Source of the DNA: Nanobdellati archaeon
GTDB lineage: Archaea > Nanobdellota > Nanobdellia > UBA10117
Reading direction: 5' to 3'
Assembly (NCBI GenBank): GCA_016204275.1
Contig: JACQKZ010000018.1
Location: forward strand, 1-39,106
DNA: 39,106 nucleotides
Shown here: piece after piece, positions 1-39,106 of the stretch
How the letters are laid out: every line of letters starts with the position of its first letter
Position numbering within the stretch: the first letter of the stretch is position 1
The notes under the pieces: model-generated
Seen by the model: only the letters and a program-made list of their open reading frames with translations
What the model was told of the DNA's origin: nothing
Databases searched by the model: none
Position numbers and translations under genes: made by a program

Positions 1-2
1 GT

Positions 3-785
3 GGGGAAACAGTAATATTTTTTGATAACGATAGTGTTGCCCAGCAGAATTATTTGAAAACACTTTTCAAATTTTTAGCAGATCATCCTGAGATTGACAT
101 TGTTGGCGGACCGCAAACAAATTCCGCTGAGGGCAGCTTCTTCGCACGGGCTGGCGGCGCAACCCTAACATCATTTTTTGGTACGTTTACAATGTCATCG
201 CGCTACAAAAAAACGAAACTGAATCTTGGTGCTGATGAGTTCAGCCTGACAACTGCAAACGTCGCTATTAGAAAAAAGATTTTTGGTAAAATTGCGCCGT
301 TTAACACAAATATTTATCCTGGCGAGGATCCTGAGTTGTTTGCCCGCGCAAAAAACAGCGGATTCAAAATTGCATTCGATCCAGAAATTGCTGTCACACA
401 CGGCCGGCGCCCAACTCTTAAAGCGTTTTGTAAAATGTTTTTTGTTTATGGGCGGACAAGGGTGATAAAAGAGCAGGCCACGCCAACTCCCTTCCCGAAA
501 AGCCTGCTGTTTGCTCTGCCTTCACTGTTTTTGATTTCGCTTTTCGCGCTGCCTTTGCTAAGTTATTTTACAAAACTATTTCTTCTGCCATTTGCAGTTT
601 ACATTCTGGCGGCGGTTAGCTTCTCGGTCGAGGCTGCAATTTACAACCGCGTTCCTCTGGCATTCTTAATACTGCCATTTTTATTTATCTGTGTGCATGT
701 TTGTTACGGCGCCGGCTATCTTGTCGGCCTGACAAAAAAGAAACAGAAGTTTGACGCGCACGATGTTTACAAAGGCGACACGTAA
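3..785 (+). CDS. Family 2 glycosyltransferase, 5' truncated by window edge
   Basis: The reading frame is open from the first bases, so the N-terminus lies outside the window. The visible part starts with a GT-A style FFDND motif, the DxD nucleotide-sugar/metal site. It continues with the acceptor-side GEDPEL motif and a downstream VTHGRR histidine, the order usual in GT2 enzymes. Three hydrophobic segments follow at the C-terminus (from SLLFALPSLF to GAGYLVGL), so the catalytic domain is anchored in the membrane. The TTG at 54 is an internal codon, because the DND motif lies upstream of it. Likely role: transfer of a sugar to a lipid-linked or surface glycan. Substrate unknown. Confidence 0.8.
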   Translation, partial: GETVIFFDNDSVAQQNYLKTLFKFLADHPEIDIVGGPQTNSAEGSFFARAGGATLTSFFGTFTMSSRYKKTKLNLGADEFSLTTANVAIRKKIFGKIAPFNTNIYPGEDPELFARAKNSGFKIAFDPEIAVTHGRRPTLKAFCKMFFVYGRTRVIKEQATPTPFPKSLLFALPSLFLISLFALPLLSYFTKLFLLPFAVYILAAVSFSVEAAIYNRVPLAFLILPFLFICVHVCYGAGYLVGLTKKKQKFDAHDVYKGDT

Positions 786-800
786 AAATTAACAAAATAA

Positions 801-1000
801 CTCCAACTCGCCGCTCGTGTCCTAACCACGGGCTAATGTCGAAAAATCAAAAGATTTTTCGAGCACCTCGAAAATGCTCAGGCATTTTCGTTGAGTCCGT
901 GGTTTTCACAGACACTCGCTTAGATAGGCGAGTTGGAGGAATGGAAAATGCGCGCTTCATCCCTCGCGCTGAAGCGCGGGGTTTTCGCGCATTTTTCATA
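801..1000 (-). repeat. Structured palindromic element, copy A
   Basis: This non-coding stretch fills the gap between two convergent genes. Read on the minus strand it has two parts. At 1000-941 an outer stem (GAAAAATGCGCG with CGCGCATTTTCC) encloses an inner hairpin (CCGCGC-TTCA-GCGCGAGG). At 938-801 a perfect 12-bp closing stem (801-812 with 927-938) encloses an 8-bp stem (824-831 with 898-905) and two stem-loops (839-862 and 868-889). Copy B at 25924-26077 has the same architecture in the opposite orientation. The inner hairpin resembles the right-end hairpin of IS200/IS605 elements, but no transposase is present, so a MITE-like or structured-RNA role is inference. Confidence 0.75.
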
Positions 1001-1012
1001 AATTAAAAAAAC

Positions 1013-1216
1013 TTAACAGCACTTGCACATTCCTGTGGACAGCTTGCCTAGCCCGCCAAGTATTATTAGTATTGGCCAAGTCCAGCTGAATGTTTCTGCC
1101 GAGATGTTTCCCATTGCCTTCAGCAGGCCAGAGATGCCAAACACCAGCACGAGCAAGCCAAACGCGGCGTGCATGTATCCGTGGTGTGGACAGCTGCATG
1201 TTCCGTGGTCTTTCAT
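1013..1216 (-). CDS. Small Cys/His-rich two-helix membrane protein
   Basis: This 67-residue protein starts at an ATG preceded by a strong Shine-Dalgarno (AGGAGGT, 7 bases before the start), which fixes the start and is unusual among the mostly leaderless genes here. The N-terminus carries CSCPHHGYMH, then come two hydrophobic helices (about residues 18-35 and 46-60) separated by a short loop. The C-terminus ends in CKCC. Clusters of Cys and His at both ends suggest metal binding or disulfides on one face of the membrane. I do not recognise the family. Structured element A lies directly downstream on the same strand. Confidence 0.7.
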   Translation of the reverse strand: MKDHGTCSCPHHGYMHAAFGLLVLVFGISGLLKAMGNISAETFSWTWPILIILGGLGKLSTGMCKCC

Positions 1217-1300
1217 GGTTTACCTCCTTTAATTAATGCTGATTGTTTGCAGCGGCATATTAAATAAATTAGCAAGCACTGGACAGTAGGGATGCCTGCG

Positions 1301-1858
1301 TTAAATCAAATCCGTTTTAGTAATTATCCCAACAATCTCGCCGCGCTTTGTTACTAATACGCAGCTTTTTGATTTCAGCAGGCCTGCAATCACAGACAGA
1401 GGCGCGTCCTCCGGCACCTGCGGCGGCGCATCGAGCATGATATCTTCAACTTTTGTTTTTGAATTAATCTTGCCGAAGTTTTCTATGATAGCCTGCTCTG
1501 AAAGCAAGCCAACTATTACATAACGCACCGAAATGATTTTCCACTGTTTCCACAACACCGGCATCTGCGATATGCCTTTTTCCTTCATTTGTTTTACTTT
1601 GTCTTTAACTAAATCAGAAACTTCCGCAGTAAGAACTTTTGCAGTCATTATATCTGCCGCGGTTTTCTCATTCTTGTGTTCCGCCTTATCAAGCGCTCCA
1701 AGAATCCTCAGCGCAGTTGAATATGTGATATCATTCAGGCTTCCGTTTTCTATTTTTGCGATTAGGGACTGAGAAACCTGCGCCTGCGTGGCCAGCTGGT
1801 GCTGAGTCAGTTCCAAAACTTTTCTTCGCCTCTGAATTGCCTGTAAATCATATTCCAT
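1301..1858 (-). CDS. HTH-XRE transcriptional regulator with C-terminal CBS pair
   Basis: Residues about 4-57 form a Cro/C1-type helix-turn-helix (LTQHQLATQAQVSQSLIAKIE). Two CBS domains follow, beginning near AADIMTAKV and VEDIMLDAPP. This is the architecture of the archaeal COG3620-type regulators, in which CBS domains probably sense adenine nucleotides. In the first CBS domain the segment between PVL and VGLLSE (KQWKIISVRYVI) is longer and more hydrophobic than the usual short turn there, which may be a local insertion. The gene is divergent from the paralogue array starting at 1931, with only 72 bases between starts, so it is a candidate regulator of that operon. Confidence 0.85.
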   Translation of the reverse strand: MEYDLQAIQRRRKVLELTQHQLATQAQVSQSLIAKIENGSLNDITYSTALRILGALDKAEHKNEKTAADIMTAKVLTAEVSDLVKDKVKQMKEKGISQMPVLWKQWKIISVRYVIVGLLSEQAIIENFGKINSKTKVEDIMLDAPPQVPEDAPLSVIAGLLKSKSCVLVTKRGEIVGIITKTDLI

Positions 1859-1930
1859 TAGGAATAATCTTAGCAGTAATTATTATTAAGCTTTTCTGTG
1901 ATTAAGTAAACAGTTCGAAGGGATGAAAAA

Positions 1931-2437
1931 ATGAGCTTAAAAAATTTGGAGCATGCCATTGAAACACATGGCGAATGGGAAAAACTGGAACAACGAAGGC
2001 ACGCGGTTGAAACTGCGGCACAGCAGGCAGAGCTGGCCATAAAAAAGGAGCAGGAAAATGCCCTGGCAGCGGAAAAACTGCCGATAGCAAAAAAGATTTT
2101 TGCTTGGGTTTCTGATTTTGCGGTGACAGACACTTACAAAAAAATTCTCGCAGGCACAAGCCAAGGCGGAGTCCACATTTACGGCGGCGGCTGGGGGCAC
2201 GAAGTACCGCATAGCGAAGGCTTCGGAATCTGGTCGAGGCTCGATGTGCGGCCGGACGGAACACTCCGTTACATTGCAGGATTCAAGTACGCAGGCGGAA
2301 GGCAAATAGATTTTGCAACACCAGAACAGCTGGCCGCGGGATTGAATCACACATACTTATTTCGCTTGTGGAACAAAATAGAAACTGAAGAAGTTTACGG
2401 AATAATAGAGAACTGGCATTTCAGGAGTGGAAAATGA
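1931..2437 (+). CDS. Tandem paralogue family protein, copy 1
   Basis: First of four adjacent paralogues, 168 residues, family not recognised. It starts with MSLKNLEHAIE, shared almost exactly with the next copy. It then has a charged helical stretch to about residue 50, a conserved I-x-x-W motif (IFAWVSDFAVT), a GGGWGHEVPH motif near residue 90, an aromatic/Gly stretch (YIAGFKYAGG), and a C-terminal helical block FATPEQLAAGLNHTYL. No signal peptide or membrane helix is visible. A four-codon reading frame (1923-1934) overlaps the start in the same ATGA manner as the other junctions. The stop overlaps the ATG of copy 2 by four bases. Confidence 0.85.
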   Translation: MSLKNLEHAIETHGEWEKLEQRRHAVETAAQQAELAIKKEQENALAAEKLPIAKKIFAWVSDFAVTDTYKKILAGTSQGGVHIYGGGWGHEVPHSEGFGIWSRLDVRPDGTLRYIAGFKYAGGRQIDFATPEQLAAGLNHTYLFRLWNKIETEEVYGIIENWHFRSGK

Positions 2438-2958
2438 GCTTAAAAAATTTAGAACACGCAATTGAACTAAAAGTGCAAAAAAACGAAGCTGAAGAAAAAA
2501 ACCGTCACCGCGAAATATTAAAGCGGAAAAAAGAAAAAAGGCTTGCAAGGGCTGAAGAAGAACGGCGTGCCAAAGAGAAAAACAAACACGCAACAGAAAT
2601 TTTCGGCTGGGCAAAAGGCTTTGTTGCAACGCCGGCATACCAAAAACTTTTGCGCATAGCAGCGGAATACCCCTATTTAGAAAAAACTGTTTTTATTTAT
2701 AGCGATGGCTGGGGGCACGAAGTACCGCATAAAAATGAACGCGGGTGCTGGTCAAATATTAGCCTGAGTCCGAATGCAACATTTTCATACGAGGCAGGCT
2801 ACAAATGGATGGGCGTATCTTTTTCGTTTAAAGCTGAAACACCTGCAGATTTAGCAGATAGACTAAACCACACCTTTTTGGAAGAATTCCTGCAAGCCAT
2901 AAAATCAGAGAAAATTTACCACGCGATAAAAGACAGATATGCGAGGGAGCAAAAATGA
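2434..2958 (+). CDS. Tandem paralogue family protein, copy 2
   Basis: This 174-residue protein is the second copy. The N-terminus MSLKNLEHAIE is identical to copy 1 over 11 residues. The following region (about 12-52) is extremely Lys/Glu/Arg-rich and predicted coiled coil. The conserved core follows: IFGWAKGFVATPAY, DGWGHEVPHKNERGCW, YEAGYKWMG, and a C-terminal LADRLNHTFLEEF helix ending near SEKIYHAI. GWGHEVPH is identical to copy 1, while the linkers are strongly diverged. Start and stop both sit in ATGA overlaps with the neighbours, so translation is probably coupled along the array. Function unknown. Confidence 0.85.
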   Translation: MSLKNLEHAIELKVQKNEAEEKNRHREILKRKKEKRLARAEEERRAKEKNKHATEIFGWAKGFVATPAYQKLLRIAAEYPYLEKTVFIYSDGWGHEVPHKNERGCWSNISLSPNATFSYEAGYKWMGVSFSFKAETPADLADRLNHTFLEEFLQAIKSEKIYHAIKDRYAREQK

Positions 2959-3476
2959 GCTTAAAATATTTGGAAGACTGCTTGGACCGAGAAGAGAGGT
3001 ACATACAAAAAGAAAAGCTGCGCACAGGCGGCAGAAAAAAACCCGAGCTTGCCACGGAAGCAAAAGCAAGAGAGGCAGGCCTGCATGGCGAAAGGCTTGC
3101 ACTGGCAGAAGGCATTTTTCAGTGGGTGCAGGAATTTTCTGCCACAGAACAATACTGCAGGCTGCTGATAATAGCACAGCATCGCTGCACAAATATGATA
3201 AAAATACCCCTTGGCGGATGGGGGCATAACGGGCATTATGAAACTAGTGGCGGGCGCTGGTCTGGTGTCAGCATTGTGGAGGACAAAAGCCTGCATTACT
3301 GGGCAGGGCGCAAGTGGCTTGGCATAAATTCCAGCCTGCGCATAGCAACACCAGAAGAGCTGGCCAGCAAGCTCTGCCATGGCTATCTGGATAAATTCGC
3401 CCAGGCGTTACGGTCTGAAAAAGTCTATGAGATAATTGCGCAGGCAAATCTGATTTACGCGGAGGCAAAAAAATGA
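2955..3476 (+). CDS. Tandem paralogue family protein, copy 3
   Basis: This 173-residue third copy starts with MSLKYLEDCLD and has a basic coiled-coil-like N-terminal third. The core is recognisable but more diverged: IFQWVQEFSATEQY, GGWGHNGHYETSGGRW, HYWAGRKWLG, then ATPEELASKLCHGYLDKF and SEKVYEII. The EVPH part of the WGHEVPH motif is replaced by NGHY. WGH, the following Gly-x-W and the A-T-P-E-E-L-A helix persist, which marks them as the likely functional core of the family. Linked to copies 2 and 4 by ATGA overlaps. Confidence 0.85.
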   Translation: MSLKYLEDCLDREERYIQKEKLRTGGRKKPELATEAKAREAGLHGERLALAEGIFQWVQEFSATEQYCRLLIIAQHRCTNMIKIPLGGWGHNGHYETSGGRWSGVSIVEDKSLHYWAGRKWLGINSSLRIATPEELASKLCHGYLDKFAQALRSEKVYEIIAQANLIYAEAKK

Positions 3477-3982
3477 GCTTAAAAGATTTGGAAGAAAGTT
3501 TAAACCGAAGAGAAACTGAATTGGCGAAAGCAAAGCGCAGTGAGCGCGCGGAAGAGCATAGCCATGCAAGGGCAGAGAGTTGCGCGAGGAAAAAAGATAC
3601 TGCGCTGCTGGGCGAGAAGCTAAAACTGGCAGGCAGCATAATGGACTGGGCAGGCCAGTTCGCAGGAACTAAGCAGTTCACGCGCCTAAGAGCCATAAAC
3701 CCTTACGGATATATTGATGGTGTGTTGGTTTTTGGCTCTGGGTGGGGGCATCAGGCAAAGTATGAAGATTTCAGGGGTTGCCATGCCGGAACTTACGTTA
3801 ATCGCAACGGAAACCTGAAGTACTGGGCTGGCTTCAAAAATCAGGGCGGTGTTGCGTACGGCTTTGCAACTCCAAAAGAGCTGGCTGGCAGGATGAACCA
3901 CGAGTACTTAAGCATGCTCTGGCAGGCAATAGATTCGGGAAGCATTTACGATGCTATCAAAAGGGCTCATGGTTTGAGGTGA
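3473..3982 (+). CDS. Tandem paralogue family protein, copy 4
   Basis: This 169-residue fourth copy starts with MSLKDLEESLN, followed by a charged helix rich in Arg, Glu and Ala. Core motifs are IMDWAGQFAGTKQF, GSGWGHQAKYEDFRG, KYWAGFKNQGG, and FATPKELAGRMNHEYLSML, ending near SGSIYDAI. The pairing of WGH with YxAGxKxxGG and ATPxELAxxxNHxYL matches the other three copies, so the family diagnosis rests on four independent sequences. The zinc-ribbon gene starts only 3 bases after its stop, so it belongs to the same transcript. Confidence 0.85.
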   Translation: MSLKDLEESLNRRETELAKAKRSERAEEHSHARAESCARKKDTALLGEKLKLAGSIMDWAGQFAGTKQFTRLRAINPYGYIDGVLVFGSGWGHQAKYEDFRGCHAGTYVNRNGNLKYWAGFKNQGGVAYGFATPKELAGRMNHEYLSMLWQAIDSGSIYDAIKRAHGLR

Positions 3983-3985
3983 AAA

Positions 3986-4138
3986 ATGGCGCGCATAAAT
4001 ATTTGTTTCAACTGCGGCAAAACAAGGAGAAAAATAAGGTTTGTTGCGCCTTATATTCCATCGTGCTACATGTGCACGCCAAGAAGCTGGGAGAAAAGGA
4101 CTGCCTGGAAAAGCGGGGTGTTTGAAAAGAGCATATAA
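3986..4138 (+). CDS. 50-residue zinc-ribbon-like protein ending the paralogue operon
   Basis: A short reading frame starts 3 bases after paralogue 4. The sequence begins MARINICFNCGKTRRK and carries two CxxC pairs (C7-x2-C10 and C27-x2-C30) spaced as in a small zinc ribbon. It is rich in Arg and Lys, which fits nucleic-acid binding, and ends in KSGVFEKSI. The position directly behind four co-directional, coupled paralogues suggests a shared role. I do not recognise a named family. The zinc ligand pattern is seen; binding of zinc is inferred. Confidence 0.65.
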   Translation: MARINICFNCGKTRRKIRFVAPYIPSCYMCTPRSWEKRTAWKSGVFEKSI

Positions 4139-4209
4139 ACTTACTAATAATTTGCCATTACTCGCCACCCTCCCGCAACCCTTTTATTCCCTCCAGCAGT
4201 CCTTTTTTC

Positions 4210-5679
4210 ATGAAATACCTCTCAAAGTCCAACTATGTCATCGGCCTGAAATGCCTGCGCCACCTATGGCTGGCCTTTAATGAGCCGGACAAGCTGCCCG
4301 ATATAGCCGAAACAACAAAGCAAAGATTTGAGCAGGGCCACATCATAGGCAAGCTGGCACAAACACTTTTTCCCGGCGGTGTGGACGCGCAGCTGCCGAA
4401 CCAATTCCTCGAGTCAATCGAACGCACGAAAAAACTTCTTGCGCAGAGAAAAATCCTTTACGAACCGGCAATTGCGGTTGGCAGGCTCTACGCCCGCGCA
4501 GATATTCTGCTGCCAGTAAACAAAGACGAGTGGGATATTGTTGAAGTCAAAAGCTCCGCTAAGGTAAAGGAAGACCACCTGCACGATCTCTCATTCCAAA
4601 AATACTGCTGCGGAAATGCCGGCCTGAAAATCCGCAAGTGCTTTCTGATGCACATAAACAACAAATACATAAGAAACGGCGAAGTTGAGCCAGAAAAATT
4701 ATTTGTAAAAGAAGATGTTACTGATGACGCTGAGAAGGCTGGCAAGGGAATAAAAGACCGGATTGAAATGATGCTGAAAGTAGTTGAAAGGAAGTCCGCG
4801 CCAAGCGTCAAGGATGAGCGCTGCTGCAAAGGCCCGAGCCACTGCGATATTGGCTGCTGGGATTTCCTGCCAGACAATAATATATTTTACCTGCAAAGAA
4901 TTGGCGAAAAGGCGTTTGAACTTTTTGACACTGGTGTTATTAACATAAAAGACATTCCGGAAAATTATGAGCTAAATGATAAGCAGGCCATCCAGCGAAA
5001 GTGCGCGAAGACTGGCCAGCCGCACATAGAAAAAGAAAATATAAAAAAATTCCTTGCAAAACTGAAATACCCGATTAGTTTTCTGGACTTTGAAACATAT
5101 TCAACAGCTATACCACTTTACGACGGGCTGAGGCCATACCAAACCGTTCCATTCCAGTTCTCTATGCATATCATTGAAAAAGAAAATGGCAAGCCAAAAC
5201 ATATTTCATATCTGGCTGAAGGATCTGAAGACCCCAGAAAAGAATTTTTGGAAAAACTGAAGGCTGGCCTGCCGGAAAGCGGCAGCGTAATTGTATACTA
5301 CAAAAGTTTTGAGCAGGGAAGAATTGAAGAACTTACAGAACTTTTTCCGAAATACAAAAGCTGGGCAGAGTCAGCAATAAAACGAATGGCCGACTTAATA
5401 ATCCCATTCACTGAATTTTATTATTATAATTCGAAGCAGGAAGGTAGCGCCTCCCTGAAGGCAGTCCTGCCTGCACTCACAGGAAAAAGCTATAAGGGGC
5501 TTGACATTGGTGAAGGTGAGACCGCATCGCTCAGCTACGTTTACATCACACACGGCGCGGACGGAAAGAAAGCAACGCCAGATGAAGTTAAAAAAATCAG
5601 AAAAGACTTGGAAATCTACTGCGGGCAGGACACTGAAGGAATGATTTGGATTCTAGACGAGCTGAGAAAACTTGCTTGA
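4210..5679 (+). CDS. Fe-S PD-(D/E)XK nuclease fused to DUF2779 exonuclease-like domain
   Basis: This 489-residue protein has two parts. The N-terminal half has a RecB/Cas4-type nuclease pattern: D98 (ARADIL), E112-x-K114 (IVEVKSS) and a nearby Gln (FQKYC). It also has one early Cys (C15, GLKCLRHLW) and a later cluster C205, C206, C212, C216, the arrangement of a Cas4/AddB-type Fe-S cluster. The C-terminal half matches DUF2779, a DEDD-like exonuclease fold: FLDFETYS (D293, E295), YYKSFEQGRI and YCGQDTEGM (D474). A DNA repair or nucleic-acid processing role is inferred. The ATG at 4210 fits a leaderless start behind a TTTTATT box. Confidence 0.85.
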   Translation: MKYLSKSNYVIGLKCLRHLWLAFNEPDKLPDIAETTKQRFEQGHIIGKLAQTLFPGGVDAQLPNQFLESIERTKKLLAQRKILYEPAIAVGRLYARADILLPVNKDEWDIVEVKSSAKVKEDHLHDLSFQKYCCGNAGLKIRKCFLMHINNKYIRNGEVEPEKLFVKEDVTDDAEKAGKGIKDRIEMMLKVVERKSAPSVKDERCCKGPSHCDIGCWDFLPDNNIFYLQRIGEKAFELFDTGVINIKDIPENYELNDKQAIQRKCAKTGQPHIEKENIKKFLAKLKYPISFLDFETYSTAIPLYDGLRPYQTVPFQFSMHIIEKENGKPKHISYLAEGSEDPRKEFLEKLKAGLPESGSVIVYYKSFEQGRIEELTELFPKYKSWAESAIKRMADLIIPFTEFYYYNSKQEGSASLKAVLPALTGKSYKGLDIGEGETASLSYVYITHGADGKKATPDEVKKIRKDLEIYCGQDTEGMIWILDELRKLA

Positions 5680-5766
5680 CTGCGGCCACTGCAGGTGGGC
5701 AAGGGAAGCAGCTTAAACTTTTAACATACTGCTGACCGAAACCTTTATAAATAATTATGTGTATTT

Positions 5767-6111
5767 ATGTGTATGAATATTTGGATTAGAGAGCTGGAAA
5801 GGATAAATCGAAAGTTCGAGCCAGCCTCACGGCTAAAGAACCCGGGCAGCCTGGAGTTTGCGGCAGAACATGCCTCCAGAGCAACGGACTGGCGGATGCA
5901 GCTGGCCTACCTGCTGCGCGCAATCTTGGTGGACCACGCATTTGAGGATGGGAATAAGAGGACTGCGGCATACTTAGTAACGTACATCATGGAGCAAAAC
6001 AACGCGATGCATAACGATGATAGGGTAAAAAAATTAGTAATCAAAATTGCAGCGGAAAATATAACACACATAAATAAAATTGCGAGGATGGTACAAGATG
6101 AAACTATATGA
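5767..6111 (+). CDS. Doc-like Fic-family toxin
   Basis: This 114-residue protein carries the Fic core motif as HAFEDGNKRTA starting at H57. The lysine after the asparagine is typical of Doc-type proteins (HxFxDGNKR), which phosphorylate translation factor EF-Tu, rather than of AMPylating Fic enzymes (GNGR). Length is close to Doc. A TATA-like CTTTATAAAT box about 25 bp upstream supports the ATG at 5767; the ATG two codons later is an alternative. The next gene overlaps by 14 bases and encodes a ribbon-helix-helix protein, so a toxin-antitoxin pair is likely. Family membership is well supported; the target is inferred. Confidence 0.8.
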   Translation: MCMNIWIRELERINRKFEPASRLKNPGSLEFAAEHASRATDWRMQLAYLLRAILVDHAFEDGNKRTAAYLVTYIMEQNNAMHNDDRVKKLVIKIAAENITHINKIARMVQDETI

Positions 6112-6322
6112 TGAGGGACATTTCAGGAAACACGCAGCCTTATTTGACGCGCTTGCTGAGTATGACCGGACTGGCCGGGTCCCAAAGCTAAACTACAAGA
6201 AACGGATTGACATCACAATAGATGCGGCGCTGCTGAGAAAGCTAAAAGAATATTGCCGAAGGCATAATTTAAAACTGTCGCAGATGATAGAAAAGCAGAT
6301 GAAGGGTTTATTAGCCAACTAA
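6098..6322 (+). CDS. Ribbon-helix-helix protein, putative antitoxin of the Doc-like toxin
   Basis: This 74-residue protein overlaps the Doc-like gene by 14 bases. The C-terminal half (KRIDITIDAALLRKLKEYCR then LKLSQMIEKQMKGLL) has the beta strand followed by two helices of a ribbon-helix-helix DNA-binding dimer. The N-terminal 30 residues (KLYDEGHFRKHAALFDALAEY) are a candidate toxin-neutralising segment. The ATG at 6098 is chosen because a GAGG Shine-Dalgarno-like sequence precedes it. Toxin-first order is the reverse of classical phd-doc. Autoregulation is likely for the family, but no operator is obvious. Confidence 0.7.
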   Translation: MKLYDEGHFRKHAALFDALAEYDRTGRVPKLNYKKRIDITIDAALLRKLKEYCRRHNLKLSQMIEKQMKGLLAN

Positions 6323-6385
6323 GAAATTAAAACAGAAAAAACTTAGTTAATACAAATAAGCAAGGGAAGTTTCTAAAGATTAAAG

Positions 6386-7018
6386 CTATTCAAGCGGAAT
6401 CATTGCGTATTTGCCTTTTGGTAATTCGGCCCCGTGGCGTGAAGCTAAATCTGCAATAATCCCCTCATATACATCATACAGCGTTAGCAAAGTACGTGAA
6501 GCAGGTACAGTAACAAAATCCATGTGCGACGCATTGTTACCTAATCCCCTTACGAAATTATGTAGTGCTGCTTCCTTTGGAGCTCGCGCGATGCCATACG
6601 CACGGTTAAAAGTTTCTGAGCGCAAAACTTCCTCTGGAGTAAACACTCTTAATTCAAACTCGCGGCGCGGATGGGCAAGCCTGTTGTCTTTTGATAGCTG
6701 TGATTTTGTCTCATGCCCGGGAACTAAACCAAGTTGTTTTGCTGCTTGATACCTGCATAATTCTGCAGCCATCATTTCTGCGCAATCGTGCCGCAGCACC
6801 TCAGCATCACCCCATACGCCAAGAAAAGTGCCTCGCGCGTGTCTTAGCGCGGTGCCAAGGTAGATAGATATTGGATCATTTTGTATCTCTTTTAAAAATG
6901 CATCTCGATCTAGTTTATTATCAAAAGCCATACCAGAGCGATCTAGAATTTCTACTAGTGTTGACATATCAAGTGGCTGCATTTCAAGCCTAAAGCGTAG
7001 CCGTTGTCCATCAAACAT
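6386..7018 (-). CDS. Uncharacterised 210-residue protein
   Basis: No family is recognised. The protein is soluble, mixed alpha/beta in composition, and has a central Arg/His-rich stretch (LAHPRREFELRV) and a HMDFVTVPASRTLL segment near the C-terminus. A clear TATA-like box (CTTATAAACATA) lies about 25 bp before the ATG, pointing to a leaderless single-gene transcript. It is divergent from another orphan at 7147 across 128 bases. It sits in the accessory segment between the Doc-like module and the division/secretion cluster. Confidence 0.65.
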   Translation of the reverse strand: MFDGQRLRFRLEMQPLDMSTLVEILDRSGMAFDNKLDRDAFLKEIQNDPISIYLGTALRHARGTFLGVWGDAEVLRHDCAEMMAAELCRYQAAKQLGLVPGHETKSQLSKDNRLAHPRREFELRVFTPEEVLRSETFNRAYGIARAPKEAALHNFVRGLGNNASHMDFVTVPASRTLLTLYDVYEGIIADLASRHGAELPKGKYAMIPLE

Positions 7019-7146
7019 AGATTACGCTTTGTGATTATGTTTATAAGCCTTTCTATATTGTTTAAATAAATGTGCTTGAAATGAGTTGGGGCCATACAAA
7101 TTGCGGGCAGGCAAGCCTTTAAAAAGCGCAATATAGCTAACATGCT

Positions 7147-7704
7147 ATGGGAATTGAGGTTGCAGCGCGCTTATTAGAATCGCATGGATCACAAAGAACA
7201 AGCATTCCTGACATGAATCTACCTTGCCAAGTTTATTCTTACGATCCTCTCAAGGACAGAGCTGGCCATGGAAAGTACGATCTGAACAGAGAACTTGGCG
7301 AAGCAGGTTTCGATTTCGCAGACTTTTTTGGTGCAGCTTTCCTGGAAGAACTTCTTGACGGCGACTATGTTACACCAACTAGTGATCTGCGGGGCAAGGC
7401 AGGCAACTCAAAAATAGGCGATAGGAAAGTTATCGCATCATTACGGCGCGGCCAAGCGGTACATTTTCAGTCCGAATCTGAGAAAGCAAGAATAACAAAA
7501 CAACTAAAGCCAGGCATGGTAATGGTTGAACTGACGCCAGAAATGTTACGATATGAAGAAGTAATGCGCGCGCACATTCAGGCAGGACAAGCGATATTAC
7601 TCGTAAATCCGCAGTTGCCAAGAATTTATGGACTGCTAATGGAAAAACCGCCGGCAGTACGACTTTTCAAAAATAATTACATGCTTGGTTCGGGAAGCAC
7701 ATAA
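7147..7704 (+). CDS. Uncharacterised 185-residue protein
   Basis: No family is recognised. The sequence begins MGIEVAARLLESHGSQ and contains an Asp/Phe-rich central part (FDFADFFGAAFLEELLDGDY), a basic segment (GDRKVIASLRRGQ), a hydrophobic strand pair and LVNPQLPRIYGLLME near the end. No membrane segment is seen. An AT-rich TTTAAAAAG box lies about 25-30 bp upstream, which suggests leaderless transcription. It is divergent from the orphan at 6386-7018 and faces the minus-strand membrane-anchored pair. Confidence 0.65.
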   Translation: MGIEVAARLLESHGSQRTSIPDMNLPCQVYSYDPLKDRAGHGKYDLNRELGEAGFDFADFFGAAFLEELLDGDYVTPTSDLRGKAGNSKIGDRKVIASLRRGQAVHFQSESEKARITKQLKPGMVMVELTPEMLRYEEVMRAHIQAGQAILLVNPQLPRIYGLLMEKPPAVRLFKNNYMLGSGST

Positions 7705-7733
7705 ATAACAGTAAATATTAAACCGCTGTAACA

Positions 7734-8132
7734 CTAACTCGACACGCGTACGCCTTTGCTCGCATCTTCTTCTAATTTGCGCTGCAAATCTCTGTTGGCT
7801 TCGTCAAGCCTGATGCCCCACCAGTTCTGGTCTGGCAAAAGGGTTTTCTGCGCATCGTAAAATTTTCTATCGGCGCCGACAACAACTGTTTGCCCAATAA
7901 CAAGGCGCGTAACTTTGCTTCCGGAGTAGATGAACCCGCCGGGCTCGCTACGGGCAAATTCTTTTACTTGGAAGAAATATTCATTTGGCTGCAAATTATA
8001 TTTTTTAACCTGCTCTGCACGCAGTTGTTCAGCACTTTTTGGTTGTTCAATTCCAGCCATGATTTTCACCAGCACATAAACAATGCAAAATGTTTTAAGG
8101 ATTTCGGTAAACAAAATTTTGAAATCACGCAT
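7734..8132 (-). CDS. Membrane-anchored protein of unknown function (second of a pair)
   Basis: This 132-residue protein has one N-terminal hydrophobic helix (IVYVLVKIMAG region) followed by a charged linker and a globular part with a beta-rich stretch (VTRLVIGQTVVVGADRKFY) and a C-terminal charged helix. It would be anchored with the bulk outside or inside depending on topology, which I cannot decide. The start overlaps the end of the upstream gene by 8 bases, so the two are co-transcribed and probably act together. Confidence 0.65.
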   Translation of the reverse strand: MRDFKILFTEILKTFCIVYVLVKIMAGIEQPKSAEQLRAEQVKKYNLQPNEYFFQVKEFARSEPGGFIYSGSKVTRLVIGQTVVVGADRKFYDAQKTLLPDQNWWGIRLDEANRDLQRKLEEDASKGVRVSS

Positions 8133-8484
8133 AAACCGCTATGGCAAGAGTAGCTGCGCGGTCTTCCGCAGCATCAGAATAAAATGTTTCTATGACTGAA
8201 ATTGACAGCTTGCCAACCCTTACTGGATTTTTGCCGCGGATTATTGCCCTTTTCCCGTCAACGTTAAGAATAACCGCGCCATCTTTATTCAAATTTACAA
8301 GCTTAACTATATGCGTATCCGCCTCATACGAACTTCCCTGTGTTATCATGGGCTCGAATGTGGCCAATGGCTTTTGCGCTGGCTTGGCTACCGCTTCACC
8401 GCTCGCGTTAATCGAATTTAAATATAAGTACAAAACTAATATCGCAAGGACTGCAATCATAAAATTTTTTACTTCGCGCGCCAT
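8125..8484 (-). CDS. Membrane-anchored protein of unknown function (first of a pair)
   Basis: This 119-residue protein has a single N-terminal transmembrane helix (MIAVLAILVLYLYL) and a beta-rich C-terminal domain (IVKLVNLNKDGAVILNVDGK, then VGKLSISVIETF). The beta domain resembles a small secreted or periplasm-facing fold in composition only; no family is recognised. It overlaps the next gene by 8 bases and is divergent from ftsZ, with the two starts 66 bases apart, so they may share promoter space with the division gene. Confidence 0.65.
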   Translation of the reverse strand: MAREVKNFMIAVLAILVLYLYLNSINASGEAVAKPAQKPLATFEPMITQGSSYEADTHIVKLVNLNKDGAVILNVDGKRAIIRGKNPVRVGKLSISVIETFYSDAAEDRAATLAIAVYA

Positions 8485-8550
8485 ATGTATTTAGTAAGAT
8501 ACAAAAATTTAAATAGATGTCTTAATCCGTGAGTAAAAACTCGGAGAGCA

Positions 8551-9639
8551 ATGGCATATATTTCTCCCACCGCAAAACGGCCGGATACAACGTCGCCCAC
8601 GGATGCAGAGCTTGAACGCCTGCTGGCTGGCAAGAAGCCAAAAATCCGTGTTGTCGGAGTGGGCGGGGCAGGCAACAACACAATAGCAAGGATGATCGAA
8701 ATTGGCATTACCGGCGCAGAGATGATTGCAATAAACACTGATGCGCAGGATTTAATTTCTACTATCGCGGACAAAAAAATTCTAATTGGCAAAGAACTAA
8801 CAGGCGGATTAGGGGCTGGCGCTGACCCAAAGGTTGGAGAGGATGCTGCAAAGGAAACAGAAAACGAGGTAAAGGAATCACTAAGGGACAGCCACATGGT
8901 ATTTATCACGTGTGGCCTTGGGGGCGGCACAGGCACTGGCGCTGCCCCGATTATAGCAGAAACTGCAAAAAAACTGGGTTGCCTGACTGTGGCGGTTGTC
9001 ACACTGCCATTCACAATGGAAGGCCACAAGAGATTTGAAAATGCAATGCATGGCCTTGAGAAACTCGAAGGAACTGTTGATACATTGATTGTTATCCCAA
9101 ATGACAAGCTAGTAGAGCTTGCCCCAGATCTGCCCCTGCATACTGCATTCAAGGTTGCAGACGAAATTTTAACAAACGCAGTAAAAGGCATAACTGAGTT
9201 AATCACCAAGCCTGGCCTTATCAACCTTGACTTTGCAGACATACGCGCGGTAATGACTGGCTCAGGAGTCGCGATGATCGGCGTTGGCGAATCTGACACC
9301 GAAAACCGCGCAACCGAAGCGGTAGAAAAAGCAATTACAAATCCTCTGCTGGACGTTGACATTGCAGGCGCGACTGGCGCGCTGATTAATGTTTCCGGCG
9401 GGCCAGACATGACACTTGACGAGGCAAAGAAGGTCGTCGAAGCGGTCTCGAGTAAATTAGACGACAAGGCAAACATCATCTGGGGGGCACAGCTCTCCCC
9501 AGACTTACAGAACACAATACGGGCAATGCTTGTCGTAACTGGCGTTAAGAGCCCACAAATATTCGGCCCGAAACGAACTTACTCCGATAAGAAGAAGCAG
9601 GAACTGAGCAAGGACTTGGGGATTGAGTTCCTAAATTGA
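8551..9639 (+). CDS. ftsZ: Cell division GTPase FtsZ
   Basis: This 362-residue protein carries the tubulin/FtsZ signature GGGTGTG (residues 124-130), the N-terminal nucleotide motif [10 protein letters not shown] and the catalytic T7 loop NLDFAD. It forms the GTP-dependent division ring in the cytoplasm. The C-terminus ends at DLGIEFLN shortly after the globular domain, so the long linker and partner-binding tail seen in bacteria are absent. A TTTAAATAG box lies about 40 bp before the ATG. It heads a plus-strand run of ftsZ, secE, spt5 and L11, a combination common in archaea. Confidence 0.97.
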
Positions 9640-9693
9640 ACATCTCAGACTAAAAGCTTTTAAACCTTAATTTTTGTGTAAATATGTTTTCAA

Positions 9694-9969
9694 ATGGATG
9701 ATTTACAAAATCAAGAGGGAGTAGAACGGGAAGCAAGCCAGGAAAGCAAGCCTGCCCCAAAACTGGAGCTTCCAAAGATTCAGATAGAAGGCCTGCCAAC
9801 CGGCAAGATAATTAATAAATTAAAGGAGTACAGGCGCGTACTGCAAATCACAAAAAAGCCAGACATGGAGGAATTCAAGACAATTGTCAAGGCCTCCGCC
9901 ATCGGCGTTGCAATCCTCGGTGCCATGGGCTTTGTGGTAGCAATAATTGCGCAGTTAATAACAACATAA
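9694..9969 (+). CDS. secE: Preprotein translocase subunit SecE/Sss1
   Basis: This 91-residue protein ends with the SecE/Sec61-gamma core: an amphipathic KLKEYRRVLQITKKPDMEEF stretch, then one membrane helix (ASAIGVAILGAMGFVVAIIA). It clamps the SecY channel in the membrane. The N-terminal 30 residues (acidic, with PAPKLELPKIQIEG) are an extension relative to the usual 60-residue archaeal protein. The gene precedes spt5 by 2 bases, the standard archaeal secE-spt5-L11 order. Confidence 0.93.
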   Translation: MDDLQNQEGVEREASQESKPAPKLELPKIQIEGLPTGKIINKLKEYRRVLQITKKPDMEEFKTIVKASAIGVAILGAMGFVVAIIAQLITT

Positions 9970-9971
9970 TA

Positions 9972-10445
9972 ATGGGGCTTTACGTAATACGAACGGCAAT
10001 CGGAAAGGAATCACAAGTAATGGATTTTATCGCCTCAAACGCAAAAAAAGTTAAGGGCATTCGCAGTGTCCTGTTCCCCCATGGCATGACTGGCTACATT
10101 ATTATAGAAGCTGATGCAGTGGATTATATAAAACAAATTGCTATTGGTATCCCATATGTCCGCGGAATCCTCAGGACACCAACCAGTTATGATAAAATCG
10201 AGCATTTAATAGAATTCAAGCCGGAAACCATAGACATACACAAGGGCGATGTCGTAACAATCATAGGCGGGCCATTCAGAGGGGAAAAAGCAAAGGTTGT
10301 ACGGGTCGACTTGCAGAAACAGCAGGTCGTACTTGAGCTTTTGCAGGCCGCAGTCCCAATTCCAATCACACTTGGCCTTGACTCTGTAAAGCTGGCCGAA
10401 CGGGCTGGGGAGCAGCAGGAAGAGAAGAAAGAAGAGAACGAATGA
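9972..10445 (+). CDS. spt5: Transcription elongation factor Spt5 (NusG family)
   Basis: This 157-residue protein has an NGN domain (GLYVIRTAIGKESQVMDFIA to about residue 80) and a KOW domain (IHKGDVVTIIGGPFRGEKAKV). With Spt4 it binds the RNA polymerase clamp and keeps elongation processive. Its partner Spt4 is encoded at 25089-25271. The C-terminal tail EEKKEENE is short and acidic/basic. Tight spacing to secE indicates co-transcription. Confidence 0.95.
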   Translation: MGLYVIRTAIGKESQVMDFIASNAKKVKGIRSVLFPHGMTGYIIIEADAVDYIKQIAIGIPYVRGILRTPTSYDKIEHLIEFKPETIDIHKGDVVTIIGGPFRGEKAKVVRVDLQKQQVVLELLQAAVPIPITLGLDSVKLAERAGEQQEEKKEENE

Positions 10446-10474
10446 TTTAAAAACCGAATTTAAGAGGCGTTATA

Positions 10475-11167
10475 ATGGCAAAAACAGAAACCTTCAATTT
10501 TATGGTACAAGGCGGAGCAGCTACGGCAGGCCCGCCAATCGGGCCAGCGCTGAGCGGCAAGGGCCTAAACATCGGCCAGATTGTAAAAGACATTAACGAA
10601 AAAACCTCAGGCCTAAAGGGAATGGATGTTCCTGTTAAAGTTAAAGTTGATGCTGCAGCCAAGAAATATGAAATTTCGGTTGGCTTGCCTCCAGCCGCTG
10701 CTCTTCTGAAAAAAGAAGCTGGCGTTGAAAAAGGCTCTGGCGCAGCCGGAACAAAGCCTGCCGGCGTTTTGAAAATCGAGCACATAATCAAAGTCGCAAA
10801 AACAAAGGGCGATGGCATGCTAAGCATTGACTTAAAAAAACAGGTTAAGGAACTAGTTGGAACCTGTATTTCATTGGGCATGAAAATCGAAGGCAAGAGC
10901 GCAAAAGAAGTTTTAAAGGAAATAAGCAAAGGCGTTTATGATTCTAAAATAAAATCTGCAAAAACAGACTTATCTGCGGAAGAGCTTAAACAATGGGAAT
11001 CAGAGAAGCAGATAGTAAAAATAGAAATTGAACGAATAGAACGGGCTGCTGCACAAGCCGCGGCTGCTGCACAAGCTGCTGCGCCATCTGAAACTGCGCC
11101 TGCTGCCGAAGCTGGCAGTAAGCCTGCTGAGGTAAAGAAGGAAGCTAAGAAAGAAGAGAAAAAGTAA
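10475..11167 (+). CDS. rpl11: Ribosomal protein L11 with Ala/Lys-rich C-terminal tail
   Basis: Residues 1 to about 160 match archaeal L11: the N-terminal VQGGAATAGPPIGPALSGKG motif for factor binding and the rRNA-binding C-terminal domain (GDGMLSIDLKKQ, then GTCISLGMKIEGKSAKEVLKEI). L11 forms the base of the stalk with L10 and L12. The protein is 230 residues, about 70 more than usual. The extra part is a charged helix followed by an Ala-rich stretch and a Lys/Glu-rich end. Unlike the common L11-L1-L10-L12 order, the other stalk genes lie 5-6 kb away on the minus strand. Confidence 0.95.
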   Translation: MAKTETFNFMVQGGAATAGPPIGPALSGKGLNIGQIVKDINEKTSGLKGMDVPVKVKVDAAAKKYEISVGLPPAAALLKKEAGVEKGSGAAGTKPAGVLKIEHIIKVAKTKGDGMLSIDLKKQVKELVGTCISLGMKIEGKSAKEVLKEISKGVYDSKIKSAKTDLSAEELKQWESEKQIVKIEIERIERAAAQAAAAAQAAAPSETAPAAEAGSKPAEVKKEAKKEEKK

Positions 11168-11216
11168 ACAAAGCTCACGCAAGTTAAAATATACAAAACT
11201 CAAGTCATACAAATAA

Positions 11217-13703
11217 CTATTTTCCCTTCTTCTGTTCGGCCTTTTGTTCTTGCTTTTGCTGTGGCCTGCCCTGCGATTTCAGCCGCTCAATCTCCTTCCG
11301 CTGCTCCTTCCACTCCTTGAAGAAACGCTCGCAGGTTTTAAGCAACTGATCTGCCGGAATAGAAAAAGTCATGGCTGCATCGTGCAGCAGCGCTTCAGTT
11401 TTTTGTATCTCTGCGATTGCCGGCTTGCCTGCCACAAACTCCAGCCTGACAATGCCATCCTGTATTTTCTTTGAACCAAGAATTTTTATGAAGCCAACGG
11501 ATGATGTGTTCTTGCTGTGCGTTCCGCCGCAGGCCTCTACATCAATGCCAGGAATTTCAATAACCCGTATCTCTGCGCCAGGCACGGCGCCGCCCTGGTA
11601 TAATTTAAATCCATGTTCTTGCTCTGCCTGCGCCTTCGGCACGACAGTTTTTTTAATTTGTGTCCCTGAAAGAACAATCTCATTTGCCAGCCTTTCGATT
11701 TTTTGCAGCTCTTCCTTCGTAGGTGTTGAGAAATGTGTCACATCAAGCCTGCCTTTTTCCTGCGTTAAGTCTGAGCCAGCCTGCCATACATGATGCCCAA
11801 GAACCGCGTGCGCAACCCCGTTAATTATATGGGCTGCGTCGTGATGTGCCATCAGCGCAAGCCTTCTGTCAGAATCTATTTTTCCAACTACAATCTGGCC
11901 TTCGCGGAAATTAACTTCTGGCATTTCGTGAAGTATGACCCTGCCGTATTTTTCTACGCCAACTACTGGCTTGCCATTTATTGTTCCGATGTCGCAGGCC
12001 TGGCCGCCGCCTGTCGGGTAGAAAACAGTTTTGTCTAAAATAATATAATTATTGTTTATTACTTTTATCACTCGCGCCTCAAACTCCTGCATGTATTCGT
12101 CACCATAGTAAAGCGCCTGTGTTGGCGCAATGCCTGCCAGCTCGGAAACAAACTGCGTTTTCGCCTGTGATTTTTTTGGCTCTACATGCAGCGAGGCTAC
12201 CTTCGAGTAAAAGTCCTGTGGTATTTTTATTGCTGTGCCTGCCTTTTCCGCAGTTGCCTGCACATCCTCTGGCAGTATGCCCTGCGTATCATAAAGCTGT
12301 ATAAGTTCCTCTTCAGAAACAGATTTTTTCTTTTTAAACAAGCCTTCCAAAACCTGTGAAATTTTTTGTTTTGTTTCTTTATACTTTTGCAACTCTATGT
12401 CTAATATTTTTTCCACGTCTGGCAGGAAATCCATGAGTTCTGAGAACATTGGCTTCAGGCCGACTTCTGAAAGTTCTTCGCCCTTAACTGATTTTACCTG
12501 CCTTGGCTTCGCGCCAGTCAACGCGCGGGCATGATCGCGTACTAGCTCCCTAAGATCTATTTGCCAGCCAAACTTTTCTGCCAGCCTCAGGGCGCGCCGC
12601 AATATAAACCGCAGATTATAGCCGCCGCCGGTGTTTGACGGCAGTGCGCCGTCGGACAAAGCGAACAAAAGTGTTTTTGAGTGGTCTAAAATTGAGTAAA
12701 ATGCCTGCATTTTTTCTATTTCTGCCTTGAGTTTATCTAGCGGAATTTTGAGCTGCCGCGATATTTTCTTAAACTCCTCATCTATGTCTTTAATATCTTC
12801 TATGTTAAGCGCGCCAACAACCGCTATAAGTTTTTTCTGGATTTTTTCGTCAAATTTAATTTTTAACTGCTTCATCCATTTTTTGTCAACCGGATCAAAT
12901 GTAATTTCGTAGGAGTTTGTTGTTCCATTCAGCAGCCAGGCCAGCCTTTCTAATCCCCAGCCAAAGTCCACAACCTTCAGGGGCAGCTCCTTCAAGCCAG
13001 ATGGCGTGACAGCAAACTCCATAAAAACTGTTGTTAGTATTTCTAAACCGCGGCAGTAGACTTCGAAGCACGGGCCGGCATTGCCGCCGCCCATCCAGAC
13101 CGCTTCTGTAAATGTAAGCTCTTTTGGTTTTATTCCGAGATACTCCAAAACACCAATCACGTTTCCAATATCTTCATCCTTCCAGTGCGTAAGATGCGCA
13201 GCCTTTGCAGGAATAAATCTGTGCTGGCCAATCATCACAAATCCGCTGTAATGCCTTGAAGTAACTCCCACATTCTCTATGTCATTGAACCTAAAACATG
13301 GCTGTGCGACAACAAGCGGGTTGGCCGGCGGGCGCACCTCGCCAGAAACCACAAACGGCTGGAAATCATAAATCGAGGCCTGCACAAACCATGTGTCATC
13401 CCTCCATCTTGCTAATGTGGGGTATCTTGGCAGGACCGTATATCTTTTGCTCGCGAAATACCTTGAAAACTCGCGCCAGGTGTCAACATAATCGAGCTTA
13501 TTGTAAAGCTTTTTTCCAATAAATGAATAAGGCTCGCAGCTTGAGTCGCCGCAGAGTTTTCGCTTTGAATCCGGGCTCCAAAAAAACTTTTTGCACTTCC
13601 GACACTGCTTCCGCGCAAACCCTTTTTCCTTAAAAATCTCAAGGGCATAGTGCTTTTTCCAGTCGCGCTGAAATTCCCTGCCAAGCTGCTTCTTATCTAA
13701 CAT
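11217..13703 (-). CDS. alaS: Alanyl-tRNA synthetase lacking the C-Ala domain
   Basis: This 828-residue protein begins with the archaeal zinc-like module (KGFARKQCRKCKKFFW, then CGDSSC). The class II catalytic core (FVVSGEVRPPANPLVVAQPC and GGGNAGPCFEVYCRG), the tRNA-recognition helices and an editing domain with HHDAAH and CGGTHSKN zinc ligands follow. After the editing domain only a short helix and a Gln/Lys-rich tail remain. The usual archaeal enzyme is about 70-80 residues longer and ends in the DHHA1/C-Ala domain that bridges catalysis and editing. A TAATAAATAC box lies about 25 bp before the ATG. Confidence 0.95.
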   Translation of the reverse strand: MLDKKQLGREFQRDWKKHYALEIFKEKGFARKQCRKCKKFFWSPDSKRKLCGDSSCEPYSFIGKKLYNKLDYVDTWREFSRYFASKRYTVLPRYPTLARWRDDTWFVQASIYDFQPFVVSGEVRPPANPLVVAQPCFRFNDIENVGVTSRHYSGFVMIGQHRFIPAKAAHLTHWKDEDIGNVIGVLEYLGIKPKELTFTEAVWMGGGNAGPCFEVYCRGLEILTTVFMEFAVTPSGLKELPLKVVDFGWGLERLAWLLNGTTNSYEITFDPVDKKWMKQLKIKFDEKIQKKLIAVVGALNIEDIKDIDEEFKKISRQLKIPLDKLKAEIEKMQAFYSILDHSKTLLFALSDGALPSNTGGGYNLRFILRRALRLAEKFGWQIDLRELVRDHARALTGAKPRQVKSVKGEELSEVGLKPMFSELMDFLPDVEKILDIELQKYKETKQKISQVLEGLFKKKKSVSEEELIQLYDTQGILPEDVQATAEKAGTAIKIPQDFYSKVASLHVEPKKSQAKTQFVSELAGIAPTQALYYGDEYMQEFEARVIKVINNNYIILDKTVFYPTGGGQACDIGTINGKPVVGVEKYGRVILHEMPEVNFREGQIVVGKIDSDRRLALMAHHDAAHIINGVAHAVLGHHVWQAGSDLTQEKGRLDVTHFSTPTKEELQKIERLANEIVLSGTQIKKTVVPKAQAEQEHGFKLYQGGAVPGAEIRVIEIPGIDVEACGGTHSKNTSSVGFIKILGSKKIQDGIVRLEFVAGKPAIAEIQKTEALLHDAAMTFSIPADQLLKTCERFFKEWKEQRKEIERLKSQGRPQQKQEQKAEQKKGK

Positions 13704-13768
13704 GCCGTTTTAGAGATAGAAAAGTATTTATTACTATGTGATTTCTGGGCAGAAGTTTCTACAACACC

Positions 13769-13877
13769 CATATAAACATATATAGTTCTATATATTGTAA
13801 ATTAAGTATTTTTCTTATACGGGCGCCGCCAAGGCCATTTTGTTACACACATATAAAATTATATACTTTTATATATT
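13769..13877 (-). promoter_or_regulatory. Two near-identical AT-rich palindromic sites upstream of alaS
   Basis: Two 28-base copies (13769-13796 and 13850-13877) agree at 24 of 28 positions, and their starts are 81 bases apart. The first contains a perfect inverted repeat, ATATATAG-TT-CTATATAT. They lie in the otherwise empty 176-base gap between the alaS start and the end of the MFS gene. A 15-base block of the second copy recurs at 30422-30436, upstream of the DUF655 gene. Possible operator pair or tandem upstream promoter elements; the function is inferred. Confidence 0.4.
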
Positions 13878-13879
13878 TA

Positions 13880-15037
13880 TTAAATTTGGTCATTATCTGT
13901 TGCTATCTCTTTTTTGCGGTACATCTGATACACAAAATAGTAAGGAACAATGGATAACACAGATACCAAGCCGATTGTTATGAAATATCCGCTAAAATTA
14001 AGTGTGGCCTGATCCAGATATATTTTTATCGGGATAAGATTGCCGAGCCTGCCGACGCCCAAAAATATTTCATACAATACGACAAGCAACGCATGATGCC
14101 TGCGCTCGAAGAAGTCTCCAAACAGGGCAAACAACATCATTGCAAACGCGCCGGCAATCCCTGGCACGATTGATGCGAATATCAACTGTGGCACATTAAT
14201 GATAAATGCAAGCGCAAAAAGCCAGCCAGTCCAGAGTATCTGATTGAGTGCTGCGAAGCCGATGCGGTGGTGCTCAACTTCGGAAAACTTGCCGGCAACA
14301 AGCGATGCTACTGCAATTATCGCAGCAAGAATCGTGGCTACTATACCCATGTTCAGGAAGCCGCCGGTTAGCTTGTGCAGGAAAAGCGGATATGCTATCC
14401 AACTAATTTCTGTGAAACCATAAATCACGATGATTGCACCAAATATCCAGAGCAGTTTGTTTTTTGGTATATCAAGTTTGTCTGTTACTGGCTGGTGTTT
14501 TATAAAAAGCGATAATACGGCTGCAACAGCAAGTGAAATTATTCCAAATATAAATGTCGTGTTGAACTTAAAGAAATGTATGAGCGCACCGCCAAGGAAT
14601 GGCCCTGCGATTGACGCCAGGCTAGGAACCGCCACGTATAATGCGCCGACAAGCAGGCCACGATGCTTAATATTAGAAAATCGAAATAGCATCAGATTGA
14701 ATGCCGGCCAGAACATTGCCAGCGCAACGCCATTTACAATGCCAAGCAAAATAGGATTTTTTGTGAACATGAGAAGGGCAAAAAACAGGATTTTCAATCC
14801 AATGCCTGCAGTGATAAGCCTTTCGAATATGCTCGGAAAAAATCTAAGCATTAACAATGGAATCGAACCCAGCAGTATAAATTGCACTGCGTTCAGCAAT
14901 ATGATTTGATTTATGCTGAGCCCCAGCTCCAGATAGTAATTCGGCAGAAAAATACCTATGCTGGAATGTGCCAGAAAATAAAGCCCGCTAACCAAGCCTA
15001 AAAATATAAGTGATTTGTCAATCTTGCCGAAGTCCAT
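13880..15037 (-). CDS. Major facilitator superfamily transporter
   Basis: This 385-residue protein has about eleven or twelve hydrophobic helices in two bundles with a central charged loop (IKHQPVTDKLDIPKNKL). An N-terminal half motif between helices 2 and 3 is weak, while AMFWPAFNLMLFRFSNIKHRGLLVGA matches the MFS helix 4-5 region. Secondary transport across the cell membrane is expected; the substrate cannot be read from the sequence. It lies between alaS and the coiled-coil gene on the same strand, with only a 34-base gap to the latter. Confidence 0.85.
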   Translation of the reverse strand: MDFGKIDKSLIFLGLVSGLYFLAHSSIGIFLPNYYLELGLSINQIILLNAVQFILLGSIPLLMLRFFPSIFERLITAGIGLKILFFALLMFTKNPILLGIVNGVALAMFWPAFNLMLFRFSNIKHRGLLVGALYVAVPSLASIAGPFLGGALIHFFKFNTTFIFGIISLAVAAVLSLFIKHQPVTDKLDIPKNKLLWIFGAIIVIYGFTEISWIAYPLFLHKLTGGFLNMGIVATILAAIIAVASLVAGKFSEVEHHRIGFAALNQILWTGWLFALAFIINVPQLIFASIVPGIAGAFAMMLFALFGDFFERRHHALLVVLYEIFLGVGRLGNLIPIKIYLDQATLNFSGYFITIGLVSVLSIVPYYFVYQMYRKKEIATDNDQI

Positions 15038-15071
15038 GTAGAAGTGTTTTGCGAGTGGTTTTTAAAACTAA

Positions 15072-15914
15072 TTACTTGCGCCGCATTGCCTGCCTTTGCA
15101 TCTCGAGCAAGTCTTCCTTTGTGATTTTCTTTTTCTCTTTTATTTTTTCTATTGTCAGCCCTTCGGGTATCTCCACGCCAAGCTCTGCAATAGGCCTCGG
15201 CGAAATGGCAGACCACTGTTCCAGCAGGCCAGACAGCTCTGTGTTAACAGACTCTATCTGAGGTTTGAAAGCAAATATTTCTTCCTTCATTTTTTCTTTC
15301 TGCTCTTTTATTTTTGCGATTTGCTCTGACTTCTCTGTGAGCTGCCTGAAAATTTCAGAATTCTGCTTTGCAGTCAGCTGCACCTCGCCATGGACAGCAT
15401 CCGCATCAGCCTTTTTAATGCGCACCTCATCACGGAATTTTTTATAATCGGTATATTTCTGCTCGCCGGAATTTATTTCTGCGAGCTGGGCCTTAAGTTC
15501 CTTGAGCTGCACCATATATTTCTTTTCGCGCTCAAAACTCAGGGCTTCGGTTTCTATCGAAAACTGGATTGCTGCTATTTGCTTCTGCAGCTGCTGCGGC
15601 GATTTTTTTGGTTTGTTATCTGCCTTTGGCAGGCCATCACGCATGCCGCCGAGCTTTTTAAATAACTCAGAAATTTCTTTATTCAGAATTTGCCTTTTAT
15701 CTTTCAATGTTTTTATTTTTTCGTCAATCTGCTTTTTCTGGTCGCGCAGGGCCTTTGCTTCCTGTATAAGCACGTTCAGATGCTTATCAAACTCATCCCG
15801 TTCCTTGTATTTCGCGTCCTTTTGCGCGCCTATCTGCTTTAGTTGAGTCGTAAGTCTAGCTATGTCAGCCTTCAATTGTTCTAGTTTTTGCTGTTCTCCT
15901 GCTTGCTCGTCCAT
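15072..15914 (-). CDS. Archaeal coiled-coil protein (COG1340-like)
   Basis: This 280-residue protein is almost entirely charged heptad-like helix, from EQQKLEQLKADIARLTTQLK to about residue 230. A short globular end (LLEQWSAISPRPIAELGVEI) follows, then a Lys-rich tail. Length and composition match the uncharacterised archaeal coiled-coil group COG1340, which is often found near translation genes. It lies 44 bases downstream of the L12 gene on the same strand and is probably part of the L1-L10-L12 transcript. Biochemical role unknown. Confidence 0.8.
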   Translation of the reverse strand: MDEQAGEQQKLEQLKADIARLTTQLKQIGAQKDAKYKERDEFDKHLNVLIQEAKALRDQKKQIDEKIKTLKDKRQILNKEISELFKKLGGMRDGLPKADNKPKKSPQQLQKQIAAIQFSIETEALSFEREKKYMVQLKELKAQLAEINSGEQKYTDYKKFRDEVRIKKADADAVHGEVQLTAKQNSEIFRQLTEKSEQIAKIKEQKEKMKEEIFAFKPQIESVNTELSGLLEQWSAISPRPIAELGVEIPEGLTIEKIKEKKKITKEDLLEMQRQAMRRK

Positions 15915-15958
15915 GAGTGAGTGAAGTTCATGCCAGTGTGCTGCAACGTTTGGTGTCC

Positions 15959-16255
15959 TTATCCGAACAATGCACCAAGGCCTGCAGCAGCGTCTTCAGC
16001 TGATACTTTCTTCTCCTCTTCCTTTTCTTCTTTCTTTTCTGCTTGTGCCGTTGCGCCAGCAGCAGGTGCCGCAGTAACCAACGATGCCTCTTTTATTACT
16101 TTATCTATGTCAACACCAGACAACGCAGCCACAGTAGCTTTTATTTTTGTTTCTTCTGTGTGTGCGCCGGCTGCTGACATGACTTTTTTCAAGGCATCTT
16201 CTGTTATTGCCTGCCCTGCCCTATGCAGCAACATTGCAGCGTATATTTGTTCCAT
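15959..16255 (-). CDS. rpl12: Ribosomal protein L12 (archaeal P1-like stalk protein)
   Basis: This 98-residue protein has the N-terminal dimerisation helices ([20 protein letters not shown]), an Ala-rich hinge, a Lys/Glu tract and the conserved C-terminal GLGALFG end that recruits elongation factor GTPases. Several dimers bind the L10 spine. A GGAGA Shine-Dalgarno sits just before the ATG. It follows L10 by 8 bases in the stalk operon. Confidence 0.95.
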
Positions 16256-16263
16256 CTTTTCTC

Positions 16264-17058
16264 CTATTGCCCAGCTTGCGCTGGTTGAGCATTAACTAAT
16301 TTTTCAACCGCTTTTGCCTCTCGTTCCGCTTTTCCAAGCAAGTACTCAGTAACTTCTGCTGTCATAATTTCCCTTTCAATGCCTAGCTTGAGAGCGTCAA
16401 TATATGCTTGCTTTATTTGTTCTATGAATTTTTCTGCGTCTATGTCAAGCACGTCTGCTAAGTATAAATCCTGGCCTTCCAGCGCGGCTACTAAGCTCAC
16501 GCCTATTTCCATTGGCGTAACGCCCAGCTTTGCCAGCATGCTTGCTGCTTGCGAAGTTACAGCATCGTTTTTCTTAACTAACAGCGCGCGCTGCTGTATC
16601 TCAATTTTTCCGCCAACAACTTTTGCTTTTATTTTTAGCTGAGCAAGTTCAGTAAGTATCGGGCCCGGCGTAAATGGAGTTGGCCCTGTTTCTATGTAAA
16701 TATCGCTTGGCGAAGTCTGGCCTGGCTTTGCTGCCGCGGCCTGCCTGTTTTCTTTCAGGGATTTGAAAAGCTCAAACGCTCCCTTATTAGTAAATATGAG
16801 CGCTGGCTCCTTGCCAACATGCTTGGCCATCTCTTTTACCTTAGCGCTCTTGGATTTTTCTATTGCTTTTAATATAAATATTTTCCTGGCAAAAATAAAA
16901 TCAACCTCGCCGCGCAGTTTCTTTCGCACCTTCTGCAGCTCCCTTGCCGGCAGGTTGGAAACATCAATCACCGCAGAAGTCTTGTACGATTCAAAGGCCT
17001 TTCTAATTTGCTCTACCTTCGATACCTTCCACTCTGCAACCTTTGATTCCTTACGCAT
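16264..17058 (-). CDS. rpl10: Ribosomal protein L10 (P0), short C-terminus
   Basis: This 264-residue protein has the rRNA-binding domain ([17 protein letters not shown] onward), the archaeal insertion domain ([14 protein letters not shown]) and the start of the L12-binding spine helices ([20 protein letters not shown] and a following helix). Usual archaeal proteins are about 300-340 residues and end in an acidic stretch with an L12-like tip. Here the chain ends in AQPAQAGQ with no such tip. It overlaps the L1 gene by 8 bases, which suggests coupled synthesis. Confidence 0.95.
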
Positions 17059-17707
17059 TTTCCACCCTTACCGAAGCGCCCATCGTAGTCTTGATGCGGA
17101 TATTTGCTATGTTGTGCTGCGCCCTCGGGAATTTTGATTTGAGTTTTTCGTAGATAACATTAAGATTATCTGCCAGCTGTTCATCAGTAAATTTTTCAGA
17201 GCCAATTGCGCAGTGTATGACTGGGGCTTTTTTTATCGCAACTTTTATTGTGCTTCTCAGGTTTTTCACGATTGGCTCAATATTTGCCTTTGGCGGAACG
17301 ATCTGGCCCGCCTTTGGGTTTGGCATCTTGCCGACCGGCCCAAAATAACGGCCAAAGGTTTTTGCGATTAATGGCATCATGTTAGCCTGGCCGAGGAAGT
17401 AGTCATACTCCCTTGCCAGCTTTTTTATTTTTCTCTTGTCTTCCCATTTTGGAAAATCATCTGAAATAATCGCTAAATCACAGAACTTCTTGGCCTGCTC
17501 GATTAACTCCGCGCCGACGATTGCGCATATTTTTGCGGGTTTGGCGCGGCCGTGGGGCAGCTGGATGAACTCCTCAAGCTTGCCCTCTTCCTTGTTTAAA
17601 TCCAGCTCCTTGAGATTGAAGGCTACATCTATCGTTTGCACAAACTTACGCTTTTTTTCCTGAGCCCGAATCTGCTTAAGGGCTTCCAGCACTTTACCTT
17701 TGTCCAT
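17051..17707 (-). CDS. rpl1: Ribosomal protein L1
   Basis: This 218-residue protein has the two-domain L1 pattern, including LAREYDYFLGQANMMPLIAK and the signature FGRYFGPVGKMPNPKAGQIV, with the first-domain end at [13 protein letters not shown]. It binds the 23S L1 stalk and in archaea often represses its own operon by binding the mRNA. It is the first gene of the L1-L10-L12 operon and is preceded by a leader with two small hairpins (17718-17757). Confidence 0.96.
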   Translation of the reverse strand: MDKGKVLEALKQIRAQEKKRKFVQTIDVAFNLKELDLNKEEGKLEEFIQLPHGRAKPAKICAIVGAELIEQAKKFCDLAIISDDFPKWEDKRKIKKLAREYDYFLGQANMMPLIAKTFGRYFGPVGKMPNPKAGQIVPPKANIEPIVKNLRSTIKVAIKKAPVIHCAIGSEKFTDEQLADNLNVIYEKLKSKFPRAQHNIANIRIKTTMGASVRVENA

Positions 17708-17780
17708 AATTCAACACGTTGCAGAGCAACTCCTGCCGAAGCAGTAACTAAGGCAGGGCAGGTGGGTTTTTAAGCGTTTC
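17708..17780 (-). promoter_or_regulatory. Promoter and structured leader of the L1-L10-L12 operon
   Basis: On the minus strand a TTAAAAACC box at about 17766-17774 would start transcription near 17747, giving a leader of about 40 bases. The region contains a 5-bp hairpin (GTTGC-AGA-GCAAC, 17718-17730) and a 6-bp stem (CCTGCC 17732-17737 with GGCAGG 17752-17757) that straddles the expected start. Leaders are unusual among the mostly leaderless genes here. An L1 autoregulatory site is possible but not shown. Confidence 0.4.
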
Positions 17781-17883
17781 TGTAGCAAATAACCAATATT
17801 TACTCAACAAGGCGTAATAAAACTTATTTTACTTGCGAATATTTCTGCGGAAACATTATAAACCTGTAAGTTATTCTAAAACC

Positions 17884-18429
17884 ATGGCCATAGACCTAGA
17901 GCAGTACCTAAAGCCAACCAAGAAAGGCGGAGTGCTTGTTGACAAACCGGAAAAACTACAGCATGCCATGCGTATGTCACCCCATGTGCAGTTCATAGGC
18001 ATAAACAGCCTGAAACCGTTTCAGGAAGATTTATTCAAATCCAAAATAAACATCTTCTACAGCAAAATCCTAAAAAATTATTTCAACAACATCAGGTACT
18101 TTGCCGCGGAAATAAAGCTACATGAAAAGAAGGCGGCTGGCCGGCAGAAACATTCCATACACTTAAGGCTTGCCCTGCCAAACAAAACCTTCAGCTCGGA
18201 GTACGCGGGCTTCGACTTGGATACACCGCTCTCCCGCGCGATTAAAGCGCTGGAAACAGAAATTGTGCGGCACAGGGAAAAAACCCGCGAGCGCCGTGAA
18301 GATTTTGACATAGGCAGAAAGCAGGCCATGCGCAGGGAATTTTCCGAAAAAGCGCGCGAAGAAAAATTCGAAGGCATAAAAGAACGCGGAGCAAAGGTGC
18401 GTTTGAGTGAAAAAAATAAGAGGAGATAA
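17884..18429 (+). CDS. HPF/S30AE-like protein with basic C-terminal helix
   Basis: This 181-residue protein starts at the ATG at 17884, about 28 bp after a TTATAAACC box. Residues about 60-140 have the order of a ribosome hibernation factor fold: a helix (SKILKNYFNNI), strands YFAAEIKLHE, KHSIHLRLALP and KTFSSEYAGFDL, then a helix (PLSRAIKALETEIVRH). The C-terminal 45 residues are a highly charged Arg/Lys/Glu helix ending SEKNKRR. Ribosome or RNA binding is inferred from this pattern and the basic tail; no motif proves it. Placement beside the stalk operon fits. Confidence 0.6.
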   Translation: MAIDLEQYLKPTKKGGVLVDKPEKLQHAMRMSPHVQFIGINSLKPFQEDLFKSKINIFYSKILKNYFNNIRYFAAEIKLHEKKAAGRQKHSIHLRLALPNKTFSSEYAGFDLDTPLSRAIKALETEIVRHREKTRERREDFDIGRKQAMRREFSEKAREEKFEGIKERGAKVRLSEKNKRR

Positions 18430-18463
18430 AAATGAGTGGTTGCAGCTGAATTAAGGTGAAGGT

Positions 18464-18604
18464 ATGAGCAAAACATTAGTCATAATAGTTTTAATTTTAA
18501 TCATTCTGGGCTTATGGTTCTTCCCTGCGCTGACAAAGGTTACGCTCTTGGGCGCGGCAAGTTATGTGAAAAGTTTAGCGGCGCAAGTTGGAATTCTGCG
18601 CTAG
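18464..18604 (+). CDS. 46-residue single-helix membrane peptide
   Basis: A short frame starts 34 bases after the HPF-like gene, with a GGTGAAGGT purine-rich stretch just before the ATG. The product MSKTLVIIVLILIILGLWFF is one strongly hydrophobic helix followed by a short amphipathic tail ending AAQVGILR. Its stop overlaps the convergent end of the ABC-2 permease gene by 4 bases. Function unknown; the hydrophobic pattern and ribosome-binding site support translation. Confidence 0.5.
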   Translation: MSKTLVIIVLILIILGLWFFPALTKVTLLGAASYVKSLAAQVGILR

Positions 18605-19386
18605 CCGCCTGCGCTTTTATATTGTTTTATGCCCAGGTTCCACAACATCAGCGAAAAGCCAAAGAAGGCGAATGCTACTACAGTAAGTTCAGCGATTTTT
18701 GTAAGTGATAGCTGTCCCAAAATTGCCATTGCCGGATAAAATGATGCCAAACCTATTGGAACTATAAATGTAAATACCATCAGCCCGAACCCGCCATAAA
18801 TGTTAAGCGGGTAATCGCCCATGCTTGTCAGAGAATAAAAAAAATCCAGTAATATGAACGAGCGGACAACCAAAAATGCAAGGGATGCAATCATAATCTC
18901 TAACGATAATAAAAAAATCTGCGACAAAAACAAAATAATTAGAAATGCTGCCATGTTCTGAACGCTGAATGCAAGCCCCAGCTTGCCAGCCGCATAAAGT
19001 AAAATTGCTACGCCGCTGAATGCTGACGCCAAGCCGTCCAGCCTGCAGGAAGTTGCCAGCTGATAGAGCAGCGGATGTGTTGGCCGGATCATCTTCATAT
19101 CAAATGTTCCATTGCGCACATCCTGAACTGTGTGTTCTGCAAATCTCCCAAAAATAGTCGATGAAATGCCAAATGCAAGAACGCTTATACCCTGCATTAG
19201 GAGAAGCTGCTCAAAACTCCAGCCGGGCAGGCCCTTTGAGTTAGAGTAAATAACTGCCGCAACAATTGGAAGCATAAAACTAAACAAGCCGTCAGCAACC
19301 AGCTTAATAATAAAATTCGTGCGATATGCAAGCTCATGCTGCAATGATATTGATGCAAAGTTCAGCCACACTTTTATAACGTTCAT
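18601..19386 (-). CDS. ABC-2 type exporter permease (second subunit)
   Basis: This 261-residue protein has six hydrophobic segments and the COG3694-like pattern: an N-terminal cytoplasmic helix (WLNFASISLQHELAYRTNF), then VRNGTFDMKMIRPTHPLLYQL between the second and third segments, which is typical of the DUF990-type ABC-2 permeases. It pairs with the permease at 19383 and the ATPase at 20168. The start overlaps the previous stop in ATGA fashion. Substrate unknown. Confidence 0.88.
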   Translation of the reverse strand: MNVIKVWLNFASISLQHELAYRTNFIIKLVADGLFSFMLPIVAAVIYSNSKGLPGWSFEQLLLMQGISVLAFGISSTIFGRFAEHTVQDVRNGTFDMKMIRPTHPLLYQLATSCRLDGLASAFSGVAILLYAAGKLGLAFSVQNMAAFLIILFLSQIFLLSLEIMIASLAFLVVRSFILLDFFYSLTSMGDYPLNIYGGFGLMVFTFIVPIGLASFYPAMAILGQLSLTKIAELTVVAFAFFGFSLMLWNLGIKQYKSAGG

Positions 19387-20171
19387 GTTCCAACCACCTC
19401 AAAACGCTTTCTCGCGCGCTGCCATACGTAAGAAATAATCGCAAGCAAAGCCAGCACCCAGATAATCTGTATTCCGATTTTAACCAAGCTTTCAGTCAGT
19501 GTGTATTTTTGAAGAAAAATCTGCGTGGGTACAAAAACCATGTATGGAAAAGGCAAAAACGCAAGCGCGGCCTGCACACCGGCAGGAAATAATGACAGCG
19601 GTATTATAACGCCCTGTAAAAAGTTCTGGATGCCGTTTTTAATCCTAAACAATCCGCTTGTTTTTGTCAGCCAGAATGCTAACAGGCCGAACAAATATGA
19701 AAAAGAGAATTTTAATACTAATGCAAACGCCAGCGAGATAAAAAACAGCAAGAGATAAACAGGTGTTGTTGTAACGCCTGCCAAAAAAATTGCGACTAAC
19801 GCCAGCGGGATGCCCTGCAGGCCTGCAGCCAGAAGCTTGTAGCCAAAATGCTCAGAAAAATACATATAATACAAATTGAACGGCCGTATTACATCCTTGA
19901 ATAGCGTGCCAGTGCGCACACCTTCAGTTATATCATTGTCTATGCCAGAAAATGTCATGTAATCAACTATCATTGAAATTACATAATAGCCCATCATTTG
20001 TTTAAAGCTAAAGCCGCCAATTATCTCTGTGCCTGTGTGGCTGAAAACTGCCCGCCAGATAAAATACCAAATTGCCAGATGAAACAGCGCGATTATGCCC
20101 CAGAAAGTTACCTCGAATCTGTATGCGAGTAGTTCCTTAACGCCGAGCTTTACCGCGCCAAAATATTTCAT
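19383..20171 (-). CDS. ABC-2 type exporter permease (first subunit)
   Basis: This 262-residue protein is a six-helix ABC-2 permease of the COG4587 type. It has the family marker GVRTGTLFKDVIRPFNLYYM after the second helix and FSYLFGLLAFWLTKTSGLFRI in the middle. It probably forms a heterodimer with the next gene's product. Stop and start overlap by 4 bases on both sides (ATPase and second permease), so the three products are made in stoichiometric coupling. Confidence 0.88.
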   Translation of the reverse strand: MKYFGAVKLGVKELLAYRFEVTFWGIIALFHLAIWYFIWRAVFSHTGTEIIGGFSFKQMMGYYVISMIVDYMTFSGIDNDITEGVRTGTLFKDVIRPFNLYYMYFSEHFGYKLLAAGLQGIPLALVAIFLAGVTTTPVYLLLFFISLAFALVLKFSFSYLFGLLAFWLTKTSGLFRIKNGIQNFLQGVIIPLSLFPAGVQAALAFLPFPYMVFVPTQIFLQKYTLTESLVKIGIQIIWVLALLAIISYVWQRARKRFEVVGT

Positions 20172-21145
20172 TTTCTGTAAATTTGTGTTATTATTTTTTC
20201 TATTGGCGGGTTTGTTACAGTTATGTCCGCCACCTTACAGTTTTTCATAATCCAATAGATTAAATTATTAACATATTTTGCCCTGACTTCAATTTTTAGA
20301 TCTATTTTTGTTTTGCTTATCACCTTGCCCTCGTATTTGCCTAAAATAAATTTTTGTGGTTCCGCGAGTTTTACATCTATGAATTTTGTTTTTACATAAT
20401 TCTGCTTTAAATTTTGCAGCGTACTGTCAAACACAATTTCTCCATGGTTTATTATGATTATATGCTTGCAAAGCTTTTCTATGTCGCCCATGTCGTGCGT
20501 TGTTATGATAAATGTTGTTCCCTGTTCTTGATTTAGCTTAACAATAAACTCGCGTATTACTTCTTTTGCGATTATATCGACGCCGACAGTAGGCTCGTCA
20601 AGAAAAACCAAATCTGGATTGTGCAGAAGCGCGGCAACAAGCTCGCAACGCATTCGTTCTCCTAACGATAGGTTCCGCGTCGGCGTTTTAATAATCTCGC
20701 CAATTCCGAGTATTTTTACCATGTAATTAAGCCGGCTCCGGAATTTCACATCAGGTATTTCATAAACATCTTTCAAAAAATGATATGTATCTAATGGCGG
20801 AATGTCCCAGGATAGCTGTGTCTTCTGCCCGAAAACTACCCCGACGTTTTGAAGGTAACGCTCGCGCGCTGTCCACGGATTAAATCCAAGGCATTTCACT
20901 TTTCCGAAGTCCGGATACAGCAGGCCAGACATCACTTTTATCGCGGTTGACTTGCCTGCCCCGTTTGGGCCGATGAAGCCGACGATCTCACCTTTTTGAA
21001 TCTCAAAATCTACTCCCTTTAATGCCCTGACTTCCTTAAAGTTTCTTACAAAAAGCGATTTTATTGATTCCAGCAGGCCAGCCTCCCGCCGATATGTCCG
21101 AAAGGCCTTCTTCAGATTTTTGACGGTAATTATTGCCTCCTCCAT
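20168..21145 (-). CDS. ABC-2 exporter ATPase
   Basis: This 325-residue protein has Walker A GPNGAGKST, signature LSLGERMRCEL, Walker B LVFLDEPTVGVD and the H-loop ITTHD. The extended N-terminal strand region with SIKSLFVRNFKEVRALKGVD is typical of the COG4586 ATPases that drive DUF990-type permeases. The ATG at 21145 (MEEAIITVKNLKKAF) is preferred, because the domain begins there and a TTTAAAACC box lies about 25 bp upstream. Residues 240-325 form a small accessory domain. Confidence 0.92.
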   Translation of the reverse strand: MEEAIITVKNLKKAFRTYRREAGLLESIKSLFVRNFKEVRALKGVDFEIQKGEIVGFIGPNGAGKSTAIKVMSGLLYPDFGKVKCLGFNPWTARERYLQNVGVVFGQKTQLSWDIPPLDTYHFLKDVYEIPDVKFRSRLNYMVKILGIGEIIKTPTRNLSLGERMRCELVAALLHNPDLVFLDEPTVGVDIIAKEVIREFIVKLNQEQGTTFIITTHDMGDIEKLCKHIIIINHGEIVFDSTLQNLKQNYVKTKFIDVKLAEPQKFILGKYEGKVISKTKIDLKIEVRAKYVNNLIYWIMKNCKVADITVTNPPIEKIITQIYRK

Positions 21146-21241
21146 ATAAATCAATATTCGAGTTGGTTTTAAAGAATTGTGGTTTGAATTGCATATTTCT
21201 TGCTTAAAACGCGCCGGCCAGCACAACTCTGACTACGCATT

Positions 21242-22132
21242 TTATGCTTCTACATCGATTTGTTTTTTCATGATTTGCAAGCTTTCGGGCAGCGTGTGCA
21301 GTATGCCTTCTCCGAAAACGGAAACAAAATAATTTGTAGAAAGCCAATTATATTGGGGGCGCGGCGCCCGGCCGCGCGCATACTGAAATTCCTCGTGCGT
21401 TTGTGGTACTATTAATTGCGCATTAAGGCCAAATGTCTGTGCAACCAACAAAGCCGCCTCGTAAGTTGAATGTGCTGACCTGCCAGCCACATGATAAATG
21501 CCTTGAGTCCTGCGCGCAATTAAAACATCAAGCGCGGCAACTACATCATCAACAAATGTTGGTGTCATCTTGTTATCTGAAACTGCAGTAAACTGCTTGC
21601 CTGCATGCAATGTTTTTATTATTGTCCGCACTAAATCGCTTTTTCTGCCGAACCTCGCAACAAATGGAACTTCTATGCGCGCGATACACGCACCATTGAG
21701 TTCTGTTTGGATTGCCTGCTCGCCAAGATATTTTGTTGTGCCATACCAATTTATCGGCCCCAATGTGTCAGATTCTACATAGGGTTCGCTGCTTTTATCG
21801 CCCGCAAAAACATAATCCGTTGAAATATTAATAAATTTTGCACCAAATGTCCTGCATGCCCTTGCCAAGTACAGCGAGCCAAGTACATTTGTTTGGTATG
21901 CTGGACTATTCTTATCTCCGCGCTCTCTCTCGCAGGCATCAACGTCAGCCATTGCAGCGAAATTCACAACTACGTCCGGCCGCACCAGTTGTATCACAGA
22001 TATAACTGAAGATTCACGTGTTAATTCAATCTGTGGCCTGTTAACCGTTGCGATTTTATAACGCGCCCCCATTAGTTCAACAAACCTATTGCCGACCATT
22101 CCGGTATTTCCAACTACCAAAACCTGTTTCAT
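21242..22132 (-). CDS. RmlD-like sugar-nucleotide reductase (extended SDR)
   Basis: This 296-residue protein has the Rossmann motif VVGNTGMVGNRF, the SDR motif NFAAMADVDACERE with the conserved asparagine, and catalytic TDYVF and YGTTK (YxxxK). The pattern follows dTDP-4-dehydrorhamnose reductases. A role in surface-glycan precursor synthesis fits the glycosyltransferase at the left edge, though they are far apart. The exact substrate (dTDP-rhamnose or another deoxysugar) cannot be read. A TTAAAAGTTTT stretch lies about 45 bp upstream. Confidence 0.85.
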   Translation of the reverse strand: MKQVLVVGNTGMVGNRFVELMGARYKIATVNRPQIELTRESSVISVIQLVRPDVVVNFAAMADVDACERERGDKNSPAYQTNVLGSLYLARACRTFGAKFINISTDYVFAGDKSSEPYVESDTLGPINWYGTTKYLGEQAIQTELNGACIARIEVPFVARFGRKSDLVRTIIKTLHAGKQFTAVSDNKMTPTFVDDVVAALDVLIARRTQGIYHVAGRSAHSTYEAALLVAQTFGLNAQLIVPQTHEEFQYARGRAPRPQYNWLSTNYFVSVFGEGILHTLPESLQIMKKQIDVEA

Positions 22133-22215
22133 GATGTATGCATCTCACACCACAACTAGCTTGACCGTAAAACTTTTAACCCTTCCTAAAACTTAAATCT
22201 TAGCAAAATTATAAA

Positions 22216-22518
22216 TTAAATAGGTATTTCCAGCACGTATTTTGCTGGCCTATTTGGCTTATAAGTGCGCCAAGTCCTTGGGTCTATATCAATTGGTTTT
22301 GCGTAAAATTCACTAATAATATCTTTATTTTTGTCCATAAAAATTATTTTTATCGGGAAAAACATGCCAAACATCCAGAACGGCCAGTAATCCTCGTGCG
22401 GCATTTCGAAAAACATATTTCTCTTTTTGAAACTAAAACTTAAGCCCTTTGAAATTTTCCACCAATTATCTGCAAGTTCTGCCTCGATAGTTTTATTTTT
22501 GTATTTAACTGCGATCAT
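22216..22518 (-). CDS. DUF192 family protein
   Basis: This 100-residue protein matches DUF192: it begins IAVKYKNKTIEAELADNW and has KGLSFS, NMFFEMP and the FWMFGMFFPIKIIFMDKN core, ending VLEIPI. DUF192 proteins are small beta-barrel proteins of unknown function. The ATG at 22518 overlaps the kae1 stop (ATGA), which indicates co-translation. The usual signal or lipoprotein anchor of bacterial members is absent, so it is probably cytoplasmic. Confidence 0.88.
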   Translation of the reverse strand: MIAVKYKNKTIEAELADNWWKISKGLSFSFKKRNMFFEMPHEDYWPFWMFGMFFPIKIIFMDKNKDIISEFYAKPIDIDPRTWRTYKPNRPAKYVLEIPI

Positions 22519-23570
22519 TTTACCCACACCGCATTCACTTGGTCTGTCCTCCAATCTTGTATTATTGCCGTATCTTTTGTTTCCAGAGCCGCGAAGCGGC
22601 GAGGCGCAGCTAAGCTCTGCTTAGATTGCGTAACCTTTGCTTTGTGCGCCAAAATTCCCGCGTAGGCAATCATTGCGCCATTGTCGCCGGCCAGCTCGCG
22701 GGGCACGACTTTGAATTTCACGCCGCGATCTTTTGCCATGCTTGCTAGCATCACCTGCAAGCGTGAATTGGCTGCAACGCCGCCAGTCAGCAAGATTTCT
22801 TTTTTATTTACGTGTGCGATTGCCCGCTCCGTCGCTTCTGTTAAAATTGCAAACACCGTTTCCTGTACAGAGTAACAAATATCGTGCAAGAACGTATCAG
22901 AAATTTTCCCATTATTTTTTTCTCGCTCATCTTTTATTTTTTTCTCCGCGTTTGTCAAAATCCCAGAAAATGAAAAGTCCATTCCCTTGATTGTATAATT
23001 CAGCGGAATATAATTTTTCCCGAGCTTGGCTAGCTCGTCAATCTTCGGGCCGGCCGGAAATCCGAGGCCGAGCAGCCTGCCAAAATTATCTAAAAAGTTT
23101 CCAACACCAGTGTCCAGCGTTTCGCCGAACACGCGGTATCTGCCGGCGGCGAATGCAAGTATTTGTGTATTTGCGCCGGAAACATAAAGCGTGATTGGAT
23201 CTTTGAAGCCAGAAGTTTGCTTTCCGATTTCAACGTGCGCGATGCAGTGGTTCACACCGATTAACTGCTTTTTCAAAAGCTTGGAGAGCGTGCGGGCCAT
23301 CACCGCGCCAGAGCGGAGCGTCAGGCCAAGGCCAGGCCCCTGCGCAAAAGCAATCAAATCAATATCACTCAATTTTACTCCGGAATTTTGCAGCGCATTC
23401 TTCAAAACAAACTCTGCAAACAAAACGTGATGTTCAAACGCTTTGTAGGGCCGGATGCCGCCGCTCTCTGTTGTGAATGTGGCCCTTTCATTCACTAAAA
23501 CCCTTCCTCTTTCATCTACAATTCCAACACCAAACGTGTGCGCAGTCGATTCTATTCCAAGGCAAATCAT
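22515..23570 (-). CDS. kae1: tRNA threonylcarbamoyladenosine protein Kae1
   Basis: This 351-residue protein is the catalytic subunit of the KEOPS complex that makes t6A37 in ANN-decoding tRNAs. It has LGIESTAHTFGVGIV, the metal-binding HCIAH, the nucleotide motifs GFPAGPKIDELA and LTGGVAANSRL, and DNGAMIAYAG. No Bud32 kinase is fused, unlike several archaea. Between the last conserved helix and the C-terminal DWRTDQVNAVWVK there is an extra stretch of about 20 residues, encoded by two palindromes (22588-22630). A TATATAAATA box 20 bp before the ATG suggests a leaderless mRNA. Confidence 0.95.
   Translation of the reverse strand: MICLGIESTAHTFGVGIVDERGRVLVNERATFTTESGGIRPYKAFEHHVLFAEFVLKNALQNSGVKLSDIDLIAFAQGPGLGLTLRSGAVMARTLSKLLKKQLIGVNHCIAHVEIGKQTSGFKDPITLYVSGANTQILAFAAGRYRVFGETLDTGVGNFLDNFGRLLGLGFPAGPKIDELAKLGKNYIPLNYTIKGMDFSFSGILTNAEKKIKDEREKNNGKISDTFLHDICYSVQETVFAILTEATERAIAHVNKKEILLTGGVAANSRLQVMLASMAKDRGVKFKVVPRELAGDNGAMIAYAGILAHKAKVTQSKQSLAAPRRFAALETKDTAIIQDWRTDQVNAVWVK
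22588..22630 (-). repeat. Hairpin pair inserted in the 3' part of kae1
   Basis: Two adjacent palindromes lie inside the coding sequence: GCCGC-GAA-GCGGC (22588-22600) and CTAAGC-TCT-GCTTAG (22610-22624) with an outer CGCA/TGCG pair. They encode a Leu/Ala/Arg-rich segment (QSLAAPRRFAALE) at a position where Kae1 proteins usually have no such segment. The frame is kept. This looks like a small palindromic insertion tolerated near the gene end. Confidence 0.5.
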
Positions 23571-23585
23571 AATATATTAGACCAA

Positions 23586-23600
23586 AAGATATTTATATAC
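23586..23600. promoter_or_regulatory. AT-rich core promoter upstream of kae1, near-symmetric
   Basis: The sequence GATATTTATATAC can be read as a TATA box in both directions. On the minus strand TATATAAATA sits about 20 bp before the kae1 ATG. On the plus strand ATTTATATA sits about 25 bp before a short frame starting at 23619. Direction toward kae1 is well supported; activity toward the plus strand is possible only. Confidence 0.5.
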
Positions 23601-23618
23601 CTGACGTTGCTTTATGAT

Positions 23619-23750
23619 ATGGCACTAATTGAGAGATATATTATTATAACCGACGACAACCCGCACACAAATAGATATACGTTAGTAAAAACCGGCAAAG
23701 CATCCAAAATTTTACCTTTATTCAGAAGCAGATTGATTCCAGTTTTATAG
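23619..23750 (+). CDS. Possible 43-residue protein
   Basis: A short frame, MALIERYIIITDDNPHTNRY to ...RSRLIPVL, starts about 25 bp downstream of the near-symmetric TATA box, as a leaderless gene would. It is basic at the C-terminus with no recognised domain. The remaining 23751-23928 shows nothing else I can support. The whole 358-base gap is AT-rich and may be mostly promoter space; an overlapping 92-residue minus frame is judged less likely. Confidence 0.25.
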   Translation: MALIERYIIITDDNPHTNRYTLVKTGKASKILPLFRSRLIPVL

Positions 23751-23928
23751 TATCCAGTAGTAAAAAGCAGCCTTGTAGCTGGCGGAGCGATAATGTTTAA
23801 AACTGCAAAAGGTCGCACCACTATTAAAATAAAACGAATTGTTATGTTTAGATAATACCGTAGATTAAATTTAAAGTAAACTATTTTCACACCAAAAGAG
23901 TTTAAAAACTATTCTTCTACTCCGCACG

Positions 23929-24579
23929 ATGACAGTAGCCTTATTTGATTTGGACCACACACTAGCAGAATTTACGCAGCCAAATTTTTTCGAGGACATA
24001 ATAATAGAAATTCTGCGAACATCATTTAGCAGAGAAATTGATGTTGTCACTGCCCATAAAATTGTAAAAGCAGACACAGCCTACTTAGACAAAGAAGGAA
24101 TACGATCTGCTTTCTGGCTGGAGTTTGACAAAAAATCTGTTGAGAAACGCTTGCCAGGCCTGCTGAACGGATCTGTCCGGGCCATGCCAGGGGCACATGC
24201 GCTTCTAACCGAGCTCGAGGCGCGCGAATATTATCTTGGTGTTGTTACAAATACTATAGCTGAGTCTGCAAAAATAACATTGGATTATTTATCGCTCGCC
24301 AGATATTTCAGCGCTGTTTCGGCAAACGATGGCAAATTAGTTAAACCAAATCCGGAGCCAGCCCTTCGTATTTTAAGGCCGCTGAAAAACATAGAATCTA
24401 TTTTATTTTTTGGCGATTCCGGTTACGATGTCGGGTGCGGCAAGAGGCTGCGTGAGCTTGACTATGCCATCAAAATAATTTATCTGGAAAGAAACGGCGG
24501 CGGCAATAAGCACGGCGCAGATTTCTGTGTGGCCAGCCTTAAAGAAGGCCTAAATTTATTAGAAAAAGGTTTGATTTAA
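23929..24579 (+). CDS. HAD-family hydrolase (phosphatase)
   Basis: This 216-residue protein has the HAD motifs in order: DLDHT (motif I nucleophile Asp and acid Asp), VTNT (motif II), KPNPEPAL (motif III Lys) and FFGDSGYDVG (motif IV acids). A helical cap lies between motif I and motif II. It is probably a small-molecule phosphatase similar to phosphoglycolate phosphatases; substrate unknown. A TTTAAAAAC box about 22 bp before the ATG gives a leaderless start. It is convergent with S27ae and ends right beside it. Confidence 0.88.
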   Translation: MTVALFDLDHTLAEFTQPNFFEDIIIEILRTSFSREIDVVTAHKIVKADTAYLDKEGIRSAFWLEFDKKSVEKRLPGLLNGSVRAMPGAHALLTELEAREYYLGVVTNTIAESAKITLDYLSLARYFSAVSANDGKLVKPNPEPALRILRPLKNIESILFFGDSGYDVGCGKRLRELDYAIKIIYLERNGGGNKHGADFCVASLKEGLNLLEKGLI

Positions 24580-24771
24580 TTACTGCTTCTTGAACTCAGC
24601 ATACCCGCACTTTCCGCAGTGTGACCTGTCCTTATGTTCTGCCATGAATATAGCTGGCCCGCACTTAGGGCAGGTCTTTCCCAAACGCGTCAGACTCTCG
24701 CCACTGACCGTGTACTTCTTGTACTTCAGGACTGATTTTCCTTTCTTAACAGGTTTCTTAGCGTCTGCCAT
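24580..24771 (-). CDS. rps27ae: Ribosomal protein S27ae
   Basis: This 63-residue protein has a C-terminal zinc ribbon, [20 protein letters not shown], with two CxxC pairs, and a Lys-rich N-terminus, as in archaeal S27ae (the equivalent of the ribosomal part of eukaryotic ubiquitin-S27a). It is last in the RpoE-Spt4-S24e-S27ae run with a one-base gap to S24e. Confidence 0.95.
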
Positions 24772-24772
24772 C

Positions 24773-25081
24773 TTACTTCTTCGCCTTGCCTACTGGCTTT
24801 TTCTTCTGGCCAGTCTCTCTGCCAACAACATATTTCGGCTCTCGCTTCTGCATTTCTTCCTTTGACTTGTAAAGATTTGCAAAGAGTTTTGCATTTGTGC
24901 CGAGCGTTGCCGAGAATTTTTTAATTATTAGCAGTGATTCATCCGCCCCAAGTTGCGCGGCCAGCAATTTTTTCATATCCTTGCGTTTCGGCGTTATCTC
25001 ATTCGCAAAAGAAACAGATGCCTCGATCTCGATGCGATTCAGCAATTTGTTTTCGTGTTTACTCAAAATTTTAAGTTCCAT
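24773..25081 (-). CDS. rps24e: Ribosomal protein S24e
   Basis: This 102-residue protein shows the S24e pattern: [16 protein letters not shown], then [19 protein letters not shown] and a basic C-terminus ([18 protein letters not shown]). It is a small-subunit protein. It lies in the conserved archaeal operon of RNA polymerase E and Spt4 followed by S24e and S27ae. Confidence 0.95.
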
Positions 25082-25088
25082 TTTAAAA

Positions 25089-25271
25089 TTATAGTCTTAT
25101 TGCGTGCTCTCCCTTGTCAATTATTTTCATCTTCTTTGCCAGCTCAGATTTTTCTGGGTCCAGCACAATGATGCGGCCCTTCCAGCTTTCCGAGAGCTTT
25201 GCATCTGGGTGGAGCGGGCATTTGTCGCCCGTTACTAATTTCTTGCAGATTTTACAAGCTAGCTTTGCCAT
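25089..25271 (-). CDS. spt4: Transcription elongation factor Spt4, one zinc ligand changed
   Basis: This 60-residue protein matches archaeal Spt4 (RpoE''): a first CKIC knuckle, a second knuckle CPLH, then LSESWKGRIIVLDPEKSELAKK and KIIDKGEHAIRL. The usual second pair is CxxC; here the fourth ligand is His, which can still bind zinc. It pairs with Spt5 (9972-10445). Its start directly abuts the stop of rpoE. Confidence 0.93.
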   Translation of the reverse strand: MAKLACKICKKLVTGDKCPLHPDAKLSESWKGRIIVLDPEKSELAKKMKIIDKGEHAIRL

Positions 25272-25883
25272 TTATTTCTTCTCCTTTTTCTTTTCCGTTT
25301 TTTCTGCTTTTTCCTCTTTCTCAGCTTTCTTCGCGGCCTTTGCCTCGCCTTTTACAAGATCGTCAATCCATTCCTGCTTGCCAAGGTATGGCTGTCTCAT
25401 CGTGAGGCCGATTTTTGGGCCTTTTGGGTCGCGGAATGAAACTGCAATTACCCTTGCCCTGACTTTATCGCCGACCTTCAGGATTCTGTTGGACTGCTTG
25501 CCCTGCAAAGCCCCAGATTTGCTAAATGATACAAAATCATCCATTGCCTGTGAGACGTGAACCATGCCCTCAAACGGTCCGAAGTCGACGAACGCGCCGA
25601 ATTTTGCTATGTCTTTTATGTCGCCTTCCACGAGCTCATTGATTTCAGGCAGATAGTGGATCGCAGTAAATTTTGACCTGTAATATGCTGCGCCATCGCC
25701 CGGAATTATTACTCCCTCGCCGATTTCATCCACAGCAACTATTGCTATGACCATGCCGAGCTCAGGGTTTGGCTTGCCCTCATAGTCTGCCTTCAGCTGG
25801 AGCGATATGGCTTGCTTGAGCTCCTCGCCGAACAATTTTGGCTCAATTCTGGCAACGCCGTCTATTTGAGAACGGTAATACAT
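25272..25883 (-). CDS. rpoE: RNA polymerase subunit E (Rpb7)
   Basis: This 203-residue protein has the N-terminal Rpb7 tip domain (MYYRSQIDGVARIEPKLFGE) and a C-terminal S1 domain (KFGAFVDFGPFEGMVHVSQ, then VGDKVRARVIAVS). With subunit F (30438-30779) it forms the polymerase stalk that binds emerging RNA. The last 25 residues are a Lys/Glu-rich tail beyond the usual end. First gene of the operon. Confidence 0.95.
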   Translation of the reverse strand: MYYRSQIDGVARIEPKLFGEELKQAISLQLKADYEGKPNPELGMVIAIVAVDEIGEGVIIPGDGAAYYRSKFTAIHYLPEINELVEGDIKDIAKFGAFVDFGPFEGMVHVSQAMDDFVSFSKSGALQGKQSNRILKVGDKVRARVIAVSFRDPKGPKIGLTMRQPYLGKQEWIDDLVKGEAKAAKKAEKEEKAEKTEKKKEKK

Positions 25884-25923
25884 ATGAATAGGGCGGAATG
25901 TGATGATTTAAAAACCTTATGTT

Positions 25924-26077
25924 TATGAAAAACGCGCAAAACCCCGCGCTTCAGCGCGAGGGATAAAAGCGCGTTTTCCATTCCTTGAACCCGCCCTTCT
26001 GGGCGAAGCGCGTAACCAGAGAAAATTCCTTTGGAATTCGCATAGTGCGTGGAATAGCGCTGAGCAGAGGGTTCAAG
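25924..26077 (+). repeat. Structured palindromic element, copy B
   Basis: Read on the plus strand, 25925-25981 repeats the cruciform of copy A: outer arm ATGAAAAACGCGC with GCGCGTTTTCCAT, inner CCCGCGC-TTCA-GCGCGAGGG. An ATTCC spacer follows, then a second domain closed by a perfect 9-bp stem (25984-25992 with 26069-26077) that contains GCCC-TTCT-GGGC and an AATTCC/GGAATT hairpin. The second-domain sequence differs from copy A but the plan is the same. It fills the gap between the rpoE start and the pyrophosphatase end. Confidence 0.75.
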
Positions 26078-26089
26078 TTATGAAAAAAT

Positions 26090-26545
26090 CTATGCCTTTG
26101 CCTGCCTGAACTTCAGGGCGGCCAGCTTGACTGCCCGCTCGGCCTTTTTCACATCAGAAAAGCCCATTACCAAGGTGTGCGATATTTTGTAGTGCTCAAA
26201 AAAGTATTTCATGCTTCCAAGCTCTTTTTCCTTCAAGTCAGATATGTCTTTGAGCTTAGAATCGCGCGGGACACAAATTGCCTTGTAGTCCTCCTTTGCC
26301 TCATCAAGCATGCGCATCAGGCCGATTAGTTTGACTTTGCATCTCTGGCCGGCCTTGACAGCTGGCCCCAGCAGAATGACATCATAAGCATCTCCATCCC
26401 CTGAAATCGTGTTCGGGACAAAGCCATAGTTTACCGGAAATTTGTAGCCTGCCGGAAGCTTTTTGTCAAGCACAAGCTGGCCATCCCTTAACTCGCGCTT
26501 TTCGGTAGCTCCCTTTTTTGTTTCTATGCATACCTCAATTATCAT
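26090..26545 (-). CDS. ppa: Inorganic pyrophosphatase, family I
   Basis: This 151-residue protein matches soluble family I enzymes: KFPVNYGFVPNTISGDGDAYDV contains the metal-binding DxDxxD, followed by LIGLMRMLDEAKEDYKAICVP. It hydrolyses pyrophosphate in the cytoplasm and pulls biosynthetic reactions forward. It is shorter than the usual 165-180 residues because the N-terminal strand region is trimmed (starts MIIEVCIETKKG). No promoter box is clear; element B lies just behind its 3' end. Confidence 0.9.
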   Translation of the reverse strand: MIIEVCIETKKGATEKRELRDGQLVLDKKLPAGYKFPVNYGFVPNTISGDGDAYDVILLGPAVKAGQRCKVKLIGLMRMLDEAKEDYKAICVPRDSKLKDISDLKEKELGSMKYFFEHYKISHTLVMGFSDVKKAERAVKLAALKFRQAKA

Positions 26546-26612
26546 GTAATACTAAGGCAGTTTTTAATTAAAAACCTGTGTTTATACGCAGCAGTAGATT
26601 ACTTTTTAAGGT

Positions 26613-26990
26613 TTACCATTCCTCAATTAGCTTTCCCTGCCTTAAGTAATAAACAGACACACCTTTTTCCCGCAGTGAAAATTTCAGTTCGACATCGTTT
26701 GTAAGGACTGCCACATTGTTCTTCTGCGCCCAGTCCGCGATCGCCTCATCAGTCGGGCCGGCCAGCATTATCGGAGAAAACTTCTTGTTGCGCAGAATAT
26801 CCAAGGCAAGGTCGGCAATTTCGCGGTCTTTCTTTTTCAGGGAATTCGCTTTTAATTTCTTAAGCTCCTCCGAAACCAAATTTGGGACAAAGATTTTTAT
26901 CGAGCCAAATTTTTCTTTTATAGCTTCAACTATGTCGACCTTGTTCTTCGCGCCGTAGATTAAAATGTTAGTATCTATTACAATTTGCAT
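26613..26990 (-). CDS. PIN-domain protein (FCF1-like, COG1412 type)
   Basis: This 125-residue PIN nuclease domain starts MQIVIDTNILIYG, with the first catalytic Asp at D6. It has an acidic/basic helix VPNLVSEELKKL, the second acidic cluster DREIADLALDIL and VLTNDVELKFSLREKG with the last acid. Archaeal members of this group resemble the rRNA-processing factor Fcf1, so a role in rRNA or RNA decay is inferred. The ATG at 26990 is preferred over an upstream one because the PIN fold begins there and TTAAAT lies about 20 bp upstream. No antitoxin neighbours are seen. Confidence 0.82.
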   Translation of the reverse strand: MQIVIDTNILIYGAKNKVDIVEAIKEKFGSIKIFVPNLVSEELKKLKANSLKKKDREIADLALDILRNKKFSPIMLAGPTDEAIADWAQKNNVAVLTNDVELKFSLREKGVSVYYLRQGKLIEEW

Positions 26991-27031
26991 GTATAGAAAG
27001 CGATTTAAGGGCTTAAATGCTTTGTGCTTTA

Positions 27032-27097
27032 TGGCTAACACAAAATCGGCTCGCGTGAGGCAGGATTATGACATTTCCGTGGACAGCCATAACTAAG
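27032..27097 (+). pseudogene. N-terminal fragment resembling the downstream methyltransferase
   Basis: A 21-codon frame reads MANTKSARVRQDYDISVDSHN. It aligns with the start of the methyltransferase at 28581 (MVSKKERIKEDYNKSVDTYD): the R-x-[RK]-x-DY-x-x-SVD pattern agrees and then the frame ends. It has its own TTAAATGC box about 20 bp upstream. The best reading is the stump of a second methyltransferase copy cut by the endonuclease insertion or by deletion. The match is short, so this is tentative. Confidence 0.4.
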
Positions 27098-27155
27098 CGA
27101 GAAGGCCTATTTTCTTAACAGGCAGGTTTTTATTGTTGGGATTCTTGGGTTGGAT

Positions 27156-28514
27156 ATGGTAGATATGGAATTTGAGGACGGAAAGCATCATGGGAATAAA
27201 GGAAAGCGCCTTTCTGAAGAAACGAGAAGAAAGATAAGTGATACCCACAAGGGAATGCGCGCTTCTGAAGAAACCAGAAAAAAATTAAGTGAATCTCATA
27301 AAGGAAAAATAAGTGGGATGAAGGGAAAACATTATTCTGAAGAAATAAGAATAAGAATGAGCTTGGCGCAGAAAAAAAGATTTGCTAATCCTGAAGAGAG
27401 AAAAAGAGTTAGTGAAGTGTCTAAAAAGACCTGGGCCAATCCTGAATTAAGGAAAAAACTAAGTGATATTAGTAAGAAATTTTATTCGAATCCTGAAGCG
27501 AGAAGAATGTCAAGCAAAGCTCATAAAGGACAGCTCGCTTGGAACAAAGGAAAAACAGGAATTTATTCTGAAGAAACTAAACGAAAAATTGGTTTGGCAA
27601 GTAAAGGAAGAAAATTATCCGAAGAGCATAAAAGAAAAATAAGAGAAAATGCGCACATAAACCAAAGTTTTGGTATGAAAGGTAAACATCATTCTGAAGA
27701 AACAAGAAGAAAGTTAAGTCTATCCCATAAAGGACAGATTCCAACAAATTTAGAACAATTAAGGCGAATTAGTATGGGGCATAAAGTGAGTGAAGAAGTA
27801 AGAAGAAGAATAAGCCTTGCAAATAAAGGTAGAAAACATTCACAAGAATCAATAGAAAAAAATAGATTAGCTCATCTTGGGAAGCCTACTTGGAATAAAG
27901 GCAAGAAAATGCCCGAAATGTCCGGCGCAAAGCACCATATGTTTGGTAAAACCCATTCTAAAGAATCGCTTAGAAAAATGAGCGACTCTCATAAAAAGCA
28001 AATGGCTAACCCCGAATTTAGAAAGAAATTAAGTGAAATTCATAAGAAAAGATTGTCTAATCCTGAAGAAATGAAAAGACAAAGCGAAATTAGTACTGCA
28101 ACGCTTTTAAGATTATATGAATCTGGAACTTTCCCACGCCAAACAAATACAAAACCCGAACGGCAGATAAAAGAAGAATTACTAAAAAGAGGATTTGTTG
28201 AAGGTGAAGATTTTATCCACCAATACAAATTTAATAATAAATTTATGTGCGACTTTTGTTTCCCTCAGCAGAAACTTATTGTTGAGGTTTATGGCGATTT
28301 CTGGCACGCCAATCCGCAAAAATATCAAGACCGAACTAAGCTTCACGCACATCAACTAAAAGATATTGGGCGAGATAAAGCGAAAGAAGCATACATAACT
28401 ACGGTTGATAATCGTTCTTGGACTTACTTCGTTCTTTGGGAAAGTGATATTGAAAAAGATGTAGCTGGGTGCGTTGATAAAATCGAAGAAGTACTAAATA
28501 AGAAAAAGCTTTAA
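27156..28514 (+). CDS. NUMOD3-repeat protein with Vsr-like endonuclease domain (free-standing homing endonuclease type)
   Basis: This 452-residue protein has about 300 residues of repeated NUMOD3-type DNA-binding units with the core KGKRLSEETRRKISD or variants (SEETRKKLSESHKG, SEEIRIRMS, SQESIEKNRLAH). The C-terminal 120 residues form a PD-(D/E)XK/Vsr-like nuclease: KPERQIKEELLKRGF, MCDFCFPQQKLIVEVYGDFW and YFVLWESDIEKD. Codon and base use is clearly more AT-rich than the neighbours, which fits recent transfer. The ATG at 27156 is chosen over the TTG at 27150 because a TTTTTATT box lies about 27 bp upstream. No intron boundaries are visible. Confidence 0.85.
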   Translation: MVDMEFEDGKHHGNKGKRLSEETRRKISDTHKGMRASEETRKKLSESHKGKISGMKGKHYSEEIRIRMSLAQKKRFANPEERKRVSEVSKKTWANPELRKKLSDISKKFYSNPEARRMSSKAHKGQLAWNKGKTGIYSEETKRKIGLASKGRKLSEEHKRKIRENAHINQSFGMKGKHHSEETRRKLSLSHKGQIPTNLEQLRRISMGHKVSEEVRRRISLANKGRKHSQESIEKNRLAHLGKPTWNKGKKMPEMSGAKHHMFGKTHSKESLRKMSDSHKKQMANPEFRKKLSEIHKKRLSNPEEMKRQSEISTATLLRLYESGTFPRQTNTKPERQIKEELLKRGFVEGEDFIHQYKFNNKFMCDFCFPQQKLIVEVYGDFWHANPQKYQDRTKLHAHQLKDIGRDKAKEAYITTVDNRSWTYFVLWESDIEKDVAGCVDKIEEVLNKKKL

Positions 28515-28580
28515 AGGAGTTTAAGCCCGCCCCATATCTGCTTGCATACATTTTTAATTGCATAATCTAATTAAAATTTC

Positions 28581-29111
28581 ATGGTTAGTAAAAAAGAAAG
28601 AATAAAGGAAGATTATAATAAAAGTGTAGATACTTACGACTCCCGCTACCGCGAGATTCAGTTCGAGAAATTCCGGATTATGCTGTCTGGAATAGAATTG
28701 AAAGAGCCTGTGCTGGACTTGGGCTGCGGGACTGGACTGCTGCAGGAATTCTTGGGCAAGAGGGTAAAATTATTTGGCTGTGATTTCTCTGAGAAGATGT
28801 TAGAGAAAGCAAAATCGCGCGGCGAGATTGTTAAAATTGTAGATTTGAATAAGAAATTTCCTTACGAAAATGGTTTTTTTAATACAGTTTTATCTTTTAC
28901 GGTTTTGCAGAATGTTAAAGATGTAAATAATTTTCTGAAGTAATCAAAAAGGATTTTGAAAACAGATGGGATTTTTGTTTTAACAACTTTGAAAAAAGTG
29001 ACAGATGAAACTAAACTAGTAAAACTAATTGAAAGGTATTTTGCGATTCAGGAAATTACTGACTGTGAGGAAGATTTTGGATTTATGCTGAGAAATGAAA
29101 ATAATAATTAA
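28581..29111 (+). pseudogene. SAM-dependent methyltransferase interrupted by an in-frame stop
   Basis: The frame begins MVSKKERIKEDYNKSVDTYDS and has motif I PVLDLGCGTGLLQEFLG, an acidic motif (LFGCDFSEKMLEKA) and SFTVLQNVKDVNNFLK. Codon 121 is TAA (28941-28943). The same frame then continues as SKRILKTDGIFVLTTLKK to a second stop at 29111, which is the expected methyltransferase C-terminal half (family members read LKEVKRILKPGGIFVLTT or similar). A single GAA-to-TAA change would explain it. Upstream lies a possible N-terminal fragment of a paralogue (27032) and the endonuclease. Confidence 0.8.
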
Positions 29112-29158
29112 TATTGCGGTTTAGAAACCTTTTTAACTTTTATGCTTTTTGTTATTCT

Positions 29159-29584
29159 ATGATAAATGGACATCCATTGTATTACCTGACGCCGCCATTT
29201 GATAGCCTCGCGCCAAGCCAGCAAGCGGATAAATATCTTGCAGAAGTAAAAGAAGCCCGCGATGCATATTCTACTACTAGCTTTGTACATGGAACAGCGA
29301 TTGGCATGGATTTGGGCAAAGCGGAATTATTATTTGCTAAAAGAGATGCTACTGACAGCACAGCCGCATCTGTTGATGTTTTAATTCGAAGCAAAGGTGA
29401 GCCATCTGCTCGCGTCGCAACAATATCTTTTTTTTCAAATCGACTATCAAAACAGCCCTTGCCGCGCGTAGTTATCAACGCCGATAAAAAAACTCGCGGT
29501 TTAGATGCCTTGCTCGCAGCAATGGGTACGCGCGAACGCAGCGTTATAAGAAGCGATTTAATTAACAGAGCTGAAACTGTTTAG
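29159..29584 (+). CDS. Uncharacterised 141-residue protein
   Basis: No family is recognised. The ATG at 29159 (MINGHPLYYLTPPFDSLAPS) is preferred because a TTTTTAACTTTTATG stretch lies about 25 bp upstream and the longer N-terminus has no support. The protein has a charged helix (ADKYLAEVKEARDAY), a beta-rich central part with LLFAKRDATDSTAA and a C-terminal basic helix region. No membrane segment. Its stop lies 3 bases before the duplicated DUF655 3' end. Confidence 0.6.
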   Translation: MINGHPLYYLTPPFDSLAPSQQADKYLAEVKEARDAYSTTSFVHGTAIGMDLGKAELLFAKRDATDSTAASVDVLIRSKGEPSARVATISFFSNRLSKQPLPRVVINADKKTRGLDALLAAMGTRERSVIRSDLINRAETV

Positions 29585-29586
29585 CT

Positions 29587-29798
29587 AACTATCCTACTCT
29601 TACAAAAAGCCTGTACCTATCTTTGCCATCAATCTCCAATCCCAACCCTCTTGGACGCTCGCAAGGCTCGCTAAGAGCGTTGGAGCGGAGAACCCTGCCT
29701 CCGACAAACCCAAGCCGTCGGCAGAACAAAGTACAATTAAAACAAATAAACTATCCTACTCTTACAAAAAGCCTGTACCTATCTTTGCCATCAATCTC
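29587..29798. repeat. 50-bp direct repeat of the DUF655 3' end with 112-bp insert
   Basis: Positions 29587-29636 and 29749-29798 are identical over 50 bases. The right copy is the genuine 3' end of the DUF655 gene; the left copy is a detached duplicate that includes the stop codon. The 112-base insert between them (29637-29748) is more GC-rich in its first two thirds and contains an ACGCTC/GAGCGT stem inside a CCAA/TTGG pair and a CCGACAAACCCAAGCCGTCGG hairpin-like stretch. Confidence 0.8.
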
Positions 29799-30326
29799 AT
29801 CCATTATCCTGTTTATAATCATCTTCTTGATGTCCGCAATGGCTGGCACGCGCTTCTTTACATCCTCAAAATTTTTGAAAGGCTCTTTCTCTCTTTCCCG
29901 CAGCAGTTCCTCTGCGTGTTTCTTGCCAATGCCCGGCAAAAGCTCAAGCTGGTGTGCCCGCAGCGAGAGCGGCCCAGATTTGTTTATGAAATCTATGAAT
30001 TTGGCCTCGCTTTCAGAAACAATCTGGTCAACTATGGTCGACATTGTTGATTTTGATGTCTGAGTCAGCTTATTCGGAAAAAGCGCGGCGCGGATATATG
30101 AGATTTTGTCCCGCTTGCCTTCGCCAATGTAAACCTTGTCAAACGGCCTCAGCTCTACGCCTTCCTGCGGCACAAGTTCCAAAAGTGTAAAAAATCCCTC
30201 TCCTAATGCCTGTACTATTGGCTCTTTGCGATGGAGCGGCCTAGGATCGTCTGCGTACCCGTGCTTAAGGTAATCAAGCACGATTGCATTCTCCTCTCTT
30301 GTCCGCTGTCTATGTGGTTGTTCCAT
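29751..30326 (-). CDS. DUF655 predicted RNA-binding protein
   Basis: This 191-residue protein matches archaeal DUF655 (COG1491): N-terminal AIVLDYLKHGYADDPRP, then GEGFFTLLELVPQEGVELRPFDKVYIG with an OB-like strand region, and a C-terminal helix-hairpin-helix (LELLPGIGKKHAEELL). In many archaea the gene follows L21e and RpoF, as it does here, and precedes the rRNA methylase KsgA; ksgA is not present in this window. Role in RNA metabolism inferred. Confidence 0.9.
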   Translation of the reverse strand: MEQPHRQRTREENAIVLDYLKHGYADDPRPLHRKEPIVQALGEGFFTLLELVPQEGVELRPFDKVYIGEGKRDKISYIRAALFPNKLTQTSKSTMSTIVDQIVSESEAKFIDFINKSGPLSLRAHQLELLPGIGKKHAEELLREREKEPFKNFEDVKKRVPAIADIKKMIINRIMDEIDGKDRYRLFVRVG

Positions 30327-30437
30327 GTTTCTTTTATTTTATTAGCTACCATCGCTTTTGCTTGGTTTATTTGTATAGTTAAGAATATAAAACTTTCTGC
30401 CCGAGCCATACATATATATTTATATAAAATTATATAT

Positions 30438-30779
30438 CTACTTCTTAAACGTCTTGCAAATCTCGGCAATCTTCTGGAACTGCTCTGGGCTTAGATTAGT
30501 CTTGGAGCCGGCAAACACTGACTTCAGCTCGGCCAAGTCCTGCGGAAGCAAATCTATAATCTGAACAATATGCTCGTTTGTCAGCGTTGCGATATCCAGC
30601 GCGCGGAGTTCCTCGCGCAGTTTTTCAGCATCGTCATCTTTCAGCCTTGAATTTGCCTTTGCATAATCGAGAACTTTATTCTGTATGTCTGCGCGCTCTT
30701 CTTTCTTTCCGATGGCCTGCAGCACCTTCGCAAGCGCTGGCAAGTGCAAGGGCTCCTTGTTAACTAGTTTTAGCTCCAT
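30438..30779 (-). CDS. rpoF: RNA polymerase subunit F (Rpb4)
   Basis: This 113-residue helical protein has the Rpb4 pattern: KLVNKEPLHLPALAKVLQAI, a central DDDAEKLREELRALD and the C-terminal HIVQIIDLLPQDLAELKSVF HRDC-like helices. It forms the stalk of RNA polymerase with subunit E (25272-25883). It follows L21e with a one-base gap and precedes DUF655 by 111 bases that hold AT-rich repeats. Confidence 0.93.
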   Translation of the reverse strand: MELKLVNKEPLHLPALAKVLQAIGKKEERADIQNKVLDYAKANSRLKDDDAEKLREELRALDIATLTNEHIVQIIDLLPQDLAELKSVFAGSKTNLSPEQFQKIAEICKTFKK

Positions 30780-30780
30780 G

Positions 30781-31071
30781 TTATAATTTCCTTAAGTGGA
30801 CTGCATTTGACAGGAATATTTTCCTGATGCCACCGTCCATGATCGCGACTCTGTAAACCCGTCCCTGCATGCCAACCACTACACCTGCGCGCCCTTCATA
30901 CCGCGGGTGCGGCATTCCCTTGTGGACTGCAGATTCTATATCTATCATGACTCTATCGCCTTCCTTAAACTGCTGCATCAGCCTCGTAAGCGATATCTTG
31001 CCTCTGCTGCGCGGACTTCGTGATAGCGTCCTTCGTGTTCTTGCCCTGAATCCGCCGGCTCTCTGTACCAT
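30781..31071 (-). CDS. rpl21e: Ribosomal protein L21e
   Basis: This 96-residue protein matches archaeal L21e: the N-terminal Arg-rich GGFRARTRRTLSRSPRSRGK, then MQQFKEGDRVMIDIESAVHK and a beta-barrel end RAGVVVGMQGRVYRVAIM. Large-subunit protein. First gene of L21e-RpoF-DUF655. A TTAAATCC box about 20 bp before the ATG suggests a short or absent leader. Confidence 0.95.
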   Translation of the reverse strand: MVQRAGGFRARTRRTLSRSPRSRGKISLTRLMQQFKEGDRVMIDIESAVHKGMPHPRYEGRAGVVVGMQGRVYRVAIMDGGIRKIFLSNAVHLRKL

Positions 31072-31132
31072 TTTAATTTAAGGAAATTAACTGGATTTAA
31101 AAGCTTTTACTGCACACGATTTTTGGGTGTTT

Positions 31133-31327
31133 TTACTTCAGCAGTTTCTTTGCTTCCTTTTCTAGCTTTTCACGGGCCTGCGAAAGTATGCTGGACTGGC
31201 CGGCCATGTATGCGCGCAAGGCCTCACGGCAAAGCTCTTGAATGTTCTTGTAGCCCATGTCCTTCGCAACCTTCGAAGCGTTCTTGTGCAGTTCTTCTGG
31301 CAAACTTAACAAAATGTTTTTACTCAT
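31133..31327 (-). CDS. Ribbon-helix-helix regulator
   Basis: This 64-residue protein has the ribbon-helix-helix order: strand NILLSLPEEL, helix HKNASKVAKDMG and helix IQELCREALRAYM, followed by a charged helix to the end. The ATG at 31327 is chosen because GGTGAT, complementary to the 16S 3' end, lies 4 bases upstream; a GTG at 31336 is less likely. Three evenly spaced TATAAA boxes lie just upstream (31344-31372). No toxin gene is adjacent, so this may be a free regulator rather than an antitoxin. Confidence 0.75.
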   Translation of the reverse strand: MSKNILLSLPEELHKNASKVAKDMGYKNIQELCREALRAYMAGQSSILSQAREKLEKEAKKLLK

Positions 31328-31343
31328 ATTTATCACCGGAGTG

Positions 31344-31372
31344 TATAAATGTATATAAAAAGATATATAAAA
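31344..31372 (-). promoter_or_regulatory. Three phased TATAAA-like boxes upstream of the RHH gene
   Basis: TATAAAT, TATAAAA and TATAAAA start at 31344, 31354 and 31366, about one helical turn apart. The middle box, read on the minus strand, lies at the correct distance for a start near 31330. The phasing is typical of RHH operator half-sites, so binding by the adjacent regulator is a possibility; it is inferred only. Confidence 0.35.
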
Positions 31373-31446
31373 CTATCGGTCACAGATGATGGTTTGCTTA
31401 TTAAGGTTTCGAAAATCTTTTAAGGTTTTACTTCTTGAGTAATTTT

Positions 31447-31911
31447 ATGGCAACACCAATAACAAAAGCCCAAAAACCTGCACTCGAAGAAACGTCCAGC
31501 AAGCCAGCCCATGAACATTTTTCTTTCGTGCCGCCGAAGCTTGACGCTGTTTCTTACGTGAAAATTATGCAGGAAAGATTTGGCGAGCCAATCGCCAAAG
31601 AAGATAATTTATGGAATGGGGCGTTTGGCCGAACATTTGCCAATGGAAAAGATACATACACTTTCTGGCATGGCGGCAACAGCTGGAGCCCAGAATCTGT
31701 AATCATAACTGTGAAGCGCGACAATTCCATGCTTGCCACATTGCATATCTATCTGGCTTCTCGCAACAAGCCCATCGGTCCGCATGGAAATTATACTATT
31801 GACGTAGCAGACATCAGAGTCTCCGACCAAAACTGTACGCAAAAGGCACTAAAAACAATCTTAAAAAATATCGCTCCGCCAGGTTTAGAAGCAGTTGTAG
31901 CTGAAGATTAA
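31447..31911 (+). CDS. Uncharacterised 154-residue protein
   Basis: No family is recognised. The protein starts MATPITKAQKPALEETSSKP, a disordered-looking N-terminus. A compact domain with FGEPIAKEDNLWNGAFGRTF, a FWHGGNSWSPESVIITVK core and LHIYLASRNKPIGPHGNYTI follows. The ATG at 31447 fits a TTTTAAGGTTTT stretch about 25-30 bp upstream. Its stop overlaps the convergent srp54 stop by 4 bases. Confidence 0.6.
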   Translation: MATPITKAQKPALEETSSKPAHEHFSFVPPKLDAVSYVKIMQERFGEPIAKEDNLWNGAFGRTFANGKDTYTFWHGGNSWSPESVIITVKRDNSMLATLHIYLASRNKPIGPHGNYTIDVADIRVSDQNCTQKALKTILKNIAPPGLEAVVAED

Positions 31912-33257
31912 ATTGGCATCTGCGGTAGCTTGCCACCAAACATTTTCATCATTTTCTGCATCTGTTTCGGATTGCCCATCATCTTCATTACCTTCTTTAG
32001 CTGGCCATGCTGCTTGAGCAAGTCCCTGACGTCCTGCTCTGGCCTGCCGGCGCCCTTTGCAATCCGCTCGATCCTGCGTGCAGAAATTACTCCAGGATTA
32101 TCTTTTTCTGCAGGTGTCATTGAATCCATAACAAACTTCCACACCTTCATTTTTTCTTCCTGCACGCCAAGCATCTCCTTCGGAATGTTCGCCATCCCCA
32201 TTCCTGGAATCATATTCATGATTTGCGACAGAGGCCCCATTTTTTTCAGGGCTTCCAGCTGTTGATATAAATCCGTAAGCGAAATGTCACCCTTCATCAT
32301 TTTCTTGCCGAGCTTTTCCGCGCTCTCCTCAGAAATTGCTTCCTTTGCCTTTTCGAGCAAAGACTCTAAATCGCCCATTCCCAGCAAACGAGAAACAAAA
32401 TTCTTCGGCCTGAATTCCTCTAAGTCCTCGATATGCTCGCCAAGCCCGATAAACTTTACTTTTGCATTTGTTGTGGAGCATGCAGTAAGCGCGCCCCCGC
32501 CCTTTGCAGTGCCATCTAATTTTGTAACAATCACGCCGCCGACGCCAGTCGCTTCATGAAACGCTTCCGCTTGCCTCCTTGCAGCCTGCCCGATATCGCC
32601 GGAAATCACGAGCAAAACATGCTCCGGCTTAATCACATCGCGCACGTTTTTAATTTCAGAAATTAATTCCTTGTTCAATGCATCTCGCCCAGACGAGTCA
32701 AAAATCACGACGTCAAATCTCGAAAAGTCCGGCTCAAACTTTTTTATAATCTTTAATGGGTCCTTCTCATCCTTGATCCCATAAAATGGAACTTTAACTT
32801 TTTCAGAAAGCTGTGAGAGCTGTTCGTACGCGGCTGGCCTCCAGACATCAAGCTGAACAAGGGCTGGCTTTAGCCCCTGCTTCTTAAAATATTTTGCCAG
32901 CTTTCCGGCTGTCGTCGTTTTTCCCGAGCCGTACAGGCCAACTAAAAGTATTTTTGTCGGCTTGACTTTTGCCTCAAGCCTGCCTTCCTCTGCGCCGAGG
33001 AACTTTGTTAATTCTTCAAAAACAATATTTATCGTGTGCTCCCTCGCAGTCAGGGTCTTCGCAGGCTTCTCAGCAAGCGCCCGTTTTTTAATCGCTTCAG
33101 AAATTTTTGTTGCCAGCTCTACATTTGTATCTGCAGATATCAGGGCCTTTCTTATCTCTGATACTAAATCGTCAATTAGCTTTGGGTCTACCAACGACGC
33201 CCTAAACACCCTTTGCAGGGCGCTCTTCAGCGAGTCTGAAAGCTTGTCCAGCACCAT
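31908..33257 (-). CDS. srp54: Signal recognition particle protein SRP54
   Basis: This 449-residue protein has the N domain, the GTPase G domain (GLYGSGKTTTAGKLAK, TKLDGTAKGGGAL) and a Met-rich M domain with QLKKVMKMMGNPKQMQ and GGKLPQM. It recognises signal sequences on ribosomes and docks to FtsY (33632-34771). The G3 motif reads DSSGRD, where DTAGR is usual. Expected RNA partner: the SRP RNA; the unassigned RNA at 38848 onward is not clearly it. Cytoplasmic. Confidence 0.96.
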   Translation of the reverse strand: MVLDKLSDSLKSALQRVFRASLVDPKLIDDLVSEIRKALISADTNVELATKISEAIKKRALAEKPAKTLTAREHTINIVFEELTKFLGAEEGRLEAKVKPTKILLVGLYGSGKTTTAGKLAKYFKKQGLKPALVQLDVWRPAAYEQLSQLSEKVKVPFYGIKDEKDPLKIIKKFEPDFSRFDVVIFDSSGRDALNKELISEIKNVRDVIKPEHVLLVISGDIGQAARRQAEAFHEATGVGGVIVTKLDGTAKGGGALTACSTTNAKVKFIGLGEHIEDLEEFRPKNFVSRLLGMGDLESLLEKAKEAISEESAEKLGKKMMKGDISLTDLYQQLEALKKMGPLSQIMNMIPGMGMANIPKEMLGVQEEKMKVWKFVMDSMTPAEKDNPGVISARRIERIAKGAGRPEQDVRDLLKQHGQLKKVMKMMGNPKQMQKMMKMFGGKLPQMPI

Positions 33258-33303
33258 ATCACAAGATACGATTTAGAAGTTTTAAATGCTTGTGGTAGAA
33301 GAA

Positions 33304-33591
33304 TTAGCCGTTACTGCCCTCAATCTTAACCATTGCTTTTATGTTAGATTTTAAATAATCAATTTTATCTGATGGTATGAGTGCTATCTTGCCGGCAAAC
33401 CCGATTTCAGCTATGACTTTATCAGAAAAGTTATGCAGGCAGGCATTGTTCGATTCATTTATCAGCGCCACAATTTTAGCTTTTGTTTCTTCTGGCAAGC
33501 CGAGTGAATTAAGCTTTTCAAGCAGCTCACGGGAAAAACCGCTCTGCCCAGCTAAGTGAAGCCCGGCTTGTGTTTTATCTAGTTCTGCCAT
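33304..33591 (-). CDS. Uncharacterised protein between ftsY and srp54
   Basis: This 95-residue protein (MAELDKTQAGLHLAGQSGFS) is soluble, mostly helical, with a central EETKAKIVALINESN helix and a C-terminal strand part (GKIALIPSDKIDYL, then IKAMVKIEGSNG). No family is recognised. It starts 40 bases after the ftsY stop, with a TTTTTAATT box about 25 bp upstream of the ATG at 33591, and it ends 46 bases before srp54. Position between the two SRP GTPases is suggestive but the protein shows no SRP motif. Confidence 0.6.
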   Translation of the reverse strand: MAELDKTQAGLHLAGQSGFSRELLEKLNSLGLPEETKAKIVALINESNNACLHNFSDKVIAEIGFAGKIALIPSDKIDYLKSNIKAMVKIEGSNG

Positions 33592-33631
33592 GCATATATT
33601 CATACAAAAAGAATTAAAAAGGTTTTGCAAA

Positions 33632-34771
33632 CTAAATGATCTTGCTGATAAATTCTTCTGGGTTAAATTCTTTCAAATCCTTGTATTCCTGGCCGACGCC
33701 TAAAAACAAAACTGGCTTGCCAATCGCATGCACCGCGGACATTATCGCGCCGCCCTTCTCATCAACATCAACCTTAGTCATGATTATTCCGTCTATGTTT
33801 ACTGCGGCATCATAGTCTTTAATTTGATCAACAACATCATGCCCTGCGATTGACTCCCCAATAAAAATAGTTATATCTGGCTTGGCAACACGTTTGAGTT
33901 TTTTCAGCTCATCCATCAGGTTTGCATTTGTATGCTGCCTGCCAGCGCTGTCTATCAACACGCAGTTTATTTTGTTTGCAGTTGCATGCTTAATGGCATC
34001 AAACGCAACAGCGGCTGGGTCAGAGCCGTACTGCTGTTTTACGACACGAACCCCGAGTTTTTTTGCGTGCTCTTCGAGTTGCTCTATGCTTGCCGCCCGG
34101 AATGTATCCGAAGCCGCGAAAACACATGAAATATTATTTTGTTTTAGATAATTAGCTACTTTTGCTATGGTTGTTGTCTTGCCGTGGCCGTTTGCGCCTA
34201 CAAAAAGAACAACTGCTGGCCTGCCGGTTTCAGAAATCGTATGCACTGTATCGAGCAAGCTTATCTTCTTTGGCTCGTTCAAAATCAAAAACAAGACGTC
34301 TTTTAAGTCATCTTTTATTATTTCCCCAACATGGCCGCGGTTTATTGAAGTTCCAACTAAATCTGATTTAAGTTTCTCTTTTATTTTTTCCGCGATTTCT
34401 GCGGAAACATTATTTTCCAGCAGGCCAACCTCTAGGCCTGCAAAAATCTTATCAAAGCGCTCGCTGGAAAGTTTTGTTTCGGTTATTACTTTTGTTATTG
34501 ACTCAATGAAGCCAACCTTCTCTTCTATTTTTACTAACTCTTTTGGTTTTTTGGTTTCACTCTTGGCCTCGGTTATTTCTGGAGATTTTTCAGCTTCTGC
34601 TTTGCCAGCAAATATTTTAGACAAAAATCCTTTTTTTTCCTGTTTAGTTTCTGCCGCTTCTTTTTTCTTATCAGTTTTAGCTGAATCCTTCGCCGCATCT
34701 TCAGTTTTTTCTACTTCAGCCTCTGCCTTCTTTGTAAAAGACTCTAATGCCTTCTTGAGCAAGCCAAACAT
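33632..34771 (-). CDS. ftsY: SRP receptor FtsY
   Basis: This 379-residue protein has an N-terminal acidic/Lys-rich A domain (to about residue 90) that serves membrane association. The NG domain follows: GANGHGKTTTIAKVANYL, DTFRAASIEQLEEHAKKLG and TKVDVDEKGGAIMS. G3 reads DSAGRQ in place of DTAGRL. It receives the SRP54-ribosome complex at the membrane. It follows prefoldin alpha by 29 bases. Confidence 0.95.
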   Translation of the reverse strand: MFGLLKKALESFTKKAEAEVEKTEDAAKDSAKTDKKKEAAETKQEKKGFLSKIFAGKAEAEKSPEITEAKSETKKPKELVKIEEKVGFIESITKVITETKLSSERFDKIFAGLEVGLLENNVSAEIAEKIKEKLKSDLVGTSINRGHVGEIIKDDLKDVLFLILNEPKKISLLDTVHTISETGRPAVVLFVGANGHGKTTTIAKVANYLKQNNISCVFAASDTFRAASIEQLEEHAKKLGVRVVKQQYGSDPAAVAFDAIKHATANKINCVLIDSAGRQHTNANLMDELKKLKRVAKPDITIFIGESIAGHDVVDQIKDYDAAVNIDGIIMTKVDVDEKGGAIMSAVHAIGKPVLFLGVGQEYKDLKEFNPEEFISKII

Positions 34772-34800
34772 AGAAATAGTTGTTAACTGAGATTTTTAAA

Positions 34801-35229
34801 TTAATCTTTTACAAGTTCCTGCAGTTCGCCCTGCAGTTCGTTTGCCCGCTGTACGAGCAGCTGCAAATTCTGTGTGAGTTTTTCAAGTATTTCGGCGGAC
34901 GCCCCGATTTGTTTTTGTATTAGATCTTTTGTTTCAGAAACAGGCTTTTTAACAAGAATTCCGGAGCCGACATTTACAAGAACTTCCTTTGTGTTTTTCA
35001 GCTCGGATTCGGCGTAGATTCCCATGCCAACGGACGAGAGAGACTTGCTTGGCTTGCCTGCTGCAAAATCGCCCAGCGATTGGCCGAGGCTTACAAGCTC
35101 CTGATTTCTATGCTCAAGCTTTTCCAGCTCTTCCTGCAGCTCTTTTATCTGTGCCTCGATCATCTGAAGGGCAACATATTTCTGCTGCAACTCTGCCTGC
35201 TTATCTGTTTTGTCCGTCTTGCCTGCCAT
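34801..35229 (-). CDS. pfdA: Prefoldin subunit alpha
   Basis: This 142-residue protein has the two coiled-coil arms (EAQIKELQEELEKLEHRNQE and LTQNLQLLVQRANELQG) joined by a beta hairpin region (GMGIYAESELKNTKEVLVNVGSGILVKKPV), the archaeal alpha-subunit plan. It builds the jellyfish-shaped prefoldin that hands unfolded proteins to the thermosome. Located between aIF6 and FtsY as in most archaea, except that the L18a (LX) gene normally found there is absent. Confidence 0.93.
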   Translation of the reverse strand: MAGKTDKTDKQAELQQKYVALQMIEAQIKELQEELEKLEHRNQELVSLGQSLGDFAAGKPSKSLSSVGMGIYAESELKNTKEVLVNVGSGILVKKPVSETKDLIQKQIGASAEILEKLTQNLQLLVQRANELQGELQELVKD

Positions 35230-35266
35230 GTTTCAACTCAGCTTATGCGGTTTTTAAAACTATGCA

Positions 35267-35983
35267 TTAAATTCTTTTTATAAAACCCAAGGATTCGTCA
35301 ACCCGCGATATTTCATAACCAGAGCTCGCGCGGCCGATTACAAAACCATTTGAATTTGCGATTATGCCTGTGCTTACAAACGGGTTTCCGAGATTTACTG
35401 TGCCAAGGCCTATTTCAAATCCAAAAACATGTTCTATTTTTTTAATTTCGCTGTCAGAAAGATTTGGCGAAAAAATTCCTCCGCAGTCCGTTACTATGCC
35501 AACTGTGCGCGGAGTTGGCAGGCCAGACAAATCCATCTGCACAAATTCCACGTTTGGGAATGCTTTTTTTATTTCAGCAACTGCCTTTTTATCATAAGCT
35601 TCCGAAATTATTCCTGATTTATTATTTAGTAAAATTGTATTGCCGAGCGCAGTGTGTTCCGTTTTAATCACGCTAACAGAAACATTTATTTTTGCTAAAT
35701 TTGCTCTGAGGGTTTTAAGTTCATGCTCAGACACAATATCTGGCAGAAGAACAGTGCTGGAATTAGCAGCACAAAAAAGGCCCACTAATTCAGTGCCGTA
35801 CAAGCCAATCTGAAACACCGGAACGCGCAGAACTTTTTCTATTTCTTTGATTTTTATTTCGCTCACTGTGCGGCCGACAAGGCAGAACTTGTCTGTTGCG
35901 ATTCCAAATAAACCTATGTTAGAATTGCCTTCCAGTTCAGTTATCAATATATGCTTTTCAGAAGTCTCTGTTAGTGCTTGCAT
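35267..35983 (-). CDS. eif6: Translation initiation factor 6 (aIF6)
   Basis: This 238-residue pentein-fold protein has repeats with NSNIGLFGIATDKFCLVG, SSTVLLPDIVSEHELKTL, NKSGIISEAYDKKAVAEI and GIVTDCGGIFSPNLSDSEIK. It binds the 50S subunit and prevents premature joining with the 30S. Five near-equal repeats are visible. It follows L31e with a one-base gap. The C-terminal SRVDESLGFIKRI tail slightly exceeds the usual length. Confidence 0.95.
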   Translation of the reverse strand: MQALTETSEKHILITELEGNSNIGLFGIATDKFCLVGRTVSEIKIKEIEKVLRVPVFQIGLYGTELVGLFCAANSSTVLLPDIVSEHELKTLRANLAKINVSVSVIKTEHTALGNTILLNNKSGIISEAYDKKAVAEIKKAFPNVEFVQMDLSGLPTPRTVGIVTDCGGIFSPNLSDSEIKKIEHVFGFEIGLGTVNLGNPFVSTGIIANSNGFVIGRASSGYEISRVDESLGFIKRI

Positions 35984-35984
35984 T

Positions 35985-36473
35985 TTACTGATTCATAGCA
36001 ATTTCTTGCTTGCGTGTTAATTTTGGCGCTTTCTTTTTCGTTTCTTTGGCTGGCTCTTCTTTCTTTGTGCCAGCTGGCTTTTCTTTTTCGGCTGGCTTGG
36101 CTTCTGCAGCCGCCTCGGCAGGCTTTTCGCTAACTGTTTTCTCTGCGGCTTTTTCCACTGCCTTTGCCGTAGCTTCAGCCTTCTTTTGTTTATCGATGTC
36201 GCGCTTTGATTTCGCGGACAGCTCAAATAACTCTGCCTTTGCTGTCTTTTTTTCTTTGTCAACTTCGACTTTCAGTTTTATTTTTGGCGGCGGATTCTTT
36301 GCCCCGTGCGCCCAGACATACTCATTAATATATCTTGATAATGTAACTTCCTTGGCCTTTGTGTAGTGTGCAACCTGCTTCCTGATTTCATCCATCGCGC
36401 GCTTGCTCTTTCTCCATGTCGGCACTTTTATGAAGCCGCGCCTTAAATTAAGAATAAGTATTTGTTCTGCCAT
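35985..36473 (-). CDS. rpl31e: Ribosomal protein L31e with long Ala/Lys/Glu tail
   Basis: Residues 1-85 match L31e: ILNLRRGFIKVPTWRKSKRA, then AKEVTLSRYINEYVWAHGAK and PPPKIKLKVEVDK. Usual archaeal proteins end near residue 90. Here another 75 residues follow, an Ala/Lys/Glu/Pro-rich stretch (AEAAAEAKPAEKEKPAG and similar) ending KLTRKQEIAMNQ. L31e sits near the tunnel exit, so the tail would lie close to SRP and chaperones. One-base gap to L39e and to aIF6. Confidence 0.93.
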   Translation of the reverse strand: MAEQILILNLRRGFIKVPTWRKSKRAMDEIRKQVAHYTKAKEVTLSRYINEYVWAHGAKNPPPKIKLKVEVDKEKKTAKAELFELSAKSKRDIDKQKKAEATAKAVEKAAEKTVSEKPAEAAAEAKPAEKEKPAGTKKEEPAKETKKKAPKLTRKQEIAMNQ

Positions 36474-36474
36474 T

Positions 36475-36654
36475 TTACGCCTTAGTCCTTGAGCGCCTCC
36501 AGTCGCGCTTTTTTGATGTGACTCTGGATGGATGGATATGCCTCGCCCGCTTCAGGCCGAATCTTTTTGGCACTACCCAGAACGGCGCCCACCTTGTTTG
36601 TGAGCCTGCCTTTGCCAATCTTCTCTTTCTGCCGGACGGTTTTATTGTTGCCAT
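36475..36654 (-). CDS. rpl39e: Ribosomal protein L39e
   Basis: This 59-residue basic protein reads MATIKPSGRKRRLAKAGSQT, RWAPFWVVPKRFGLK and then HPSRVTSKKRDWRRSRTKA. The central W-x-P-x-W-V and the C-terminal K-x-R-x-WRRS match L39e, which lines the peptide exit tunnel. The length is close to the usual 51 residues with a slightly longer end. It starts 3 bases after the PDCD5 stop and lies before L31e, the standard archaeal order. Confidence 0.92.
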   Translation of the reverse strand: MATIKPSGRKRRLAKAGSQTRWAPFWVVPKRFGLKRARHIHPSRVTSKKRDWRRSRTKA

Positions 36655-36657
36655 TTT

Positions 36658-36930
36658 TTATTTCAGGATTCTGAATGTTTTTTTTGTTTTGCTCACCCGT
36701 TCAAGCAGGTGCCTTATTTGTTCCTCGGTTATTTTTCCCTGCAGCTGGCCTGCATTTGCAGACTGAATCAGCAGGGCTTCGATCTGCTCCGCAAGTTCCG
36801 GATGGCCTGCCTTCACAAAAGCCAGGCGTTCCATTGCTTCACGGGTCATAAACTGCTGCAGTTTTGCTTTGATTTGCTGTTTCTGCAGTTCTGCTTCCTG
36901 TTGCATTCTGATTTCTTCAGCAGCATCCAT
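36658..36930 (-). CDS. PDCD5/TFAR19 family DNA-binding protein
   Basis: This 90-residue protein matches the archaeal PDCD5-like group: helical bundle with EELRMQQEAE-like start (EIRMQQEAELQKQQIK), FMTREAMERLAFVKAGHPEL and KITEEQIRHLLERV, ending KKTFRILK. Members bind DNA non-specifically or act with chaperones. It is somewhat shorter than the usual 110 residues. It abuts S19e (one-base gap) and L39e. Confidence 0.88.
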   Translation of the reverse strand: MDAAEEIRMQQEAELQKQQIKAKLQQFMTREAMERLAFVKAGHPELAEQIEALLIQSANAGQLQGKITEEQIRHLLERVSKTKKTFRILK

Positions 36931-36931
36931 T

Positions 36932-37405
36932 CTACTGTTGCTTCGCTATTTTATCTGCAGCTTTTGCTAACAATGAAGTGCCCTGCGGTGTTATTACGCG
37001 GCCCTTGTGCACACCGTCTTTCTGATACTTTGAAAGGCCAGCCTTGTCAAGCTGCTGCAATACCTTTCTGATTATGTTGCCCGAAGCCTTTCTGAATTTT
37101 GGCGGCGAAACACCGCGGTTTCTCTTTCCGCCATATTTTGAGCGCAACTTTGAAACACCAACAGGCCCATCTTCATAGAGTGTTTTTAGCACAGAAGCCG
37201 CACGGATATAAAACCAGTCCGGGTTTACGGGCGGCCTTTGTTTATGCGCGCCAGTTTTTACGAATTGTGCCCACTTCGGCGCCTGAATCTTTCCCTTGAG
37301 CTGGCTGGCTATCTCTTCCGCTAGCTTTTGTGGCTGGACATCGAATATTGTTACCATTGTATCGATTAGGTCTTTGAAGTATGTTTTTAAAGCTTTTCGC
37401 GGCAC
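36932..37405 (-). CDS. rps19e: Ribosomal protein S19e
   Basis: This 157-residue protein matches S19e: PQKLAEEIASQLKGKIQAP, then WFYIRAASVLKTLYEDGPVG, SKLRSKYGGKRNRGVSPPKF and a C-terminal helix LAKAADKIAKQQ. A small-subunit protein of the head domain that archaea share with eukaryotes. It begins the minus-strand operon S19e-PDCD5-L39e-L31e-aIF6-prefoldin-FtsY. The region upstream (37406-37519) holds GC-rich short palindromes and the promoter of the divergent FAD gene. Confidence 0.95.
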   Translation of the reverse strand: MPRKALKTYFKDLIDTMVTIFDVQPQKLAEEIASQLKGKIQAPKWAQFVKTGAHKQRPPVNPDWFYIRAASVLKTLYEDGPVGVSKLRSKYGGKRNRGVSPPKFRKASGNIIRKVLQQLDKAGLSKYQKDGVHKGRVITPQGTSLLAKAADKIAKQQ

Positions 37406-37519
37406 CGCAGGGATGGCGTAGCCCTCCCCTCAGTGCAACGGTTCTCCTTGATCCTCTCCCAACCCGCTTCGGCGGAATCGCAACAAACAAGTTTTAAATC
37501 TTTCCACGCCTTTACTAAT

Positions 37520-38449
37520 ATGAAAATTGCTATTATCGGTTGCGGCATCACGGGCTCTTACTTAGGCTGGCGCCTTCGGGGCTTAGGCCACGAAGTAACA
37601 ATTTTTGAGAAACGGGCCGAAATAGGCAAAGCTGTGTGTTCTGGCCTAATTTCTGAAAGGCTATGGAATTTTATCCCAAAGAAGGACGGCCTCGTCGAGC
37701 ATGAGATTAGCGTTGCGAACGTGCATTTTAAAAAATGGAGCGGCAGATTAAAATTCCGGCAAAAAATGTTATTGATGTCGCACGCAGAGCTGGACAGATA
37801 CGTCGCCTCGCTCGCAGAAAAGGCAGGGGTAAAAATTGTTTTGAATCATAAGGTCGACGAGCTTCCAACAATTTTCGACCGCGTGATCGGAACTGATGGC
37901 GCTCTCTCTGCTACTCGCAAATTACTTAGGCTAAAAGAACCGCACTTCAAAACTGGCCTGCAATTCTTTGTCTCGGAAAAAAATTCAGATAGTTTTGTAG
38001 ACACCTGGCCAACCAAAAACGGATTTTTCTGGAAGATTCCGCGCGGCTCGCGGGTGGAGTACGGAATCATGGAAGAGCCAGCCGTCGCCAGAAAAATGCT
38101 CGACGAGTTTTGCGAAACGTTGGGAGTGAAGATTGAAGGCTTGCAGGCCTGGCCAATCCCAAGCGGAATGATTGTGTCTGATAATCCAACTGTAACTTTG
38201 TGCGGTGGTGATGCCTGCGGGCTGACAAAGCCGTGGAGCGGGGGCGGCGTAATCTGGTCGCTGACTGCCGCAAATATTTTGCTCAGGAATTTCCCGGACT
38301 TCGATAAATATCACAAAGAGCTGAAACGATTCTTCGGTTGGCAATTATTCAAAACAAAAGCAATCAACAAGCTCGGTTATTTCCTCGGGAATTACGCGCC
38401 ATGGCTGCTGCCGAAGGAGAGGGAGATTGATTCAGATTTTATCTTATGA
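37520..38449 (+). CDS. FAD-dependent oxidoreductase (geranylgeranyl-reductase-like)
   Basis: This 309-residue protein starts at MKIAIIGCGITGSYLGWRLR, the FAD dinucleotide-binding motif (GxGxxG). The GxxDG-like motif VIGTDGALSATRKLL follows, then a late FAD contact TLCGGDACGLTKPWSGGGV. The GDAAGxxxPxxGGGI-like end is typical of archaeal geranylgeranyl reductases, which saturate isoprenoid lipids. The protein is shorter than most of that family (about 390), so substrate assignment is uncertain. The ATG at 37520 follows a TTTTAAATC box at about 25 bp. Confidence 0.75.
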   Translation: MKIAIIGCGITGSYLGWRLRGLGHEVTIFEKRAEIGKAVCSGLISERLWNFIPKKDGLVEHEISVANVHFKKWSGRLKFRQKMLLMSHAELDRYVASLAEKAGVKIVLNHKVDELPTIFDRVIGTDGALSATRKLLRLKEPHFKTGLQFFVSEKNSDSFVDTWPTKNGFFWKIPRGSRVEYGIMEEPAVARKMLDEFCETLGVKIEGLQAWPIPSGMIVSDNPTVTLCGGDACGLTKPWSGGGVIWSLTAANILLRNFPDFDKYHKELKRFFGWQLFKTKAINKLGYFLGNYAPWLLPKEREIDSDFIL

Positions 38450-38768
38450 GTAAAATATACCTAATCCCCAAAAACAACACAGCCAGCCCGAGTGCAGGCC
38501 TCACACTCTCTTTCCAGTTCCGCAATCCAATAGAACTGACAGCAAGATTTATTACAAACAAAACCAAAAGGAGTTCAGTTGTCGCCCAAACTGCGATTGC
38601 GCCAGTAATTACGGAAAGTGGCAGCACAATTTTATTTGTTTGTTTCAGAGCGGAAAATTTCTTGATAACCGCATCAACCTCTTCTTTGCTCCATTCGTAA
38701 AGAAGAAAGCCAAGCGGGAATGCCGCGGCTAAAACTGCTGCAGTCAGAATATTAACCAGCAAATCCAT
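38439..38768 (-). CDS. Small membrane protein with three hydrophobic helices
   Basis: This 109-residue protein has hydrophobic helices near residues 2-22, 48-75 and 92-107, with a charged loop YEWSKEEVDAVIKKFSALKQ between the first two. No family is recognised. A TTATAAACC box about 24 bp upstream of the ATG indicates a leaderless mRNA. Its 3' end overlaps the FAD gene end by 11 bases (convergent). Confidence 0.65.
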   Translation of the reverse strand: MDLLVNILTAAVLAAAFPLGFLLYEWSKEEVDAVIKKFSALKQTNKIVLPLSVITGAIAVWATTELLLVLFVINLAVSSIGLRNWKESVRPALGLAVLFLGIRYILLIR

Positions 38769-38818
38769 AACATTTCACGCCAAATTTGGTTTATAATGAT
38801 TTGTTTTGATTGGGATAG

Positions 38819-38828
38819 ATTTATATAA
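38819..38828 (+). promoter_or_regulatory. TATA box of the right-end RNA gene
   Basis: TTTATATAAT lies about 25 bases before the point (38848) where the structured, non-coding sequence begins. It is divergent from the leaderless promoter of the membrane-protein gene (38791-38801), and no protein frame follows it, so a stable RNA promoter is the simplest reading. Confidence 0.6.
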
Positions 38829-38847
38829 TTCAAATACGTTTTACTAA

Positions 38848-39106
38848 TGTTCCAAAATAGAGGAAGGGTAAACCTGGCAGAACAGCAACCCATGTTGCGT
38901 CGTTCAGGTATTAAGATAGCAGGCCATGCTTGACTGACATCAATAAGACTAGGCCTCTTCGGAGACGCTTGTTGATGCACGGCTTCCGGGGCTTGCGGAC
39001 TTGATATCTGGAACGGCCGCGAACTGTAGTGCTCAAGCGCCAACTTACAGGACGGACGGCATTATGGGATCGGACCGCTCCTGCCGGGGCCTAATTCCCC
39101 CAATCA
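38848..39106 (+). ncRNA. Candidate structured RNA gene, cut by the window edge; identity not settled
   Basis: After the TATA box no credible protein frame exists on either strand, while stems are abundant. CATCAATAAG/CTTGTTGATG (38938-38947 with 38967-38976) encloses CCTC-TTCG-GAG; GTTCCA/TGGAAC (38849-38854 with 39009-39014) closes about 150 bases; GCAAC-CCAT-GTTGC is a local hairpin near 38885; GGGG-CCTAATT-CCCC ends the window. The early block AGAGGAAGGGTAAACC recalls RNase P elements (GAGGAAAG, GGUAAAC), and CAGG...AGCAGG at about 38903-38921 recalls SRP helix 8, but neither fits fully. GC content is higher than the surrounding spacer. Confidence 0.5.

Follow-up and report, generated by a model that had tools for sequence, protein, structure and literature searches.

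The four tandem paralogues of the window (by which we mean the whole stretch of DNA analysed, 39,106 nucleotides, contig C2 of a 705-kb assembly that is 68% complete) are probably regulated as part of a methionine/SAM regulon, under a divergently transcribed HTH-CBS regulator. Together with the gene for a small zinc-ribbon-like protein they would constitute one operon, a reading drawn, like the regulon itself, from sequence and computation. The evidence that carries it is an operator dyad found ahead of the array, of its relatives in other archaeal genomes and of genes for methionine and SAM synthesis.

The layout is given in Table 1; UBA10117, a Nanoarchaeota MAG, is the nearest named relative found. 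The first-pass annotation of this DNA described four consecutive paralogues with MSLK starts and shared blocks, and so they prove to be: the genes have 168-174 codons, all four open reading frames are intact with their motif cores kept, and the alignment has 30 invariant columns, including W59, F63, T66, GWGH at 87-90, Y114, A116-G117, K119, T130-P131, L134-A135 and H140. The same annotation had every junction as an ATGA overlap, which is true of the three junctions inside the array; the fourth is a gap of 3 bases (3983-3985), at exactly the distance at which it had also placed the 50-residue CxxC/CxxC gene. No fifth copy of the MSLK family was found elsewhere in the window's genome. The zinc-ribbon gene is present only in the window and UBA10117 among the genomes scanned; matches in G161, G167, G052 and G044 were marginal and were not accepted.

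Table 1. Features of the array and its divergent regulator (window coordinates)
Feature	Coordinates	Strand	Remarks
HTH-CBS transcription regulator (P0006), HTH_3 + tandem CBS	1301..1858	-	Pfam CBS 3e-13, HTH_3 1e-7
Operator dyad TATTCCATTAGGAATA	1851..1866	.	exact ATTCC-N4-GGAAT; overlaps regulator start codon
Candidate TATA element ATTATTATTAA of array promoter	1879..1889	+	about 25 bp from operator centre
Candidate Shine-Dalgarno GAAGGGATG ahead of paralogue 1	1917..1925	+	by sequence inspection
Paralogue 1 (P0001)	1931..2437	+	168 aa; ortholog of single UBA10117 gene (72% identity; core 79%)
Paralogue 2	2434..2958	+	174 aa; overlaps paralogue 1 via ATGA
Paralogue 3	2955..3476	+	173 aa; overlaps paralogue 2 via ATGA
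Paralogue 4	3473..3982	+	169 aa; overlaps paralogue 3 via ATGA
Zinc-ribbon-like protein, CxxC-x16-CxxC	3986..4138	+	50 aa; 64% identity to UBA10117 copy, dN/dS 0.14

Other genes of the surroundings may be recorded here. A Cas4-like plus DUF2779 protein (its Pfam run made on the window copy only) lies 3′ of the zinc-ribbon gene in both the window (4210-5679) and UBA10117 (L010:6812-8257), on opposite strands, and a glycosyltransferase-like gene stands beside HTH-CBS in the window (54-785) and, as two ORFs, in G001 (L048:618-1549). Window positions 5767-6322 hold the gene for a Fic/DOC protein, overlapped by a small ribbon-helix-helix-like ORF; the two may be a toxin-antitoxin pair. A 454-aa protein at 27150-28514, read by eye, has many SEExRRKISxxxKG-like (NUMOD3-like) repeats and an endonuclease-like C-terminus and is possibly a homing-type nuclease.

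A scan of archaeal genomes for the conserved core, of the kind that the first-pass annotation had proposed, covered draft assemblies of 378 genomes of the class and 371 of the phylum and found homologues in 12 genomes of the class, the window's own included. Nine others are true members with one gene each (G005, which is UBA10117, and G030, G129, G138, G261, G293, G403, G405 and G432), and G112 has a single degenerate copy. In G001, of the same genus as the window, the contig starts inside the locus, with a Shine-Dalgarno sequence and the MSLK codons at the contig end beside HTH-CBS; the family is apparently present there, its copy number unreadable because of the contig end. Matches in G044, G065 and G459 covered short stretches only.

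The divergent regulator is as first annotated, with one HTH_3 and two CBS domains. It is the sole copy in its genome, its UBA10117 orthologue is 65% identical and occupies the same position, and its relatives, present in roughly one in four of the class genomes scanned, align with it over the full length. An HTH-CBS gene was found in all family carriers except G129 (11/12, a count that takes in two carriers known from contig-edge remnants), a co-occurrence with a Fisher p of 8e-5 in the class scan and of 0.008 after dropping those two remnants. Moreover, the two genes adjoin in seven genomes, in divergent or tandem layouts: the pair is divergent in UBA10117 and G403; in G432 the regulator is divergent from an operon of two genes, one for a 261-aa protein and the other the family gene; in G293 the layout is tandem, with HTH-CBS upstream; and in G001 and G261 the adjacency is read from contig-edge remnants (a few codons plus flanking sequence). 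In G030, G138, G112 and G405 the regulator is located away from the family gene. The 261-aa protein of G432 (L045:4389-5174), ATGA-coupled to the family gene downstream of it, has no match in Pfam or NCBIfam.

The regulator is predicted, with strong support from conservation, to bind the dyad AATATTCC-N4-GGAATATT. Among 92 HTH-CBS loci (90 from the class scan plus G403 and G432), 65 have a dyad of the form ATTCC-N3-6-GGAAT with at most one mismatch near the regulator start, 19 of them exact, against 3.7% in shuffles; the spacer is nearly always N4, and the wider form is the one just given. The window dyad has a dinucleotide-shuffle p of 0.0005 and is conserved in UBA10117, in G001 and in the distant G432. 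When 61 dyads are aligned, the regulator side shows the dyad overlapping or abutting the TATA/start region, and the target side shows a TGTCAA-like box followed by a TATA-like element. In the window the spacing from operator to the candidate TATA element matches that of aligned HTH-CBS/SAM-synthetase promoters; the start codon of the array lies 72 bp from the operator centre, with a leader and its Shine-Dalgarno sequence intervening. At several SAM synthetase, MTHFR and Cys/Met genes the distance from dyad centre to start codon is 52.5-54.5 bp.

Seven or more family promoters also have the dyad upstream, four of them in genomes with the regulator elsewhere. In these unlinked cases it is exact in G112 and has one mismatch in G030, G405 and G138, with dinucleotide-shuffle p values of 0.001-0.01 each and a centre 52-57 bp from the start codon, a spacing like that at SAM synthetase promoters. 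Two genomes do not follow the pattern: neither HTH-CBS nor operator was found in G129, and G403 has no clear dyad, yet its HTH-CBS adjoins the family gene. There is, in addition, a second HTH-CBS subgroup, with SQAH and not SQS in the recognition helix and the motif GTTATAATTATTAAT in place of the ATTCC dyad, whose members are divergent from an archaeal-type SAM synthetase at L052:5170-5270 and L053:1560-1645.

The company that the regulator keeps points to methionine and SAM. A SAM synthetase of bacterial or archaeal type is immediately beside HTH-CBS in 20 of the 92 loci, and the regulator is divergent from MTHFR in G138 and from Cys_Met_Meta_PP, a Cys/Met PLP enzyme, in G297. A genome-wide scan with the pattern TATTCY-N4-RGAATA gave 1-5 sites per genome, and most of the intergenic ones are located at the promoters of SAM synthetase, MTHFR, MetE-like, HTH-CBS and family genes. 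G405 has four sites, every one of them intergenic, at SAM synthetase, at HTH-CBS, at the family gene and at a radical-SAM-like/L7Ae pair; G112 has its intergenic sites at an operon of MTHFR and SAM synthetase, which is divergent from HTH-CBS and from a 436-aa gene, and at the family gene; in G432 they are between HTH-CBS and family operon and ahead of a MetE-like pair; and in G138 the intergenic site lies between HTH-CBS and MTHFR. The window genome has two further sites, one inside a gene (C9:599) and one at C28:12422 (L186:1423), its sole other intergenic operator-like site, between divergent ORFs whose starts are 39 and 44 bp away. The link between array and regulator that the first-pass annotation drew is borne out by the co-occurrence, by repeated adjacency in distant families and by the common operator; the nucleotide signal that it proposed is better narrowed to SAM/methionine status, because genes for SAM synthetase, MTHFR, MetE-like and Cys/Met enzymes lie near the regulator or carry its operator, which makes SAM or methionine the more likely CBS input than a generic nucleotide.

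SAM synthetase was found in five family carriers. Searches with PF02773 and PF01941 did not find it in the window genome, G001, G005, G293, G403, G129 or G261, where the genomes searched are 68-98% complete, the window genome being at 68% and one negative carrier at 98%. The window array would be regulated like a member of the regulon whose enzyme target is missing in its lineage, which would make this a regulon without the enzyme that gives it its name, since SAM synthetase was not found in the window genome. From these seven genomes we conjecture that the signal to which the system responds in such lineages may be host-derived SAM or methionine. A bolder version, in which a SAM-sensing DPANN HTH-CBS regulator with its own operator was left without its biosynthetic targets in host-dependent lineages and has come to drive a new protein family, here in four specialised copies, that obtains or spares host SAM or methionine, seems to us unlikely.

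As for the proteins themselves, the first-pass annotation recognised no known system of this composition, and for the libraries searched the family does stand as undescribed: no family in Pfam or NCBIfam (judged at curated cut-off), PHROG or PADLOC matches the core, 11 family members had no match among PADLOC defence families, and no homologue was found in viral contigs or in phage and plasmid collections. Pfam/PHROG matches to DDRGK, DUF2526, DUF7623 and Fimbrial_CS1 concern short helical stretches far under cut-off and leave the core unmatched, and a PDB sequence match to AopB spans the N-terminal helices only. Single-chain structure prediction, also proposed at the outset, succeeded: AlphaFold2 models the full chain (pLDDT 90) as a long helix over residues 3-44, two further helices (46-64 and 67-75), four strands and another three helices, a topology that is likewise computed from sequence, and the core alone reaches pLDDT 92 and pTM 0.86. 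Foldseek with either model against PDB and BFVD returned nothing at E <= 0.001; matches to the DnaK substrate-binding domain (E 0.07-1, TM about 0.25, rmsd about 10) were rejected. The conserved cluster, W59, W88-G89-H90, W101-S102, Y114 and K119 in paralogue 1 numbering, looks like a binding pocket, and the fast-evolving long N-terminal helix looks like a partner-specific arm.

The coils at the N-terminus had been described as more diverged than the cores, and the figures bear this out, with 8-20% identity between window paralogues in the helix past residue 8 versus 34-39% in the core, and a dN/dS for paralogue 1 against its UBA10117 orthologue of 0.54 in the helix and 0.19 in the core (0.28 overall). 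The four paralogues are 33-39% identical in protein and 47-52% in DNA, with dS from 1.7 to saturated; since DNA identity is so low and dS is near or at saturation, they are not recent tandem or assembly duplicates, the possibility that the first-pass annotation had itself raised against the array. In the tree, paralogue 1 groups with UBA10117, and paralogues 2-4 have branches of the same length as those leading to other families in the class. Either these three arose before the UBA10117 lineage split off, and were lost from it, or they diverged unusually fast; apparently, the paralogues predate the split.

We propose the following mechanism. The HTH-CBS protein would belong to a DPANN regulator family for methionine/SAM supply, and its tandem CBS domains would sense how much SAM, or some related adenosyl compound, is present, which we infer because the common targets make methionine and SAM. 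It would repress itself, since the dyad sits on its own start, on or beside the TATA/start in most loci. On the target side, where the TATA-like element follows the dyad by about 25 bp, the array would be switched alongside SAM-supply genes by activation or by relief of repression, and a dyad upstream of that element is compatible with activation. The proteins, as modelled, would present a conserved alpha-beta core with an aromatic/His/Lys cluster on a long, fast-evolving N-terminal helix, and they would most likely be soluble accessory proteins, every copy having the same pocket and each helix a different partner; the window lineage would have kept or gained four copies. From the pocket-like cluster and the arm-like helix it is possible, as a tentative assignment and one more doubtful than the regulatory one, that they are accessory proteins of methyl-donor supply or use. 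The family probably helps these archaea to cope with changing methyl-donor supply.

The strict ATGA coupling, the conserved cores and the survival of all four genes with their motif cores, in paralogues apparently older than the UBA10117 split, are what one might expect of four distinct, translationally coupled subunits assembling in a fixed order, with the zinc-ribbon protein as a fifth part. This was the hypothesis of the first-pass annotation, which suggested checking whether array size varies between relatives. It does: no array of several copies is kept in the relatives with a readable locus, and the gene is single in all ten other genomes where it is readable. UBA10117, the nearest readable locus, manages with one copy beside the same regulator and zinc-ribbon gene, and each of nine further genomes also has one, which argues that a four-subunit assembly is not obligatory and leaves the fixed-order hetero-oligomer improbable; mixed oligomers in the window organism are compatible with single copies elsewhere. 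Still less probable is a conflict module, that is, a fast-evolving tandem array with an immunity, toxin-like or recognition role, accompanied by an HTH_3 repressor and spread horizontally. Its patchy occurrence (9 true carriers among 378 genomes of the class) and fast-evolving N-terminal helix would suit such a module, as would the case of G261 and G293, members of different families in which the family protein, the intergenic DNA and the HTH-CBS end are nearly identical (L022:5402-6010 and L023:3178-3786), which suggests that family gene and HTH-CBS were transferred as a unit. However, nothing matches in PADLOC, PHROG, viral contigs, phages or plasmids, the core is under purifying selection, and the operator is one that SAM synthetase, MTHFR and MetE-like promoters also carry.

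The remaining alternative leaves the regulon intact and changes the signal. CBS pairs commonly bind AMP/ATP, and the HTH-CBS family profile finds its strongest PDB match in MJ1225, not MJ0100. Ligands of CBS domains include ATP, AMP and SAM (PMC1282579). The regulator might then read energy status through AMP/ATP, with methionine and SAM genes targeted for their ATP cost and the family forming part of an energy response. We consider this about as improbable as the fixed-order assembly, for it is specifically SAM synthetase, MTHFR, MetE-like and Cys/Met enzymes that are enriched among the targets and bear the operator. The methionine/SAM reading, which we prefer, would give a widespread, uncharacterised archaeal regulator family an operator and a set of targets, and would make HTH-CBS a candidate for the archaeal equivalent of SAM repressors and SAM riboswitches; it would also assign to methyl-donor metabolism a protein family that is otherwise unreadable, and would do so even for small genomes without a detected SAM synthetase. 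We found no previous description of the regulon or of the family, in a literature coverage that mostly excludes subscription journals, so an earlier report is possible.

Among known systems, P0006 has the architecture of archaeal HTH-CBS regulators that are annotated merely as transcription regulators with CBS domains, and most HTH-CBS loci of the class have other neighbour genes, the MSLK family standing beside a small subset only. The CBS pair of MJ0100 (PDB 3KPB-3KPD) binds SAM/MTA. The HTH-CBS family profile matches this pair with an E of 2e-17, a match to CBS domains generally, in which MJ1225 and others score higher and which so points to no one ligand. The closest functional parallels are bacterial: MetJ, SahR and the SAM riboswitches are likewise small regulators or elements that a common operator links to SAM synthetase, MetF, MetE and Cys/Met genes, a likeness that here we infer from neighbourhood and operator. 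Unlike them, the present system would combine an archaeal HTH_3 domain and a CBS pair with an operator of its own, and would count an uncharacterised protein family among its targets.
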